Source of the DNA: Arthrobacter ruber
GTDB taxonomy: Bacteria > Actinomycetota > Actinomycetes > Actinomycetales > Micrococcaceae
Assembly: GCF_002954225.1 (NCBI RefSeq)
Contig: NZ_PPTH01000015.1
Coordinates: forward strand, 62,001 to 126,000
DNA: 64,000 nt
Direction: 5' to 3'
Shown: piece by piece, positions 1 through 64,000 of the stretch
How positions within the stretch are numbered: position 1 is the stretch's first letter
Layout of the letters: every line of letters begins with the position of its first letter
Program-made: the position numbers and the translations under genes
Notes under the pieces: generated by a model
The model's database searches: none
Told to the model about the DNA's origin: nothing
Seen by the model: only the letters and a program-made list of their open reading frames with translations

Positions 1-27
1 GACCCGCTGCCTCCGCAGCCGCCCGAG

Positions 28-1257
28 ATGCGGCAGCCCGAGCGCGCCGACGACCGGACCGATGTCCCGTTCGCGCTGCGCGTCGCCGCCTCGTGGTCCT
101 GGCGGCTGGGGCTCGTGATCGTGGTCGGCGGCGCGCTGATCTACCTCCTGACCCGGATCTCCCTCCTCGTCATCCCGCTCATGATCGCCGGGCTGGTGGC
201 CGCACTGCTGCTGCCCGTCAAGACCGCCCTCCGGCGTCGAAGGGTCCCCAACGGGCTCGCCGTCGCGATCACGCTCCTCGCGTTCTTCGGCCTCATCACG
301 GCGGCACTCCTCCTCGTCGGGCGTCAGCTCGCCCTCGGGCTGGCGAGCCTCGGAGGTGAGGCCCAGACCGGCGTGCAGCAGATGCTGACCTGGCTGTCAC
401 AGGGCCCGCTCCAGCTCTCGGCGTCGCAGATCGACCAGTACCTCCAGGACATCGGCAACGCGGTCCAGAGCAACAGTGCCTCCATCCTCAGCGGGGCGCT
501 GTCCTTCGGCACGACGGCAGGACACGTGGCCGCGGGTACGCTCCTCACGGTGTTCGCGCTGATCTTCTTCCTGCTCGACGGCGGCCGCATCTGGCGCTTC
601 CTCGTGGGGCTCGCCCCGAGCCGTGCGCGCGCGGCGGTCGACGGCGCCGGCCGGCGCGGCTGGATGTCCATGGCCAGCTACGTGCGCGTGCAGATGCTCG
701 TCGCGGCCGTGGACGCCGTCGGCATCGGTGTGGGCGCGGCCGTCATCGGCGTTCCGCTGGCCCTGCCCCTCGGCGTGCTCGTGTTCCTCGGCTCCTTCAT
801 CCCCATCGTCGGTGCCCTCGCCACCGGTTCCGTGGCGGTCCTGCTGGCCCTCGTGGCCAACGGCTGGGTCAATGCGCTCGTGATGCTCGCCATCGTGTTC
901 CTGGTCCAGCAGCTCGAGGGGCACGTCCTCCAGCCGCTCGTCATGGGGCCCGCCGTCGCGCTCCACCCGCTCGCCGTCGTCCTGGCCGTCGCGGGCGGCA
1001 CGCTCCTGGCCGGGATCCCGGGCGCCCTGTTCTCCGTGCCGATCCTCGCGGTGCTCAACACATCCGTCCGTTACATAGCGCACCGGGCCTGGGAATACGA
1101 TCCCGTGGTGGCTCGGGCCGGCTGGCCACGCGCCGGAGGGTCCGTCATTAGCGGGCCGGCGGCATCGGAGAGAGGATCTTCGCCGTCGCCGGCCAGCACC
1201 CCGGGACCCTCCGCCGCCGAGCAGGCGCCAGCACTCCAGAGAGAGACCTCCCAGTGA
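28..1257 (+). CDS. AI-2E family transporter (membrane permease)
   Basis: Polytopic membrane protein with about eight hydrophobic segments spread between residues 25 and 345. It carries the family hallmark near residues 290-305 (QQLEGHVLQPLVMG), which is typical of AI-2E/PerM/YdiK-type permeases; the substrate is unknown and autoinducer export should not be assumed. The C-terminal 60 residues are Pro/Ser/Ala-rich and probably cytosolic. The frame is open back to base 1 and no Shine-Dalgarno sequence precedes the ATG at 28, so the true start may lie left of the window. Its stop overlaps the GTG start of ilvA by four bases (GTGA), so the two are probably cotranscribed and translationally coupled. 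Confidence 0.85.
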   Translation: MRQPERADDRTDVPFALRVAASWSWRLGLVIVVGGALIYLLTRISLLVIPLMIAGLVAALLLPVKTALRRRRVPNGLAVAITLLAFFGLITAALLLVGRQLALGLASLGGEAQTGVQQMLTWLSQGPLQLSASQIDQYLQDIGNAVQSNSASILSGALSFGTTAGHVAAGTLLTVFALIFFLLDGGRIWRFLVGLAPSRARAAVDGAGRRGWMSMASYVRVQMLVAAVDAVGIGVGAAVIGVPLALPLGVLVFLGSFIPIVGALATGSVAVLLALVANGWVNALVMLAIVFLVQQLEGHVLQPLVMGPAVALHPLAVVLAVAGGTLLAGIPGALFSVPILAVLNTSVRYIAHRAWEYDPVVARAGWPRAGGSVISGPAASERGSSPSPASTPGPSAAEQAPALQRETSQ

Positions 1258-2609
1258 CCGAGCAGACCGTGACGAACTCCACCGCAACCCCCCGGACCAG
1301 CCGGATCCCCGGCGCGACGACCGGCGCGAGCCCCGGCGCCGTCACCGTGCTGGAGATCCCCGCCGGCACCGACCTCCCAGTGACCCTGGCCGATGTCGAG
1401 GCCGCGCACAGGACCCTCGAGGGCGTCATCGCCCGCACGCCGATCGAGCAGTCGAGAGCCCTCGGCCGCCTCACCGGCTCGCCCGTGTCCTTCAAGTGCG
1501 AGAACCTGCAGCGCGCCGGGTCCTTCAAGGTCCGCGGCGCGTACAACCGCATGGCGAAGCTCAGCGAGGCCGAACGTGCGCGCGGCGTCGTCGCGGCGTC
1601 GGCCGGCAACCACGCCCAGGGCGTTGCCGTGGCCGCGGCCCGCCTCGGCATCTCCGCCCGCATCTACATGCCCCTCGGGGTCGCCCTGCCGAAACTCGCC
1701 GCGACGCGCGGCCACGGTGCCGAGGTGGTGCTGCACGGCTACAACGTCGACGAGGCGCTCGCCGAGGCCCGCAGGTACGCCGACGAGACCGGCGCCGTCT
1801 TCGTCCACCCGTTCGACAACGTGGACGTGGTGGCGGGCCAGGGCACGGTGGGCCTCGAGATCCTCGAGCAGGTGCCCGACGTCGACACCATCCTCATGGG
1901 CGTGGGCGGCGGGGGACTCCTCGCCGGGGTGGCCGTCGCGGTCAAGGAACGGGCCAGGGAACTCGGCCGGACCATCAGGATCATCGGGGTGCAGGCCGAG
2001 AACGCCGCGGCCTACCCGCCGTCCCTGGCCGCCGACGCCCTCGTGCCCCTGACGAAGGTCTCGACCATCGCGGACGGCATCGCCGTCGGGAGGCCCGGCC
2101 AACTGCCGTTCTCGATCATCAGGGAACTCGTGGACGACGTCGTGACGGTCAGCGAGGACTCCCTCGCGCGGGCGCTCATCTTCCTGCTGGAGCGGTCCAA
2201 GATGGTGGTGGAACCGGCCGGCGCCGTGGGCGTGGCGGCCCTGCTCGACGGCAAGCTCACCGAGAACGGGGCCCAGCCCGGCAACACCGTCGTGGTGCTC
2301 TCGGGCGGGAACATCGACCCGATGCTCATGCTGAAGGTCATCCAGCGCGGCCTCGCCGCGGCGGGCCGCTACCTGGTGGTGCGGATGCTGCTGGACGACC
2401 GCCCCGGCTCCCTCGCCACCATCTCCCGGATCATCGCGGAGTCGGACGCGAACGTGACAGGCCTGGACCACACGCGGGTGGGCGGATCCATCAGCATGGG
2501 CGACGTCGCGATCACCATCAACATGGAGACCAAGGGGGAGGAGCACTGCGAGCAGGTGCTCAGCAACCTGCGCGCCGAGGGCTTCCAGCCGGTCGTCATC
2601 CGGGGCTGA
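1254..2609 (+). CDS. ilvA: Threonine ammonia-lyase with C-terminal ACT domain
   Basis: PLP-dependent enzyme that deaminates L-threonine to 2-oxobutanoate, the first step towards isoleucine. The fold type II core shows the Schiff-base lysine at K92 in GSFKVRGA, the SAGNHAQG substrate loop (residues 116-123) and the glycine-rich phosphate loop GVGGGG (217-222). An ACT-like domain occupies about residues 375-451, as in the single-ACT form, where it serves feedback control. The GTG start at 1254 overlaps the preceding stop and has a GAGAGAG stretch upstream. Residues 1-42 are poorly conserved, and a second GTG at 1380 lies just before the conserved region, so the shorter start is possible. Confidence 0.93.
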   Translation: MTEQTVTNSTATPRTSRIPGATTGASPGAVTVLEIPAGTDLPVTLADVEAAHRTLEGVIARTPIEQSRALGRLTGSPVSFKCENLQRAGSFKVRGAYNRMAKLSEAERARGVVAASAGNHAQGVAVAAARLGISARIYMPLGVALPKLAATRGHGAEVVLHGYNVDEALAEARRYADETGAVFVHPFDNVDVVAGQGTVGLEILEQVPDVDTILMGVGGGGLLAGVAVAVKERARELGRTIRIIGVQAENAAAYPPSLAADALVPLTKVSTIADGIAVGRPGQLPFSIIRELVDDVVTVSEDSLARALIFLLERSKMVVEPAGAVGVAALLDGKLTENGAQPGNTVVVLSGGNIDPMLMLKVIQRGLAAAGRYLVVRMLLDDRPGSLATISRIIAESDANVTGLDHTRVGGSISMGDVAITINMETKGEEHCEQVLSNLRAEGFQPVVIRG

Positions 2610-2617
2610 GGACCGTC

Positions 2618-3205
2618 ATGCAGCCGCTCGCACGCCGGGCGCAGGCCGGGCTCGTCACCGTCGCCGTGCTCGTCGGCGCGATGTGGGTCGTGTTCGGGCT
2701 GAACCTCGTCCTCGGGAATCTCCTGGTCCGCACCCTGGGCATCGCGCCCCGCCGGATCGACGGGCTCGACGGCGTGCTGTTCGCCCCGCTCCTGCACGGG
2801 GGCCTCGGGCACCTGGCGGGGAACACCCTGCCGCTGCTGGTCCTGGGGTTCCTGGCGTTCCTGGAGGGCGCGCGGCGTTTCGCGGCGGCCGTCGGCATCA
2901 GCTGGCTCGCCTCCGGCCTCGGGACGTGGCTCTTCGGCGGAGGACTGACGATCGGCGCCTCGGGCGTGGTGTTCGGCCTGTTCACCTACCTGATCACGCG
3001 TGGGTTCTACAACCGCGACTGGCGGCAGATCCTCCTCGCGGGGGTCCTGTTCGCCGTCTACGGGTCCATCCTGTGGGGCATCCTGCCGGCGTTCGGGTCC
3101 AACGTGTCCTGGCAGGCGCACCTGTTCGGGGCACTCGGCGGGGTCCTGGCGGCCTTCCTGCTCAAGCGGAAGCGGCCCGCCCCCGAGGGGACGGACCGCT
3201 TCTGA
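2618..3205 (+). CDS. Rhomboid family intramembrane serine protease
   Basis: A 195-residue polytopic protein with six predicted membrane segments. The catalytic dyad is visible: Ser115 in GASG at the start of one helix and His168 in the last helix (WQAHLFG). The supporting H60-x4-H65-x3-N69 motif of the oxyanion region is also present. Rhomboids cut single-pass membrane proteins within or near the bilayer; the substrate here is unknown. The ATG at 2618 follows ilvA by only eight bases, so it is probably the last gene of that operon. It converges with greA, whose stop lies 13 bases downstream. Confidence 0.88.
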   Translation: MQPLARRAQAGLVTVAVLVGAMWVVFGLNLVLGNLLVRTLGIAPRRIDGLDGVLFAPLLHGGLGHLAGNTLPLLVLGFLAFLEGARRFAAAVGISWLASGLGTWLFGGGLTIGASGVVFGLFTYLITRGFYNRDWRQILLAGVLFAVYGSILWGILPAFGSNVSWQAHLFGALGGVLAAFLLKRKRPAPEGTDRF

Positions 3206-3218
3206 CAGGGCCGCGCGG

Positions 3219-3710
3219 TCAGCCTGCGTACGGCGTGGCCGAGATGATCTCCACCGTGATCTGCCGGCCGTTGGGCGCTGCGTACGTGACGGTGTCGCCG
3301 GCCTTCTTGCCCTGGATCGCCGCACCGAGCGGTGACTTCTCGCTGTAGACGTCGATGTCCGTGTCGCCGGCGACCTCGCGGCTCCCGAGCAGGAAGTTCT
3401 CCACGTCGCCCGCGATCTTCGCGGACACCATCATGCCGGGCTCGACGACCCCGTTGTCCGCCGGGGCCTCACCCACGTGCGCGTTGTTGAGCAGATGCGT
3501 GAGCTGCCGGATCCGGGCCTCGGCCTTGCCCTGCTCCTCCTTGGCAGCGTGGTACCCGCCGTTCTCCTTGAGGTCGCCCTCGGAGCGTGCCTGCTCGATG
3601 CGGGCGACGATCTCCGTGCGGCCGGGACCGGACAGGTACTCGAGCTCGGTCTTGAGTCGGTTGTAGGCCTCCTGCGTGAGCCAGGCGACCGGTGCGCTGT
3701 TCGTGGACAC
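3219..3710 (-). CDS. greA: Transcription elongation factor GreA
   Basis: GreA enters the secondary channel of RNA polymerase and stimulates cleavage of backtracked transcripts. The 163-residue protein has the N-terminal coiled coil with the acidic tip (GDLKENGGYHAAKEEQ, about residues 45-60), where Asp and Glu coordinate the catalytic magnesium, followed by the FKBP-like C-terminal domain. The Asn-Gly-Gly in place of Asn-Ala-Glu at the tip is a variant I associate with actinobacterial GreA. Translation starts at GTG 3710, preceded by AAGGAG at a spacing of seven. It is probably monocistronic. Confidence 0.95.
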   Translation of the reverse strand: MSTNSAPVAWLTQEAYNRLKTELEYLSGPGRTEIVARIEQARSEGDLKENGGYHAAKEEQGKAEARIRQLTHLLNNAHVGEAPADNGVVEPGMMVSAKIAGDVENFLLGSREVAGDTDIDVYSEKSPLGAAIQGKKAGDTVTYAAPNGRQITVEIISATPYAG

Positions 3711-3906
3711 GGATTACTCCTTCGATACGGCCGCCACCGTGGTGGAGGGGCTGATGGCGGGGCGGATGGTGGTGGAGACACCACCCGCGGCAAGCAAACA
3801 CCCCGCCTCGTGGGACCGGAGGGCCGGTACCCGGTGAAGCGGGGCTAGGTATCGGTCCAGTCTAGAGGGGAGGGGGCCAGAACCCAAGAGAGCCGCGGGG
3901 GAGCGC

Positions 3907-4341
3907 TCAGTCCTCGGCGATCCAGCAGGCGTTGACACCGCCGGACACCGCCGGCGAATCGGTGCGGATGTCGGCGCGGTGCGCCGTCGTGCCGCCGCCG
4001 TTCGCTCCGTCCTCGGCACCGTTCGGCCCGATGGTCACCACTTTCCAGCCGACGACGGCGTAGTTCTCGCTGAGGACCTGCACAGCGCACTGCGCCGTGG
4101 CCGAGCGGTCCTTCGTCACCTCGAAGTCCACGCTCGCGCGACCGTCCGCGATGAGGGAGAAACCCACGTCCTTCGACGAGACGTCGGGGCTGCCGGAGGT
4201 GAGGGCCATGGCGGCCACGGCGGCCACGGCTGCGAGGAGCACGGCGATGATCAGCGTCCGCGAGCGGCCCATCTTCTTCCGGCGCTTTGGGGCGCCGTAG
4301 CGATTGGCTAGGCTTGGGGGTGACGTCTGGGCGGAGCTCAC
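3907..4341 (-). CDS. DUF4307 membrane protein
   Basis: A 144-residue protein with a basic cytosolic N-terminus, one membrane helix at about residues 28-48 and an extracytoplasmic domain containing two cysteines (in AQCAVQ and NACWI). This layout and the position next to mca match the actinobacterial DUF4307 family, whose function is unknown. The GTG start at 4341 touches AGGAGG with no spacing, which is unsuitable for a Shine-Dalgarno. A TAAAAT box (4353 to 4348) sits exactly six bases before the start, so I read this as a leaderless transcript. It is divergent from mca. Confidence 0.75.
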   Translation of the reverse strand: MSSAQTSPPSLANRYGAPKRRKKMGRSRTLIIAVLLAAVAAVAAMALTSGSPDVSSKDVGFSLIADGRASVDFEVTKDRSATAQCAVQVLSENYAVVGWKVVTIGPNGAEDGANGGGTTAHRADIRTDSPAVSGGVNACWIAED

Positions 4342-4353
4342 CCTCCTATTTTA
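4309..4353. promoter_or_regulatory. Divergent promoters of DUF4307 and mca
   Basis: On the minus strand TAAAAT (4353 to 4348) lies six bases before the DUF4307 GTG. On the plus strand TAGGCT (4309-4314) would start a transcript near 4320 towards mca. A GTG in frame with mca occurs at 4320, so a longer leaderless Mca is possible. No good -35 box is visible on either strand. Confidence 0.5.
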
Positions 4354-4415
4354 CCGTCCGTCCCGGGCGGCCACCTCCGGCCGCCCTCCATCCCCCGCAG
4401 ACCCAGGAGCACGTG

Positions 4416-5336
4416 TTGCCGAGCCAGGATCTTTCCCGTGTCACCCGTGAGGGCTTCCGCCTCCTCGCGGTCCATGCCCACCCCGACGACGAGTCGAGCA
4501 AGGGTGCGGCCACGATGGCGGGCTACGTCGCGGCCGGCGCCGAGGTCATGGTCGCGACGTGCACGGGAGGTGAGCGGGGCTCCATCCTCAACGCGGCGAT
4601 GAACGACGACGCCCACGCCAAGCGGGACCTGGCGGGCCTCCGCCGCGTCGAGATGGCCCGCGCCGCGGCCGAGCTCGGCGTGCAGCAGCGGTGGCTCGGG
4701 TTCACCGACTCGGGCCTGCCGGAAGGGGATCCGCTCCCTGACCTGCCCGCCGGGTGCTTCGCTCTGCAGCCCCTCGAGCAGGCCGCGGCACCGCTGGTGA
4801 AGCTCGTGCGCGAGTTCCGCCCGCACGTGATCCTCAGCTACGACGAGAACGGCGGCTATCCGCACCCCGACCACATCATGGCGCACCGGATCGCCGTCGA
4901 GGCGTTCGAGGCCGCCGCCGACCCGCAGCGCTACCCCGGGACGGGCGAGGCCTGGAGCGTGTCGAAGCTCTACTACGACCGCGCCTTCAACCCGGAGCGG
5001 TTCCGCGCGCTGCACTTCGCCCTCGAGGAGGCCGGCCTGCAGTCGCCCTACGCCGAACGCATCGCGCAGTGGCTGGAGGCGGACGCCGAGGGCCACCAGC
5101 CCCCCGCTCCCGTCCATCCCACCACCACGCAGATCGACTGCGGCGACTTCTTCGGGCACCGCGAGCGTGCACTGCTGGCGCACCGGACGCAGGTGGATCC
5201 CGAGGGCTTCTTCTTCGCCGTCTCGGTGGAACTACAGCAGCAGGTCTGGCCGTGGGAGGACTACTCCCTCATCACCTCGCGCGTGGACGCCCCGCTCCCC
5301 GAGGACGACTTCTTCACCGGCATCACGCCGGACTAG
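4416..5336 (+). CDS. mca: Mycothiol S-conjugate amidase
   Basis: Zinc amidase that cleaves mycothiol conjugates of toxins or drugs to a mercapturic acid and GlcN-Ins, part of mycothiol-dependent detoxification. The LmbE-type metal site is visible as HAHPDDES (residues 20-27, TTG counted as 1) and PHPDH. The long conserved stretch around ESSKGAA and TGGERGSILN separates Mca from the deacetylase MshB. The length of 306 residues fits the family. TTG 4416 was chosen because AGGAG (4405-4409) precedes it by six bases; GTG 4413 and a leaderless GTG 4320 are alternatives. Its presence indicates a mycothiol-making actinobacterium. Confidence 0.92.
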   Translation: MPSQDLSRVTREGFRLLAVHAHPDDESSKGAATMAGYVAAGAEVMVATCTGGERGSILNAAMNDDAHAKRDLAGLRRVEMARAAAELGVQQRWLGFTDSGLPEGDPLPDLPAGCFALQPLEQAAAPLVKLVREFRPHVILSYDENGGYPHPDHIMAHRIAVEAFEAAADPQRYPGTGEAWSVSKLYYDRAFNPERFRALHFALEEAGLQSPYAERIAQWLEADAEGHQPPAPVHPTTTQIDCGDFFGHRERALLAHRTQVDPEGFFFAVSVELQQQVWPWEDYSLITSRVDAPLPEDDFFTGITPD

Positions 5337-5361
5337 GTCCTCCCGACATTTCTATCCCGCG

Positions 5362-5367
5362 TAGAAT
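5362..5367 (+). promoter_or_regulatory. -10 box TAGAAT for a leaderless transcript
   Basis: TAGAAT ends five bases before an in-frame GTG at 5373, and no Shine-Dalgarno is present. It lies 25 bases after the mca stop and gives the small membrane protein gene its own promoter. Confidence 0.5.
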
Positions 5368-5372
5368 TGAGC

Positions 5373-5771
5373 GTGGCGGTCATCCCACCCGCCGCGATCC
5401 CCGAAAGTGGTGCATGCGTGTTCCTTGACCTGGCCCTGGCTGCAACGACGACGCCGTCGGGGGACCCGACGCTGAAACCGGGCCTCGACCCGGCCTCGGT
5501 CACACCCGGGACCCTCGGTTTCCTGGCGACCCTGTTCGTCGTCGTGATCGTGGTCTTCCTCATCCGCGACATGGTCAAGCGCATCCGACGGGTCCGGTAC
5601 GCCGCCGAGGTGGAGCAGGCCCGCGTCGAGCGGGCCGCGGCGGGCGGCGCCGCCCGGTCAGGGGCTGACGACGCCGACCTGCGCGGTCCGCAGGACGGCA
5701 GCGGCCCGGGTGGCACGGACGGCGTCGGCCGGCCCCTGCCCGGCGGGAAGCACGGCCCGGACAACCGCTGA
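5373..5771 (+). CDS. Small single-pass membrane protein, unknown function
   Basis: A 132-residue protein (from GTG 5373) with one strong membrane helix at about residues 47-65 (FLATLFVVVIVVFLI), then a basic RDMVKRIRRVR stop-transfer segment and a hydrophilic Gly/Asp-rich cytosolic tail. I do not recognise a functional domain. It lies between mca and trhA and converges with trhA 19 bases downstream. GTG 5373 is preferred because of the TAGAAT box; a GTG at 5418 just before the hydrophobic part is the alternative. Confidence 0.6.
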   Translation: MAVIPPAAIPESGACVFLDLALAATTTPSGDPTLKPGLDPASVTPGTLGFLATLFVVVIVVFLIRDMVKRIRRVRYAAEVEQARVERAAAGGAARSGADDADLRGPQDGSGPGGTDGVGRPLPGGKHGPDNR

Positions 5772-5790
5772 GCTCCGGCCGGCCGGACTG

Positions 5791-6543
5791 CTAGGCGCGG
5801 ACCGGATCCAGGACCGCGAGCATGATCGCGATGAAGTGGGCCGCGAACGCCGCCACCGTGAAGGCGTGGAAGAGTTCGTGGAACCCGAACACGCGCAGGG
5901 AGAAGTTCGGCTTCTTGATCCCGTAGAACACGGCGCCGGCGATGTACAGGATTCCGCCCACGCAGATGAGCACCGCGGCGGGCAGGTCGGCGGCGAAGAA
6001 GTCGGGCATGTAGAACACGGAGCCGAGGCCGAGCGCCACGTAGATCGGCACGTACAGCCAGCGCGGCGCATCCACCCACAGGTTCCGGAACAGGACCCCG
6101 GCGACGGCCCCGCCCCAGATCACCCACAGCAGGGTCTCCGCCTTGTCCCGCTCCAGCAGGGCCCAGGCGAGCGGCGTGTAGGACCCTGCGATGACCAGCA
6201 TGATGTTCGTGTGGTCGAGGCGCTTGAGGACCACCTTCACCTTCGGGCTCCAGTTGCCCCGGTGGTAGACCGCGCTCACGCCGAAGAGCAGCATCCCCGT
6301 GAAGGCGTAGATGGCGGAGGCGACCCGCAGCCCCGGAGTGGGTGCCAGCGCCACGAGGACGATGCCCGCGGCGACGGCCAGGGGCGTGGCGACGGCGTGG
6401 ATCCACCCGCGCCAGAGCGGCTTGACCGCCAGTGCGTCGGCGAGGGGGCCGGCCATCGAGGACACGGCGTCCTGGAGCGCGCTGTCGCGGCTGCCCGCGG
6501 GTTCCGAGGGGCCCGGAACGGGATCCGGGAAGCGCGGGGTCAT
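5791..6543 (-). CDS. trhA: Hemolysin III family (TrhA/PAQR-type) membrane protein
   Basis: A 250-residue, seven-helix membrane protein of the hemolysin III/PAQR superfamily. The conserved metal-site motifs are visible: S-x3-H in SAVYHRGNW, LDHTNI, and the C-terminal HELFHAFTVAAFAAHF with spaced histidines. Family members act as membrane hydrolases or membrane-fluidity regulators; haemolytic activity should not be inferred. The N-terminal 30 residues are hydrophilic. TAGAAT (6555 to 6550) sits six bases before the ATG, so the transcript is probably leaderless. Confidence 0.85.
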   Translation of the reverse strand: MTPRFPDPVPGPSEPAGSRDSALQDAVSSMAGPLADALAVKPLWRGWIHAVATPLAVAAGIVLVALAPTPGLRVASAIYAFTGMLLFGVSAVYHRGNWSPKVKVVLKRLDHTNIMLVIAGSYTPLAWALLERDKAETLLWVIWGGAVAGVLFRNLWVDAPRWLYVPIYVALGLGSVFYMPDFFAADLPAAVLICVGGILYIAGAVFYGIKKPNFSLRVFGFHELFHAFTVAAFAAHFIAIMLAVLDPVRA

Positions 6544-6549
6544 GCCGGA

Positions 6550-6555
6550 ATTCTA
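6550..6555 (-). promoter_or_regulatory. -10 box TAGAAT of trhA
   Basis: TAGAAT on the minus strand with a six-base gap to the ATG at 6543, matching the leaderless pattern seen at many genes in this window. Confidence 0.5.
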
Positions 6556-6748
6556 GCCCACGGCGCCGTCGCACCAGGACGGCGGCGGCACGGCCGCTGA
6601 CCGTTCCGGCGACGGATGGAGGCGGGTACACGGCAACTGCCGGTACGGTTGGAATACGGTAGGACGAGGTACCGGGGCGCAGGCGTCCCGGGTCGAGATC
6701 GCCTCCGGCCCCGGCCGGAGCTTCGAACCAGGGGGAGGGCAGCCGCGC

Positions 6749-7516
6749 GTGACGTCGAAGTTCTCCGGAGTGGGCTACAGCTTCTACGAACGCAGGCTGC
6801 AGCGGAACCTCGCGCCCGAGCGGATCCCGCACCACATCGGCGTCATGGTCGACGGCAACCGTCGGTGGGCGAAGCTCGCGGGCGCCCCCACGAGCCACGG
6901 GCACCAGGCCGGCGCGGACAAGATCCACGAGTTCCTGGGCTGGTGCGAGGAGCTCGGCGTCGACGTCGTGACGCTGTACATGCTCTCCACGGACAACATG
7001 GGACGGCCCCAGGAGGAGATCGACCAGCTCCTCGACATCATCGCCAACACCCTCGACCGGCTGGGGGAGAGCAACCGCGTGAGGGTGCAGCCGGTCGGCG
7101 CCCTCGACCTGCTGCCCGACGACCTGGCGGAGAAGCTCGTGGGCCTGGCGGCGTCCACGGAGAAGATCGACGGTCTCCACGTCAACGTGGCGGTGGGCTA
7201 CGGTGGACGCCGCGAGATCGTCGACGCCGTCAAGGAGCTGATGCGGGACGCCGCGGGCCGGGGGTTGTCCCTCGAGACCCTCGCCGAGGAACTGACGGAC
7301 CAGCACATCTCCTCCTTCCTCTACACCCGCGGACAGCAGGACCCGGATCTCGTGATCCGCACCTCGGGCGAGCAGCGGCTGTCGGGCTTCCTCATGTGGC
7401 AGAGCGCCTACAGCGAGTTCTATTTCTGCGAGGCCCTGTGGCCCGATTTCCGCCGGGTCGACTTCCTCCGCGCCCTGCGCGACTTCGGCCGCAGGCAGCG
7501 CCGCTTCGGCTCCTGA
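6749..7516 (+). CDS. uppS: Isoprenyl (cis-prenyl) diphosphate synthase
   Basis: Cis-prenyltransferase that condenses isopentenyl diphosphate units; the family makes Z-farnesyl or undecaprenyl/decaprenyl diphosphate, the lipid carrier for cell wall assembly. The catalytic Asp35 lies in VMVDGNRRWAK, and the C-terminal RTSGEQRLSGFLMWQ and EFYFCEALWPDF motifs are complete. RTSGEQRLSGF rather than RTGGEQRLSNF resembles, from memory, the short-chain mycobacterial enzyme Rv1086, so the product may be short. Length is 255 residues. The GTG start has a strong GGGGGAGGG about nine bases upstream. Confidence 0.9.
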   Translation: MTSKFSGVGYSFYERRLQRNLAPERIPHHIGVMVDGNRRWAKLAGAPTSHGHQAGADKIHEFLGWCEELGVDVVTLYMLSTDNMGRPQEEIDQLLDIIANTLDRLGESNRVRVQPVGALDLLPDDLAEKLVGLAASTEKIDGLHVNVAVGYGGRREIVDAVKELMRDAAGRGLSLETLAEELTDQHISSFLYTRGQQDPDLVIRTSGEQRLSGFLMWQSAYSEFYFCEALWPDFRRVDFLRALRDFGRRQRRFGS

Positions 7517-7591
7517 GTGTTCACCGGCCCTTCATGAACGACACGGGGAAGGGGACTGCGCAGGCCCGGCCGACGGCGTAGGGTCATCCCA

Positions 7592-7614
7592 TCGGCGGAC
7601 ATCCGATCCGCCGA
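7592..7614. repeat. Perfect 8-bp inverted repeat upstream of the PhoH gene
   Basis: TCGGCGGA (7592-7599) and TCCGCCGA (7607-7614) are separated by seven bases. No T-run follows, so an operator or mRNA structure is as likely as a uppS terminator. Confidence 0.45.
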
Positions 7615-7712
7615 CGGAAGGCCGCTGATGACGCCGATGGTGCCCTGCATCTCGTACGAGTCGGGGAGGCCGGCCGGCCTCCTGGCCGGATTGCCCACCC
7701 CCCCTACGAATT

Positions 7713-7730
7713 CGGGGTGCTTCCACCCCG
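7713..7730 (+). promoter_or_regulatory. Hairpin just upstream of the PhoH ribosome binding site
   Basis: CGGGGTG and CACCCCG form a perfect 7-bp stem around a CTTC loop. It ends three bases before the purine-rich ribosome binding region of the PIN-PhoH gene, a position where it could affect translation initiation. Confidence 0.4.
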
Positions 7731-7743
7731 GAGCGGAGTTCAT

Positions 7744-9069
7744 GTGGCTACACCCAACACCCCGCAGCAGGCCGCCGACCCGCGGCGCAGCTACGTCGTC
7801 GACACCTCGGTGCTCCTGTCCGATCCCCGCGCGATCCTGCGGTTCGCCGAACACGAAGTGATCCTGCCCGTGGTCGTCATCAGCGAACTCGAGGGCAAGC
7901 GCCATGACCCGGAACTCGGCTACTTCGCGCGGAAGGCCCTGAGGCTGCTCGATGACCTGAGGGTGGAGAACGACGGGCTGGACACCGATGTCCCGATCGG
8001 GGACGCGGGCGGGACGCTGCGGGTGGAGCTGAACCACGTCTCACCCGAGGTGCTGCCGATCGGCTTCCGCAACGGCGACAACGACTCCCGGATCCTCGCC
8101 GTGGCCAAGGGCCTCGCCGTCGAGGGGCGCGACGTCACGGTGGTCTCGAAGGACCTGCCCATGCGCGTGAAGGCCTCCGCGATGGGGCTCCGCGCCGACG
8201 AGTACCGCAACGAGTTCGTGAAGGACTCCGGCTGGACGGGGGTGGCGGAGCTCGACGCCACGATCGAGGAGGTCAACGCCCTCTACGACCACGAGGCGGT
8301 CCTCACGCCCGGCGCCGCCGAGCAGCCCGTCAACACAGGGGTCATCATGGTCTCCCCGCGCGGCTCCGCCCTGGGCCGCGTGGGCACCGACAAGCAGGTC
8401 CGCCTGGTGCGCGGGGACCGCGACGTCTTCGGCCTGCACGGCCGGTCCGCGGAGCAGCGCCTGGCCATCGACCTGCTGCTGGATCCCGAGGTGGGGATCG
8501 TGTCCCTGGGCGGGCGCGCCGGGACGGGGAAGTCCGCCCTGGCCCTGTGCGCGGGGCTCGAGGCGGTCCTGGAACGCCGCGAGCACCGCAAGGTCGTGGT
8601 CTTCCGTCCTCTCTACGCGGTGGGCGGCCAGGAGCTGGGCTACCTGCCCGGGAGCGAGAACGACAAGATGAACCCGTGGGCGCAGGCCGTGTTCGACACC
8701 CTCGGCGCGCTCGTCTCGGCCGAGGTGGTCGAGGAGGTCCTGGACCGCGGCATGCTCGAGGTGCTGCCGCTCACCCACATCCGGGGTCGCAGCCTGCACG
8801 ACTCGTTCGTGATCGTCGACGAGGCGCAGTCGCTCGAGAAGAACGTGCTGCTCACCGTCATGAGCCGCATCGGCCAGAACTCGAAGATCGTCCTCACCCA
8901 CGACGTCGCGCAGCGCGACAACCTCCGGGTGGGCCGGCACGACGGCATCGCGGCCGTCGTCGAGATCCTCAAGGGGCATCCGCTCTTCGGCCACGTCACG
9001 TTGACGCGGTCCGAACGCTCGCCGATCGCAGCCCTCGTGACGGAGCTGCTGGAGGAGGCGGAACTCTAG
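7744..9069 (+). CDS. PIN domain-PhoH fusion ATPase (PhoH2 type)
   Basis: A 441-residue fusion. The N-terminal PIN nuclease domain (about residues 15-145) shows the acidic metal ligands in VVDTSVLL (D20), SELEGK (E49) and NGDNDSRI. The C-terminal PhoH ATPase domain has Walker [10 protein letters not shown] (256-264), Walker B FVIVDEAQ and the [14 protein letters not shown] segment. PhoH2 proteins are described as RNA-unwinding ribonucleases. GTG 7744 was chosen because GGAG lies six bases upstream; the in-frame GTG at 7717 lies inside a hairpin. It probably has its own transcript, after a 227-bp gap. Confidence 0.9.
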
Positions 9070-9095
9070 GACGTCCGGGACGTCCGGGACGTCCG
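9069..9095. repeat. Three tandem copies of GGACGTCCG
   Basis: A nine-base unit containing the palindrome GGACGTCC is repeated exactly three times, starting on the last base of the PIN-PhoH stop codon. It directly precedes the terminator hairpin. Confidence 0.7.
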
Positions 9096-9097
9096 GT

Positions 9098-9125
9098 ACG
9101 CGGGCCGCGTGACAGCGGCCCGCGT
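9098..9125. terminator. Convergent terminator hairpin
   Basis: ACGCGGGCCGC and GCGGCCCGCGT form an 11-bp perfect stem with a 6-base loop between the stops of the PIN-PhoH gene (9069) and the opposing hypothetical gene (9127). No U-tract is present. Confidence 0.7.
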
Positions 9126-9126
9126 C

Positions 9127-9882
9127 CTACCCGACGATCCAGGGCACGTGGCGGCTCACATCGCTGAGCTCCGGGGGAGCCGCCCGGAAGTAGTCGTCCG
9201 TCAGGTACTCGTCGACGCCGAGGATGTGGAGGTCGTGCCCCGCTCCACGCGCGGGTCCGTCCAGCGCCGTCGTCGACACGCAGACCGCGGTGCCGACATC
9301 GAGGAGCACCCGGGTGCGGCCCTCACCGACCAGCGGGCGGCCCGGAGCGGCGGGCTCGTAGGAGGCGTTGGGGCTGACGGTCGCCGCGAGGACGGGACGG
9401 CCCGCGAACGTCTCCTCCGCGACGTCCGCCACCTCCACGCGGTTCGCCCCCGGGTACACCATGGCCACCGGCGCGTTCCCGGCGAGCTCCACCGGGTCGA
9501 GCATCGAGGACCAGCGGGGATCGCCGAACACCGCCTCGCCGTACGCGGCCTCGGGCCGGCGGCGCACGAGTCCGGCGTCGTCGTAGACGGGCGTGACGAG
9601 CCGGGGGGCGAGGAGCCAGGACTTGCGGGTGGCGCTCACGTAGAGCGCGTCGCGGGAGGTCTCGTTGCCGGTCGTCGAGTGGAGCAGGGTGCCGTCCGCG
9701 GCTTCCACGCGCAGTGCCGCGGGCCTGCGCAGCCAGGCCGTGAGCGGGGGTGCGGTGTCGTCGCCCTGCTCCGTCGGGGTGCGCCAGGTGATCGTGAACC
9801 GCAGCGTCTCCCAGCGCCAGGGGGAGGAGCGGCAGAGCGAGCGGAACGTCTCCTCGGAACTGGAACTGTGCTGGGCCGACAT
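9127..9882 (-). CDS. Hypothetical protein, unrecognised family
   Basis: A 251-residue, soluble-looking protein with no signal peptide or membrane helix. The sequence is Pro/Ala/Arg-rich in the usual high-GC manner and I recognise no catalytic motif. There are two tryptophan-rich patches near the N-terminus (SPWRWETL, TITWRTP). ATG 9882 is preferred to GTG 9888 because TACACT (9894 to 9889) is exactly six bases upstream, matching leaderless genes nearby. It is divergent from the prepilin peptidase gene. Confidence 0.6.
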   Translation of the reverse strand: MSAQHSSSSEETFRSLCRSSPWRWETLRFTITWRTPTEQGDDTAPPLTAWLRRPAALRVEAADGTLLHSTTGNETSRDALYVSATRKSWLLAPRLVTPVYDDAGLVRRRPEAAYGEAVFGDPRWSSMLDPVELAGNAPVAMVYPGANRVEVADVAEETFAGRPVLAATVSPNASYEPAAPGRPLVGEGRTRVLLDVGTAVCVSTTALDGPARGAGHDLHILGVDEYLTDDYFRAAPPELSDVSRHVPWIVG

Positions 9883-9888
9883 TTCCAC

Positions 9889-9934
9889 AGTGTAACCGCC
9901 GCCTCCGGGCCCGGGACGGGGCGTGGGCTAGCGT
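9889..9934. promoter_or_regulatory. Divergent leaderless promoters
   Basis: TACACT on the minus strand (9894 to 9889) serves the hypothetical gene and TAGCGT on the plus strand (9929-9934) serves the prepilin peptidase gene. Each ends six bases before its start codon. Only 58 bases separate the two start codons. Confidence 0.55.
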
Positions 9935-9940
9935 GGGGGC

Positions 9941-10447
9941 GTGACCGCCGTGCTCGCCGACTACCTGGTGGAGGAGCCTGCCGCCTTCGCCCTGCTCGCG
10001 CTCGCTCTCCTGGGTTTCCTGGTGGTCGGAGGGCGGCTCGTCGTGATCGACTGGCGCACGCATCGCCTGCCGGACCGGCTCGTGCTCCCCTCCTATCCGG
10101 CGGCCGCCCTCCTGCTCGGGGCGGCGGGCGGGACCGCCGGCGAGTGGTACCGGGTCCTCGGGATGCTCGCGGGCGGCCTCGCGCTGTGGGCGGGGTTCGC
10201 GGTGCTGCACCTGCTGTCCCGCCGGGGGCTGGGTTTCGGCGACGTCAAGCTCGCCGGGCTCCTCGGCCTCTACCTGGGCTTCGCGGGCGGGGCCGAGGTG
10301 TGGTGGGGTCCCTTCTTCGCCGTCGTCCTCGGTGGTGCGTGGAGCCTCGCGCTCGTCGCCACCCGGCGGGCGACGCTCACCTCGTCCGTGGCGTTCGGCC
10401 CGTTCCTCATCGGCGGGGCTGCGCTGGCACTGGCTGTACTACCCTGA
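9941..10447 (+). CDS. Prepilin peptidase (A24 family, type IV leader peptidase)
   Basis: A 168-residue membrane aspartyl protease of the A24 family, which removes leader peptides from type IV prepilins or Flp pilins. Both catalytic aspartate motifs are present: D in VIDWRTHRLPDRL after the first helix and the GxGD-type GFGDVKLAGLLG. It lacks the N-terminal methyltransferase domain of PilD, as short TadV-like members do. No pilin or tad genes lie in the window. The transcript appears leaderless (TAGCGT six bases before GTG). Its TGA stop overlaps the -10 box of the next gene. Confidence 0.85.
   Translation: MTAVLADYLVEEPAAFALLALALLGFLVVGGRLVVIDWRTHRLPDRLVLPSYPAAALLLGAAGGTAGEWYRVLGMLAGGLALWAGFAVLHLLSRRGLGFGDVKLAGLLGLYLGFAGGAEVWWGPFFAVVLGGAWSLALVATRRATLTSSVAFGPFLIGGAALALAVLP
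10440..10445 (+). promoter_or_regulatory. -10 box TACCCT of the NUDIX gene
   Basis: TACCCT ends seven bases before the NUDIX ATG and overlaps the last codons of the prepilin peptidase gene. No Shine-Dalgarno is present. Confidence 0.4.
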
Positions 10448-10452
10448 AAAGC

Positions 10453-10923
10453 ATGCCCACCCCCGAGTTCGTCGTCGAGCTGCGCCGCAAGATCGGCCAT
10501 GACCCGCTGTGGCTGCCCGGTGTCGGCGGCGTGGTGTTCGACGACGACGGCCGGGTGCTGCTCGGCCGACGCGCCGACAACGGGCGCTGGGCCATCATCA
10601 CCGGCATGGTCGAACCCGGCGAGCAGCCCGCCGTCGCGCTGCGGCGGGAGATCGAGGAGGAGACCGGCGTCGCCGTCGAGGTCGAGTACCTGCTGGCCAC
10701 CGGCGTCGACGGTCCTATCACCTTCCCCAATGGGGACGTGTGCACCTTCCTCACCCTCGACTTCCGGTGCCGGTGGGTGAGCGGGACCGCGCGCGTGAAC
10801 GACGACGAATCCCTCGACGTCCGCTGGTTCCCGCTGGACGACCTGCCGCCGCTGAACCCCCGGCACCTCGCGCTCGTGCAGGAGGCCGGGGCCTTCGACG
10901 GCGTGACGCGCTTCGTCCCCTGA
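10453..10923 (+). CDS. NUDIX hydrolase
   Basis: A 156-residue nucleoside-diphosphate-linked-X hydrolase. The complete 23-residue Nudix box begins at GMVEPGEQ and ends in RREIEEETGV, containing the REUXEEXGU catalytic helix that binds magnesium. The substrate cannot be read from sequence; this simple single-domain form includes nucleotide-pool cleaning and ADP-sugar enzymes. It starts six bases after the prepilin peptidase stop and is separated from the convergent efflux gene by a 40-bp palindrome. Confidence 0.88.
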   Translation: MPTPEFVVELRRKIGHDPLWLPGVGGVVFDDDGRVLLGRRADNGRWAIITGMVEPGEQPAVALRREIEEETGVAVEVEYLLATGVDGPITFPNGDVCTFLTLDFRCRWVSGTARVNDDESLDVRWFPLDDLPPLNPRHLALVQEAGAFDGVTRFVP

Positions 10924-10928
10924 CGCCA

Positions 10929-10968
10929 CCGGCCCGGCAGCCCTCCGATCGGAGGGCTGCCGGGCCGG
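10929..10968. terminator. 40-bp perfect palindrome, bidirectional terminator
   Basis: The sequence from CCGGCCCGG to CCGGGCCGG is perfectly self-complementary over all 40 bases (centre GATC). It lies between the stops of the NUDIX gene (10923) and the convergent MFS gene (10990). No U-tract follows on either strand. Confidence 0.75.
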
Positions 10969-10989
10969 CGGTGCTGCGGGGCAGGACGG

Positions 10990-13392
<2,403 letters not shown>

Positions 13393-13412
13393 TTGCCGGA
13401 CGGCAAAGAGAA

Positions 13413-13437
13413 GGGGCGCGCCACCGTGGCGCGCCCC
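13413..13437 (-). terminator. Rho-independent terminator of fumC
   Basis: GGGGCGCGCCAC and GTGGCGCGCCCC form a 12-bp stem around a single base. On the minus strand the stem is followed by TTCTCTTT, a usable U-rich tract. It lies 28 bases after the fumC stop. Confidence 0.8.
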
Positions 13438-13464
13438 TCCCGGAGTCGGTGGTCCTCCCGGCCG

Positions 13465-14940
13465 TCAGGCCTGTGGCGGCCGCGTCATCGAGAGCACGTC
13501 GAGCGCGGAGTCGAGTTGCTCCTCGGTGAGCTCGCCGCGCTCCACGAAGCCCAGCGCGATCACGGCCTCACGCACCGTCAGGCCCTCGGCCACGGCCTTC
13601 TTGGCGATCTTCGCCGCGTTCTCGTAGCCGATGTGCTTGTTCAGCGGCGTGACGATCGAGGGCGAGGCCTCGGCGAGGAAGCGCGCGCGCTCCACGTTCG
13701 CGGTGATGCCGTCGATCATGCGGTCCGCGGAGACGCGCGTCGAGTTGCTCAGCAGGCGGATCGACTCGAGCACGTTGCGGGCGATCACGGGGATGCCGAC
13801 GTTGAGTTCGAAGGCGCCGTTGGTGCCGGACCAGGCCACCGTCGCGTCGTTGCCGACCACCTGCGCGCAGACCATGAGGACGGCCTCGGCGATGACGGGG
13901 TTCACCTTGCCCGGCATGATGGAGGAGCCCGGCTGCAGGTCGGGGAGCGCGATCTCGCCGAGGCCCGTGTTGGGGCCCGATCCGAGCCAGCGCAGGTCGT
14001 TGTGGATCTTGGTGAGCGAGACGGCGATGGTCCGCAGCATGCCCGAGACCTCGACGAGCGCGTCGCGGTTCGCCTGCGCCTCGAAGTGGTCCCGTGCCTC
14101 GGTCAGGGGGAGTCCGGTGTCCTCGGCGAGGAGTTCGATGACGCGCGCCGAGAAGCCTGCCGGCGTGTTGATGCCGGTGCCGACGGCGGTGCCTCCCAGG
14201 GGAACCTCGGCCACGCGGGGGAGCGAGGCCTCGATGCGCTCGATGCCGTACCGGACCTGGGCGGCGTAGCCGCCGAACTCCTGGCCGAGTGTGACCGGGG
14301 TGGCATCCATGAGGTGCGTGCGCCCGGACTTCACCACGGTGCTGAACTCCTCCGCCTTGCGCTCCAGCGCCTCGGCGAGGTGGGCCAGGGCCGGGACGAG
14401 GTCCTTCACGAGGGCCGACGTCGCGGCGACGTGCACGGACGTGGGGAAGACGTCGTTGGAGGACTGCGAGGCGTTGACGTGGTCGTTGGGGTGCACCGAC
14501 GTAGCGCTGCCGGACGCCTCGAGCGCACGGCTCGCCAGGGTCGCGATGACCTCGTTGGCGTTCATGTTCGAGGACGTCCCCGACCCGGTCTGGTAGATGT
14601 CCACCGGGAAGTCGCCGTCGTACTTCCCCGAGGCGACGTCCTCCGCGGCCGCCTCGATGGCGCGGGCGCGCTCCTCGTCGAGCACGCCCAGTTCCGCGTT
14701 GGCGGTCGCCGCGGCCTTCTTGATGCGGGCCAGCGCCTCGATGTGCGCGCGCTCCAGGGTGGTCCCGGAGATGGGGAAGTTCTCCACGGCGCGCTGCGTC
14801 TGCGCCCGGTACAGGGCGTGGACCGGGACGCGCACCTCACCCATGGTGTCGTGTTCGATGCGGTACTCCGCGTCGTCGGTGCCGGGCGTCGCGCCCGTCG
14901 TCGAACCGGATCCGGAGCTGGCTGCAGGCGTTGGAGTCAT
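13465..14940 (-). CDS. fumC: Class II fumarate hydratase
   Basis: Iron-independent fumarase of the TCA cycle, which interconverts fumarate and L-malate as a homotetramer. The 491-residue protein has the superfamily signature [11 protein letters not shown] with the catalytic serine loop, plus the [14 protein letters not shown] and [14 protein letters not shown] active-site segments. The N-terminal 25 residues are a Ser/Thr/Gly-rich extension. ATG 14940 has an AAGGCGAG stretch about nine bases upstream. It follows the carbonic anhydrase gene by 16 bases on the same strand, so the two may share a transcript, and it ends at a clear terminator. Confidence 0.95.
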
Positions 14941-14956
14941 GCGGCAATTCTCGCCT

Positions 14957-15577
14957 TCAGCTCTCCGAGGTGCCAAATCCTGACACGAGCTCGGCCTTGC
15001 CCTCGTCCAGTCGGTAGGAGACGCCGATGACGGCGACGTCCCCGCGGGAGACGGCGTCCGCGATGACACGCGAGGAGTCGACCAGCCGCTGCGAGGTCTG
15101 CCGCGTGTGCTCGACCACGGTTGCGTTCACGTCCGTGACACCGGCGCGGCGCGCGGTGAGGACCGACGGCGTGATCCGCTCCACGAGGTCCCGGATGAAG
15201 CCGGTGGGCATGGCGCCGGTCTCGACGGCGTTCATGGTCGCGGTGACCGCGCCGCAGCTGTCGTGCCCGAGGACCACGATCAGCGGCACGCCGAGCACGC
15301 CGACGCTGTACTCGAGGGAGCCGAGGACGGCGTCGTCGATCACCTGGCCGGCCGTGCGGACCACGAAGACGTCACCGAGCCCGAGGTCGAAGATGATCTC
15401 GGCGGCCAGGCGCGAATCCGAGCAGCCGAAGATCACGGCGAACGGGTTCTGCCGGTCCACGAGCGCGGCGCGGCGGGAGGCGTCCTGGTTGGGGTGGGAG
15501 GAGTCGGCGGCGACGAAGCGGGCGTTGCCCTCCTGCAGGCGGAGCCATGCGTCGGCCGGTGTCAGTTGCTGGGTCAC
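14957..15577 (-). CDS. Beta-carbonic anhydrase
   Basis: Zinc enzyme that interconverts carbon dioxide and bicarbonate. The beta-class metal site is complete: Cys52, His105 and Cys108, with the Asp54-Arg56 dyad in FGCSDSR and GHDSCGA. The protein has 206 residues, normal for the family, and is cytosolic. GTG 15577 was chosen because TACAGT lies seven bases upstream (leaderless pattern) and conservation begins there. It precedes fumC by 16 bases. The product supplies bicarbonate for carboxylases. Confidence 0.93.
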
Positions 15578-15584
15578 GCCGACC

Positions 15585-15590
15585 ACTGTA
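15585..15590 (-). promoter_or_regulatory. -10 box TACAGT of the carbonic anhydrase gene
   Basis: TACAGT on the minus strand ends seven bases before the GTG start, with no Shine-Dalgarno. Confidence 0.45.
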
Positions 15591-15611
15591 CTGCTACGGG
15601 CCGGTCCGGGT

Positions 15612-16271
15612 TCAGGCGCCGTCCGACGCCAGGCGTTCGGCCTCCTCGACGGCGTTCTGCCGGATGTCCTCCACGACGGCACCACCCATGGTGTCGAACT
15701 CGGTGAGCGACGCCTCGCCGTTGAGGATCACGGTGGCGCCGTCGACGTCGGACCTCAGGACGGTGTCGCCGTCGGGGGAGTCGAGCAGCTCCCACTCGAG
15801 CCCGCCGATGGTGCGTGTGCCCGAGACCTGCGCGTCGCCGATCCGCTGGGCCACCCAGGTGGGATTGGCGTCGTCGGTCTGCGTGAGCTGGATGAAGCCG
15901 GTGTCCGCGGTCAGGAACCCGACCTCCCAGAAGTCCACGCCGTCGCTGCGGCCGGTCACCCAGCGCGCGTAGTTCGAGGACCAGTCATCGGGCAGGGCGG
16001 GTGCGGCGGGCAGGTACCCGGCGTCCCCGGCCGCCTGGCGTGCGACGGTCTCGACATCGATGTCGCGGCGGTAGGTCTCGGCGGTGTAGGTGGGATTCAG
16101 GAAGTAGACGGGGAGCACGACGGCGATCGTCGCGCCCGTCGCGATGAGCATCCCGCGCGCGGTCGCGTTGGCGCGCTTGGCCTGGTTGGGCGTGAGCGTG
16201 ATCGGGGGCGCGTCGTCGTCCAGGTCCGCCTGGGTGGCCGGGGGGGTCCGCTCGTCGCCTGGTTCGCTCAC
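15612..16271 (-). CDS. DUF4245 membrane-anchored protein
   Basis: A 219-residue protein: acidic cytosolic N-terminus, a Lys/Arg/Asn-rich stretch, one membrane helix at about residues 40-58 (GMLIATGATIAVVLPVYFL) and an extracytoplasmic domain. This layout, and its place divergent from glpX, match the actinobacterial DUF4245 family of unknown function. GTG 16271 is preceded by GGAGGA almost without spacing, and GTG 16298 is an alternative that adds nine residues. No catalytic motif is recognised. Confidence 0.75.
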   Translation of the reverse strand: MSEPGDERTPPATQADLDDDAPPITLTPNQAKRANATARGMLIATGATIAVVLPVYFLNPTYTAETYRRDIDVETVARQAAGDAGYLPAAPALPDDWSSNYARWVTGRSDGVDFWEVGFLTADTGFIQLTQTDDANPTWVAQRIGDAQVSGTRTIGGLEWELLDSPDGDTVLRSDVDGATVILNGEASLTEFDTMGGAVVEDIRQNAVEEAERLASDGA

Positions 16272-16371
16272 TCCTCCATTTTCCCTGATGCGGGCCACGG
16301 CACCTAACCGGGAGGCGATGCACGGGCCGGAGAGTTCGCAGCATCACGGGCGGCGGGCCGCCGGACCCGCC

Positions 16372-16377
16372 TATGAT
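16372..16377 (+). promoter_or_regulatory. -10 box TATGAT of glpX
   Basis: TATGAT is close to consensus. It gives a predicted transcript start near 16384 and a leader of about 54 bases before the glpX GTG. No TTGACA-like -35 is visible 16-18 bases upstream. Confidence 0.5.
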
Positions 16378-16437
16378 GACTGCAGGCGGCCACCACGCCC
16401 GCGTACTGCCTGTGAACCTTCGACGATGAGGATAGAC

Positions 16438-17478
16438 GTGTCCCAGAACGCCACCAACGCCCAGTACTCCACCCTCTCCCCGGCGCTGGCCGTCGGGGAT
16501 GACGAGCCGGACCGGAACCTCGCCCTCGAACTGGTCCGCGTCACGGAGGCCGCGGCGATCGCCGGCGGCCACTGGGTGGGCTTCGGGGACAAGAACCTCG
16601 CCGACGGCGCCGCGGTGGACGCGATGCGCTCGCTCCTGCAGACCGTGCACTTCAACGGCGTCGTGGTGATCGGGGAGGGCGAGAAGGACGAGGCCCCGAT
16701 GCTCTTCAACGGCGAGCACGTGGGCGATGGCAGCGGACCCGAGTGCGACGTCGCCGTGGACCCGATCGACGGCACCCGCCTGACGGCGCTGGGCATCAAC
16801 AACGCCCTGGCCGTGCTCGCGGTCGCCGAGCGCGGCTCCATGTTCGACCCGTCCGCCGTGTTCTACATGGAGAAGCTCGTCACCGGGCCCGAGGCAGCCG
16901 ACATGGTGGATCTGCGCCTGCCCGTGAAGCAGAACCTCCACCTGATCGCCAAGGCCAACAGCAAGAAGGTCAGCCAGCTCAACGTCATGATCCTGGACCG
17001 CGACCGCCACAAGCCCCTCGTGGAGGAGATCCGCGCCGCCGGGGCGCGCACGAAGTTCATCATGGACGGTGACGTCGCCGGTGCGATCGCCGCGGCCCGC
17101 GAGGGCACCGACGTGGACGCGCTGATGGGCATCGGCGGGACCCCCGAGGGAATCGTCGCGGCGTGCGCGATCAAGTCCCTGGGCGGGGTCATCCAGGGCC
17201 GGCTGTGGCCCACGAGCGATGACGAGAAGCAGAAAGCCCTCGATGCCGGGCACGACCTCGATCGCGTCCTGTCCACCAACGATCTCGTCACGAGCGACAA
17301 CTGCTACTTCGCCGCGACCGGCATCACCGACGGTGACCTGCTGCGTGGCGTGCGCTACAGCAAGGACAAGGTCCTCACCCAGTCCATGGTCATGCGCTCC
17401 AAGTCCGGCACCATCCGCGTGGTCGACGGCGAGCACCAGGCCCACAAGTGGGAGACCTACGCCCGCGTCAAGGACTAG
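16438..17478 (+). CDS. glpX: Class II fructose-1,6-bisphosphatase
   Basis: Gluconeogenic enzyme that hydrolyses fructose 1,6-bisphosphate to fructose 6-phosphate. The GlpX metal-site motifs are visible: GEGEKDEAPM (residues 79-88) and VDPIDGTRL (107-115). Length is 346 residues. Actinobacteria commonly use GlpX as their main FBPase, and no class I enzyme is in the window. GTG 16438 is preceded by GAGGA at about five bases; ATG 16426 has no ribosome binding site. Confidence 0.95.
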   Translation: MSQNATNAQYSTLSPALAVGDDEPDRNLALELVRVTEAAAIAGGHWVGFGDKNLADGAAVDAMRSLLQTVHFNGVVVIGEGEKDEAPMLFNGEHVGDGSGPECDVAVDPIDGTRLTALGINNALAVLAVAERGSMFDPSAVFYMEKLVTGPEAADMVDLRLPVKQNLHLIAKANSKKVSQLNVMILDRDRHKPLVEEIRAAGARTKFIMDGDVAGAIAAAREGTDVDALMGIGGTPEGIVAACAIKSLGGVIQGRLWPTSDDEKQKALDAGHDLDRVLSTNDLVTSDNCYFAATGITDGDLLRGVRYSKDKVLTQSMVMRSKSGTIRVVDGEHQAHKWETYARVKD

Positions 17479-17543
17479 GGGGACCGCTCCCCGCCGAGCC
17501 CCTGGCGGCGCGCGCCCGGCTCGGCGGCGGGAGCGCGCCCCTA

Positions 17544-17549
17544 TAGGCT
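17544..17549 (+). promoter_or_regulatory. -10 box TAGGCT of the FemAB-like gene
   Basis: TAGGCT (within TATAGGCT) ends six bases before the ATG at 17556. Leaderless pattern, no Shine-Dalgarno. Confidence 0.5.
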
Positions 17550-17555
17550 GGTCGG

Positions 17556-18596
17556 ATGAGCCTTTCCGTTTCGCCCTGCTTCGACCGTGACCGGTGGGAC
17601 ACCACCGTCGACCAGCTGGGCGGGCATCCCCAGCAGCTGTGGGGATGGGGGGAGACGAAGGCGGCGCACGGCTGGAGCGCCGACCGGGTGATCGTGACCG
17701 AGGACGGCGTGGTCGTCGGCGCGGCCCAGCTCGTCCTGAAGTCGCTGCCGGGGCCGCTGCGGAACCTCGCGTACATCCCCCGCGGGCCCCAAACGGCCGA
17801 GGGGCGGGAGATCGAGGTCCTCGAGGCCGTCGCCGGTTATGTCCGTGCGGCGCACCACTCGGTGGCGCTGTCCATCGAACCCGACTGGGACGCTGCGAGC
17901 AGCGCGGTCCGCGCCCTCCCGGCGGCCGGCTGGCGCGCGAGCACCAACACCATCCTCATCGGGCGCACGCTCATCCTCGACCTGCGACGCTCCGAGGAGG
18001 AGCTGCTCGCGGACATGACGAAGAAGCACCGCCAGTACATCCGCAAGTCCGGGCGGGAGGGGCTGGAGATCCGCCGCGTGGTGCGCGGCGAGATCGGCGC
18101 CTGCCTCGACGTGTACCGGCTCACCGCCGAGCGCGCCGGCTTCGGGATCCACGAGGACTCCTACTACCTCGACATCTTCGACAACCTCGGGGACGCCTCG
18201 CCGGTCTACGCGGCCTTCTCCGGCGACGACGTCATCGCCTTCCTCTGGATCTCGGCGACGGGCACCACGTCCTTCGAGCTCTACGGCGGCATGACGGAGG
18301 AGGGGGAGCGGCTGCGCGCCAACTACGCCCTCAAGTGGTTCGCCATCCAGGAGATGAAGGCACGCGGCGTGGAGCGCTACGACTTCAACGGGCTCCTCAA
18401 CGACGGCGTGTCCCGCTTCAAGATGGGCTGGGCGCAGCACGAGGACCAGCTCGCGGGTACATGGGACCTGCCGCTCTCGCCGTTCTACCCGCTCTTCAGC
18501 CGTGCCCTGCCGGTGGCCAAGCGGGGCATGCAGCTCGCGCGCCGGCAGGCGGGCCGGGCGATCACCAGGGTGCGGCAGGTGCGCGGCCGCTCGTAG
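17556..18596 (+). CDS. FemAB/FemX-like peptidoglycan bridge aminoacyltransferase
   Basis: A 346-residue double-GNAT-fold protein of the lipid II:glycine/alanine transferase type, which uses aminoacyl-tRNA to add residues to the peptidoglycan interpeptide bridge. Visible family features are the early WGWGETKAAHGW segment, the MTKKHRQYIRKSGREGLE stretch in the middle, and the C-terminal YDFNGLLNDGVSRFKMGWAQ. Branched interpeptide bridges are typical of Arthrobacter-type cell walls. The amino acid and position added are unknown. The transcript appears leaderless. Confidence 0.85.
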   Translation: MSLSVSPCFDRDRWDTTVDQLGGHPQQLWGWGETKAAHGWSADRVIVTEDGVVVGAAQLVLKSLPGPLRNLAYIPRGPQTAEGREIEVLEAVAGYVRAAHHSVALSIEPDWDAASSAVRALPAAGWRASTNTILIGRTLILDLRRSEEELLADMTKKHRQYIRKSGREGLEIRRVVRGEIGACLDVYRLTAERAGFGIHEDSYYLDIFDNLGDASPVYAAFSGDDVIAFLWISATGTTSFELYGGMTEEGERLRANYALKWFAIQEMKARGVERYDFNGLLNDGVSRFKMGWAQHEDQLAGTWDLPLSPFYPLFSRALPVAKRGMQLARRQAGRAITRVRQVRGRS

Positions 18597-18621
18597 GGCA
18601 TCCCGGCCCCTGTCCGGGTCC

Positions 18622-18642
18622 GGGCACGTCGTGGACGTGCCC
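18622..18642. terminator. Convergent terminator hairpin
   Basis: GGGCACGTC and GACGTGCCC form a 9-bp stem with a GTG loop between the FemAB-like gene and the opposing manA gene. The stem reaches the first base of the manA stop codon. Confidence 0.6.
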
Positions 18643-19994
18643 TAGAGGGTGGGCGCGCCGCCGACCGTCACGGCGAACGCCAGCACGGGGCCGTCCGTCG
18701 CCCCGGCGTGGTCGGCTGCCGGACGGACGACGAGCGGCGCCTCCGACGCCGCGACGAAGGCGCTGCCGCCGCGCGGAACCATGAGGGTGGAGTTCGGGGT
18801 GTCGAGGAGGATCGGTCCGCTGACGGCCAGGACCACCACGGGCCCGTTCTGCACCACCGGCACGTGCGCGGGGGTGAGGCTCTCGCCCGCAGGCAGGGCA
18901 CTGTCCGCCCTGCCGTCGTCGGCGGCGTCACCGGACTCGCCCCGCGGACCCGCCGCGGCGTCCTCCAGGACGATGCGCTGGAGCTGGAACTCGTCGAACG
19001 GCGGGCGGTACAGCTCCTGGTCCAGGAGCGTGTACTCGGCGGCGAGCGAGGGGGGTGCGAGCGGCTCGAAGACCACGGTGGCGAGCAGTTCGGTCGTGTC
19101 GACGTGCTTGGGTGTCAGACCGCCTCGCAGGACGTTGTCCGAGGACGCCATGACCTCGATGCCCAGCCCGCGCAGGTAGGCGTGGACGTTCCCGGCCGGC
19201 AGGTACAGGGCCTCCCCGGGCCGCAGGGCCACGCGGTTGAGCAACAGGGCCACGAGGACGCCCGGGTCTCCCGGGTACTGGCCGGAGAGTTCGGTGATGG
19301 TCGCGAGATCGTCGGTGACGGAGGGCCCGGTCGCGGAAGCGTCCACCCCGGCGCGTCCGGCGGCGGCTTCGACCTCGTGGACGATCTCCTCGGACGCCTC
19401 GAGCAGCAGTGTGAAGGACCGCCGGAGCGCCTCGTCGTCACCCGAGGCGAGATGCGCGGCGACGGTGTCGAGGAGGTCGTGGGCCGGTGAGCCCGGTTCG
19501 ACGGCGGAGGCGAGGACCGAGAAGATCCCCGCCGCCTCCGGCAGGGGGCGGAACCCGCAGAGCGCCTCGAACGGGGTCAGGGCGTAGATCATCTCGGGCT
19601 TGTGGTTGCGGTCGCGGTAGTTGCGGTGCGGGGCGTCGCGGGGGACGCCGCGCTCCTCCTCGGCGTCGAACCCCGCGGCCGCCTGCTCCAGGCTCGGGTG
19701 CACCTGCAGGGACAGGGGCGTGCCGGCCGCGAGCACTTTCAGGAGGAACGGGAGCCGGTTGTCGAAGCGGTCGGCGACCGGCTCGCCGAGGAGTGCCCGC
19801 GGGTCCTCCCCGATCAGCTCGTGCAGGCCCTGCTGCCGTCCGTCGGCGCGGAGCGCCTGCGACGGCGAGTCGGGATGTGCCCCGACCCAGAGCTCCGCCT
19901 CGGGCCCGCCCGACGGCTCCCGTCCCAGCAGGTCGGCGATGGCGCTCGGCGATCCCCAGGCGTAGGGGCGGAGGGGGTTCTCGAGGAGATACAT
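18642..19994 (-). CDS. manA: Mannose-6-phosphate isomerase, class I
   Basis: Zinc-dependent isomerase linking fructose 6-phosphate to mannose 6-phosphate, the entry to GDP-mannose and polyprenyl-phosphate-mannose used by the PMT further along. The cupin core has the zinc ligands in LSLQVHPS and HKPEM and the signature near residue 280-300 (LYLPAGNVHAYLRGLGIEVMASSDN). The length of 450 residues is slightly above the usual 390-420, owing to an inserted acidic Ala/Gly-rich segment near residues 365-385. The ATG has AAGGA seven bases upstream. It follows the LCP gene in the same direction. Confidence 0.93.
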   Translation of the reverse strand: MYLLENPLRPYAWGSPSAIADLLGREPSGGPEAELWVGAHPDSPSQALRADGRQQGLHELIGEDPRALLGEPVADRFDNRLPFLLKVLAAGTPLSLQVHPSLEQAAAGFDAEEERGVPRDAPHRNYRDRNHKPEMIYALTPFEALCGFRPLPEAAGIFSVLASAVEPGSPAHDLLDTVAAHLASGDDEALRRSFTLLLEASEEIVHEVEAAAGRAGVDASATGPSVTDDLATITELSGQYPGDPGVLVALLLNRVALRPGEALYLPAGNVHAYLRGLGIEVMASSDNVLRGGLTPKHVDTTELLATVVFEPLAPPSLAAEYTLLDQELYRPPFDEFQLQRIVLEDAAAGPRGESGDAADDGRADSALPAGESLTPAHVPVVQNGPVVVLAVSGPILLDTPNSTLMVPRGGSAFVAASEAPLVVRPAADHAGATDGPVLAFAVTVGGAPTL

Positions 19995-20087
19995 CGTCGG
20001 GTCCTTCGGCTGGTCGGGCGGGCCGTCCGGACCCCGTCCGCCGGCGGGCCGGGACGGGTCAGGAGGGCAGGTGCGGGGCGGTGCGGG

Positions 20088-21662
20088 TCAGGCGGGGGAG
20101 CACTGGCCGTTGTTCGCCAGCAGGTCGCCGAGCGTCGCGTCGTCGCCGATCGTCGCCAGCTCCTGCAGGTACTCCTCGGTGACGCCGTCGCCGGTGGTCT
20201 GCGCGGGCACCGTCCCGACGAGGCCCGCGCGATCCAGCGGCAGGACCCCGTCCGCGGCGGGCTCGGCCGCCGCGAACATCCCCTGCACGCGCTCGTGGAT
20301 GAGGTCGAAGTCCGGGTAGGTCACGAAGTTCTCCGCGGGCGTGCCGAAGTCCGGAGGACCGATGGTCAGGCGCCGGGTCTCCTGCCCCTGCGCCTTCAGG
20401 CCCAGGTCCACGAAGCTCGCCAGCTGGTCCTGGGGGATGTCCGTCTCGACGATCTGCGTGCCGGCCGCCGCGATCGACTGGAAGCGCGTCAGGACGGTGG
20501 CGGGATCGAGCTGCGCGATCATCGCCTGCTGGACGCACTGCTGGCGGGCGATGCGGTCGTAGTCGGTGACGAACTCGCGGGACCTCGCGTACCAGAGGGC
20601 GTGGTAGCCGTCGAGGGTCTGGACCCCGGGCTTGATCCAGCCGTCCGGCGGATAGTGGCGGATGGGGAAGGAGCCGGGGATCTCGCCGGCGGTGATGGGC
20701 ACCCAGCCGCCCGCATCGATCCGGATACCGCCCATGGCGTCGACGAGCTGCTCGAACCCGTCCATGTCGACGAGCAGGTAGGACTGCACCTCGATGCCGA
20801 GCACGCCGCTCGCGGCGTCCATCATGGCCTCGGCCCCGGGGTCCGCCGCCCCGGGGTACAGGTCGGGGTAGTTCTGGGCCACGTCGGTGTAGAGGCTGTT
20901 GATGATGCACGGATCACCGCAGTTGTAACCGTCGGGGTAGGGCTCCCAGAGGGGGGAGTCCTCGGAGAACTGCGCGTTCTGGAAGTTGCGGGGGATGCTG
21001 AAGGTGACGGTCGCGCCGGTCTCGGCGTCGACGCTGATCACGGAGATGCTGTCGGGACGGCGGCCGGTGCGGTCCTCGCCGGCGTCGCCGCCCATGAGCA
21101 GGAAGTTGTACCGTCCGTCCACGGGGTCGAACGCGGGGCCGGACTGGAAGATCGAGCCCACCGTCGAGCGGCCGACACCCAGCACATAGGCGCCGTAGGC
21201 GAGCGATCCGCTGGTGAGGACCATCAGGAGCGCCAGGGTGCCGGCCACGAGCGGCCGGACACCGCGATCGAGCAACGGCATCCTGATGAGGCGGAGGGTG
21301 TTGACGAAGAGCAGTGCCCAGGCCAGCGCGATCCCGAGGAGCGCGACGATCAGCGCGAGCGACCACCAGCGGTGGGTCACGACGCCGACCGCGAGCGTGC
21401 GGTTGGTCAGCGCGAGGACGAGCCCGAGGAGCAGGAGCGCCCAGCACGCGAACGTGGTCCTGAGCGCACGGCGACCGAGCCGGCGGTCGCCCGCGACCAC
21501 CTGGGCGGAACCGGGCAGGACGAGCGTCATGGCGAGCAGGACGAAGGCGCGCTTGGTGCGCACCTCGGGCGACGCGGTCTGCGGGTGGCGGACGGGATCG
21601 GTCAGTCCGGCAATGGTGCTGCCGGTGCTGCCGGCATCGCTGATGCGGGTGCCGGTGATCAT
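20088..21662 (-). CDS. LytR-CpsA-Psr (LCP) family glycopolymer transferase
   Basis: LCP proteins move undecaprenyl-linked polymers onto peptidoglycan (arabinogalactan or teichoic-type polymers). The 524-residue protein has a hydrophilic start, then four hydrophobic segments between residues 40 and 170 instead of the usual single anchor. The extracellular LCP domain follows, with [13 protein letters not shown], the [15 protein letters not shown] segment, IPRNFQ, and the later [26 protein letters not shown]. The ATG overlaps the purE stop (ATGA), so translation is coupled to purE. Confidence 0.9.
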
Positions 21663-22189
21663 GCGTCCTCCGCAGTCGATGCCGCGATGGACGCGCGCAG
21701 GGCGGCGCCCTTGTTCTCCGCGGTCCGACGGAGGGCGCCGGAGAACTCGACGAGCTGCGCGCGGAGCGCCGCCGCCTGCCCGTCGGTGCCGGCGGCGAGC
21801 ATGCGGACGGCGAGGAGCCCGGCGTTGCGGGCGCCGCCGATGGAGACGGTGGCCACGGGGATGCCCGCGGGCATCTGGACGATCGAGAGCAGCGAGTCCA
21901 TGCCGTCGAGGTGGCGCAGGGGGACGGGGACGCCGATCACGGGCAGCGGGGTCACGGAGGCGAGCATGCCCGGGAGATGTGCCGCTCCGCCGGCGCCGGC
22001 GATGATCACACGCAGGCCGCGCTCGTGCGCCGTCGTGCCGTACTCGATCATGGCGGTCGGCATGCGGTGGGCCGACACGACGTCGGCCTCGTAGGGGATC
22101 GAGAACTCGGCCAGCGCGGCGGCTGCGGCCTCCATCACGGGCCAGTCCGAGTCCGAGCCCATCACGAGGCCTACCTGCGCGTTCGTCAC
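21659..22189 (-). CDS. purE: N5-carboxyaminoimidazole ribonucleotide mutase (class I PurE)
   Basis: Purine biosynthesis enzyme that converts N5-CAIR made by PurK into CAIR. Class I motifs are present: [15 protein letters not shown] with the catalytic His, and [12 protein letters not shown]. The 176-residue protein has an extra alanine-rich helix at the C-terminus. The GTG start overlaps the purK stop (GTGA) and its own stop overlaps the LCP start, so the three genes form one tightly coupled operon. Confidence 0.95.
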
Positions 22190-23379
22190 TGCATTCCCTT
22201 CGGTCGAACCGTGGCGGAGTCGTTCGGGGTGGTGCCGTCGCGGAGTATCGCGGCAACCCTCGAGGCCCTCGCGCGCACGGCGGCGAGCGGTTCACCCGGG
22301 GCCGCCAGTGCGTTCACATGGCCGATCTTGCGGCCCGGACGGACGTCCTTGCCGTAGAAGTGCACCTTAGCGGACGGGCCTGAGGACAACGCCGACCGGT
22401 AGGCGGCGTAGATGTCGGTGTTGGCACCGCCGAGGACGTTCTTCATCACGGTGTGCTGCCCCACCGCGTGTGTCGCGCCGAGCGGGAGGTCGAGCACCGC
22501 GCGGAGGTGCTGCTCGAACTGGCCGGTGACGGCCCCGTCCATGGTCCAGTGACCGGAATTGTGGGGACGCATGGCGAGCTCGTTGATGAGGTAGCCGACC
22601 CCCACGCCCGGCGTCTCGAACAGCTCCACCGCCATGACACCGGTGACGCCGAGGCGCTCGGCGAGCCGCAGCGCGGCCGAGGTGACGGCGTCGGCCACCT
22701 CGTCCGGCAGGTCCGGGGCGGGGGCCAGGACCTCGTTGCACACGCTGTCCACCTGGATCGACTCGACGACCGGCCAGGTCACGGCGTCGCCGGAGGGGCG
22801 CCGCGCCACGAGCACCGAGAGCTCGCGGCTGAAGGGCACGAACTGCTCGACGAGCAGGTCCCCGCCGGTGAACCAGTCCTGCGCGCCGGCGAGGCCTGCG
22901 GCGTCGCGCAGCACGAGCACGCCCTTGCCGTCGTATCCGCCGCGCGGCGTCTTCAGGACCACGGGCCATCCCGTGGCGGCCGCGAAGGCGTCGACGTCGG
23001 CAGGGGTGCGCACCGCCCGCCACGCGGGGTTGGGCAGCCCCAGGTCCTCGACCGCGCGCCGCATCACGAGCTTGTCCTGCGCGTGGCGGAGGGCCGAGGG
23101 CGAGGGGTGGATGGACACGCCGTCGCGCTCCAGGTCCTCCAGCAGATCACCCGGTACGTGCTCGTGGTCGAAGGTCAGGACGTCCACGCCCGCGGCGAAG
23201 GCGCGCAGCGTCGCGAGGTCGCGGTAGTCACCGACGTGCGAATGAGCTACGGCTGCCACCGCGGAGACGTCGGGGCCCTCCGCCAGGACGCGCAGTTCGA
23301 GACCGAGTTCGACGGCGGGTCCGGCCATCATCCGGGCGAGCTGGCCGCCGCCGATCACGCCTATCACGGGAAAAGTCAC
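22186..23379 (-). CDS. purK: N5-carboxyaminoimidazole ribonucleotide synthase
   Basis: ATP-grasp enzyme that carboxylates AIR with bicarbonate. The N-terminal [10 protein letters not shown], the ATP-grasp loop [10 protein letters not shown], the FDHEHVP segment and the C-terminal [17 protein letters not shown] are all characteristic. GTG 23379 gives 397 residues; the long upstream extension of the frame contains repeat DNA and is not coding. TACGCT (23391 to 23386) ends exactly six bases before this GTG, so the purK-purE-LCP operon probably begins with a leaderless mRNA. Confidence 0.95.
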
Positions 23380-23385
23380 CGTTAC

Positions 23386-23391
23386 AGCGTA
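23386..23391 (-). promoter_or_regulatory. -10 box TACGCT of the purK-purE-LCP operon
   Basis: TACGCT on the minus strand, six bases before the purK GTG. The tandem repeat at 23423-23476 lies about 30-85 bases upstream of it. Confidence 0.5.
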
Positions 23392-23422
23392 CCCACGGCG
23401 ACGGCGGGCCCGGCCATCGTCC

Positions 23423-23476
23423 GCGTGTTCCTGCGTGTTCCTGCATGTCCTTGCGTGTCCCGCCTCGCGTGTCCTG
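23423..23476. repeat. Five near-identical 10-bp repeats between purK and gtrA
   Basis: Units related to GCGTGTYCYT start at 23423, 23433, 23443, 23453 and 23467; the first two are identical. The 10-base period is close to one helical turn, placing every copy on the same DNA face. They lie in the 334-bp gap between the divergent purK and gtrA genes. The rest of that gap holds the purK -10 box, a TAAAAT box at 23577-23582 facing gtrA, and no ORF I can support. Confidence 0.65.
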
Positions 23477-23576
23477 CCGGTGTATCCCGTCACCTCCGGT
23501 GGACGCCGGAGCCCTTCCCGGGAAGCTCCCAGGTGCACATCCGCGACTTCCAGACCCCGCCGCGGGCCCGACCCCG

Positions 23577-23582
23577 TAAAAT
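23577..23582 (+). promoter_or_regulatory. Possible -10 box TAAAAT of gtrA
   Basis: TAAAAT in a GC-rich surrounding would start transcription near 23589 and leave a leader of about 125 bases before gtrA. No -35 match is visible. Confidence 0.4.
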
Positions 23583-23713
23583 AAGGGCGAAACACGCCAC
23601 GCAAAGGTCGGCATGGGTGGCTCGCTCAGCCGGCCCCTGTCGCGGTGCGTCCTGCACGCGCCGGGACGCCATGCCCTGCGGCGGCGTTCGCACAACGACC
23701 GCGGAGGTACGCA

Positions 23714-24280
23714 GTGGCAGGACTCATGGACAGGCTCAGGGGCCTCGCATCCCTCTTCTGGCGCGAGGTGGCGAAGTTCGGCGCGGTGGGCGGAGTGGCC
23801 TTCGTCATCGACAACGGGCTGTACTGGTACCTGATCCACGGGCCCATGAGCGGCAGCGAGGTCAAGGCGCGCTTCGTCTCGGCCGGTATCGCCACGATCT
23901 TCGCCTGGGTGGCCAACCGCTACTGGACGTTCCGCCGGCGCCGCCAGCCCAATGCCGCCCGCGAGCTCCTCATGTTCGTCTTCATCAACGTCATCGGCAT
24001 GGGTATCGCCGCCGGCTGCGTGTGGGTCGCGAAGTACGCCTTCGACGTCACCGAGCCGAGCTCCCTGTTCGTCGTCGGTATCTTCGGTACGGTGCTCGCC
24101 ACCCTGGTGCGGTTCGTGGCCTACCGCTTCTGGGTGTTCAACGTCGAGCTCGACGCCGAGCCCGAGTTCAGCCACGACCAGGAGATCCTCCACCCGGGCG
24201 GTTCGGCACGCGCGTCCGAGCCGGAAGCGCCGGCAGTGCCGGTGGGCCGGCCGGCCAGGCAGTCCCCGGCCGACCAGTAG
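23714..24280 (+). CDS. GtrA family membrane protein
   Basis: A 188-residue protein with four membrane helices and the GtrA features KFGAVGGVAFVIDNGLY, WVANRYWTF and RFVAYRFWVF. GtrA-like proteins are thought to flip or present polyprenyl-phosphate-linked sugars to the outer leaflet for GT-C enzymes. GTG 23714 has GGAGG seven bases upstream. Position among LCP, GT2 and manA genes fits a role in envelope glycosylation. The last 45 residues form a hydrophilic tail. Confidence 0.87.
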   Translation: MAGLMDRLRGLASLFWREVAKFGAVGGVAFVIDNGLYWYLIHGPMSGSEVKARFVSAGIATIFAWVANRYWTFRRRRQPNAARELLMFVFINVIGMGIAAGCVWVAKYAFDVTEPSSLFVVGIFGTVLATLVRFVAYRFWVFNVELDAEPEFSHDQEILHPGGSARASEPEAPAVPVGRPARQSPADQ

Positions 24281-24292
24281 GGCATCCGCCGG

Positions 24293-25069
<777 letters not shown>

Positions 25070-25186
25070 GATGGGCCTCTTCCGCTCGATGAAGGACTAC
25101 TTGGACGCGCCGACGAAGACAGGTAGTACGATCGGCGTGGCGGCCGTGATTCAGCGCTAGCGAATCTATATCATCCCCTCCGCCAC

Positions 25187-25216
25187 TTGACGAAAATCGA
25201 CTTACACCCGTGTAAT
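25187..25216 (+). promoter_or_regulatory. whiB: whiB promoter with overlapping palindrome
   Basis: TTGACG (25187-25192) and TGTAAT (25211-25216) with an 18-base spacer form the best sigma-70-type promoter in the window. The inverted repeat TTACAC-CC-GTGTAA (25202-25215) overlaps the -10 box. The predicted leader to the whiB ATG is about 75 bases. Confidence 0.6.
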
Positions 25217-25298
25217 TAGTCATCGGATTGGTTCCGGCAGCGGGGCGCGAGCGTCGACCCCTGCTGATGTTGGAACAGAAACACCGGAAGGGCTATCC

Positions 25299-25889
25299 AT
25301 GGGGCAGGCTGAACGCACTCACGCACGACCAGATATCGCAGCGCAGGCATCCGCCCGCTACGGCTCGAGGGGCGTTCCTGCCGACTGGTTCCTCGACCCG
25401 GCGGATCCGCTGGCAGGGGAGCGGTACCGCGAGGGAATGCGGTCCCCCCTCGAGGACCAGGCCACGGCCTTCCTGGCAGCCCACGAGGCGCTCGCTGCCC
25501 TTCCCGACATGGACGAGGGCCCCAGCAGCCTGTTCGTGCTCCCCTCCGGGAACCCCGGGTCCTACAGCATCCTGCCCGGCGTGCGCGAGGACGTGCGTCC
25601 GCCGGCTCCCACCACGCAGCCCGGCTGGACAGGTCTGCCCATCGCTCCCGGGAACGTGGACGACGACGGCGAACTGTCGTGGCAGGCCGACGCCCTGTGT
25701 GCCCAGACCGACCCCGAGGCCTTCTTCCCCGAGAAGGGCGGCTCCACCCGCGACGCGAAGAAGGTCTGCGGTGCGTGCATGGTGAAGTCCGAGTGCCTCG
25801 AGTACGCGCTGGAGAACGACGAGCGCTTCGGCATCTGGGGCGGGCTCTCCGAGCGCGAGCGGCGCAGATTGCGGAAGCGAGCAGTCTGA
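25299..25889 (+). CDS. whiB: WhiB family iron-sulfur transcriptional regulator (WhiB2-like)
   Basis: Wbl proteins carry a 4Fe-4S cluster and act with the primary sigma factor; WhiB2/WhmD types control septation. The four cluster cysteines are Cys134, Cys157, Cys160 and Cys166 (C-x22-C-x2-C-x5-C), followed by the GIWGG turn at 178-182 and a basic C-terminus (RRRLRKRAV). At 196 residues it is about twice the usual length: residues 1-125 are an unusual hydrophilic extension. GGAAGG lies about seven bases before the ATG. It is followed by a giant glycosyltransferase, as WhiB2 sits among envelope genes in mycobacteria. Confidence 0.92.
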   Translation: MGQAERTHARPDIAAQASARYGSRGVPADWFLDPADPLAGERYREGMRSPLEDQATAFLAAHEALAALPDMDEGPSSLFVLPSGNPGSYSILPGVREDVRPPAPTTQPGWTGLPIAPGNVDDDGELSWQADALCAQTDPEAFFPEKGGSTRDAKKVCGACMVKSECLEYALENDERFGIWGGLSERERRRLRKRAV

Positions 25890-28800
25890 TTCGACTGCCG
25901 CTCCGCGTCACCGCCGTTGTCGTAGCCCACAACGGCGCCGCGTATCTTCCGGAGACCCTGGAAGCGCTGCAACGCCAGACCCGCCGGGCTGACTTCTGCG
26001 TCGGCGTCGACACCGGTTCCACGGACTCCTCGGCGTCCGTCCTGCAGTTGCAGCTGCCCACCGGAAGTCCCGTGGTGGGCGCGCCGCCGCGAGCAGGCTT
26101 CGGTGCAGCGGTCCGCACCGCCGTCGCGGAGATCCCCGACCGTGGCGCCGGCGGGGACGCCCATGACTGGCTGTGGTTCCTCCACGACGACTCCGCGCCC
26201 GAACCCGGGGCGCTCGCCGAACTCCTGCTCGCCGTCGAACGCGCGCCCTCCGTGACCGTCGCCGGCGCCAAGCAGGTCGCCTGGGACGACCGCCGCGAGC
26301 TGGTGGATGTGGGACTGTCCATCAGCAGGTGGGCTGAGCGGCTCACGCTCATCGACGTGGACGAGCACGACCAGGGCCAGTACGACGCCCGCAGCGACGT
26401 CTTCGCCGTCAACTCCGCCGGCATGCTCGTGCGCCGCGACGCCTGGGACGCCCTGGATGGCTTCGACCCCGCCTTCCACGGCGTCGGCGACGACGTCGAC
26501 CTGTGCTGGCGCAACCGCCTCGCCGGGAACCGGGTGGTCGTGGTGCCGCGCGCCGTGATGTGCCACGCCACCGCGCGGCCCCACCCCGTCTCCACCCCGC
26601 ATGCCGCCCGCGCGGCCGAGGTGTACCTCCGGCTCAAGCACGCAGCGCCCTGGAACGTCCCCCTGCTCGCCGTCGGGGCCGTGCTGGGAGGACTGGCACG
26701 GCTCCTGCTCGGCCTCCTGGCCAAGGACCCGGGCCACGGCACCGGGCAGCTCCTGGGCAGCCTCGCCGGGGTGTCCCGGCCGCTGCAGCTGCTGCGCTCG
26801 AGGCGCTCCGCCGCCCGGAGCCGGCAGCGCCCGCGCTCCATCGTCCGCCCACTGATCACGTCCCGGCGGGAGGTCCGGTCGCACCGCAGGTCGGTCGTGG
26901 ATGCGTTCACCTCTCGCGGTGCCGCGGCGGGCGCCGACGGGGTGCAGGGCGCGGAGGAGTACGTCCCGTCGGGTGACAGCAACGACGACTTCGTGGCCCT
27001 CGCCACGCCCGCCCGCCTGTGGGTCGGGGCGGGTGCGCTCCTGGCCGTCGTCGTGCTCCTCACCGCGGCCCTCACGGGTCTGCACCGGCTCATCGGGGCC
27101 GGTGCCCTGGCCGGCGGTGCCCTGCTCCCGGCCGCGGGGACCCCCGCCGCCATTTGGGCCAGTGCGACGACCTGGTGGACGGGCCTCGGCACCGGAGTCG
27201 CGGCTCACGGCTCACCGTTCTCCTACGTCCTGTGGCTCCTGTCCCTGCTCGGGCTGGGGTCCGCGAACACCATGATCGTCGTCGTGGTCGTCTGCGCACT
27301 GCCGCTCGCGGGGTTGTCCGCCTGGATCGCGGCCGGGGCGCTGACCCGCTCACGCGGCCTGCGCCTCTGGGCGGCGTTCTTCTGGGGAGCGGCACCCGCC
27401 CTCCAGGTGGCACTGGGCAGCGGTCGTCTCGGTGCACTGCTCGCCCACATCCTCCTGCCCCTGGCCCTGCTCGGGATCATCCGGGCGGTCGGCGCCGGCC
27501 TCCCGTCGCGTGCCCTGCCGGAGGGGATCGTCGTCCCCGGCGTCGACGGGACGCGCAGCTGGACCGCGGGTGCCTCCGCGGGACTGGTCCTCGCGGTCGT
27601 CGCTGCGGGCGCGCCCTCCCTGCTCCCGGTGATCGTGATGAGCCTGGTGTTCGCGCTCATCGTGGGCCGACGCCGGGCGCGCACGCTGTGGTGGGCGCTC
27701 GTGCCCGTGCTGGCGCTCCACCTGCCGTACACGGTGTCCGCGGTACGCTCCCCGCGGGGGATCCTCGGCGACCCCGGCGTGCCGGTGCCCTTCGACCCGG
27801 CCGCCCCCTGGCAGCAGCTCCTCGGATTCCCGGTGTCCTTCGACCCGATGCTGCCGCCCGCCGCCGCAGGATTCCTGGGTGTCGGGCCCTGGTCGCTCGC
27901 CGTCGCCGTGCTCGTGGGCGGACCCGTCCTCCTGCTCGCCGCCGCCGCCCTGTTCCGGCCGCGCAGGAGCGGCTCGGCCGCACGCCGGTTCTGGCTGTGC
28001 GCCGTCCTGGCGCTCGCCCTCGCAGCCGCGGCGCCTGCCTTCCCGGTCGCGGTGGGTGCCGCCTCGCTCATCGGGGTGTTCCCGGGGCCGCTGGTCTCCG
28101 TCGTCTCCCTCTGCCTCCTCGCTGCCGCGCTGTCGGGACTGCCCGGACGGCCCGAGGGGTCCGCACCGACCGCTCCTGCGCGGACCGGACGCCGCGCCCT
28201 CCGCCTCGCAGGCGGGGTGGTCCTCGCCGTCGGCCCGCTGCTCGCCCTCGCCCTGTGGCTGGCTCCCGAGATCACGGGCCCGCCCGCAGTGGTCGCCGAG
28301 CCCGTGGTCATCCCGGGCAGCCCGGCCGAGGTGGCCCCTGACGCCGAACCCGGCACCAACGACTTCGGGACAGCCGTAGGCATCGGTCCCGTGCCCGAAC
28401 GCCCGCTGCCCGCCACCGCCGCAGACCGTGGGACCGGCCCCGACCGCACCCGCACGCTGGTCATCACGGTCGACGACGACGACACCGTGACGGCGTCCCT
28501 CATGCGCGGATCCGGTACCACCCTGGATGCGCTCAACCCCGTCTACACCGCACGCGCGCTGCAGGGTGGTGACCCGGTGCTCGCCGACGACACCGAGTCG
28601 GCGCGGATCCTCCGCACCACGGTCGCGGTGATCGTCGGCGCCACAGGAGCGGATCCGCGCGGCGACCTGCGCGATCTCGGCGTGGGGTTCGTCGTGCTGC
28701 AGCAGTCAGCATCGGCGGGCGACTTCCTCAGCGGTCGGATCGGTTCCGTACCGGGCCTGACCGCCGTGGGTGATACCGATGCCGGGCGCCTGTGGCGCGT

Positions 28801-29323
28801 CGCCCCCGCCACCCTCCAGGACGGGACGGAGGACACCGGAGACCGCACCGCCCGCGTGCGGGTGGTCGACGCCGACGGCCGCACCGAGGCGTCCGTCCCC
28901 TCCTCGGCGATCGCCGCGGAGGGGACCGTCCCCGCCGGAGCGGACGGCAGGACCCTCGTGCTCGCCGAGGAAGCGGACGCCGGCTGGCGTGCCACCCTCG
29001 ACGGCGAGGAACTCGAGGCCGTCTCGGACGGGTGGCAGCAGGCCTTCGCCCTCCCTGCGGCGGGCGGCACCGTGACGGTGTCCTACGTCAGTCCGTACCA
29101 GCCCTGGGCCGAGGCCGTCCAGGGCGTCCTCCTCGCGATGACGGTCCTCCTGGCGATCCCCCTCCCGTCCCGCCCGCGGATCGTCCAGCCCGAGCGCGGG
29201 CGCCGGCCGCACCGGGAGCGTCCCACACCGTCCGCCGCCACTGCAGCGGCGGGCCCGGACGACGGCGTCGGGGCCCTCGTGGAGGAACCGCAGCCCGTGA
29301 CCAGTGGAAGCAGCTCGATGTGA
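25793..29323 (+). CDS. Large GT2 glycosyltransferase fused to a multi-pass membrane region
   Basis: About 1,150-1,180 residues. A GT-A family 2 domain comes first: the nucleotide-sugar site begins with VTAVVVAHNGAAYLPETL, the metal-binding acidic motif is in FLHDDSAPEPG, and the acceptor loop is FHGVGDDVDLCWR. A membrane region of about 12 helices follows (roughly residues 395-860), then a soluble domain of about 270 residues and a final helix near WAEAVQGVLLAMTVLLAIPL. It probably builds a surface polymer. No ATG, GTG or TTG lies between GTG 25793, inside whiB, and the conserved start; a CTG at 25886 overlapping the whiB stop is an alternative. Confidence 0.8.
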   Translation: MPRVRAGERRALRHLGRALRARAAQIAEASSLIRLPLRVTAVVVAHNGAAYLPETLEALQRQTRRADFCVGVDTGSTDSSASVLQLQLPTGSPVVGAPPRAGFGAAVRTAVAEIPDRGAGGDAHDWLWFLHDDSAPEPGALAELLLAVERAPSVTVAGAKQVAWDDRRELVDVGLSISRWAERLTLIDVDEHDQGQYDARSDVFAVNSAGMLVRRDAWDALDGFDPAFHGVGDDVDLCWRNRLAGNRVVVVPRAVMCHATARPHPVSTPHAARAAEVYLRLKHAAPWNVPLLAVGAVLGGLARLLLGLLAKDPGHGTGQLLGSLAGVSRPLQLLRSRRSAARSRQRPRSIVRPLITSRREVRSHRRSVVDAFTSRGAAAGADGVQGAEEYVPSGDSNDDFVALATPARLWVGAGALLAVVVLLTAALTGLHRLIGAGALAGGALLPAAGTPAAIWASATTWWTGLGTGVAAHGSPFSYVLWLLSLLGLGSANTMIVVVVVCALPLAGLSAWIAAGALTRSRGLRLWAAFFWGAAPALQVALGSGRLGALLAHILLPLALLGIIRAVGAGLPSRALPEGIVVPGVDGTRSWTAGASAGLVLAVVAAGAPSLLPVIVMSLVFALIVGRRRARTLWWALVPVLALHLPYTVSAVRSPRGILGDPGVPVPFDPAAPWQQLLGFPVSFDPMLPPAAAGFLGVGPWSLAVAVLVGGPVLLLAAAALFRPRRSGSAARRFWLCAVLALALAAAAPAFPVAVGAASLIGVFPGPLVSVVSLCLLAAALSGLPGRPEGSAPTAPARTGRRALRLAGGVVLAVGPLLALALWLAPEITGPPAVVAEPVVIPGSPAEVAPDAEPGTNDFGTAVGIGPVPERPLPATAADRGTGPDRTRTLVITVDDDDTVTASLMRGSGTTLDALNPVYTARALQGGDPVLADDTESARILRTTVAVIVGATGADPRGDLRDLGVGFVVLQQSASAGDFLSGRIGSVPGLTAVGDTDAGRLWRVAPATLQDGTEDTGDRTARVRVVDADGRTEASVPSSAIAAEGTVPAGADGRTLVLAEEADAGWRATLDGEELEAVSDGWQQAFALPAAGGTVTVSYVSPYQPWAEAVQGVLLAMTVLLAIPLPSRPRIVQPERGRRPHRERPTPSAATAAAGPDDGVGALVEEPQPVTSGSSSM

Positions 29324-31086
29324 TGTGGGGACGCAAGCGGGAGACCGGGCAGCAGAACGAGCAGGGTGTGTCCTCGGAGGCCGCCGTCCTCCCGGGACTG
29401 GACGCCGCGCCGTCGAGGGCCGAGGAGGTGGCGGTAGCCGCTCGCGCCGTGGCCCGTGACAGGGCCGCGACCAGCGGCGCCCGCCGTCGCGCGCGCGTCG
29501 GGACCGCCGCCGGTGTCGCGGCCGGCGTGGTCCTCCTCGCGGCGACGGCGGGCGTCGCCTCCGGAACCGTGACGGATGCGCTCGTCGGGCTCCCCGCCAC
29601 CGACGTCCGGGTTCCGGCGGCCGCCGTGCCGGCCGGCGACTACACCGCGGTGTGCCCCGCACCGCCCCGCCTGCTCGAGGCAGCCGGCGACGGCGCCGAT
29701 CCGCAGTTCGGTCCGGCGTCGTCGACGGCGAAGACCACGGTCGCCGCACTCGTCCTGAGCGACCTCAGCGCCACCCTGACCGGGAGCGGACTGCTGCCCG
29801 TCGGCGGGGGCGCGCCGCTGGCCTCCATCAGGGACTTCGTCCCCGAGGCGTCGCTCGGCGCGGACGCGCCGGCCAGCAGCGGTGAGGACGGGCTGACCAG
29901 CCGGATGGCAGGAGTGGCGCGGAACGTCTCCGTCGATGCCCCCTCGTTGTTCCGCGCACAGCCCCAGGGCGGCCTCACCCCGGTAGCGGCCGCGACCTCC
30001 ACGTACACCGCCTCCGACGGCGACCTGCGGGGGCTCGCCGCGACGGGCTGCCAGGTGCCCTCGAGCGACTTCTGGCTGCTGGGGGCGGCGACCACCGTGG
30101 GCCGGTCCTCGATCCTCACCCTGACCAATCCCACCGGCACGCCCGCCACGGTGACGCTCGAGCTCTACGGACCGGAAGGACGTATCGAGCGCGCCGGTGT
30201 GCGGGGCCAGCTCGTGGCGCCCGGCGGGACCCGGCAGATCGTCCTCGGTGGTCTCGCCGGCGACCTGGACCGGGTGGCCGTCCGTGTCCGCAGCGACGGC
30301 GGGCGGGTGACGGGCGTCATCCAGCAGAGCGTACTGCGCGGCCTGACGCCGGGTGGCGTCGAGTTCCTGTCGCCCAGCGCGGCGGCAGGCGTCACGCAGG
30401 TGGTGCCCGGCGTCGTCGTGCAGGACGCCGCGACGGCACAGCGTATCCGCGAGCAGGAGGGCTACGGTACCGCGGCCCCCGAACTGCAGGTGCTCGTCCC
30501 CGGATCGAGCGACGCCGTGCTGGACATCAAGGTCTACGGACCCGACGGCGAGGTCGAGCTGCCCGGCGGGGGAGTCGGGACCGCGGCGGCCGGGGCCGTC
30601 ACGGCCTTCCCGCTCACCTCCCTGCCGGAGGGCGGCTACACGATCGCCGTGACCTCGGACGTCTCCGTGGTGGCGGCCGCGCGCGTCACGCGCGGGATCG
30701 ACGACGGCGAGCCGGTGGACTTCGCCGGGGCTCCCTCCGCCGTCCGCCTGGGCACCGACCACGCCGTGGCCCTGGCCGAGGGCGTGGACGTGTCGCTGGT
30801 GCTGGGCGCGCCGAGCGGCAGGGGAGAGGTGACCCTGACCCCCGTCGCCGCGGACGGGACGCTCGGCGCCCCCGTGGTGATCGGCATCGCCGGCGGTACC
30901 TCGGTCTCCGTGCCGGCTTCCTCCCTCGGCAGTTCGCCGGCGGGCGTCGTCATCAACGCGACCGGCGATCCCGTCCACGGCGCACAGGTCATGACGCTTC
31001 CGGGGGAGGTCGCTGGCATCTCGGTGGCGGGCGTCCCGGCCGGCGCCACCGGTCCGCAGACCATCCCGGTGGAACTCGGCTACTAG
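29323..31086 (+). CDS. DUF5719 family membrane-anchored extracytoplasmic protein
   Basis: A 587-residue protein with a hydrophilic N-terminus, one membrane helix at about residues 60-82 and a large Ala/Gly/Val-rich extracellular part with repeated beta-type segments. This matches the actinobacterial DUF5719 family, regularly found directly after a large GT2 gene. Function is unknown; the pairing suggests it helps the glycosyltransferase or its product outside the membrane. The ATG at 29323 overlaps the last base of the GT2 stop; GTG 29320 is an in-frame alternative, with GGAAG upstream. Confidence 0.78.
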   Translation: MWGRKRETGQQNEQGVSSEAAVLPGLDAAPSRAEEVAVAARAVARDRAATSGARRRARVGTAAGVAAGVVLLAATAGVASGTVTDALVGLPATDVRVPAAAVPAGDYTAVCPAPPRLLEAAGDGADPQFGPASSTAKTTVAALVLSDLSATLTGSGLLPVGGGAPLASIRDFVPEASLGADAPASSGEDGLTSRMAGVARNVSVDAPSLFRAQPQGGLTPVAAATSTYTASDGDLRGLAATGCQVPSSDFWLLGAATTVGRSSILTLTNPTGTPATVTLELYGPEGRIERAGVRGQLVAPGGTRQIVLGGLAGDLDRVAVRVRSDGGRVTGVIQQSVLRGLTPGGVEFLSPSAAAGVTQVVPGVVVQDAATAQRIREQEGYGTAAPELQVLVPGSSDAVLDIKVYGPDGEVELPGGGVGTAAAGAVTAFPLTSLPEGGYTIAVTSDVSVVAAARVTRGIDDGEPVDFAGAPSAVRLGTDHAVALAEGVDVSLVLGAPSGRGEVTLTPVAADGTLGAPVVIGIAGGTSVSVPASSLGSSPAGVVINATGDPVHGAQVMTLPGEVAGISVAGVPAGATGPQTIPVELGY

Positions 31087-31201
31087 CCGGCCCCGCCGTT
31101 CCGGGACGGCCCTGCGTCGGCAGTGACGTGACATGACGTGTCGGGCCGCGGTGCTCGGGCCCGGGGACTCTCCGCGCGCTGCGGGCGCGCCGAGCTCGGG
31201 A

Positions 31202-31696
31202 TCAGGCCTGGGAGCGGCCGTAGGCGGGATCCACCACCTCGGGTGCGAGGCCCATGATCTCCGCGGTCTGTTCGACGACGACGTCGTGCACGAGCTCGTT
31301 GACCGGCAGGACGGACCGGGCCGCCATGAGGACAGGATGGCGGTAGATGGTGATGACGGCGGGTTTGCCGGGCGCGGCCGGGGAGCTGGAGCCGAGGAGT
31401 CCGCGGAGCGTCTCGGACGTCATGTCCTCGAGGCCGTCGGGGATCTCCTGCACCACGATCTGCAGGTCCTGGATGCGCTCGCCCCACAGGCGTTCGAGCC
31501 GCTGCGCGGACTCCATCACCCAGTCGTCGAACTGCTCGGACCTGGACCGGGAGCCCGGCAGGTGCCCGGGAAGCAGCTCGCCGCGCATGCCCCGTCCCCG
31601 GCGGTTGCGTCGCCGTTCGTAGAACGACCGTGCCGGGCTACCCTCCGCTGACGTGGGATCGGTCAGCCTGACCGAGAAGGTGGAAGCATCCTGCAT
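31202..31696 (-). CDS. Metallopeptidase family protein (degenerate zinc motif)
   Basis: A 164-residue protein resembling the small metallopeptidase family typified by Rv3259 in the whiB2 neighbourhood. The segment that would carry HExxH reads NELVHDVVVEQTAEIMG, so the second motif histidine is missing and zinc peptidase activity is doubtful. The N-terminal 50 residues are Arg/Ser-rich. TAGAGT (31708 to 31703) lies six bases before the ATG, so the transcript is probably leaderless and divergent from the DUF3499 gene. Confidence 0.75.
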   Translation of the reverse strand: MQDASTFSVRLTDPTSAEGSPARSFYERRRNRRGRGMRGELLPGHLPGSRSRSEQFDDWVMESAQRLERLWGERIQDLQIVVQEIPDGLEDMTSETLRGLLGSSSPAAPGKPAVITIYRHPVLMAARSVLPVNELVHDVVVEQTAEIMGLAPEVVDPAYGRSQA

Positions 31697-31702
31697 GTAA
31701 AG

Positions 31703-31809
31703 ACTCTAAGCCTTGTGCCCTGCTGCCGCACTCCCGGAAGGGGCGGGGAGGATGCGCCGGGCGCCGCGTGCGCGTCCTGCGGGACGGGGGAGCCGAAGGC
31801 CGGTAGGCT
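31703..31809. promoter_or_regulatory. Divergent leaderless promoters
   Basis: TAGAGT (31708 to 31703, minus strand) serves the metallopeptidase-like gene with a six-base gap. TAGGCT (31804-31809, plus strand) serves the DUF3499 gene with an eight-base gap to GTG 31818. Confidence 0.5.
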
Positions 31810-31817
31810 TGCCGATC

Positions 31818-32204
31818 GTGGGATCACTCCGTCAATGCTCCAGATCCGCCTGCCAGCGGCCGGCGGTGGCCACCCTCACCTATGTCTACGCGGACTCGAC
31901 GGCTGTCCTCGGCCCGCTCGCGACCTACGCCGAACCCCACACCTACGACCTGTGCGCCGTGCACGCCGAACGGCTGACGGTGCCCCGCGGCTGGGAAGTG
32001 GTCCGTCTGACGCTGCCCGACGCAGCACCGGAGCACAATTCGGACGACCTCCTGGCGCTGGCCGACGCCGTGCGGGAAGCGGCAGCGGAACCGTCGACGG
32101 AGCAGCCCGCCGTGGCCAGGCGTGGCAGCAAGGCGCCCATGGAGCCTCCGGCCGGCGTCCCGGGTGCGCGGCGAGGGCACCTGCGGATCCTGCCCGAGCC
32201 CTGA
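31818..32204 (+). CDS. DUF3499 domain protein
   Basis: A 128-residue actinobacterial protein. The conserved N-terminal part has cysteines in RQCSRSACQRPA and LCAVHAERL, a C-x4-C ... C-x2-H arrangement that could bind zinc, and the PRGWEVVRL segment. The C-terminal third is a variable disordered tail. Function is unknown. The family (Rv3258c in M. tuberculosis) sits beside the Rv3259 homologue, as here. GTG 31818 is supported by conservation from that codon and by the TAGGCT box. Confidence 0.82.
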   Translation: MGSLRQCSRSACQRPAVATLTYVYADSTAVLGPLATYAEPHTYDLCAVHAERLTVPRGWEVVRLTLPDAAPEHNSDDLLALADAVREAAAEPSTEQPAVARRGSKAPMEPPAGVPGARRGHLRILPEP

Positions 32205-32311
32205 CCCCGCAGTACCCCGCACGAGGACGGGCGTGACGTCGGGCCGGCGAGCCTCCCCGCGCTAGACTTGGAGGCGGAATCACCGTCCCTCTCAGCGCGA
32301 AAGCCTCCCCC

Positions 32312-32506
32312 ATGGCGAACCTCCCCGCACAGCTGCTCGATGTCCTGCGTTGTCCCGTCACGGGGTCGAAGCTCGTCCAGGACGGCGCCGTCCTGCGGTC
32401 GTCGGCCCCCGGACCCGACGGCCGGCCCCTGACCTACGGTCTCGACGAGGGCATCCCGGTGCTCCTGCGCGCCGAAGTCCTCGACGGTGCCGCTCCCACC
32501 CCCTGA
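32312..32506 (+). CDS. Trm112 family protein
   Basis: A 64-residue protein of the Trm112/YcaR type: [14 protein letters not shown] at the start, the central [14 protein letters not shown] and a short tail. Of the usual zinc cysteines only the first CP is present, as in many bacterial members. Trm112 proteins activate methyltransferases in other organisms, and a partner here is unknown. A TAGACT box at 32263-32268 would give a leader of about 37 bases. The gene lies 56 bases upstream of ahcY and may be cotranscribed. Confidence 0.8.
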
Positions 32507-32562
32507 AGGCCGGGCGCCCCGTATCTCCCCGAAGCCTACGAACCACAGCTAGGACCATCATC

Positions 32563-34059
32563 ATGTTCGACCACAAAGTCGCCGACCTCTCCCTCGCGGA
32601 GGCAGGACGCCACCAGATCCGCCTCGCGGAGCACGAGATGCCAGGGCTCATGGCCCTGCGCCGCGAGTACGCCGATGCCCAGCCCCTCGCCGGTGCCCGC
32701 ATCGCCGGGTCGCTCCACATGACGGTGCAGACGGCCGTCCTCATCGAGACGCTCACCGCGCTCGGTGCCGAGGTCCGCTGGGCCTCCTGCAACATCTTCT
32801 CCACCCAGGACGAGGCAGCGGCCGCCGTCGTCGTGGGTAACGGTACCGTCGAGGAGCCCGCGGGCGTACCCGTCTTCGCCTGGAAGAACGAGTCGCTCGA
32901 GGACTACTGGTGGACCGCCACGCAGATCCTGACGTGGCCCGGCCAGGCCGAGGGCCTCGGCCCCAACATGATCCTCGACGACGGCGGCGACGCCACGATG
33001 CTCGTGCACAAGGGCGCGGAGTTCGAGGCGCTCGGAGCGGTGCCGGCCGACCCGCAGGAGGGCGACGCCGACTACTCCCACGAGTACACGGTGTTCCTCG
33101 ACACCCTGCGGTCCACGATCGGGTCCGAGCCGCAGAAGTGGACGACCATCGCGGCCGGCATCAAGGGTGTCACCGAGGAGACGACGACGGGCGTGCACCG
33201 CCTGTACCAGCTCGCCGCCCAGGGCAAGCTCCTGTTCCCGGCGATCAACGTCAACGACTCCGTCACGAAGTCCAAGTTCGACAACAAGTACGGCATCCGG
33301 CATTCCCTGCCCGACGGACTGAACCGGGCCACGGACGTCCTCATCGGCGGCAAGGTGGCGGTCGTGTGCGGCTACGGCGACGTCGGCAAGGGCGCGGCCG
33401 AGGCGCTGCGCGGCCAGGGCGCCCGCGTGATCGTCACCGAGATCGACCCCATCTGCGCGCTGCAGGCCGCCATGGACGGCTACCAGGTGGCCAAGCTCGA
33501 GACGGTGCTCGCCCAGGGCGACATCTTCATCACCACCACCGGCAACAAGGACGTCATCATGGCCCGCCACATGGCGGGCATGAAGCACCAGGCGATCGTC
33601 GGGAACATCGGCCACTTCGACAACGAGATCGACATCGCGGGCCTCGCCCGCATCCCCGGCGTCGAGAAGATCGAGATCAAGCCGCAGGTCCACGAGTGGG
33701 TCATCCCTGCCGCCGAGGCCGACGGCGTGGAGCAGCACTCGATCATCATGCTCTCCGAGGGCCGCCTGCTGAACCTCGGCAACGCCACCGGACACCCCTC
33801 GTTCGTCATGAGCAACTCCTTCGCGAACCAGACCATCGCGCAGATCGAGCTGTACACGAAGTTCGAGCAGGAGGACGCCGAGGGCAACCGCGAGTACGAG
33901 AACGAGGTGTACGTGCTGCCGAAGATGCTCGACGAGAAGGTGGCGCGCCTGCACCTCGACGCCCTCGGTGTGGAACTGACGGAGCTCACCAAGGGCCAGG
34001 CCGAGTACCTCGACATCGACGTCGCCGGTCCGTACAAGTCCGAGCAGTACCGCTACTAG
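32563..34059 (+). CDS. ahcY: Adenosylhomocysteinase
   Basis: NAD-dependent enzyme that splits S-adenosylhomocysteine into adenosine and homocysteine, relieving product inhibition of methyltransferases and feeding the methionine cycle. The 498-residue protein carries the Rossmann loop GYGDVGKG and the C-terminal [10 protein letters not shown] ending typical of the family, along with [10 protein letters not shown] and the insertion seen in actinobacterial enzymes near residues 155-190. The ATG has AGGA eight bases upstream. Its homologue in M. tuberculosis (Rv3248c) is near the same manA-whiB2 block. Confidence 0.96.
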
Positions 34060-34080
34060 GCGCAACCGGGCCCCGGTTTC

Positions 34081-34123
34081 CCGGCCGCTGCAGGTACCCC
34101 GCAGGGGTGCCGGCAGTGGCCGG
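34081..34123 (+). terminator. Terminator hairpin after ahcY
   Basis: CCGGCCGCTGC to ACCCC pairs with GGGGT to GCAGTGGCCGG around a GCA loop, about 20 base pairs with one mismatch and two wobble pairs. No long U-tract follows. Confidence 0.65.
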
Positions 34124-34219
34124 ATCGTTGTAGGACATCATCCGCCGCCTGCACCATTGGATCGGCCCCGTCGCGTACCATCGCACAGAAGCAGTCACAT
34201 GAGGGGTGGAGACATGCGC

Positions 34220-35506
34220 ATGAAGCAGGAGTCGGGCAGGGCCGCGGCGCACCGGAAGGGCTGGAAGATCGCGGCCATCGGGAGCGCGGCCGTCGTCGTG
34301 ATCGGTGGAGGCGTGGGGATCGCCACGGCATCGCCCTGGGACGACGCGGCATCATCCGCGCCGTCGCCCAGCCAGTCGCCCGCCCCCTCGACCGCCGAGC
34401 CGGACCCCCGGGCGAGCGCGGACGCGACAGCGACGCAGCCTCCTCCCGCCGACGTGGCCGTGGGCGTCACCCCCACGGATCGGGCCTATGCCGTCAACCC
34501 GGCCACCGTCGCGGCCGTCAGGGTGGAGGGTGCCACGCTGGACGCCGTCGAGCTCGCTCCGAGCGCGGGCGGCACGCCGGTCGAGGGCACCATCTCGGCC
34601 GACGGCACCACCTGGACCGCCAGCGACCGCCTCGCCTTCGACACCGAGTACACCTTCTCCTACACCGTGCTCGACTCCGCGGGCCAGGCGCAGCGCAAGA
34701 CCTCGACCTTCACGACCGTCCAGCCCGCGAACGAGGCCGACGCCTCCATGTTCCCGCTCGACGGCAGCACCGTGGGCACGGGCCAGCCGCTCGAGTTCAG
34801 GTTCAGCGAACCCGTCACCAACCGGGACGCGGTGGAGGAGGCCATCACCGTCACCAGCACCAGCGGCCAGCCCGGCGCCTTCTACTGGCTGTCCGAGACG
34901 AAGGTCCGCTACCGTCCCGAGACGTTCTGGGCCCCGAACAGCACCATCACGGTCGACGCCAACCTGTTCGGCGTCGATTTCGGCAACGGCATGATCGGCA
35001 ACGCCGACCGGACGATGACCGTGAAGACGCACAACACGCGCCTCGCCGTCGTCGACAATGCGACCAAGACCATGAACGTCTACCTGGACGGCAGGCTGGA
35101 CAGGACGTTCCCCGTCACCCTCGGCACCGAGGACTGGCCCTCCACCGAGGGGTACATGGTGGTCATGGAGCACTACGAGACCACCCGGTTCACTGCGGAG
35201 TCCATCGGGCTCGAGCCCGGCGATCCCGCGTACTACCCGCCGACGGTCGTGAACCACGCGAGCCGGCTCAGCAACGGCGGCGCGTTCGTCCACGAGGCGC
35301 TGCCGGCGGCGCAGGAGGCGCTCGGCTCCTTCAATGTCTCGCACGGCTGCATTGGCATGTCGCCCGAGGGGGCGGAGTACTTCTACAACACCTTCGGCCC
35401 CGGCGACGTGGTGCAGATCCTCAACACGGACTACGGGCCCATGTACGTCTGGGACGGGTTCGGCGACTGGAACGTGCCCTGGACCGAGTGGGTCAACCAG
35501 CCGTAG
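34220..35506 (+). CDS. L,D-transpeptidase with Ig-like domains
   Basis: Extracytoplasmic cross-linking enzyme that makes 3-3 peptidoglycan links. It has a basic N-terminus with a membrane anchor at about residues 17-37, a Ser/Pro/Thr-rich linker, two Ig-like domains (about 75-255) and a YkuD catalytic domain. The catalytic motif is SHGCIGM with Cys377, after an upstream HEALP histidine segment. The layout resembles mycobacterial LdtMt2. ATG 34220 was chosen because GGTGGAG lies eight bases upstream, while ATG 34214 is too close to it. A TACCAT box at 34176-34181 may be the promoter. Confidence 0.9.
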   Translation: MKQESGRAAAHRKGWKIAAIGSAAVVVIGGGVGIATASPWDDAASSAPSPSQSPAPSTAEPDPRASADATATQPPPADVAVGVTPTDRAYAVNPATVAAVRVEGATLDAVELAPSAGGTPVEGTISADGTTWTASDRLAFDTEYTFSYTVLDSAGQAQRKTSTFTTVQPANEADASMFPLDGSTVGTGQPLEFRFSEPVTNRDAVEEAITVTSTSGQPGAFYWLSETKVRYRPETFWAPNSTITVDANLFGVDFGNGMIGNADRTMTVKTHNTRLAVVDNATKTMNVYLDGRLDRTFPVTLGTEDWPSTEGYMVVMEHYETTRFTAESIGLEPGDPAYYPPTVVNHASRLSNGGAFVHEALPAAQEALGSFNVSHGCIGMSPEGAEYFYNTFGPGDVVQILNTDYGPMYVWDGFGDWNVPWTEWVNQP

Positions 35507-35531
35507 GGCGGCCCCCGCGCCTCCTCGCAGG

Positions 35532-35572
35532 AAGGCTCCGCACGCTAGCCGAAGGGCAGCGTGTGGAGCCTT
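35532..35572. terminator. Bidirectional terminator hairpin
   Basis: AAGGCTCCGCACGCT and AGCGTGTGGAGCCTT form a 15-bp stem with one wobble and an 11-base loop. It lies between the L,D-transpeptidase stop and the convergent RDD gene, whose stop codon is inside the stem. Confidence 0.75.
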
Positions 35573-36345
35573 CTCGCTGTGGCCTCCGTGCGCCCGCGCT
35601 GCCGCATCATGGCCGCGTAGTCACGCTCGCGGCGCGCCGCCATCACGGCGTGGAGGAACTCCTCGGGGTGGGTGTCCAGGGGCGGCGGAGGGGAGACGTG
35701 GTGGCTCGCCTCGGCGGCCAGATCCAGGGACAGCTCACGCCGCGCCTGCGGCGTGAGCCTCGGAGCCTGTGCGAGGAACTGCGACATCCTGCGCGCCAGG
35801 GCGTCGGGCAGGCGGCCGATGTCCGCCGTCTCCGACCACTGCTGCAGGCGCGGGGGCATGACGGCGAGCGCCCGTGGCCTGGCGACCACGCGCTCCCGCA
35901 TGGCGTACGTCCCGGCGAGCAGGTCCCCGAGGCGCTTGGACCGCTCGTTGAACAGGGACACGAGGAAGGCGAGCGAGCCGAGGAGCATGTAGATCTCGAG
36001 GACCGCGAGCATGCCGCGGATGAAGGCGTGCCGGAAGCGGATCGCGCCGCCGTCGTCGCGCACGATCCGCAGCCCCATGACCAGTCGTCCGAGGGACTTC
36101 CCGCGCGTGAGGGTCTCCACGGTCACGGGCACGACGACGAAGAGCAGAACGACGAGGACGAGCAGGAGCGCGCCGGTGAGCGCCGGGTCCAGCACTCCGC
36201 CGAAGACGTTCCCGACGAGCAGGATCAGCAGCACCCCGAGGACGATCTGTGCGACGACGTCGATGATGATGCTCAGCCCGCGCGCGGCGAAGCCGGCCGG
36301 CTTGAGCTCGAGGACGACTGCCTCGCCGGTGACGACCGAACTCAT
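35545..36345 (-). CDS. RDD family membrane protein
   Basis: A 266-residue protein with the RDD domain in its first 150 residues: Arg and Asp in AARGLSIIIDVV, later KSLGRLVMGLRIV and RLGDLLAGTYAM, over three to four membrane helices. The C-terminal 110 residues are cytosolic and Arg/Ala-rich. RDD proteins are common beside SpoIIM, DUF58 and MoxR genes, and some are sodium/proton antiporters; the role here is unknown. A TAGGCT box upstream gives a leader of about 35 bases with GGGGGAG before the ATG. It is divergent from spoIIM. Confidence 0.88.
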   Translation of the reverse strand: MSSVVTGEAVVLELKPAGFAARGLSIIIDVVAQIVLGVLLILLVGNVFGGVLDPALTGALLLVLVVLLFVVVPVTVETLTRGKSLGRLVMGLRIVRDDGGAIRFRHAFIRGMLAVLEIYMLLGSLAFLVSLFNERSKRLGDLLAGTYAMRERVVARPRALAVMPPRLQQWSETADIGRLPDALARRMSQFLAQAPRLTPQARRELSLDLAAEASHHVSPPPPLDTHPEEFLHAVMAARRERDYAAMMRQRGRTEATARRLHTLPFG

Positions 36346-36455
36346 GTGCTCCCCCTGGGTCTGCTGGTGCGCTGGGGCCAGCCTATCGCCGCGACGTCAC
36401 CCGGGTGATCCGGGTGCGGGGCCGCGCCGGGCGGCCCGCCGCCGGGACGGGACTA

Positions 36456-36461
36456 TAGGGT
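36456..36461 (+). promoter_or_regulatory. -10 box TAGGGT of the SpoIIM gene
   Basis: TAGGGT (within TATAGGGT) ends six bases before the ATG at 36468, the leaderless pattern. Confidence 0.5.
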
Positions 36462-36467
36462 TGGCGC

Positions 36468-37463
36468 ATGGATGTGGACGCCTTTATCGCAGTGCACCGC
36501 AGCGACTGGCAACGGCTGGACGAACTCGTGGCCCGGCGCAGGCTCGACGGCGCGCAGGCGGACGAGCTGCTGGTTCTGTACCAGCGCGTGTCGACGCACC
36601 TGTCCATCATCCGCTCGGTCGATCCCGAGAGCGCCCTGTCGGGGGCGCTGTCCACACGGCTGTCCCGCGCCCGCACACGCTTCACGGGGGCGAGGTCCAA
36701 CGTCCTGGAGGACGTGGCGCAGTTCTTCGTGTTCTCCCTGCCCGCCGCCTTCTACCGGGTCCGCCTGCTCACTGTGGTGGTCGGTGTGCTCTTCCTCGCC
36801 GTGGCGACGCTCTACGGATTCTGGGTGGTCCAGACCCCCGGCGTCCTCGGGGCACTCGGCACGGACGAGGATCTCCGCCGCTACGTGGAGGAGGACTTCA
36901 TCGACTACTACTCGGAGAATCCTGCGGCGTCCTTCGCCGGGCTGGTGTGGACGAACAACGCCTGGATCGCGCTGCAGGCCGTCGCCTTCGGGATCACCGG
37001 TGTCTGGCCGGCGATGATCCTCTACCAGAACGCACAGGGCGTCGGCATGGCTGCCGGGATGATGGCGTCCTACGACCGCCTCGACGTCTTCTTCGTCTAC
37101 ATCCTGCCGCACGGCTTCATGGAACTCACGGCGATCTTCATCGCCACTGCTGCGGGGCTCCGTCTCTTCTGGGCGTGGGTGGCGCCGGGACGCCGGCTGC
37201 GGTCGGTGGCCCTCGCCGAGGAGGGGCGGTCCCTCATCACGGTCGCACTCGGGCTGGTGCTGGTGCTGCTCGTCTCGGGCCTCGTCGAGGGCTTCGTGAC
37301 GCCGAGCGGACTACCGCCATGGCTCCGGCTGACCATCGGATTCCTGGTCTTCGCGGCGTACTGGGCGTACACCCTGATCCTCGGCCGGCGCGCGTTCGCA
37401 GCCGGGCATCGGGGGGACCTGAGCGTCGTCGACCGGGGGGACGCCGCCGTCGCCACCGCCTGA
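36468..37463 (+). CDS. Stage II sporulation protein M (SpoIIM) family membrane protein
   Basis: A 331-residue membrane protein with five or six helices after a 100-residue cytosolic helical N-terminus (RRLDGAQADELLVLYQRVS, then RARTRFTGAR). The conserved NNAWIALQAVAFGITG and LPHGFMELTAIFIA segments identify the SpoIIM/DUF95 family. In non-sporulating actinobacteria these proteins occur with RDD, MoxR and DUF58 genes and their role is unknown; sporulation should not be inferred. It is divergent from the RDD gene. Confidence 0.87.
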   Translation: MDVDAFIAVHRSDWQRLDELVARRRLDGAQADELLVLYQRVSTHLSIIRSVDPESALSGALSTRLSRARTRFTGARSNVLEDVAQFFVFSLPAAFYRVRLLTVVVGVLFLAVATLYGFWVVQTPGVLGALGTDEDLRRYVEEDFIDYYSENPAASFAGLVWTNNAWIALQAVAFGITGVWPAMILYQNAQGVGMAAGMMASYDRLDVFFVYILPHGFMELTAIFIATAAGLRLFWAWVAPGRRLRSVALAEEGRSLITVALGLVLVLLVSGLVEGFVTPSGLPPWLRLTIGFLVFAAYWAYTLILGRRAFAAGHRGDLSVVDRGDAAVATA

Positions 37464-37589
37464 GGTCCGCCGGCGCGCGGGCATCGCCGGTGTGCCCGGG
37501 GGTGTCTGCCCCGGGGGCGTGGGTCCGCCCGGTACTGTCGAATGACGCCGGGATCAGCGCCGGCGGGCATCGATCGAGGAGACAACGCA

Positions 37590-39059
37590 GTGGCAGAGAC
37601 CGACAGCACCCGTCCATCCGTTCCGGGCGCACGTTCGCAGGACGAGCCCGGAAGCCCTGCCGGTGCGGCGGGTGCGTCCGCCGCCGGGTCCGCTGCCGGT
37701 TCGTCTGCCGGGGTGAGCCGCGACGACGGCTCCGTCCCCGGGATCGCCCAGCGCCACGACCTCCCCCGGCGGAAGGCGGGAACCCTGCCCGACCTCTCGC
37801 GCATCGGTACCGACGACCCGGAGGAACCCGCCGACAGGGCTGACGACCGTGCCTACACGGCCGGTGACGATGTTCGCCCGAACGACGACGGCGGCCATTC
37901 CAGCCCGATGGACGACGGCGACAGGTCCGGAGGGGCTCCGACCCGCATGCTGCCCGTGACGGGCGGGGCCACGGCAGTCGGGGCCACCTCTGCCGGCAGC
38001 ACTGCTTCCGGTGCGCCCGCTTCCGAGGCCACCGCGCACGGCACTGCCGAGGACCCTGAGGCGGAGGCGTCCGCCGGCGGGACGGACCAGCACGGGGTGA
38101 CGGAGGATCCCGCCCGCGACGAGCACCCGCACGGTGCACCCGCGGACGAGGCGAACGAGGGTCGCACCGGGGAGGTGACCGCATCCCCCGTCGCAGCCCT
38201 CCCTACGAGCGGCAGCCATGCGGGGTCGTCGCGCGTGGACGAACCGTCCACCGACACGGCGGCGCTCTCGGTGCGTCCCCCGGACAAGGACGTCGCGCGC
38301 CGCGCCGCGGTGCGTGACCAGGCCGTCGCCGCGAAGCCCGTCCTGCCGCGCTTCCTGCAGGTCGTCGTCGCCCTGTTCTTCCCCGTCATCGTGGTGGCGG
38401 CGGCCGTCCGTGCCGTCGCGACGTCGTCGTTCCTCTGGCTCGAGTACCACCGGCCGGGCTTCCCGGCGGACCGGTTCGGCTTCTCGCTCGACGACCGCAT
38501 GACCTACGGATCCTACGCCCTCGACTACGTGCTGAACTTCGCGCCGCCGCGCTACCTGGGCGGCCTGGTCACGCCCGAGGGGGAGCCCCTGTTCCTCGAG
38601 TCCGAGGTGGGGCACATGGCGGACGTGAAGGGCGTGCTCGGGCTGTCCTTCTTCATCGCGCTGGTGCTGTTCGTGCTGTCGGTGCTCGCGTGCGTCTACC
38701 TCGCCCGGCGGTACAAGGGCAGCATCAGGCGGGCGCTGTTCGCCGGTGCGGTCCTGACGCTGGTGGGCATCGTCGCCCTGACCGTCCTCGCGGTGCTCGC
38801 ATGGCAGACCTTCTTCACGCAGGTGCATGCGCTGTTCTTCGCCGACGGCACCTGGACCTTCCGGGCGGACGACACGCTGATCCGCCTGTTCCCGGAGCAG
38901 TTCTGGACGGACTCCGCCATCACCGTCGCGGTGCTCGTGCTCGCGGCGACCGTGCTCACGCTCATCCTCACCTGGCCCACCAGGGTCCGGCGCGAGCGGT
39001 CGATGCTGGCCCAGGACGCCGCCCAGGCGCGGTACCGCGAGGCGCTCGACGCCTCCTAG
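37590..39059 (+). CDS. TIGR01906 family membrane protein with long disordered N-terminus
   Basis: A 489-residue protein. Residues 1-250 are low-complexity Ala/Gly/Ser/Asp/Glu-rich and probably disordered. The rest has four membrane helices and an extracytoplasmic stretch (RPGFPADRFGFSLDDRM, YVLNFAPP, VGHMADVKGVL) that matches the TIGR01906 integral membrane family. Function is unknown. GTG 37590 is preceded by GAGGAG at eight bases, and a TACTGT box lies at 37533-37538. Its stop lies five bases from that of the convergent acyl-CoA ligase. Confidence 0.78.
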   Translation: MAETDSTRPSVPGARSQDEPGSPAGAAGASAAGSAAGSSAGVSRDDGSVPGIAQRHDLPRRKAGTLPDLSRIGTDDPEEPADRADDRAYTAGDDVRPNDDGGHSSPMDDGDRSGGAPTRMLPVTGGATAVGATSAGSTASGAPASEATAHGTAEDPEAEASAGGTDQHGVTEDPARDEHPHGAPADEANEGRTGEVTASPVAALPTSGSHAGSSRVDEPSTDTAALSVRPPDKDVARRAAVRDQAVAAKPVLPRFLQVVVALFFPVIVVAAAVRAVATSSFLWLEYHRPGFPADRFGFSLDDRMTYGSYALDYVLNFAPPRYLGGLVTPEGEPLFLESEVGHMADVKGVLGLSFFIALVLFVLSVLACVYLARRYKGSIRRALFAGAVLTLVGIVALTVLAVLAWQTFFTQVHALFFADGTWTFRADDTLIRLFPEQFWTDSAITVAVLVLAATVLTLILTWPTRVRRERSMLAQDAAQARYREALDAS

Positions 39060-39064
39060 CGGCC

Positions 39065-40903
39065 CTACCGCCCCGCGCCGTACAGCTCGCCCAGCGCGTC
39101 CTCGTGGTCCGCGACGACGGCGGCCCGCTTCAGCTTCAGGGTAGGCGTCAGGTGCCCGGACTCGACCGTGAACTCGACGTCCAGCACCGTGAACCGCCGG
39201 ATCTGCTCGGCCTGCGAGACGGTCGCGTTCGCGGCGTCGACCGCGGCCTGCAGTTCGGCCAGGACGTCGGCGTCGCGCGCGGCCTCCGCCGGGGTCAGAC
39301 CCGGCTTCCCGTACGCTGCGGCCCACGGGCCGAGGGTCTCGCGGTCCAGGCTGATGAGTGCCGCGATGAAGGGCCTGCCCTCGCCGACCACCACGGCCTG
39401 CGAGACGAGCACGTTCTCCCGGAGCTTCTCCTCGAGCGGGCCGGGCGCCACGTTCTTGCCGCCGGCGGTGACGAGGATGTCCTTCTTGCGGCCGGTGATG
39501 GTCAGGAACCCGTCCTCGTCGAGCGACCCGATGTCACCCGTGCGGAAGTACCCGTCGGCGGTGAAGGCCGCGGCCGTCGCCTCGTCGTTGCGGTGGTAGC
39601 CGGCGAAGACCGCCGCCCCCTTCACCTGGACCTCGCCGTCGTCGTCGAGCCTCACGCTCATGCCGGGCATGGGGATGCCCACGGAGCCCACGCGGGTCAG
39701 GGACACGGTGTTCACGGTGCAGGGCGCCGTGCTCTCCGTGAGCCCGTAGCCCTCCTGGACGAGGATGCCCGCACCGCGGAAGAAATGGGCCAGGTGCTCA
39801 CTGAGCGGACTGGCACCGGACACCGTGTACGTGACCTCACCGCCGAACACGCCGCGCAGCCGGGGGTAGACGAGGCGGTCGAAGACGGCGTGCGATGCGC
39901 GCAGGACCGGCGTGGGTCCGCGACCGCCCCGTCCCCGGGCGTCGACGGCCTGCGAGTAGGCGACGGCGGTCCGCTCCGCTGCCGCGAACAGGCGCCCCTT
40001 GCCGGCCTCGGCGGCCCGCCGCCCCGCCGTCGCGTGGATCTTCTCGAAGATCCGGGGGACGGCGAGGAGGAAGGTCGGCCGGAAGGTCGTGAGGTCCTCG
40101 AGCAGCTGCGCCGCGGAGCCGGAGTGCGCCAGCTTGATGCCCCCCGTGAAGCACACCACCTGCACGGCACGCGCCAGGACGTGCGCGAGGGGCAGGAACA
40201 TGAGCGTGCGGGCGTTCTCCTGCTTCAGGAACTCGGGCAGGAACTCCAGGGTGTTCACCGCGAACAGCGCGAAGTTGCCGTGGGTGATGACGCAGCCCTT
40301 CGGCCGGCCCGTGGTGCCCGAGGTGTAGACGATGGACGCGGCGTCGGCGAGGCCGCGGGAGGTCCGCGCCGTCTCCAGCGCACCGTCGGAGACGGCCGCG
40401 CCCGAGGCGGAGAGCGACGCGACGGTCGCGGTCCCGTCGACGCCTCCGCCGGTGAGGTGGACCACGGTGGTCGTCCCGGTCCGGCCGGCGCGGGCAGCGG
40501 CATCGAGGACGACGTCGGCCTTCCCCTGGTCCTCCACGAAGACGACGGCGGGCTGGGCGTCCTCGAGGATCCAGGCCACCTGATGGGCGGAGGAGGTCTC
40601 GTAGATCGGCACGGTCACCGCTCCGGCGAACCAGATGGCGACGTCGGCGAGCGTCCACTCGTAGCGCGTCCTGGACATCACCGCGACGGTGTCGCCCGGC
40701 TGCACGCCCTGGGCCACCAGCCCCTTGGCCAGCGATGTCACCTGCCGGAGGAACTCCGCGGCCGGGACGTCCCGCCACCGTCCCTCGGACCGCACCGCGT
40801 ACAGCGCACGCGCCGGATCGGCGTCATGGGTCTGCAGGAGCAGGTCCGTGGTGTTGCCGGTCGCCGGGAGGCGGACCAGCAGTTCCGTGATGGCTTCGCG
40901 CAC
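39065..40903 (-). CDS. AMP-dependent synthetase / long-chain fatty acid-CoA ligase
   Basis: A 612-residue ANL-superfamily enzyme that activates a fatty acid as acyl-AMP and then acyl-CoA. The P-loop YTSGTTGRPKG, the A5 motif EGYGLTES, the YFRTGDIGSLDEDGFLTITGRKKD hinge region and the catalytic lysine segment near GKNVAPGPLEE are all visible. It resembles the FadD15-type long-chain enzymes of actinobacteria. Translation starts at GTG 40903. It follows the PMT gene by 43 bases on the same strand and may share its transcript. Confidence 0.92.
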   Translation of the reverse strand: MREAITELLVRLPATGNTTDLLLQTHDADPARALYAVRSEGRWRDVPAAEFLRQVTSLAKGLVAQGVQPGDTVAVMSRTRYEWTLADVAIWFAGAVTVPIYETSSAHQVAWILEDAQPAVVFVEDQGKADVVLDAAARAGRTGTTTVVHLTGGGVDGTATVASLSASGAAVSDGALETARTSRGLADAASIVYTSGTTGRPKGCVITHGNFALFAVNTLEFLPEFLKQENARTLMFLPLAHVLARAVQVVCFTGGIKLAHSGSAAQLLEDLTTFRPTFLLAVPRIFEKIHATAGRRAAEAGKGRLFAAAERTAVAYSQAVDARGRGGRGPTPVLRASHAVFDRLVYPRLRGVFGGEVTYTVSGASPLSEHLAHFFRGAGILVQEGYGLTESTAPCTVNTVSLTRVGSVGIPMPGMSVRLDDDGEVQVKGAAVFAGYHRNDEATAAAFTADGYFRTGDIGSLDEDGFLTITGRKKDILVTAGGKNVAPGPLEEKLRENVLVSQAVVVGEGRPFIAALISLDRETLGPWAAAYGKPGLTPAEAARDADVLAELQAAVDAANATVSQAEQIRRFTVLDVEFTVESGHLTPTLKLKRAAVVADHEDALGELYGAGR

Positions 40904-40946
40904 CAGTGCTCGCTTTCGTTCCAGGGGGTTCGGGTGGGCCTCGGCC

Positions 40947-42572
40947 CTAGATCCAGCTCCGCAGCCACATGCGCATGCGCCACTGGTCGTAGGGGATGAT
41001 CTCCGCCGTCCAGATGGGCAGGAAATAGGCGGACAGCGCCACGGCAGCGGCCAGGAAGACCCCCACCAGCACGATACCCCCTCTGCGGCGGGCGCTGTCC
41101 GCGCCCGGTCCGCCCAGCACGAGGCCGAGGCAGTAGACCAGGGCCAGGACGAGGAACGGTTCGAAGGCCACGGCGTAGAAGTAGAAGGTGGTGCGCTCCG
41201 GGTACAGGAACCATGGCAGGTAGCCTGCCGCGACGCCGGTCAGGATGGCGGCGGCGCGCCAGTCGCGGCGGCCGAGCCAGAAGAACACGAGCACGAGCAG
41301 GGACAGCGCCGCACTCCACCAGATGAGCGGATTACCGAGGACCGTCACGGCCTGTGAGCAGGTTTCGGCGTCGCAGCCGGCGGGCTTCTCGTAGAAGAAC
41401 GACGTCGGCCGTCCCATGACGAGCCAGGACCAGGCGCTGGCCTCGTACGGATGGTCCGAGGACAGGCCCTGGTGGAAGCTGAACGCGCTCCGGTGGTACT
41501 CGGCGAGCGAGCGCAGCCCGTCCGGGAGCCATCCCCACTGCTCCGACGGGTTCCGCTCGGCCCACGTGCGGTCGTAGGCGTCCTCCGAGCGGAACCAGCC
41601 CGTCCACGTACCGAGGTAGGTCAGAGCGGCCACCGGGACGATGCACAGGAACGCCGGCAGCCCGTCCTTGAGGGCGCCCGCGAGGATCCAGCGGTGCACG
41701 CCGGCGATCCGGCGCGCGCTCATGTCCCAGGCGACCGTCAGGAGGCCGAAGGCGGCGATGAACGGAAGGGCGGACCACTTGGTGCCGACGGCGAGCCCGA
41801 GACAGATGCCGGCCACGAAACGCCAGGCGCGGAAGCCGAGGAAGGGCCCGTACGTCAGCCGCGCCGGTGGCGGGGGACCGCCGTCGTCCGCCCGGGCAGC
41901 GAGGCGCCGCGCCAGGCGCTGCCTGCCGTCGTCGCGGTCGAGGAGCAGTGCGGCGAACGCGGCGAGCAGCCAGAAGCTCAGGAAGATGTCCAGCAGCGAC
42001 GTCCGCGATTCCACGAGGTGGTGGCCGTCGATGGCGAGGAGGAGCCCTGCGGCGGCGCCGAGCAGGGCCGAGCCGAACATGCGCTGGGCCACGAGGGCGA
42101 GCAGGAGGACCGAGAGGGTGCCGATGGCGGCCGCGGAGAAGCGCCAGCCGAAGGCGTTGTCGGAGCCGAAGAGGATCATGCCGAACGCGATCATCCATTT
42201 GCCGACCGGCGGATGCACCACGTAGTCCGGGGTGTCCAGCAGGACGTCGGGGTTGCCAGCATTGAAGGAGTCGTTGGCGTTCTCGGGCCATTCGCGCTCG
42301 TAGCCCGACTGCAGCAGGGAGTAGGCGTCCTTGACGTAGTAGGTCTCGTCGAAGACGAGCGACCCGGGCTCGCCGAGGCGTATGAACCGCAGGATCCCGC
42401 CGAGCACCGCCATGGCGAGCGGCAGGAGCCAGCGCAGCGGTCCGCCGGGGGCTGCGGCGCCGAGGAGGCGGGAGGTGAGGTCCGCCCGCGTGAAGGCCTG
42501 TGCTGGAGCGACGATCCAGGATCCGCGCGGCTGGGGACTGTCCCGTCGGGGCTGGACGGCGGTGTGGCTCAC
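40947..42572 (-). CDS. Dolichyl/polyprenyl-phosphate-mannose protein mannosyltransferase (PMT)
   Basis: GT39-type GT-C enzyme that moves mannose from polyprenyl-phosphate-mannose to Ser/Thr of secreted proteins. The 541-residue polytopic protein has the first-loop acidic motif VFDETYYVKDAYSLL, then HPPVGKWMIAFG, and the C-terminal four-helix PMT_4TMC part. The divergent pairing with rsmI matches Rv1002c-Rv1003 of M. tuberculosis. GTG 42572 has TAGCAT exactly six bases upstream. The manA gene at 18.6 kb supplies a precursor for its donor. Confidence 0.93.
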   Translation of the reverse strand: MSHTAVQPRRDSPQPRGSWIVAPAQAFTRADLTSRLLGAAAPGGPLRWLLPLAMAVLGGILRFIRLGEPGSLVFDETYYVKDAYSLLQSGYEREWPENANDSFNAGNPDVLLDTPDYVVHPPVGKWMIAFGMILFGSDNAFGWRFSAAAIGTLSVLLLALVAQRMFGSALLGAAAGLLLAIDGHHLVESRTSLLDIFLSFWLLAAFAALLLDRDDGRQRLARRLAARADDGGPPPPARLTYGPFLGFRAWRFVAGICLGLAVGTKWSALPFIAAFGLLTVAWDMSARRIAGVHRWILAGALKDGLPAFLCIVPVAALTYLGTWTGWFRSEDAYDRTWAERNPSEQWGWLPDGLRSLAEYHRSAFSFHQGLSSDHPYEASAWSWLVMGRPTSFFYEKPAGCDAETCSQAVTVLGNPLIWWSAALSLLVLVFFWLGRRDWRAAAILTGVAAGYLPWFLYPERTTFYFYAVAFEPFLVLALVYCLGLVLGGPGADSARRRGGIVLVGVFLAAAVALSAYFLPIWTAEIIPYDQWRMRMWLRSWI

Positions 42573-42578
42573 CCTGTC

Positions 42579-42731
42579 ATGCTACCGGCGGTGCCCGGAC
42601 CGGCCCGGGACCTCCGATGGCCGGTCGCTCGGGGTCCGCCGCAGGGCGACGGGGCGAGGCGGTGGACGCCCGGTGTGGGCGTCTCGCACCTGACGTCCCG
42701 GGCCGGCGGTCCACGGGGCGGCGGCTAGGCT
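42579..42731. promoter_or_regulatory. Divergent leaderless promoters of PMT and rsmI
   Basis: TAGCAT (42584 to 42579, minus strand) and TAGGCT (42726-42731, plus strand) each end six bases before their start codons. Confidence 0.55.
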
Positions 42732-42737
42732 GGTGCG

Positions 42738-43766
42738 GTGAACCAGCCACACGACGCCCCGGACACGCACGACGACGCCGTCGACGGCGAGGACGCGCTC
42801 GCGCACGACGCCGGGTACGAGGACGCGCAGGACCCGCAGGCTCCCGGGGAGACGTCCGACGACGGAGAGCCCGGCGGCCAGGAAGCCCGCAGCCTCCGCA
42901 CCGCCTACCGCGGCACGGCGGGCGACGGCAGCGGCCGCGGGCGGATCGTCCTGGCCGCGACCCCGATCGGCAACATGGGTGACGCCACCGAACGCCTGAT
43001 CGGCCTGCTCCACGCCGCGGACGTGGTCGCAGCCGAGGACACCCGCCGCCTGCACCGGCTCGTGCAGGCACTCGGCGTGACCGTGACCGGCCGGGTCATC
43101 AGCTACCACGAGCACAACGAGACCGAGCGCACGCCGGAGCTCCTCGAGTTGGTGCGTGGGGGAGCCACCCTCCTGATGGTGACGGACGCCGGCATGCCCT
43201 CGGTGTCGGATCCCGGCTACCGCCTCGTGGAAGCGGCCATCGCCGAGGGCCTCGACCTCACGGCGGTGCCCGGGGCGTCCGCCGTCCTCGCGGCGCTCGC
43301 CCTCTCCGGCCTGCCCACCGACCGTTTCTGCTTCGAGGGCTTCCTGCCCCGGAAGCCGGGCCTGCGGAGCGGACGCCTGGCCGACCTCGCGTCGGAGCGG
43401 CGCACGATGGTGTTCTTCGAGGCACCCCACCGGCTCGAGGCGATGCTGCGCTCCCTGCAGCAGGCCTTCGGCTCCGAGCGTCCCGCGGCCGTGGCGCGCG
43501 AGCTCACCAAGGTGCACGAGCAGGTGATCCGGGGCTCCCTCCTCGAGCTCCTCCAGTGGGCGCAGGCCGGCGAAGTCCGGGGCGAGATCGCCGTCGTCGT
43601 CGCCGGTGCGCCCGAGGCGGCGCCCTCCCGCCCCGAGGACCACGTCGGGAGCGTCAACGCGCTGATCGACGGCGGCATGCGGCTCAAGGACGCCGTCGCG
43701 GCCGTGTCGGCCGAGAGCCGGGTCAGCAAGCGGGAGTTGTACGCCGCGGTGATCGCTGCGCGCTGA
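42738..43766 (+). CDS. rsmI: 16S rRNA (cytidine(1402)-2'-O)-methyltransferase
   Basis: SAM-dependent enzyme that methylates C1402 at the ribosomal P-site. The tetrapyrrole-methylase fold is clear: LAATPIGNMGDATERLI, AAEDTRRLHRL, YHEHNE, VTDAGMPSVSDPGYRLV and VPGASAVLAALALSGLP, with FFEAPHRL later. The total of 342 residues includes an N-terminal Asp/Glu/Gly-rich extension of about 65 residues before the fold. GTG 42738 is supported by its leaderless promoter, so the extension is probably translated. Confidence 0.95.
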   Translation: MNQPHDAPDTHDDAVDGEDALAHDAGYEDAQDPQAPGETSDDGEPGGQEARSLRTAYRGTAGDGSGRGRIVLAATPIGNMGDATERLIGLLHAADVVAAEDTRRLHRLVQALGVTVTGRVISYHEHNETERTPELLELVRGGATLLMVTDAGMPSVSDPGYRLVEAAIAEGLDLTAVPGASAVLAALALSGLPTDRFCFEGFLPRKPGLRSGRLADLASERRTMVFFEAPHRLEAMLRSLQQAFGSERPAAVARELTKVHEQVIRGSLLELLQWAQAGEVRGEIAVVVAGAPEAAPSRPEDHVGSVNALIDGGMRLKDAVAAVSAESRVSKRELYAAVIAAR

Positions 43767-43910
43767 CCGCGGCGGGCCTGTGCATTCGTCCAACGCAAGC
43801 GCCTGCCGGGAGTGCAGGCCTCACTGGACACCCCTTCGCCGCCGGGTCTAGCGTGAGCGGGATGTCTCGGGACGCCCCCGAACCCCAGGATTCTCGCGAA
43901 GGAGCTCAGC

Positions 43911-45392
43911 ATGGCCGTGACCGCCGACCAGGAGAAGGCAGTACTCGACAAGGTGCCCACGGGGCTCTTCATCGGCGGACAGTGGCGGGCATCGTCGTCC
44001 GGGGCCACGTTCGACGTCGAGGACCCCGCCACCGGCCGCACCCTGAGGACCCTCTCCGACGCCACGCCCGAGGACGGGATGGCAGCCCTGGATGCGGCGG
44101 TCGGAGCCCAGGCCGCATGGGCCCGGACCGCTCCTCGCGAGCGCGGCGAGATCCTGCGCAGGGCCTTCGACATGGTCACCGCACGCGCCGACGAGTTCGC
44201 CCTGCTGATGACCCTCGAGATGGGCAAGCCGCTGGCCGAGGCGCGCGGCGAGGTCACCTACGGCGCGGAGTTCCTGCGCTGGTTCTCGGAGGAGTCCGTC
44301 CGCGCCTCCGGCCGCTACTCCACGTCCCCCGACGGCAGGTCCCGGCTACTCGTGAGCAAGAAGCCCGTGGGGCCCTGCCTGCTCATCACGCCGTGGAACT
44401 TCCCGCTGGCCATGGCCACCCGCAAGATCGCCCCCGCGATCGCCGCGGGCTGCACCATGGTGCTCAAGCCCGCGAACCTCACGCCCATGACGTCCTCGCT
44501 GTTCGCGACCGTCCTGCAGGAGGCGGGCCTCCCCGACGGCGTCCTGAACATCGTCAACACGACGACGGCGGGCGACGTGACCGGGCCGCTCATCGAGGAC
44601 CCGCGCCTGCGCAAGCTCTCCTTCACGGGATCCACGCCCGTGGGCCGGAGCCTGCTGGCCGCGGCGTCGAAGAACGTGCTGAGGACGTCCATGGAACTCG
44701 GCGGCAACGCGCCGTTCCTCGTGTTCGAGGACGCGGACCTCGACGCCGCCGTGGACGGCGCGATGCTCGCGAAGCTGCGCAACATGGGGGAGGCCTGCAC
44801 CGCGGCCAACCGGTTCATCGTGCACGAATCCGTGGCGGACCGTTTCGCGGCGGCGTTCGCCGAGCGCATGGAGGGCATGACCCCGGCGCGCGGCACCGAG
44901 GATGCCTCCAAGCTCGGCCCGCTGATCGACCGGAAGAGCCGGGACAAGGTGCACGAGCTCGTCACCGCCGCCGTCGGCGACGGCGCCCAGAAGGTGACCG
45001 GCGGCGAGACCGTCACCGGGGACGGCTACTTCTACCAGGCCACCGTGCTGAAGGACGTCCCGCGGACCGCGCGCATCATGCAGGAGGAGATCTTCGGCCC
45101 CGTGGCGCCCATCATCACCTTCGCCACGGAGGACGAGGCGGTGGACCTCGCCAACGACACCGAGTACGGCCTGGTGGCCTACGTCTACACGCGCGACCTG
45201 AACCGCGGGCTGCGCATCGGCGAGCGGTTGGACACGGGCATGCTGGGCCTCAACGCCGGCGTCGTGTCGAATGCCGCGGCGCCCTTCGGCGGGGTGAAGC
45301 ACTCCGGCCTCGGGCGCGAGGGCGGCGCCGAGGGCATCGAGGAGTACCTCTACACGCAGTACGTCGGGATCGCGGACCCCTACGCCTCCTAG
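43911..45392 (+). CDS. gabD: NAD(P)-dependent succinate-semialdehyde dehydrogenase family protein
   Basis: A 493-residue aldehyde dehydrogenase. The cofactor and catalytic motifs are complete: TPWNFPLA, the FTGST Rossmann loop, the general base Glu in MELGGNAPF and the nucleophile Cys in GEACTAANRF, with EEIFGPVAPI near the C-terminus. The sequence fits the SSADH/GabD group that oxidises succinate semialdehyde to succinate, but the exact aldehyde cannot be proved. GAAGGAG precedes the ATG. No GABA transaminase gene is adjacent. It sits where the metG-tatD block begins in related genomes. Confidence 0.88.
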   Translation: MAVTADQEKAVLDKVPTGLFIGGQWRASSSGATFDVEDPATGRTLRTLSDATPEDGMAALDAAVGAQAAWARTAPRERGEILRRAFDMVTARADEFALLMTLEMGKPLAEARGEVTYGAEFLRWFSEESVRASGRYSTSPDGRSRLLVSKKPVGPCLLITPWNFPLAMATRKIAPAIAAGCTMVLKPANLTPMTSSLFATVLQEAGLPDGVLNIVNTTTAGDVTGPLIEDPRLRKLSFTGSTPVGRSLLAAASKNVLRTSMELGGNAPFLVFEDADLDAAVDGAMLAKLRNMGEACTAANRFIVHESVADRFAAAFAERMEGMTPARGTEDASKLGPLIDRKSRDKVHELVTAAVGDGAQKVTGGETVTGDGYFYQATVLKDVPRTARIMQEEIFGPVAPIITFATEDEAVDLANDTEYGLVAYVYTRDLNRGLRIGERLDTGMLGLNAGVVSNAAAPFGGVKHSGLGREGGAEGIEEYLYTQYVGIADPYAS

Positions 45393-45434
45393 CCACCGCG
45401 CCGGAGGCTCCCGGCGGAGGCGTCCGGTGACATC

Positions 45435-45470
45435 GAGAAGGCCGGTTCCCGTGCGGGAGCCGGCCTTCTC
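45435..45470. terminator. Bidirectional terminator hairpin
   Basis: GAGAAGGCCGG and CCGGCCTTCTC pair over 11 bases, and the stem continues through TTCCCG and CGGGAG to a two-base loop, about 17 base pairs. It separates gabD from the convergent transglutaminase-like gene. Confidence 0.8.
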
Positions 45471-45491
45471 CGTGTGCTGACGCTGCCCCTG

Positions 45492-47912
45492 TCAGCGGCG
45501 GCTGCTGCGGAACCGGTTGAGGAGCGACTGCGGGAACAGGCGGGCCCTGATCCGCCGTGTCCAGGGGCTGCGGCTGCGCAGCGCCCGGGTGACGGCGTCG
45601 ACGTCGTCCCAGCGCGGCGGTGCCACGGGCCGCGCGAGCGTCGCCACGGGCCGTGTCCCGTCGGCGGGCGGGCCGCCGACGGCCCGTGCGTCGTGGTCGG
45701 CGTACTCCTCGTACTCGTAGGCGGACCGCAGCCTTCCGAGGGAGAGGGCCGGCCCTCCCTCGAGGGCGGCCTCGCGCGTCAGGCGGCCGGCGAAGGTGCG
45801 CGGGGTGTCGGTGGGCTCGAGCGGGTAGCCGTAGTCGCCGGCCATCTCCGTCGTCTCCGCCCAGGCCGCGGTCGCGGCCCCGGGCGCGCCCGGTGACACC
45901 TCGCTGATGCCGACCGACCGGCGCCGGGAGCGCGTCCGCGAGGTCCGCATCAGGAGCGGCACGAGTGCCAGCAGCACGATCCCCCCGAGGGCGAGCACGC
46001 CCTCGGCGGGCCCGGCCTCGTCCTGGGGGCCGGTGCCCGCGGGATCGGCGGCGTCCTCCGATGCCTCCGACGTCGATCCTGCCTCGTCGCCCGCGTTTCT
46101 CGGCGCGCCGGGGTTCAGGGCATCGGTGTCGTCCGCTCGGGGACCCACGGGGCCGGTGGATTGCTGGGCGTAGTTCGGGACCACTCCGCGCGAGGGCGTC
46201 GGTTCGAACCGGACCCATCCCGCGCCCTCGAAGAACAGCTCGGGCCAGGCGTGGGCGTTGCGGGAGTCCACCACGAATTCGCGCAGCTCGGTCCCGTTCG
46301 GCCCCTCCTCGGTGTCGCCCGTGGGGCTGCCGGGCGTGTAGCCGATACCGACGCGGCTGGGGATGCCCGCTGCCCGCGCCATGACGGCCATGGTCCCTGC
46401 GTAGTGCACGCAGTAGCCGGACTTCGTCTCCAGGAACCGGGCCATGACATCCAGGCCGCTGCCGTCGTACCCGCCGTCCACCGGCGCCTCCACGGAGTAG
46501 GTGAAGTCGGCGTCGCGGAGGTAGCTCTGGATGGCGAGAGCCTTGTCGTAGGGGTTCACGAACTCGCCGGCCACCTCGTCGGTGGTGGTGCGGACGATCT
46601 CGGGGACGTCCTCGGGCAGCTCGGTGAAGACCTCCGGCACCTCCTCGTAGTCCGAGGGGCCGATGGCGCCGAGGCCCTCGCGCGTGAGCTGGGGCGCGGC
46701 GCTCTCCACCAGGTACGCCTGGCGCGCCGTGGACCCACCGTCCGTCGCGAGGACGGACAGGTTCGCGGGGTCCCAGGCCCAGTCGCCCAGCAGGTTCGAG
46801 ATGGCCACCGGCGCGTAGGGTGCGAGCAGCCACGGGCTCGCGTAGCTCTGCGTCGTGACGCGGGTGAACACCGTGGTCGTGTCCGTCGGGTTCTCCGGCG
46901 CGCCGGCCTCCGCGCCGATCTCCGCCACGCCGTCCTCGCGCGCGTCGAGCCTCTGGTCCGGTTCCCAGCGCCGGCCGCTGAAGTCCTCGAGCGTGACCGC
47001 GCGCAGGTAGAGCGGCACGTCCGCATCGGTGGCGTAGGCGATGCGCCCGAAGCCGGTGGGGTTGCGGAGGTCGTTGCCGAGCGTCACCGCCGGATTCAGC
47101 CCCGTCGCGTTGCCCCACACGTTGAGCCGCGCGCCCTGGGGGAAGAGACCTGAGTTGAACCCGGGGACGAACATCGGCAGGATCACGGTCACCGCGAGTG
47201 CCGCGGAGCCGATGATCGCGCTGCGGGCTGCGAACCCCGAGGAGGCACGGGCCCCGCCGGAGGCGAGGCGGTTCTCGCGCCACTGCGCGGTCGCGAGGAG
47301 CAGCAGGAACGCGAGGGCCGTGACGATGAACGCGCCCATCCCCACGCCGTTGGGCTTCACCACGGCCGGGGTGATCAGGATGGTGACGAGCCCGAGGCCA
47401 CTCGCGGCCGGCATGCGCATGGTGGTGGAGAGCATGTCCACGATGATGGCGACGAGCCCGAGAGCCGCGCACACGATCAGCATGATGCCGGCCGCCGGCA
47501 GCACGGGGGCCACCTGCGAGACGACCGTCTCCTCGGCCTGCGCGAGCAGTCGCCGGAGCTCGAGCGACGTGCCCGGTCCCGGAACCACGCCGAGGATGCT
47601 CTGCCGCCGGACGAACTGCGCGGTGAGGGTGCCGATCAGGACCACGAGACCCACGAGGGCCGACAGGGCGCCGTTCAGGCGCAGGGTGCGGGACAGTGCC
47701 ATGGCCAGGAGCACCGGGACCAGTGTGAGGACGACCGGCATCAGCCAGGTCCACGGCTCGACGACGCCGTTGAGGCTGCTCGCCGCCGCGAGGACGGCGA
47801 GCAGGGAGGCCCCGGTGACGGCCCAGTGCCAGGGATCGCCGGAGGGGACGCGGCGCGGCGGGGGAGCGCCCGGCGCCGGGGCGGAGGAGGGACGGGAGAG
47901 GGTGGTGGTCAT
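45492..47912 (-). CDS. Transglutaminase-like membrane protein (DUF3488/TgpA type)
   Basis: An 806-residue protein: a cytosolic start, about six membrane helices (residues 30-235), an extracellular domain with a transglutaminase-like core, a final helix near 645-665 and a cytosolic DUF4129-like tail (LGRLRSAYEYEEYAD). The catalytic Cys501 is in SGYCVHYAG and His554 in NAHAWPE, followed by FEPTPSRG. Ser/Asp-rich linkers flank the last helix. The ATG overlaps the DUF58 stop (ATGA). The MoxR-DUF58-TgpA operon is a widespread envelope or chaperone-like module of uncertain role. Confidence 0.9.
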   Translation of the reverse strand: MTTTLSRPSSAPAPGAPPPRRVPSGDPWHWAVTGASLLAVLAAASSLNGVVEPWTWLMPVVLTLVPVLLAMALSRTLRLNGALSALVGLVVLIGTLTAQFVRRQSILGVVPGPGTSLELRRLLAQAEETVVSQVAPVLPAAGIMLIVCAALGLVAIIVDMLSTTMRMPAASGLGLVTILITPAVVKPNGVGMGAFIVTALAFLLLLATAQWRENRLASGGARASSGFAARSAIIGSAALAVTVILPMFVPGFNSGLFPQGARLNVWGNATGLNPAVTLGNDLRNPTGFGRIAYATDADVPLYLRAVTLEDFSGRRWEPDQRLDAREDGVAEIGAEAGAPENPTDTTTVFTRVTTQSYASPWLLAPYAPVAISNLLGDWAWDPANLSVLATDGGSTARQAYLVESAAPQLTREGLGAIGPSDYEEVPEVFTELPEDVPEIVRTTTDEVAGEFVNPYDKALAIQSYLRDADFTYSVEAPVDGGYDGSGLDVMARFLETKSGYCVHYAGTMAVMARAAGIPSRVGIGYTPGSPTGDTEEGPNGTELREFVVDSRNAHAWPELFFEGAGWVRFEPTPSRGVVPNYAQQSTGPVGPRADDTDALNPGAPRNAGDEAGSTSEASEDAADPAGTGPQDEAGPAEGVLALGGIVLLALVPLLMRTSRTRSRRRSVGISEVSPGAPGAATAAWAETTEMAGDYGYPLEPTDTPRTFAGRLTREAALEGGPALSLGRLRSAYEYEEYADHDARAVGGPPADGTRPVATLARPVAPPRWDDVDAVTRALRSRSPWTRRIRARLFPQSLLNRFRSSRR

Positions 47913-49423
47913 GCCGGTCCTCGGGTGGTGGGGCGCGAGCCGCGGACGGACCCGGTGGAGGGGGCGGGGGAGGACTTCCCGGCGGACGTCGTTCCGACGG
48001 CGCTCTCGAGTCCACCCCACACCGCGGTCAGGTGGGCCGAGGGCGAGGCCGCGGTGGCGTGCCACCCCGCCTCCCGCAGGATGGCGAGCTGCCGCTGCGC
48101 GTCGCCGGGCCGCTCGGTGGCGATGAGCGCGTACGAGGCGGACCCGTAGTCGGCGGCGGACGCGAGGGACCGCGCCTCCTCGCTGGTGATGGTCCCGAGG
48201 ACGGCGATGAGCGGACCGCGGTGCCGGTTGCCGGCCAGCTTGTCCAGCAGGTCGTCGCCGAAGGCGGCGTGTGCCGTGTGCTGGGGTGTCTCCGCCGAGG
48301 GGCGGTGGAGGTTCCGCGCGGCGCTGCGCACCGCCTCGCCCGCCCGGAGCGCCGAGCTCCCGGCCCGTGCCTCGGAACCGGGCCGGCGGCCCCCCTCGGG
48401 ACCGAGTTCGAGGGCGGCGAGGCCCTCGGCGATCCCCGCGACGGCGCCCTGGCCGTGGTGCTCCTCGTCGGTGGGGAACGGCGCGGACGGGGAGTGCAGC
48501 AGCGCCGGTGCGCCCTGGTGGTCGAGGAACCGCAGCGCGTAGTTGCGCTCGAGCAGGTGCGCGCTGATGGACATGACCGCGGTGACCGCCCACTCGAACG
48601 TCGGGGAGGTGGACAGCCCGTTGCCGCCGGGGTCTCCGGTGAAGGCCGCGGTGAATCCGCCGGTGAACGTGGAGTGCCGCTGGTCCATCAGCAGGGTGGC
48701 CTGCGGCGTGGTCACCGATTCCTCCTGGCGCACCATGAGTTCGCTGTGCCGGGCGGTCGCCGCCCAGTGGACGCGCCGCATCGAGTCCCCGTGCCGGTAC
48801 TCGCGCGTCATGACGTCGTCGTCGCTCGGGTTCGCCTGGCGGCGCGTGGCGGCGAGGCCGTCGCTGCCCCGCGACCCGGAGAGCGGAGAGGCCAGCAGCT
48901 CGAGGGGTGCGGGCGTGACCACGAGATCGTCCACGCCGCCGAGGACGTGCCGTGACTTCCCGAGGCCGAACGGGTCGGTGAACTCGGCGGTGACGGGCCC
49001 GATCGCGTAGACGCCGCGCGAGGTGGACCGGAGGCGGTACTCGTACAGGGACACGCCCTCGCGCGTCGGGTTGCGCGACGGGTAGGTGAACTGCGGTGCC
49101 TGCCCGAAGCGCGCCGGCAGCTGTTCCTCCATCGCGATGCTCGCGCCGCCCGCCACGGTGGCCGTGAGGGAGAGCGTGACGGTGGTCGTGGAGCCGATCT
49201 CCATGGACTGCGGCTGGAACCGCCGGCTCACCGTGAACCGGGGCTTGACGAGCTTCAGGACGAGGACCGAGGCGACCGGCAGGACCGCGAGCAGGATCCC
49301 CACGTACAGCAGGTCGCGTCGCCCGAGGATCTGGGCGGCCAGCAGGGCGAGGACCGCGGTGAGGACGAAGCCCCACCCGCGTGCGGTCAGCACGCGCGAG
49401 GGGAGCCGGTCGAGGAGCGCCAT
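47909..49423 (-). CDS. DUF58 domain protein
   Basis: A 504-residue protein with two N-terminal membrane helices (about 14-55), a beta-rich part, and the DUF58 signature around REYRHGDSMRRVHWAATARHSELMVRQEE. A vWA-like region follows. DUF58 proteins always accompany MoxR ATPases and are thought to act as adaptors or substrates. The C-terminal 35 residues are Ser/Pro/Gly-rich. It starts 19 bases after the moxR stop with only a weak GGGCGGA, and its stop overlaps the next start. Confidence 0.87.
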   Translation of the reverse strand: MALLDRLPSRVLTARGWGFVLTAVLALLAAQILGRRDLLYVGILLAVLPVASVLVLKLVKPRFTVSRRFQPQSMEIGSTTTVTLSLTATVAGGASIAMEEQLPARFGQAPQFTYPSRNPTREGVSLYEYRLRSTSRGVYAIGPVTAEFTDPFGLGKSRHVLGGVDDLVVTPAPLELLASPLSGSRGSDGLAATRRQANPSDDDVMTREYRHGDSMRRVHWAATARHSELMVRQEESVTTPQATLLMDQRHSTFTGGFTAAFTGDPGGNGLSTSPTFEWAVTAVMSISAHLLERNYALRFLDHQGAPALLHSPSAPFPTDEEHHGQGAVAGIAEGLAALELGPEGGRRPGSEARAGSSALRAGEAVRSAARNLHRPSAETPQHTAHAAFGDDLLDKLAGNRHRGPLIAVLGTITSEEARSLASAADYGSASYALIATERPGDAQRQLAILREAGWHATAASPSAHLTAVWGGLESAVGTTSAGKSSPAPSTGSVRGSRPTTRGPA

Positions 49424-49442
49424 CAGGCGTCCGCCCGGACGG

Positions 49443-50468
<1,026 letters not shown>

Positions 50469-50637
50469 GGGTACCTTCCATGCGTGCGGCTGCGGCGGCG
50501 ACCGTCGGCCGGACGGCCGGGTGGTCGACACGCAGGGAACGGCCACGGCCGCTCCGGCACGGGGCAGGGCGGACTCGGCTGATTCAACAGATTACTAGCT
50601 CAACTTGCTCCCCGACAGATAAGTTCCGGGCCCTGAC

Positions 50638-50643
50638 TACGCT
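50638..50643 (+). promoter_or_regulatory. -10 box TACGCT of tatD
   Basis: TACGCT ends six bases before the tatD ATG at 50650, the leaderless pattern. Confidence 0.5.
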
Positions 50644-50649
50644 TGCACC

Positions 50650-51666
50650 ATGTGTAACAGTGCAGCCCCCGACCGGCATCCGTACGCTGCGGGCCAGACC
50701 CCGCAGGCCTATCGTGAGCCGGAGAACGCGGGCGATCCGGGCGATCCGGAGGCCATGCTCGCTCCGGCAGGACCGCAAGGCACCGCGGGCGGCACCGACG
50801 CCGCCGGGGCGGGCACGGACAGTGCCCGACGTCGGCGCAAGGGCGGTTACCCGCCGCTGCCGGAGCCGCTGCCCGTGCCCGTGGTCGACAACCACACGCA
50901 CCTGGACTTCCGCGAGGGCCCCGCGGTGTCGATCGGGGATGCCCTGGACGCCGCGGAGGCAGCCGGGGTGCGGGGCGTGGTGCAGGTGGGGACCGACCTC
51001 GCGTCCTCGCGCTTCACCGCCGCCGTCGTCGAGCAGGATCCCCGCATCCTGGGGGCCGTCGCGCTCCACCCCAATGACGCCCCGCTGCTCGCCGAGGCGG
51101 GGACGCTCGAGGACGCGCTCGCGGAGATCGAGCAGCTGGCCGCCGGGCCGCGCATCCGTGCCCTGGGGGAGACGGGGCTGGACTACTTCCGCACCGGCGA
51201 CGGGGGCCGGGGGAGTCAGCTCATGTCCTTCCGCCGCCACATCGACATCGCGAAGCGGCTGGGCAAGGCCCTGCAGATCCACGACCGGGACGCGCACGAC
51301 GACGTGGTGGCCACGCTCCTCGCCGACGGCGCCCCGGAGCGGGTGGTGCTGCACTGCTTCTCGGGCGACGCCGGCCTGGCGCGGATCTGCAACGAGCAGG
51401 GCTGGTACATGTCCTTCGCCGGGACGGTGACGTTCCGCAACGCCGGGAACCTGCGGGAGGCGCTGCTCGTCGCGGATCCGGCGCTCGTGCTCACCGAGAC
51501 GGACGCACCGTTCCTCACCCCGCACCCCTACCGCGGCCGGCCCAACGCCGCCTATATGGTCCCGTACACGGTGCGCGCCATGGCGGACATCCTCGGGACC
51601 GACCTCGACTCCCTCTGCGCGCAAGTGACGTCGAACACAGAGGCCGTGTACGGATCATGGGACTGA
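50650..51666 (+). CDS. tatD: TatD family metal-dependent hydrolase (DNase)
   Basis: TIM-barrel metallohydrolase of the TatD family, implicated in 3'-5' nuclease activity and DNA repair or quality control. Metal ligands are visible in VVDNHTHLDF, GETGLDYF, QIHDRDAHDD, LHCFSGD and TETDAPFL. The 338 residues include an N-terminal Pro/Ala/Gly-rich extension of about 75 residues that core TatD lacks. Its leaderless promoter supports the long start. In M. tuberculosis the next genes are rpfB and ksgA; here ksgA follows after a gene-free gap. Confidence 0.92.
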   Translation: MCNSAAPDRHPYAAGQTPQAYREPENAGDPGDPEAMLAPAGPQGTAGGTDAAGAGTDSARRRRKGGYPPLPEPLPVPVVDNHTHLDFREGPAVSIGDALDAAEAAGVRGVVQVGTDLASSRFTAAVVEQDPRILGAVALHPNDAPLLAEAGTLEDALAEIEQLAAGPRIRALGETGLDYFRTGDGGRGSQLMSFRRHIDIAKRLGKALQIHDRDAHDDVVATLLADGAPERVVLHCFSGDAGLARICNEQGWYMSFAGTVTFRNAGNLREALLVADPALVLTETDAPFLTPHPYRGRPNAAYMVPYTVRAMADILGTDLDSLCAQVTSNTEAVYGSWD

Positions 51667-52002
51667 CCGGGGGGACAGGTAGCATTCCCGCGCCGTCCGA
51701 GTACCGGCCGGCTCCACTCGCGTAGGGAGCACTCGTGCCCGCCGCCGCGGGGCATCCGTACTGTTCATCGAGGAGTAGAACTGCCGGCCGGACATCGCGC
51801 CGTGGCCGGCGGTCCTCCCGGTGCCGGTCCTTCTCGTGAGACCGGAAGACGGCACCGTAGCCGGCGGCTTTCTTTCCCAGCAGGGAAGCCGCCCCTGAGT
51901 GGGTCGGCGGCGCCGGGAGTCCTCCTGAGACCAGGGCTCCCACGAGGCGTCGCCGACTCCAGGGCCGCCTGAGGGCCGCACCATCACCGATACCATGGCA
52001 GG
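51667..52002. other. 336-bp gap without a gene between tatD and ksgA
   Basis: No supportable ORF. It contains a TAGCAT box near 51678 facing right with no gene behind it, an interrupted stem-loop at 51863-51893 (GGCGGC...TTCCC, GGGAA-GCCGCC) that could be a terminator, and the ksgA -10 box. In mycobacteria rpfB occupies this position. Confidence 0.6.
51991..51996 (+). promoter_or_regulatory. -10 box TACCAT of ksgA
   Basis: TACCAT ends six bases before the ksgA GTG at 52003. Confidence 0.5.
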
Positions 52003-52914
52003 GTGACTACGCCCCCTGCCGCCGGAACGCCGGCCCCCCTCCTCGGCGCAGCCGACATCCGACGCCTGGCAGCCGACGTGGACATCCGCCCCACCAAGAC
52101 CCTCGGCCAGAACTTCGTCATTGACGGCAACACCATCCGCAGGATCGTCACGGCCGCCAACCTCGGCGCGGACGAGACCGTCCTCGAGGTGGGGCCGGGT
52201 CTCGGGTCCCTGACGCTCGGCCTGCTCGACGCCGCGGAGCGCGTGGTCGCGGTGGAGATCGATCCGGTCCTGGCCGGGAAGCTGCCGGGTACCGTGGCCC
52301 GGTGGCGCCCGGACCGCGCAGCCGCCCTCGACGTCGTCCTCGAGGACGCCCTGCGCGTGACGGCCCTGCCGCACCCGCCCACCGCGCTCGTGGCCAACCT
52401 GCCCTACAACGTGGCCGTCCCTGTGGTGCTGAACCTCCTCGAGCGCTTCCCGTCGCTGCGGCACGGCCTCGTGATGGTGCAGGACGAGGTGGCGGACCGG
52501 CTCGCGGCCCCGCCGGGGTCCAAGACGTACGGGGTGCCGTCCGTGAAGGCGGCCTGGTACTCGAGCATGACCAAGGCCGGGGTGGTGGGCATGAACGTGT
52601 TCTGGCCGGCCCCGAAGATCGCCTCGGGCCTCGTCCGCTTCGAGCGCCGCGAACCCCCGGTGACGAGCGCTACCCGCGAGCAGGTCTTCGCCGTCATCGA
52701 CGCGGCCTTCGCCCAGCGCCGGAAGACGCTGCGGGCCGCGCTCGCGGGCTGGGCGGGCAGTCCCGTGCTCGCGGAGCAGGCACTGCGCGCCGCCGGGGTG
52801 GACCCCTCGGCCCGTGGCGAGGTACTCGACATCACGGCCTTCGCACGCATCGCCGAGGCCCGGCAGGAAGCCCCGTCCGGCTCCGGTGCGAACCCCGCCG
52901 GTGGGCTAGGTTGA
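52003..52914 (+). CDS. ksgA: 16S rRNA (adenine(1518)-N6/adenine(1519)-N6)-dimethyltransferase
   Basis: Ribosome assembly methyltransferase that dimethylates two adjacent adenines of helix 45. The SAM motif [11 protein letters not shown], the acidic VAVEIDP, and the catalytic NLPYN motif ([12 protein letters not shown]) are visible, as is LGQNFVID at the N-terminus. Length is 303 residues. Its TGA stop lies inside the ispE promoter, and the two genes are only five bases apart, as in the conserved ksgA-ispE order of actinobacteria. Confidence 0.96.
52907..52912 (+). promoter_or_regulatory. -10 box TAGGTT of ispE
   Basis: TAGGTT overlaps the ksgA stop region and ends seven bases before ATG 52920, which favours this ATG over the one at 52914. 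Confidence 0.45.
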
Positions 52915-52919
52915 TGGGT

Positions 52920-53891
52920 ATGGTCTCCGGCAGAACAGTCGACTTGCGGGCGGGCACGCGCTCCGTCCGTGTCCGGGCGCCCGGGAAGATCAACGTCTCC
53001 CTCAAGGTGGGACCCCCGCGGGAGGACGGCTACCACGGGATCGCCAGTGTGTTCCTCGCCGTGTCCCTCTACGAGGAGGTCACCGCCACCGAGGCCCCCG
53101 GGGATGCCATCAGCGTGACCGTCAACGGCCAGGGCACGCTCAACATGCCGCACAGCTCCATCCCGCTGGACCGCACCAACCTCGCGGTCCGGGCCGCCGA
53201 ACTCCTCGCGGAGGTCAGCCCCGGCCGCACCGGCGTGCACCTCGACATCACCAAGCGGGTCCCGATCTCCGGCGGCATGGGCGGGGGATCGGCGGATGCC
53301 GCGGCGGCGCTGCTGGCCTGCGACGCCCTGTGGGGCAGCGGGTTCTCCCGGGACGAGCTGGCGAAGATCGCCGTGGACCTCGGCGCGGACGTGCCGTTCG
53401 CCCTGGTGGGTGGCACCGCCGTCGGCCTCGGGGTGGGGGACCAGCTCACCCCGGCCATCTCCAAGACACCGCTGCACTGGGTGCTCGTCACCTCCGACTA
53501 CGGCCTGTCCACGCCCGAGGTCTACCGCCGGCTCGACGACATCCGCCTGCGCGACGGCGTGGAGCCGGACCCGCAGCCGGAGATCGACCCGGCCATCCTC
53601 GGGGCCATGCGCGCCGGCGACGCGCTCGGCCTGGCGCCCCTGCTGCACAACGACCTGCAGCAGGCCTCGCTCGAACTCGCCCCGGCGCTGGGCGATATCC
53701 TTGCTACGGGCAAGGCCGCAGGGGCGCTGGCCGGCATCGTGTCCGGATCCGGTCCCACCGTCGCCTTCCTCACGCAGAACGCGGGCCACGCGGCCGAGCT
53801 CGAGTCCCTTCTCGGCCTCGAGGGGCTGCAGGCGACCTCCGTCCGCGGCCCGGCCCACGGTGCCCGCATCGCCACCGACTTCGCGGGCTGA
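52920..53891 (+). CDS. ispE: 4-(cytidine 5'-diphospho)-2-C-methyl-D-erythritol kinase
   Basis: GHMP kinase of the MEP pathway, which phosphorylates CDP-ME on the way to isopentenyl diphosphate, the substrate of the prenyl transferase at 6.7 kb. Visible motifs: APGKINVSLKVG with the catalytic lysine, the ATP loop PISGGMGGGSADAAAALLA, and the C-terminal GSGPTVAFL. Length is 323 residues. ATG 52920 is chosen because the TAGGTT box places the transcript start at or next to it. Confidence 0.95.
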   Translation: MVSGRTVDLRAGTRSVRVRAPGKINVSLKVGPPREDGYHGIASVFLAVSLYEEVTATEAPGDAISVTVNGQGTLNMPHSSIPLDRTNLAVRAAELLAEVSPGRTGVHLDITKRVPISGGMGGGSADAAAALLACDALWGSGFSRDELAKIAVDLGADVPFALVGGTAVGLGVGDQLTPAISKTPLHWVLVTSDYGLSTPEVYRRLDDIRLRDGVEPDPQPEIDPAILGAMRAGDALGLAPLLHNDLQQASLELAPALGDILATGKAAGALAGIVSGSGPTVAFLTQNAGHAAELESLLGLEGLQATSVRGPAHGARIATDFAG

Positions 53892-53927
53892 CCGCGCCCG
53901 ATCGCTCCAACCGAAAGCAGCATCCCC

Positions 53928-55748
53928 TTGGCACACCTCCTCGGCGCGGAAAACGTCAGCGTCGCCTTCGTCACCCGCACCATCCTCGACAACGTCTCCC
54001 TCGGCCTCGAGGACGGCGACCGCATCGGCATGGTGGGCCGCAACGGTGACGGCAAGTCCACCCTCATGCGCCTGCTCGCGCAGCGCAGCACCCCCGACTC
54101 GGGGCGCGTGACCAAGCGGCGCGACGTCTCCGTGGGCTACCTCGACCAGTCCGACGTGCTCGACGGCGACCTCGAGGTGGGCCGCGCGATCGTGGGCGAC
54201 CAGGCCGACCACGAGTGGGCATCGAACCCGAAGATCCGCGACGTCATGGGCGGGCTCGTCTCCGAGGTGGACTGGCACGCCCGCGTGTCCTCCCTCTCCG
54301 GCGGGCAGAAGCGGCGCGTGGCCCTGGCCAAGCTGCTCATCGGCGACGACGACGTCATCATGCTCGACGAGCCCACGAACCACCTCGACGTCGAGGGCGT
54401 CGCCTGGCTGGCACGCCACCTCCAGCAGCGCTGGCGCGCGACCGAGGGCGGCCTGCTCGTGGTCACCCACGACCGCTGGTTCCTCGACGAGGTCTGCAAC
54501 CACACGTGGGAGGTCCACGACGCCATGGTGGACGACTTCGACGGCGGATACGCCGCCTACGTCCTCGCGCGCGCCGAGCGGGACCGCATGAACGCCGTCG
54601 TCGAGTCCAAGCGCGTTCAGCTCGTCAAGAAGGAACTCGCCTGGCTGCGGCGCGGCGCCCCGGCCCGCACCGCGAAGCCGAAGTTCCGCATCGAGGCCGC
54701 GAACGAGCTCATCAGCGACGTGCCGGAACCGCGCGACTCCCTCGCGCTCAGCAAGATGGCCATGTCGCGGCTCGGCAAGGACGTCCTGGACCTCGAGGAC
54801 GTCAGCCTGAGCATCGACGACGGCGACGGCCCCGACCGGAAGCTGTTCGACAAGGTCACGCTGCGGCTCGCCCCCGGCCAGCGCCTGGGGCTCGTGGGCG
54901 TCAACGGCTCGGGCAAGACCACGCTGCTGCGCCTGCTCAACGGGGAGATCACGGCGAGCGCCGGAAAGGTCAAGAAGGGCAAGACGGTCCAGACCGCGGT
55001 GCTGTCCCAGGAGGTCCGCGAGCTCGACGACGTCTCGGACCGCCGCGTCATCGAGGTCATCGAGGCGGAGAAGCGCGTCTTCGCCGTCGGCGGCAAGGAG
55101 GTCTCGGCGAGCCAGCTCGTGGAGCAGCTCGGCTTCACCAACGAGAAGCAGTGGACGCGCGTCAGCGAGCTCTCCGGCGGTGAGCGGCGCCGCCTGCAGC
55201 TGCTCCGCCTGCTGGTCGGCGAACCGAACGTCCTGATGCTCGACGAGCCCACCAATGACCTCGACACCGACACGCTCTCCGCGATCGAGGACGTCCTCGA
55301 CGGGTGGCCCGGGACCCTCGTGGTGGTCTCCCACGACCGCTACCTGCTCGAGCGCGTGACCGACAGCCAGATGGCGCTGCTCGGCGACGGCAGGCTCCGG
55401 GACCTGCCCGGCGGAGTGGACCAGTACCTCGAGCTGCGCCGTGCCGCCGGCCCCCTCACCGCCACCGGCAGCGCGGCCTCGCCCGCCGTCAGCGGCGGAT
55501 CCTCGGGGACGTCGTCGGAGGCGGATCTCCGCCAGGCCCGCAAGGACCTCGCCAGGGTCGAACGGCAGATCAGCAAGGTGGACGGGCAGAAGGCCAGGGT
55601 GCAGGAGCAGATGAACGACGCCGGCGCCCGGCAGGACGCCGACTTCGGGCACATCGCGGAGCTGAACACCCGGCTGCAGGAGCTGCAGGCGGAGATCGAG
55701 GACCTCGAGATGCAGTGGATGGACGCCGCGGAGGTCCTCGGGGAGTAG
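53928..55748 (+). CDS. ABC-F family ATPase (Uup-like)
   Basis: A 606-residue soluble protein with two ABC ATPase domains and no membrane part. Domain 1 has Walker A GRNGDGKS, signature LSGGQKRR and Walker B VIMLDEPTNHLD. Domain 2 has GVNGSGKT, LSGGERRR and VLMLDEPTNDLD. A charged linker between them and a C-terminal coiled coil (about residues 525-600) match the Uup subgroup. ABC-F proteins act at the ribosomal E-site or in tolerance of structured nucleic acids. The start is TTG 53928 with a weak GAAAG upstream. A typical ispE neighbour in this group. Confidence 0.92.
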   Translation: MAHLLGAENVSVAFVTRTILDNVSLGLEDGDRIGMVGRNGDGKSTLMRLLAQRSTPDSGRVTKRRDVSVGYLDQSDVLDGDLEVGRAIVGDQADHEWASNPKIRDVMGGLVSEVDWHARVSSLSGGQKRRVALAKLLIGDDDVIMLDEPTNHLDVEGVAWLARHLQQRWRATEGGLLVVTHDRWFLDEVCNHTWEVHDAMVDDFDGGYAAYVLARAERDRMNAVVESKRVQLVKKELAWLRRGAPARTAKPKFRIEAANELISDVPEPRDSLALSKMAMSRLGKDVLDLEDVSLSIDDGDGPDRKLFDKVTLRLAPGQRLGLVGVNGSGKTTLLRLLNGEITASAGKVKKGKTVQTAVLSQEVRELDDVSDRRVIEVIEAEKRVFAVGGKEVSASQLVEQLGFTNEKQWTRVSELSGGERRRLQLLRLLVGEPNVLMLDEPTNDLDTDTLSAIEDVLDGWPGTLVVVSHDRYLLERVTDSQMALLGDGRLRDLPGGVDQYLELRRAAGPLTATGSAASPAVSGGSSGTSSEADLRQARKDLARVERQISKVDGQKARVQEQMNDAGARQDADFGHIAELNTRLQELQAEIEDLEMQWMDAAEVLGE

Positions 55749-55886
55749 CGCCCGGCCCTCCGTCCCGCACCCCTGCCGGGACCCTCTCGCCCCGGGCCGG
55801 TCCGGGCGCAAGCACCCTCGTTCTCCCTACGCGGGACGTCGGCGCAGGGGCAAGTAGTCCTCCGCCAAAGACAGGTAGGCGGTGCA

Positions 55887-55972
55887 CGTAATCACTGTCG
55901 TAATTCGGGCAGACGCGCGGTTAGCTGAAAGCCGAATGGTCAAGGATGACACGCAGTATTACGAGCATTACG
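55887..55972. promoter_or_regulatory. CGTAAT / ATTACG repeat array upstream of the Hsp70-like gene
   Basis: Two direct copies of CGTAAT (55887-55892, 55899-55904) and, further on, two copies of the inverted form ATTACG (55958-55963, 55967-55972). The spacing within the pairs is 12 and 9 bases. The last copy ends ten bases before the ATG. The array lies in the 234-bp gap after the ABC-F gene and is AT-rich compared with its surroundings. Confidence 0.5.
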
Positions 55973-55982
55973 TGGGGAACCT

Positions 55983-58052
55983 ATGAGCTATGGTCTCAGC
56001 ATCGATGTAGGAACCAGTTTCACGGCGGCCGCCGTCCTGCCGGCAGGCGGCTCCGGGGCGGAGCCGCGCGTCCTCCCGCTGGGCAGTCGTGGGGCCTCCG
56101 TCCCCACCGTCGTCTTCCTGGCCCAGGACGGCACCCGGCTCGTCGGCGAGGTCGCCGAACGCCGGGGGCTCGCCGAGCCCGGGCGCGTGGCCAGGGAGTT
56201 CAAGCGCCGCATGGGCGACTCCGTGCCCCTGGTCCTGGGGGAGTCCGCCGTCCTGCCCGAGGAGCTCTTCGTCGTCGTCGTCGCCTGGGTGGTGGGCGTG
56301 GCCACCGAGCGCGAGGGCGAGCCACCGGCGTCGATCACGCTGACGCACCCCGCGGGATGGGGCGAGCACCGGACGTCGCTGCTGCGGCAGGCGCTCGCGG
56401 AGGCGGGGTTCCACGACGTCGTCCTCATGACCGAACCCGAGGCCGCCGCCCTGTCCTACGCATCGCGGGAACGGGTGGTCGCCGGCAGTACGCTCGCCGT
56501 CTACGATCTCGGCGGCGGGACCTTCGACGCCACCGTGGTCCGGAAGACCGGCGCCGACACGTTCACCATCCTCGGCACGCCCCAGGGCATCGAGCGCCTG
56601 GGCGGGGCGGACTTCGACCAGGAGGTCTTCGCCCGTGTCCTCGAGGACTCCGAGGCCGCTCCGGCGGACCTCGAACAGTCCTCTCCCGAGGTCCTGGCCG
56701 CACTGACGCGGCTGCGCCGGGAATGCGCGGAAGCCAAGGAGGCTCTCTCCTCGGACTCGGAGGCGACGGTCTCCGTCATGGTCCCCGGGTCCCACACGCA
56801 GGTGCGGCTGGTGCGGTCCGAGTTCGAGCTGATGGTCGAGCCCGCGCTGCGGGAGACCGTGGACACCCTGCGGGCCGCCCTCGACAGCGCCGATGTCCGT
56901 CCCGAGGATCTCTCCGCGATCCTGCTGGTCGGCGGGTCCTCGCGTATCCCGCTGGTGGCGCAGCTGCTGTCCGCGCAGTTCAACCGGCCGCTGGCCATCG
57001 ATCTGGACCCGAAGGCCTCCGTCGCCCTCGGCGCCGCGTTCGCCACGGTTGCCCTCGAAGCTGCCCGGGACGCCGACGGTGCTGCGGATCAGCAGGAGAC
57101 TGCGGAGCCGGCCGCGGCGACGGTGCCCGGCCCGCTCCGCTCCGGGGTCAACGCGGCAGGGTTCGCGATCCCCTCCCGCAAGGGCGCGGCCGAACCCCAC
57201 CACGGGCCGGCGAGCATGGCGTCCAACAAGCGGCTGGGCGTGCGCGTGGCCGCGGTCGCCGCCGCGGTGGCCCTGCTGGGGGTCGCCACGGCGACGGCGA
57301 CGGGTAATGTACCCAGCTCGCTGACAACCTTCGGCGCACGGGCGGAAGCCGCGCAACCGACAAGTCCAACAGTGACGGGGAAGCCCTCCGGTGCGCCGAG
57401 TCCGGCCCCGGGGCCTGGAGTGGGGCCCCTGCGGGATGCCGGTGCCGCCGGTGAGCCCGGTGGGGCGCCCACTTTGATGGACAAGGTCCTCGGCGCCGGA
57501 CAGGGATCCGCCTCCGCGTCGCCGAGCGCAGCAGGAACTCCGTCGCGTTCGGCCGAGGCCACTAAGCGGCCCTCGGCCAAGGCGTCCGACGATGCCGGCG
57601 AGGACGCGGTGACGCCGGAGGCGACGTCGGGCAGCACCGTGCCGGGAAGCGCTGCGCCCGCGCCGTCCCCGTCCGCCGTCCCGCAGTCCGGGGCCACCGC
57701 GGATCCCGGGGCGAGCCCGGTGCAACCGACACCCCCCGTCCCGTTCCCGTCGGCCGACCCCTCGCCTACGCCCACCGATCCTCCGACCGTGCCGGTCCCG
57801 CCGACAACCCCGCCCGTCGTGGACCCGACGCCTACGCCGACCACGCCGGGGCCGTCCCCGGACCCGACCGTCGACCCCACCACTCCGGCACCGAGCGATC
57901 CGGCACCGACCGACCCGCCCGCCGATCCACCGGCTGATCCGCCGGCCGATCCGCCCACGGAGCCCGCGTCCGAGCCGACGACCGCTCCCGCCGACCCGGC
58001 ACCCACCGACCCGCCGGCTGCCGCCACCGAACCTGCAACGGCGGTGGGCTGA
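55983..58052 (+). CDS. Hsp70-family ATPase domain protein, membrane-anchored, Pro-rich tail
   Basis: A 689-residue protein. Residues 1-365 form an actin-like Hsp70 nucleotide-binding domain: phosphate 1 loop GLSIDVGTSFTAAAV, phosphate 2 VYDLGGGTFDATVV (residues 173-186), and the adenosine motif LLVGGSSRIPLV (315-326). The Hsp70 substrate-binding domain is missing. A linker leads to one membrane helix at about 417-440 and an extracellular tail of about 245 residues rich in Pro, Thr, Asp and Ala, with PADPPADPP repeats. It could sense or couple envelope state to the cytosol. GGGGAA lies just upstream of the ATG. The LuxR gene follows after two bases. Confidence 0.87.
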   Translation: MSYGLSIDVGTSFTAAAVLPAGGSGAEPRVLPLGSRGASVPTVVFLAQDGTRLVGEVAERRGLAEPGRVAREFKRRMGDSVPLVLGESAVLPEELFVVVVAWVVGVATEREGEPPASITLTHPAGWGEHRTSLLRQALAEAGFHDVVLMTEPEAAALSYASRERVVAGSTLAVYDLGGGTFDATVVRKTGADTFTILGTPQGIERLGGADFDQEVFARVLEDSEAAPADLEQSSPEVLAALTRLRRECAEAKEALSSDSEATVSVMVPGSHTQVRLVRSEFELMVEPALRETVDTLRAALDSADVRPEDLSAILLVGGSSRIPLVAQLLSAQFNRPLAIDLDPKASVALGAAFATVALEAARDADGAADQQETAEPAAATVPGPLRSGVNAAGFAIPSRKGAAEPHHGPASMASNKRLGVRVAAVAAAVALLGVATATATGNVPSSLTTFGARAEAAQPTSPTVTGKPSGAPSPAPGPGVGPLRDAGAAGEPGGAPTLMDKVLGAGQGSASASPSAAGTPSRSAEATKRPSAKASDDAGEDAVTPEATSGSTVPGSAAPAPSPSAVPQSGATADPGASPVQPTPPVPFPSADPSPTPTDPPTVPVPPTTPPVVDPTPTPTTPGPSPDPTVDPTTPAPSDPAPTDPPADPPADPPADPPTEPASEPTTAPADPAPTDPPAAATEPATAVG

Positions 58053-58054
58053 GC

Positions 58055-60166
58055 ATGGCGGCTCACTTCCTGGAGACAGGAGTGCGCCCGGGGCGCGGGA
58101 ACCACGCGCCGGAGATGGACGCGGCGACGTACGAGGTGGTCCTCGCCCTGTGCGTCGGGTTCTCGATCCCGGGACTCCTCCCGCCACTGCTGCACAGCAC
58201 CGGTGAAGCACCCGAGCAGATCCTGGCCCGCGCCAGGACCGCCGGCCTGGTGGAAGCCGACGGGCGGCCCTCCGCGCAGCTGCGGGCCGCCCTGCTGGAC
58301 GACGCCGAGATCTACCAGGTGCGGCGGTTGCGGCGCGCCCTGGTGGACCTGTACTGCGCGGAGGGCCTTCCCCTCGGCCGGCTCGCCCGTCAGCTCGCCG
58401 CGGACGGATTCGTGGATACGCGGTTGGCCGCCGTCCTCGACGAGGAGGGCACGGCCCTGCTCGGAACCGATCCCGGTGGCGCACGGGAACTGCTGGACCT
58501 CGCCGTGGCTGCCGGCGCCGACGCGCTGCGCACCGCGCCCCGGCAGGCCGAAGCGGCCCTGGGCGTCGGCGACCTCGACGGCGCCTCCCGGATCCTGGAG
58601 ACCTACTTCGAGCGCCACTCCGCCGATCCCGGGACCGTGCTCCCGGACACCGGACGGGCCGTCCGGGTGTCCTGCGCACTGTGGGCACACCGGGGGATGA
58701 TGTCGCGCGCCGCGGACGTCCAGCGCTGGGCGGCGACGCTCGGCCCGCAGGGGCTCGAACCCCTCGGCGCACTGGCGCTGCTGGCGGCGGGCGATGCCGC
58801 CGGAGCGCGTTCGCTCCTCGAGGGCCGGTCCCGGGTCCCGAGCCCGTCGCTGCAGGACGTCTCGAACACGCTGATGGTCGAGGGGGCCCTGCTGTCGCTC
58901 GGCTCCGACCCCTCCAGTGCCCTGCCGAAGCTGATCCGCGCATCCGACACCCTCGATTCGACAGGGCGGATCTCCCCGGCGCCGGAGCTCCCCGCGGGTC
59001 TCGCGGCGATCGTCGGGCTCCTGGCCGGCAACCCGCAGACATCACTGTCCCTGATTCAGGCGGCACTGGCGAGCGGTCAGGGAGGAGAGGGGATGCGGCC
59101 CCACCTGTACCTGCTGGGTGGATGGGCGGCCATGCTCCTCGACCAGCCCGCCACGGCGCGCAGCTTCGTCACCGAGACGGGGCGGACCGGCATGCGGCTT
59201 GCTCCACGGGACGAGCTGCTCCTGCAGACACTGGAGGTGGGACTGGCACGCCGCGCCGGTGACGCCCCGGCGCTGGTGCGGGCCTGGGAGAGGGCCCACG
59301 CCGCCCTGCTGCATGTGTCGGTGGATCTGCTGACCGTCCTCCCGCTCACCGAACTCGTGATCGCGGCTGCACGCCTCCGGGACGCCCCGGCCCTCAAGCC
59401 GCACCTCGAGGAGGCATGGCACCTCCTGGAGGATCTCGGGCACCCGCCGCTGTGGTCCGTCCCCCTGCACTGGTCGGCCGCGCAGGCCGCCCTCCTGCTC
59501 GAGCGCCCGGACGACCTGGGTCCGCACGCCGCGGCCCTGGTCCGGCAGGCGGCCGGGTATCCGCTCGCCGCCACCTTCGCAGTGGCGGGCAAGGCGTGGG
59601 TCTCGGTCCTGGCAGGGCACTTCGAGCCCGATGCCATCGAGGGGGCGGCACGGGGGCTCGCCGCCGGAGGTTTCCCGTGGGAAGGCGCTCGACTGGCCGG
59701 CCACGCATCGGCCCGGGCCGCGGACCGGAAGGACATGACCCGGCTGCTGTCGCTGGCCCGTGACCTGCGGCCTGCCCGCGAGCGGCCGGTCCGGCCCGAC
59801 GCACGGCCCCTCCGTGACGTGCCCGCGAAGCAGCCGGACACCGGCCTCCGTCCGGTCGGTCCGCAGGCCCGGGCGGTCCGTACCGGCGCTGTGCCGAGGG
59901 CCGCCGGGTTGGCGCTGAGCGGGCGCGAGCGGGAGATCGCCTCGCTGGTGCTGCTCGGCCGGACCTACCGGGAGATCAGCGAGGAGATCTTCATCTCGCC
60001 GCGCACCGTGGAGCACCACGTGGCGCGCATCCGGCGACGCCTCGGGGCGTCGTCGCGTTCCGAGCTGCTGGAGCGGCTGCGCCTCGCCCTCGAACCGGTG
60101 GCCGGCAGCACCGCGTCCGCAGGGTCCCCCGTCCAAACCCCTAACGGGAACAGGTGGACCCCCTAA
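58055..60166 (+). CDS. LuxR-type transcriptional regulator
   Basis: A 703-residue regulator. The C-terminal GerE/LuxR helix-turn-helix is at about 618-680 (LSGREREIASLVLLGRTYREISEEIF, then SPRTVEHHVARIRRRLG). The first 600 residues are alanine/leucine-rich helical repeats of TPR type. No Walker A loop is visible, so it is not a complete LAL/MalT-type STAND ATPase. The M. tuberculosis iniBAC neighbour Rv0339c is also a large LuxR-type protein, reported as a regulator of that operon (recalled). It starts two bases after the Hsp70-like gene and its stop lies inside a candidate operator, so autoregulation or activation of iniB is plausible. Confidence 0.88.
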   Translation: MAAHFLETGVRPGRGNHAPEMDAATYEVVLALCVGFSIPGLLPPLLHSTGEAPEQILARARTAGLVEADGRPSAQLRAALLDDAEIYQVRRLRRALVDLYCAEGLPLGRLARQLAADGFVDTRLAAVLDEEGTALLGTDPGGARELLDLAVAAGADALRTAPRQAEAALGVGDLDGASRILETYFERHSADPGTVLPDTGRAVRVSCALWAHRGMMSRAADVQRWAATLGPQGLEPLGALALLAAGDAAGARSLLEGRSRVPSPSLQDVSNTLMVEGALLSLGSDPSSALPKLIRASDTLDSTGRISPAPELPAGLAAIVGLLAGNPQTSLSLIQAALASGQGGEGMRPHLYLLGGWAAMLLDQPATARSFVTETGRTGMRLAPRDELLLQTLEVGLARRAGDAPALVRAWERAHAALLHVSVDLLTVLPLTELVIAAARLRDAPALKPHLEEAWHLLEDLGHPPLWSVPLHWSAAQAALLLERPDDLGPHAAALVRQAAGYPLAATFAVAGKAWVSVLAGHFEPDAIEGAARGLAAGGFPWEGARLAGHASARAADRKDMTRLLSLARDLRPARERPVRPDARPLRDVPAKQPDTGLRPVGPQARAVRTGAVPRAAGLALSGREREIASLVLLGRTYREISEEIFISPRTVEHHVARIRRRLGASSRSELLERLRLALEPVAGSTASAGSPVQTPNGNRWTP

Positions 60167-60187
60167 CGATCGATCGGGGTTAGGGGT
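60137..60187. promoter_or_regulatory. Candidate operator of the iniB-like gene
   Basis: CCCCTAAC occurs at 60138-60145 and 60160-60167, and the inverted GTTAGGGG at 60179-60186. The first two are 22 bases apart and the last two form an inverted repeat with an 11-base spacer centred near 60173. The LuxR stop codon lies within the second copy. The palindrome centre is about 60 bases upstream of the transcript start predicted from TACGTT, a classic activator position. Confidence 0.6.
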
Positions 60188-60221
60188 GCAACTACCGATG
60201 CCGGGCCTTCCCCTCCGCTCC

Positions 60222-60227
60222 TACGTT
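60222..60227 (+). promoter_or_regulatory. Possible -10 box TACGTT of the iniB-like gene
   Basis: TACGTT predicts a transcript start near 60234 and a 50-base leader with AAAGGA seven bases before the ATG. No good -35 box is seen, which fits an activator-dependent promoter. Confidence 0.45.
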
Positions 60228-60283
60228 TGAAACAAGCCAGGCAGTGACGCCGGCGAATCACACCAACGATAAAGGAATATCCC

Positions 60284-61678
60284 ATGGCAACTCTTGCTTC
60301 AGATCTCCTCGACTTCCTGATGAACCTGTTCAACGACCAGGAGGCGGCGAGCGAGTTCATCAGCGACCCGGAGACCGCCCTGGCCAACGCCGGCCTCGGC
60401 GGCGTGTGCATGGACGACGTCGACGCCGTCATGCCCGTGGTCCTCGATTACGCACCGGTCAGCTTCGGTGGCGGCAACAGCAGCTCGTTCGACCGCAACT
60501 ACGACACGGGCCGCAACTCCTCCGGCGATGTGGCACCGGGTGGCGGTGGCGGCGGCGCCGCGGTGACTCCGCCCCCCAGTGGCGGCAACGGCGGCGGTAA
60601 CGGTGGCAATGGGGGCAACGGGGGCAATGGCGGCAATGGCGGTAACGGTGGCGACGGCGGTCCCAGCACCGGCGGCGGTGGCGGTGCCAGCACCGGTGGG
60701 GACGACACGGATCACGGCAATGCGGTCCAGCAGCTCATGCACGTCGTCAACAACTACTCCTACACCTCGTCCGTGGACGACCGCGACACCATCACCGACC
60801 AGTCGGTGAACCAGAACATCTGGGCCAATGGTGACGTCAGCCAGATGTTCGACAACGACGCCTTCGTCGCCTCGGGCAACGGTGCGGTCGCAGCGAACGG
60901 GGACGCCCGGGTGGACAACTCGGTGGACAACTCCGACGACCACTCGGTGGACAACTCCACCAACGTCAACGCGGGCGGATCGGCGACGGTCGGGATCGGC
61001 AACGTCGAGGACTCGTACAACGACAATTCGGACAACTCGGACAATTCCGACAACTCCGACAACTCGGACAACTCGGTGAACACGGACATCGATGTCGACA
61101 TCGAGGACTCGCTGAACGACAACTCGGACAACTCCGTCGAGGACTCCTACAACGACAACTCCGACAACTCGGACAACTCGGACAACTCGGTGGACACGGA
61201 CACCGACATCGACGTCGAGATCGAGGACTCCCTGAACACCGACAACTCCGACAACTCCGACAATTCGGACAATTCGGACAACTCGGTCAACACGGACAAC
61301 TCCATCGATGCGGACGTCGAGGTGGAGGACTCCTTCAACACCGACAACTCCATCGATGCCGATGTCGAGATCGAGGATTCCTTCAACGACAACTCCGACA
61401 ACTCGACCACCACGGACAACTCGATCGACGCGGACGTCGAGGTGGAGGACTCGTTCAACGACAACTCGACCACCACCGACGTGTACGTCGAGGACTCGTT
61501 CACCTCGGACAGCTCGACCACCACGGATGTCGCGGTGGACGTCGCGGACTCGTTCAACGACACGGCGGTCCTGACGGACAACTCCCAGAGCGCGTACACC
61601 GAGATCGACGACTCGGCGTTCTTCGTGGACAACGAGGTCGACATCGATGCGGAGCTCACCGTCGAGGACGGCGCGTAG
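60284..61678 (+). CDS. iniB: IniB-like protein with Asn/Asp/Ser repeats
   Basis: A 464-residue protein. The first 60 residues (SDLLDFLMNLFNDQEAASEF, then DPETALANAGL and VDAVMPVVLDY) match the IniB N-terminal domain. A Gly-Asn repeat follows at about 97-135, then a mixed region, then from about 205 an extremely acidic repeat region: runs of up to six DNS triplets alternating with DADVEVEDSF-type segments of alternating polarity. There are no cysteines after the first domain and no signal peptide or membrane helix. AAAGGA precedes the ATG by seven bases. Mycobacterial IniB is a Gly/Ala-rich protein of unknown role encoded before iniA and iniC. Confidence 0.85.
   Translation: MATLASDLLDFLMNLFNDQEAASEFISDPETALANAGLGGVCMDDVDAVMPVVLDYAPVSFGGGNSSSFDRNYDTGRNSSGDVAPGGGGGGAAVTPPPSGGNGGGNGGNGGNGGNGGNGGNGGDGGPSTGGGGGASTGGDDTDHGNAVQQLMHVVNNYSYTSSVDDRDTITDQSVNQNIWANGDVSQMFDNDAFVASGNGAVAANGDARVDNSVDNSDDHSVDNSTNVNAGGSATVGIGNVEDSYNDNSDNSDNSDNSDNSDNSVNTDIDVDIEDSLNDNSDNSVEDSYNDNSDNSDNSDNSVDTDTDIDVEIEDSLNTDNSDNSDNSDNSDNSVNTDNSIDADVEVEDSFNTDNSIDADVEIEDSFNDNSDNSTTTDNSIDADVEVEDSFNDNSTTTDVYVEDSFTSDSSTTTDVAVDVADSFNDTAVLTDNSQSAYTEIDDSAFFVDNEVDIDAELTVEDGA
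60583..60666 (+). repeat. Gly-Asn codon repeat in the iniB-like gene
   Basis: Nine-base units of the type GGC-GGY-AAY and close variants are repeated in tandem and encode Gly-Gly-Asn. The region is probably unstable in copy number. Confidence 0.75.
61022..61075 (+). repeat. Six tandem 9-bp units encoding Asp-Asn-Ser
   Basis: Six consecutive copies of GACAAYTCS. Further runs of two to five copies recur at about 61120, 61157 and 61242. Synonymous third-base changes between copies indicate selection to keep the peptide repeat rather than a recent DNA expansion. Confidence 0.85.
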
Positions 61679-61715
61679 CCGGCACCGCTCGTAGAACTGA
61701 AGTAACTGCAGCACC

Positions 61716-61755
61716 GGGAAGGCCCAGCGGGAGTACGCTCCCGTTGGGCCTTCCC
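61716..61755 (+). terminator. Strong hairpin between iniB-like and iniA-like genes
   Basis: GGGAAGGCCCA-G-CGGGAG pairs with CTCCCG-T-TGGGCCTTCCC around a TACG loop: 18 pairs with one wobble. No clear U-tract follows. It lies 37 bases after the iniB stop and 35 before the iniA ATG, and may attenuate readthrough or protect the iniB mRNA 3' end. Confidence 0.75.
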
Positions 61756-61790
61756 TACGGTCTCATTCGAAGCGCATCGAGGAGTTTTCC

Positions 61791-63761
61791 ATGGATGATC
61801 TCGTTCCACTGGTGAAGAGCGGCCTGGGTCTGGTGGGCGAGGGGGACCGCTCCGATCTCCGCCAGCGGCTGGAGCAGACCCTGGCCCGCCTGGCGAACCC
61901 CGATGTACGGGTGATTGTGGTGGGCGAGTTCAAGCAGGGCAAGAGCAAGCTCATCAACGCGCTGGTCAATGCGCCGGTGTGCCCGGTCGACGACGACATC
62001 GCCACCTCGGTGCCCACAGTGGTCCGCTTCGGTGACCCGGCGTCAGCGGCAGTGCTGGTCCCGCGGACCGCCGACAGCCCCGCAGCCGACGGCTCCGCGT
62101 TCGAGCGGCGCCCCGTGGCACTGCAGGACGTGGCGTCGTTCGTCTCGGAGCGGGGGAACCCCTCGAACCAGCAGGGCCTCGCGTCCGCCGAGGTGCTCCT
62201 GCCCCGCCGGGTCCTGGCCGACGGCCTCGCGGTCATCGATTCCCCAGGTGTCGGCGGGCTCGAATCGGCCCACGCACTCACCACCCTGACCGCCCTGCCG
62301 ACCGCCGACGCCATGATCCTCGTGTCCGACGCCTCCCAGGAGTACACCGAACCCGAGCTGCGGTTCCTCAAGCAGGCGCAGCGGATCGTCCCCAACGTCG
62401 GGTGCGTGCTGTCCAAGACGGACCTCTACCCGCAGTGGCGCACGGTCGCCGACCTCGACGCCGCGCACCTCGCTTCCGCCGGCGTCGGGACCATCCCGCT
62501 CATCCCGGTGTCCTCGGACCTCCGCCTCGTCGCCGCGCAGACCAACGACGCCGAGCTGAACCGGGAGTCCGGCTTCCCGGAGCTCGTCGCGTACCTCCGC
62601 ACCGACGTCGTCGGCAAGGCGCAGGGCCTGCGCCGGCGGTCCGTGGCCTCGGACCTGCTGTCCGTCACCGAGCACCTGCGCCTGTCCGTGATCTCCGAGC
62701 TCTCGGCGCTCCAGAATCCCGAGGGGGTCCCGGTACTCCTGGCCGAGCTCGAGGAGGCGAAGGAGAAGGCCGACCAGCAGCGCAAACGCTCGTCGCGCTG
62801 GCAGACCACGCTCAACGATGGCGCGTCGGACCTCATCGCAGACATGGAGCACGATCTGCGCGACAGGCTCCGGTCCATCCAGCGCGAGGCGGAGATCGCC
62901 ATCGACGCCGGCGATCCCGGGCCCATCTGGGACCAGTTCGCGGAGTGGCTGGAGCAGCGGGTGGCCTCGGCGGTCTCGGACACGTTCGTCTGGACGAGCG
63001 AGCGCTCGCAGTGGCTCGCCGAGCAGGTGGCCGAGCTGTTCGCCCTCGACGAGGTTCCCCTGCCCGTGCTGGAGGTCTCCAGCACCGACGGCGTCCTGGC
63101 GCCCGTCGAGGAGATCCCGTTCCTCGATCCGGGGAAGGTCAGCCCGGCGGGGAAGGTGCTGATCGGCATGCGCGGTTCCTACGGCGGTGTGCTGATGTTC
63201 GGCCTGCTCACCGGGATCATCGGCATGTCTCTCATCAACCCGCTCTCGGTGGGCGCCGGGCTGCTGCTGGGACGGAAGGCGTACCGCGAGGACAAGGAAG
63301 CGCGGCTCAAGCGACGCCAGAACGACGCCAAGAACCTCGTCCGGCGGCAGATGGACGACGTCGTCTTCCAGGTGGGCAAGCAGCTCAAGGACCGGCTGCG
63401 CCTGGTCCAGCGCGAGATCCGCGACCACTTCGGGGACATCGCGGAGGAACACCACCGCTCACTCGCCGACTCGGTGACCGCCGCCCAGCGCTCGGCGTCG
63501 ACCTACAAGCAGCAGCGGGACGGGCGCGTCACCGAGCTAAAGGCCCAGCTGGCCAGGATCGACCAGGTGAACGCGCAGGCCAAGCGGCTCCTGCCCAGGG
63601 TCGCGGGGGCCACAGCCCAGGACGGCGGGGTCCAGGTGTCCGAGGTCAAGGGTGGATCACAGGGGCCCGCTGTCCAGGGGGCAGGAACCGGCACGCCCGA
63701 CGCCGCGGCTCCCGCGGCCGGTGGCAGTCCGCGTCACGCGAAGGCGGCGGCGGGCGCGTGA
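61791..63761 (+). CDS. iniA: Dynamin-family GTPase (IniA-like)
   Basis: A 656-residue bacterial dynamin-like protein. GTPase motifs: G1 GEFKQGKS (residues 45-52), G2 threonine in ATSVPT (71-76), G3 DSPG (150-153) and G4 SKTD (208-211). Long helical stalk segments follow, with a paddle-like hydrophobic hairpin near residues 465-495 (GVLMFGLLTGIIGMSLINPLSVGAG, quoted in part) for membrane insertion, then a coiled coil and a Gly/Ala-rich tail. Mycobacterial IniA is a membrane-fission dynamin. GAGGAG lies six bases before the ATG. Its stop overlaps the next GTG start. Confidence 0.9.
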   Translation: MDDLVPLVKSGLGLVGEGDRSDLRQRLEQTLARLANPDVRVIVVGEFKQGKSKLINALVNAPVCPVDDDIATSVPTVVRFGDPASAAVLVPRTADSPAADGSAFERRPVALQDVASFVSERGNPSNQQGLASAEVLLPRRVLADGLAVIDSPGVGGLESAHALTTLTALPTADAMILVSDASQEYTEPELRFLKQAQRIVPNVGCVLSKTDLYPQWRTVADLDAAHLASAGVGTIPLIPVSSDLRLVAAQTNDAELNRESGFPELVAYLRTDVVGKAQGLRRRSVASDLLSVTEHLRLSVISELSALQNPEGVPVLLAELEEAKEKADQQRKRSSRWQTTLNDGASDLIADMEHDLRDRLRSIQREAEIAIDAGDPGPIWDQFAEWLEQRVASAVSDTFVWTSERSQWLAEQVAELFALDEVPLPVLEVSSTDGVLAPVEEIPFLDPGKVSPAGKVLIGMRGSYGGVLMFGLLTGIIGMSLINPLSVGAGLLLGRKAYREDKEARLKRRQNDAKNLVRRQMDDVVFQVGKQLKDRLRLVQREIRDHFGDIAEEHHRSLADSVTAAQRSASTYKQQRDGRVTELKAQLARIDQVNAQAKRLLPRVAGATAQDGGVQVSEVKGGSQGPAVQGAGTGTPDAAAPAAGGSPRHAKAAAGA

Positions 63762-64000
63762 CGGACACCAGCACGGTCGAGGGCCTCCTCCGCGAGGCCC
63801 TCGAGGTGTACGACGACGAGTCCGCGGTGTGCGCCGACCTCGAGACCTACGCCCGAAGACTGAGGGAACCGTTGCGGGTGGCGGTCGCGGGCATGGTCAA
63901 GGCGGGCAAGTCCACCCTGCTCAACGCGATCATCGGCGAGGAGATCGCGCCCACCGGCACGGGGGAGTGCACCCGCATCATCACCTGGTACCGGTACGCC
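63758..64000 (+). CDS. iniC: Dynamin-family GTPase (IniC-like), 5' part only
   Basis: Only the first 81 codons are in the window; the frame is open at its edge. The start is GTG 63758, overlapping the IniA-like stop by four bases (GTGA), which indicates translational coupling. After about 36 residues of helical lead-in comes the G1 loop GMVKAGKS (45-52), then IGEEIAPTGTGECTRIITWYRY, which from memory closely matches the IniC start of mycobacteria. A pair of non-identical dynamins is typical of bacterial dynamin systems that work together. Confidence 0.85.
   Translation, partial: MTDTSTVEGLLREALEVYDDESAVCADLETYARRLREPLRVAVAGMVKAGKSTLLNAIIGEEIAPTGTGECTRIITWYRYA

What the first reader, a model, noticed from the sequence alone, without database searches (positions are those of the whole stretch)
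55983..64000. Expanded iniBAC-like envelope-stress locus: Hsp70-like ATPase + LuxR + IniB-like + two dynamins
Five codirectional genes combine an Hsp70-fold ATPase tied to the membrane, a large LuxR regulator, a repeat protein with an IniB N-terminal domain and two bacterial dynamins. Mycobacterial iniBAC (with Rv0339c and Rv0340 beside it) is induced by cell-wall drugs, and IniA is a membrane-remodelling dynamin. The Hsp70-like member directly coupled to the LuxR gene is not part of the M. tuberculosis operon as I know it, and suggests a sensor-regulator-effector system: ATPase/sensor, activator, scaffold, fission machine.
Basis: partly seen in the sequence, partly recalled or inferred. Interest (0 to 1): 0.85.

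Follow-up and report, generated by a model that had tools for sequence, protein, structure and literature searches.

The report
Envelope-stress gene set with split regulator
A soil bacterium carries a five-gene cell-envelope stress set, related to a drug-induced gene set of mycobacteria, whose gene switch has lost its own energy-using part and sits next to a membrane-anchored Hsp70-like protein that may have taken over that role.

Summary
An Arthrobacter-like genome carries hsp70-like, iniR-like, iniB-like, dynA and dynB in one direction; the last runs past the window end. The set is no local oddity: of 80 named IniR-type loci, 76 have the Hsp70-like gene directly upstream and 64 show all five genes. 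Within the genus the same 19 of 38 genomes carry Hsp70-like, IniB and DynA. The Hsp70-like neighbour is not new in itself: Boot et al. 2017 note a dnaK-like gene beside iniR in M. smegmatis.

New here: (1) this IniR lacks the whole N-terminal P-loop ATPase, lost in four or five lineages, mostly beside an Hsp70-like partner with an intact nucleotide site; one lineage (L092) is an exception. (2) CCCCTAA boxes lie in front of iniB in several families; the double box occurs once in the 3.66-Mb genome. (3) A long hairpin separates iniB from dynA.

Best reading: a one-promoter stress circuit in which the membrane-tethered Hsp70-like ATPase supplies the nucleotide-dependent step that IniR elsewhere has in cis. 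Anatomy, linkage and boxes are shown; signalling is inferred. A new variant of a known kind.

The parts
55983..58052 (+). Hsp70-like protein (689 aa): DnaK-type nucleotide-binding domain (about residues 1-360), one transmembrane-like segment (about 418-436), Pro-rich C-terminal tail; no substrate-binding domain found
   Evidence: Pfam/NCBIfam; DnaK domain in PDB sequences E 4e-40; hydropathy scan
58055..60166 (+). IniR-like LuxR regulator (703 aa) without the N-terminal P-loop ATPase: helical-repeat region and C-terminal GerE DNA-binding domain
   Evidence: NF038181 match, residues 55-680 to model 224-826 of 827, 314.5 bits against cut-off 750; alignment A1; all-helical model, mean pLDDT 83; no ATPase fragment between Hsp70 stop and IniR core in any frame
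60138..60186 (+). predicted IniR operator: boxes CCCCTAA at 60138-60144 and 60160-60166 (the latter contains the iniR stop codon) and an inverted copy TTAGGGG at 60180-60186
   Evidence: sequence; enrichment upstream of iniB; double box found once in the whole genome
60195..60227 (+). conserved promoter-like element CCGATG (60195-60200) and TACGTT (60222-60227), 21 bp apart
   Evidence: CCGATG in 75 of 110 iniB upstream regions against 242 of 1995 random windows
60284..61678 (+). IniB-like protein (464 aa): helical N-terminal domain, conserved middle block, low-complexity Asp/Asn/Ser repeats
   Evidence: NF038175; alignment A4; model confident only for about residues 1-57 and 140-159
61716..61755 (+). 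uninterrupted 18-bp hairpin between iniB and dynA, read as a partial terminator or mRNA stabiliser
   Evidence: fold z -4.9 (whole 112-nt gap); stem of 11 bp or more behind 53 of 63 iniB copies with dynA following
61791..63761 (+). DynA, IniA-like bacterial dynamin (656 aa)
   Evidence: Dynamin_N; IniA 6j72 E 1e-138 over residues 5-600
63758..64000 (+). DynB, second dynamin (497 aa); gene continues to window-equivalent position 65251 (L004:8758-10251)

Best explanation
This is a dedicated envelope-stress module. Under wall or membrane stress the IniR-like activator binds CCCCTAA boxes at one promoter and switches on iniB and, past a hairpin that lowers read-through, the dynamin pair that reshapes or seals the membrane. 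In canonical IniR an N-terminal P-loop ATPase has been proposed as the switch. In this lineage that domain is gone, and the only ATPase left in the regulatory pair is the neighbouring Hsp70-like protein, held in the membrane with its ATPase in the cytoplasm and a Pro-rich tail outside. I propose that it binds IniR and, by its nucleotide state or by strain on its tail, holds it inactive or releases it, much as the maltose transporter holds MalT (precedent discussed by Boot et al., section 17). Shown: genes, their linkage, loss of the IniR ATPase, intact Hsp70 nucleotide-site residues, box array, hairpin. Inferred: topology of the Hsp70-like protein, that the boxes are IniR's operator, that Hsp70-like and IniR touch, direction of control, inducing signal, dynamin role.
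For: Hsp70-like directly upstream of IniR in 76 of 80 named loci. All-or-none presence of three tested members in 19 of 38 genus genomes. ATPase domain absent in the window IniR and relatives; distance from Hsp70 stop to IniR core 53-208 bp in 36 of 37 ATPase-less rows, 477-737 bp in 56 of 57 rows with it; no remnant between the two in any frame; 4 changes on a 43-row tree, or 3 if one Micrococcaceae loss (AU p 0.158), plus L092 outside that tree. Of 37 ATPase-less rows 35 have Hsp70-like partners with 9 of 9 nucleotide-site residues; of 57 rows with the ATPase 26 do. CCCCTAAY: 126 of 142 sites in 1.96 Mb lie within 250 nt upstream of iniB; double box once in own genome, in 7 of 38 genus genomes, once each, all 7 among the 19 with the locus. 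M. tuberculosis IniR binds directly upstream of iniBAC and is reported to regulate only that operon (PMC5760070, section 11 and abstract).
Against: No binding, expression or ATPase data. L092 is a direct counterexample: ATPase-less IniR beside an Hsp70-like protein with 4 of 9 residues. The losses are only 4-5 events, so the pattern is not statistically established. Hsp70-like genes also lie beside dynamin pairs where I found no IniR core (L186, L190, L191), so their partner may be the dynamins. Some Pseudonocardiaceae have a degenerate Hsp70 site and an atypical Walker A. The window IniR scores well below the curated IniR cut-off. 16 of 110 iniB upstream regions lack even a relaxed box, and 12 of the 19 genus genomes with the locus lack the exact double box.
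Confidence: 0.37

Rival explanations
1. The Hsp70-like ATPase serves the dynamins (their assembly, disassembly or placing at the wall), not the regulator; it lies beside iniR only because the module is one stress unit.
For: 23 of 26 DynA places in the phylum sample have an Hsp70-like gene in the fetched region (the three without are L185, L192, L193), including three with a dynamin pair but no recognisable IniR core (L186, L190, L191). No CCCCTAA box stands in front of the Hsp70-like gene in the Arthrobacter loci printed.
Against: Its usual place is directly upstream of iniR, often overlapping or within a few nt, whether iniB and dynAB lie downstream, divergent or convergent. No substrate-binding domain was found.
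Confidence: 0.3
2. The ATPase-less IniR is simply a relaxed or differently triggered activator; its ATPase was dispensable and the Hsp70-like protein does not replace it as an enzyme.
For: The helical and DNA-binding parts stay conserved without the ATPase. Long IniRs coexist with intact Hsp70-like partners in 26 of 57 rows, and in L092 neither partner has an intact ATPase site by my reading.
Against: No readable ATPase-less IniR lacked an adjacent Hsp70-like gene (L107 has it in one ORF across assembly Ns, L140 is cut), and the nucleotide site is intact in 35 of 37.
Confidence: 0.22
3. The set is an anti-phage or conflict system like the GTPase-centred systems with HSP70 of Kaur et al. 2020.
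For: That paper describes HSP70 genes, some without the peptide-binding domain, in GTPase-centred gene sets of actinobacteria and firmicutes (PMC7159879, passages).
Against: Here DynA is IniA-like, and the regulator and IniB are homologues of the drug-induced mycobacterial module; shared synteny with ispE, ABC-F, glmU and prs in many genus loci suggests a resident locus.
Confidence: 0.05

Closest known systems
Mycobacterial iniR-iniB*-iniBAC locus (Rv0339c to IniC; Boot et al. 2017, PMC5760070)
   Same: Homologous IniR core and HTH, IniB N-terminal domain, IniA-like dynamin followed by a second dynamin, single-target regulator; dnaK-like gene beside iniR in M. smegmatis; CCCCTAA boxes also in front of iniB in unnamed loci of genus code g13 that I take for mycobacteria
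   Different: Window IniR has no ATPase domain; Hsp70 nucleotide site intact here but 2-3 of 9 residues in the six g13 rows read; Hsp70, IniR, IniB, DynA and DynB all on one strand; IniB tail is Asp/Asn/Ser repeats
MalT-type signal transduction ATPases with LuxR DNA-binding domain
   Same: Helical repeat part and C-terminal GerE domain
   Different: No P-loop ATPase domain; the PDB fold search gave general helical-repeat proteins and no MalT among the 50 rows shown
DnaK/Hsp70 chaperones
   Same: Nucleotide-binding domain with the nine nucleotide-site residues checked
   Different: No substrate-binding domain found; hydrophobic segment and Pro-rich tail instead; 154 bits against the DnaK equivalog cut-off of 822
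IniA dynamin of M. smegmatis (6j72; PMC6715688)
   Same: Homologous over residues 5-600
   Different: Fission activity untested here

Membership tests
IniR (NF038181 equivalog) | score above curated cut-off (750 bits) | tested here: not met
   314.5 bits, matched from model position 224
IniR (NF038181 equivalog) | N-terminal AAA+/P-loop ATPase domain | tested here: not met
   absent in alignment A1 and between Hsp70 stop and IniR core in all frames; all-helical model
IniR (NF038181 equivalog) | helical core and C-terminal GerE DNA-binding domain | tested here: met
IniR (NF038181 equivalog) | binds and activates the iniB promoter, and only that | tested here: inconclusive
   double box once in this genome, in front of iniB; binding not testable here
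IniB N-terminal domain proteins (NF038175) | score above curated cut-off (40 bits) | tested here: met
   73.9 bits
IniA-type bacterial dynamin | dynamin GTPase domain and near whole-length similarity to IniA | tested here: met
IniA-type bacterial dynamin | GTP-dependent membrane fission | not testable with these tools
   needs biochemistry
Hsp70 chaperone (DnaK) | nucleotide-binding domain | tested here: met
Hsp70 chaperone (DnaK) | substrate-binding domain | tested here: not met
   Pfam match ends at model 377 of 599; then a hydrophobic segment and Pro-rich tail
iniBAC operon | order iniB-iniA-iniC | tested here: inconclusive
   order is iniB, IniA-like dynamin, second dynamin; identity of DynB with IniC was not tested
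iniBAC operon | induction by cell-wall inhibitors | not testable with these tools
   no expression data
GTPase-centred conflict systems with HSP70 (Kaur et al. 2020) | DO-GTPase with GAP1 partner | not tested
   no GAP1 model run

The most novel reading that the evidence does not exclude
A split signal-transduction ATPase: the regulator's own P-loop ATPase has been discarded several times, and a separate membrane-anchored actin-fold (Hsp70-type) ATPase with a wall-facing tail acts as its nucleotide switch, coupling envelope state directly to transcription of a membrane-remodelling dynamin pair.
Probability: 0.26. Interest if true: 0.82.

Novelty: new variant of a known kind. Interest (0 to 1): 0.58.

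Why it matters
How the iniBAC stress response senses damage is open. Trehalose (PMC5760070) and an ATP burst (PMC6104191, passages read) have both been proposed, and the latter paper leaves open whether IniR senses ATP through its ATPase domain. Natural IniR variants without that domain, in soil bacteria and mostly with an intact Hsp70-like ATPase next door, allow that question to be tested directly. The conserved box gives a marker for the regulator's likely target, and the wide link of an Hsp70-like membrane protein with a dynamin pair suggests a partner that the models in the papers I read do not include.

Tried and rejected
Hsp70-IniR fusion as Rosetta-stone evidence: two genus loci have both in one long ORF (L074, 1359 aa; L107, 1447 aa), but L107 has assembly Ns near the junction and L074 changes reading frame in the low-complexity tail; neither is used as evidence of a fusion (L107 is counted among the 76 adjacent cases).

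Extra ATPase losses: L165 (ATPase lies upstream in another frame), L140 (core cut) and L102 (weak ATPase match) first looked like losses and were rejected. L162 and L157 are cut by contig ends. Confidence in the best reading was lowered from 0.42 to 0.37, the novel case from 0.30 to 0.26, and the relaxed-regulator rival raised from 0.18 to 0.22 for this reason.

A single Micrococcaceae loss versus two: not decided (AU p 0.158). Decay of Hsp70 and IniR ATPase sites as mutually exclusive: broken by L092.

IniB N-terminal domain in Pfam: no match for the window's first 65 residues, only weak hits above E 0.05 for four relatives. IniB tail structure: low confidence. IniR fold search: generic helical-repeat matches. 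Box array in front of the Hsp70-like gene or dynA as a wider regulon: 2 of 97 and 0 of 86 upstream regions on the sense strand; counted on both strands, 17 of 97 hsp70 upstream regions have two or more CCCCTAA, which I put down to layouts where iniB is divergent from hsp70 (not checked one by one).

Full report
What is there. The window lies in an unnamed 3.66-Mb genome (G000:C11:62001-126000). Its closest named loci for this region are Arthrobacter, A. agilis first (72% identity of the best regulator segment); the genus label is read from these matches. From 55983 on there are five codirectional genes: an Hsp70-like protein, a LuxR/GerE regulator 2 nt behind it, an IniB-like protein after 117 nt, a dynamin after 112 nt and a second dynamin that overlaps the first by 4 nt and ends outside the window. 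Upstream are a GHMP kinase (ispE by position, my reading) and an ABC-F-type gene; downstream a DUF559/MTES_1575 nuclease-like gene on the other strand, then genes that I read as glmU and prs from their sequence (no family scan was run on them).

The parts. The Hsp70-like protein has a DnaK-type nucleotide-binding domain, one hydrophobic segment from about residue 418 and a tail of 252 residues with 65 Pro; no substrate-binding domain was matched. The basic residues before the hydrophobic segment suggest that the ATPase is cytoplasmic (inference). The LuxR protein is a homologue of IniR, the regulator of mycobacterial iniBAC: NF038181 matches residues 55-680 at model positions 224-826 of 827 with 314.5 bits, below the cut-off of 750. 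The IniB-like protein passes NF038175. DynA matches IniA of M. smegmatis over residues 5-600, E 1e-138.

How widely the set occurs. Of these 80 loci, 77 hold an Hsp70-like gene, 76 hold it directly upstream on the same strand, 75 an IniB-like gene, 72 DynA, 69 DynB and 64 all five; of the 63 loci of 19 kb or more, 60 hold all five. The four without an adjacent Hsp70-like gene are three in loci cut short by contig ends (L140, L157, L162) and one with a broken regulator, L165, where it lies further off. By family: Micrococcaceae 32, Microbacteriaceae 18, Pseudonocardiaceae 11, Geodermatophilaceae 5, Georgenia's family 3, three single ones, 8 unassigned. A caution: the query alignment was made from loci first found through DynA or IniB. 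Anchored on DynA, 23 of 396 genomes of the phylum have 26 places at E 1e-50 or better; in 23 of these 26 the fetched region holds an Hsp70-like gene of at least 60 bits, and in L185, L192 and L193 it does not. The profile does not exclude an ordinary DnaK, but the window's genome has only two Hsp70 loci (three matches, two of them in one place). Within the genus, DynA, Hsp70-like and IniB are each found in 19 of 38 genomes, and the three lists are the same.

The lost ATPase. IniR is described with an N-terminal AAA+ ATPase, a MalT-like middle and a LuxR-like end (PMC5760070, section 10). In alignment A1 the window protein and six relatives start after that domain, while nine others keep it, most with a clear Walker A and a VDDAH box. 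The gap from the Hsp70 stop to the IniR core is 53-208 bp in 36 of 37 ATPase-less rows and 477-737 bp in 56 of 57 others; the two odd values are negative, from over-long ORFs. A permissive search in all frames of 15 loci found an ATPase beside the regulator in L165 (in another frame) and weakly in L102, which were dropped as losses; L140 was dropped because its core is cut. In the other 12, weak matches lay only in other ORFs, none between the Hsp70 stop and the IniR core. The predicted structure of the window protein is all-helical, mean pLDDT 83. On a careful tree of 43 rows the domain changes four times: two Micrococcaceae clades, Compostimonas and one Pseudonocardiales MAG. One joint Micrococcaceae loss is not rejected, p 0.158. 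L092, not in that tree, is a further loss in another family. So four or five events.

The partner. I read nine nucleotide-site positions of Hsp70 (named by E. coli DnaK numbering from memory) in 94 rows with an adjacent Hsp70-like ORF; seven more loci had none. Of 37 rows without the IniR ATPase, 35 have 9 of 9; L117, whose Hsp70 match breaks off, has 7; and L092 has 4. Of 57 rows with the ATPase, 26 have 9 of 9 and 31 have fewer; the six g13 rows that I take for mycobacteria have 2 or 3. So the Hsp70 site is usually intact where the IniR ATPase is lost, but L092 is a plain exception: there neither protein has an intact ATPase site by this reading. The pattern rests on few independent events and is not a statistical result; some Pseudonocardiaceae have a poor Hsp70 site and an atypical Walker A.

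The box. In front of iniB lie copies of CCCCTAA, in the window at 60138 and 60160 and inverted at 60180; the second contains the iniR stop codon. In 100 loci (1.96 Mb) CCCCTAAY occurs 142 times and 126 of these are within 250 nt upstream of an iniB domain start (27.5 kb). CCCCTAA is on the sense strand in 76 of 110 iniB upstream regions, 14 of 1995 random windows, 0 of 86 dynA and 2 of 97 hsp70 upstream regions. With a relaxed box on both strands 94 of 110 have at least one. The 32 regions without a strict CCCCTAA on either strand include many Microbacterium loci, but also Arthrobacter L110, Pseudarthrobacter L112 and L117, Mycetocola, Georgenia, Agromyces and Pseudonocardia. Boxes are in front of iniB in the g13 loci and in most Pseudonocardiaceae printed. 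The double box CCCCTAAYG-N-CCCCTAAYG occurs once in the window's genome (reversed control 0), and in 7 of 38 genus genomes once each. All 7 are among the 19 genomes with the locus, and by coordinate each site lies upstream of iniB; the other 12 genomes with the locus lack the exact double box. That IniR binds the boxes is inference, consistent with the ChIP peak directly upstream of iniBAC and the single-operon regulon reported for M. tuberculosis (PMC5760070, section 11 and abstract).

The hairpin. Between iniB and dynA the window has an uninterrupted 18-bp stem (z -4.9 for the gap). A stem of at least 11 bp occurs downstream of 53 of 63 iniB copies that are followed by dynA on the same strand, although the sequences differ; one plain shuffle of each gave at most 11. 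Of 24 iniB copies not followed by dynA, 11 also have such a stem, so a terminator role fits both. It would set IniB above the dynamins, in line with the stoichiometry remark in Boot et al. (section 17).

Mechanism and rivals. I judge most likely a dedicated stress circuit in which the membrane-held Hsp70-like ATPase gives the nucleotide-dependent step to an IniR that has lost its own. The strongest rival is that the Hsp70-like protein serves the dynamins, since L186, L190 and L191 have it beside a dynamin pair without a recognisable IniR core in the 20 kb fetched. A relaxed regulator is the second rival, and L092 speaks for it. A conflict-system reading is weak.

What is known. Boot et al. 2017 (abstract, sections 10, 11, 17 and passages read) describe IniR, trehalose as a cue and, in one sentence, a dnaK-like gene beside iniR in M. 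smegmatis. PMC6104191 (passages) links iniBAC to an ATP burst and leaves open whether IniR senses it. PMC13413693 (passages) adds HpoR as a repressor. PMC6715688 (passages and start of abstract) reports IniA fission. PMC7159879 (passages) describes other GTPase-HSP70 gene sets. In the searches (open-licence library only; listings) I saw no report of ATPase-less IniR, of the box or of the five-gene set outside mycobacteria; no search was made for the box sequence itself. Alland et al. 2000 on the iniBAC promoter is not held, so the box may have been noted there.

Noticed in passing
L004:15326-17947 (window-equivalent 70326-72947): A large LuxR regulator with an AAA_16 ATPase domain (873 aa) lies downstream of the prs-like gene; another ORF with similarity to it follows.
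   Followed up: partly
L186, L190, L191: Dynamin pair with an Hsp70-like gene but no recognisable IniR core or IniB in the 20 kb fetched.
   Followed up: partly
L089, L095, L100, L195, L196: Unnamed loci that I take for mycobacteria carry a further Hsp70-like gene beyond IniR or beyond DynB; only the L089 copy was aligned and its nucleotide site looks degenerate.
   Followed up: no
L106, L115, L126, L137, L165: iniB-like genes are duplicated or triplicated in tandem.
   Followed up: no
G000:C13:116706-118660: Two further Dynamin_N matches near each other elsewhere in the same genome.
   Followed up: no
L004:11227-12435 (window-equivalent 66227-67435): DUF559/MTES_1575 nuclease-like gene between the module and the glmU-like gene, on the opposite strand; matched in three of the fetched genus loci (L064, L065, L066) and not in the others.
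   Followed up: no
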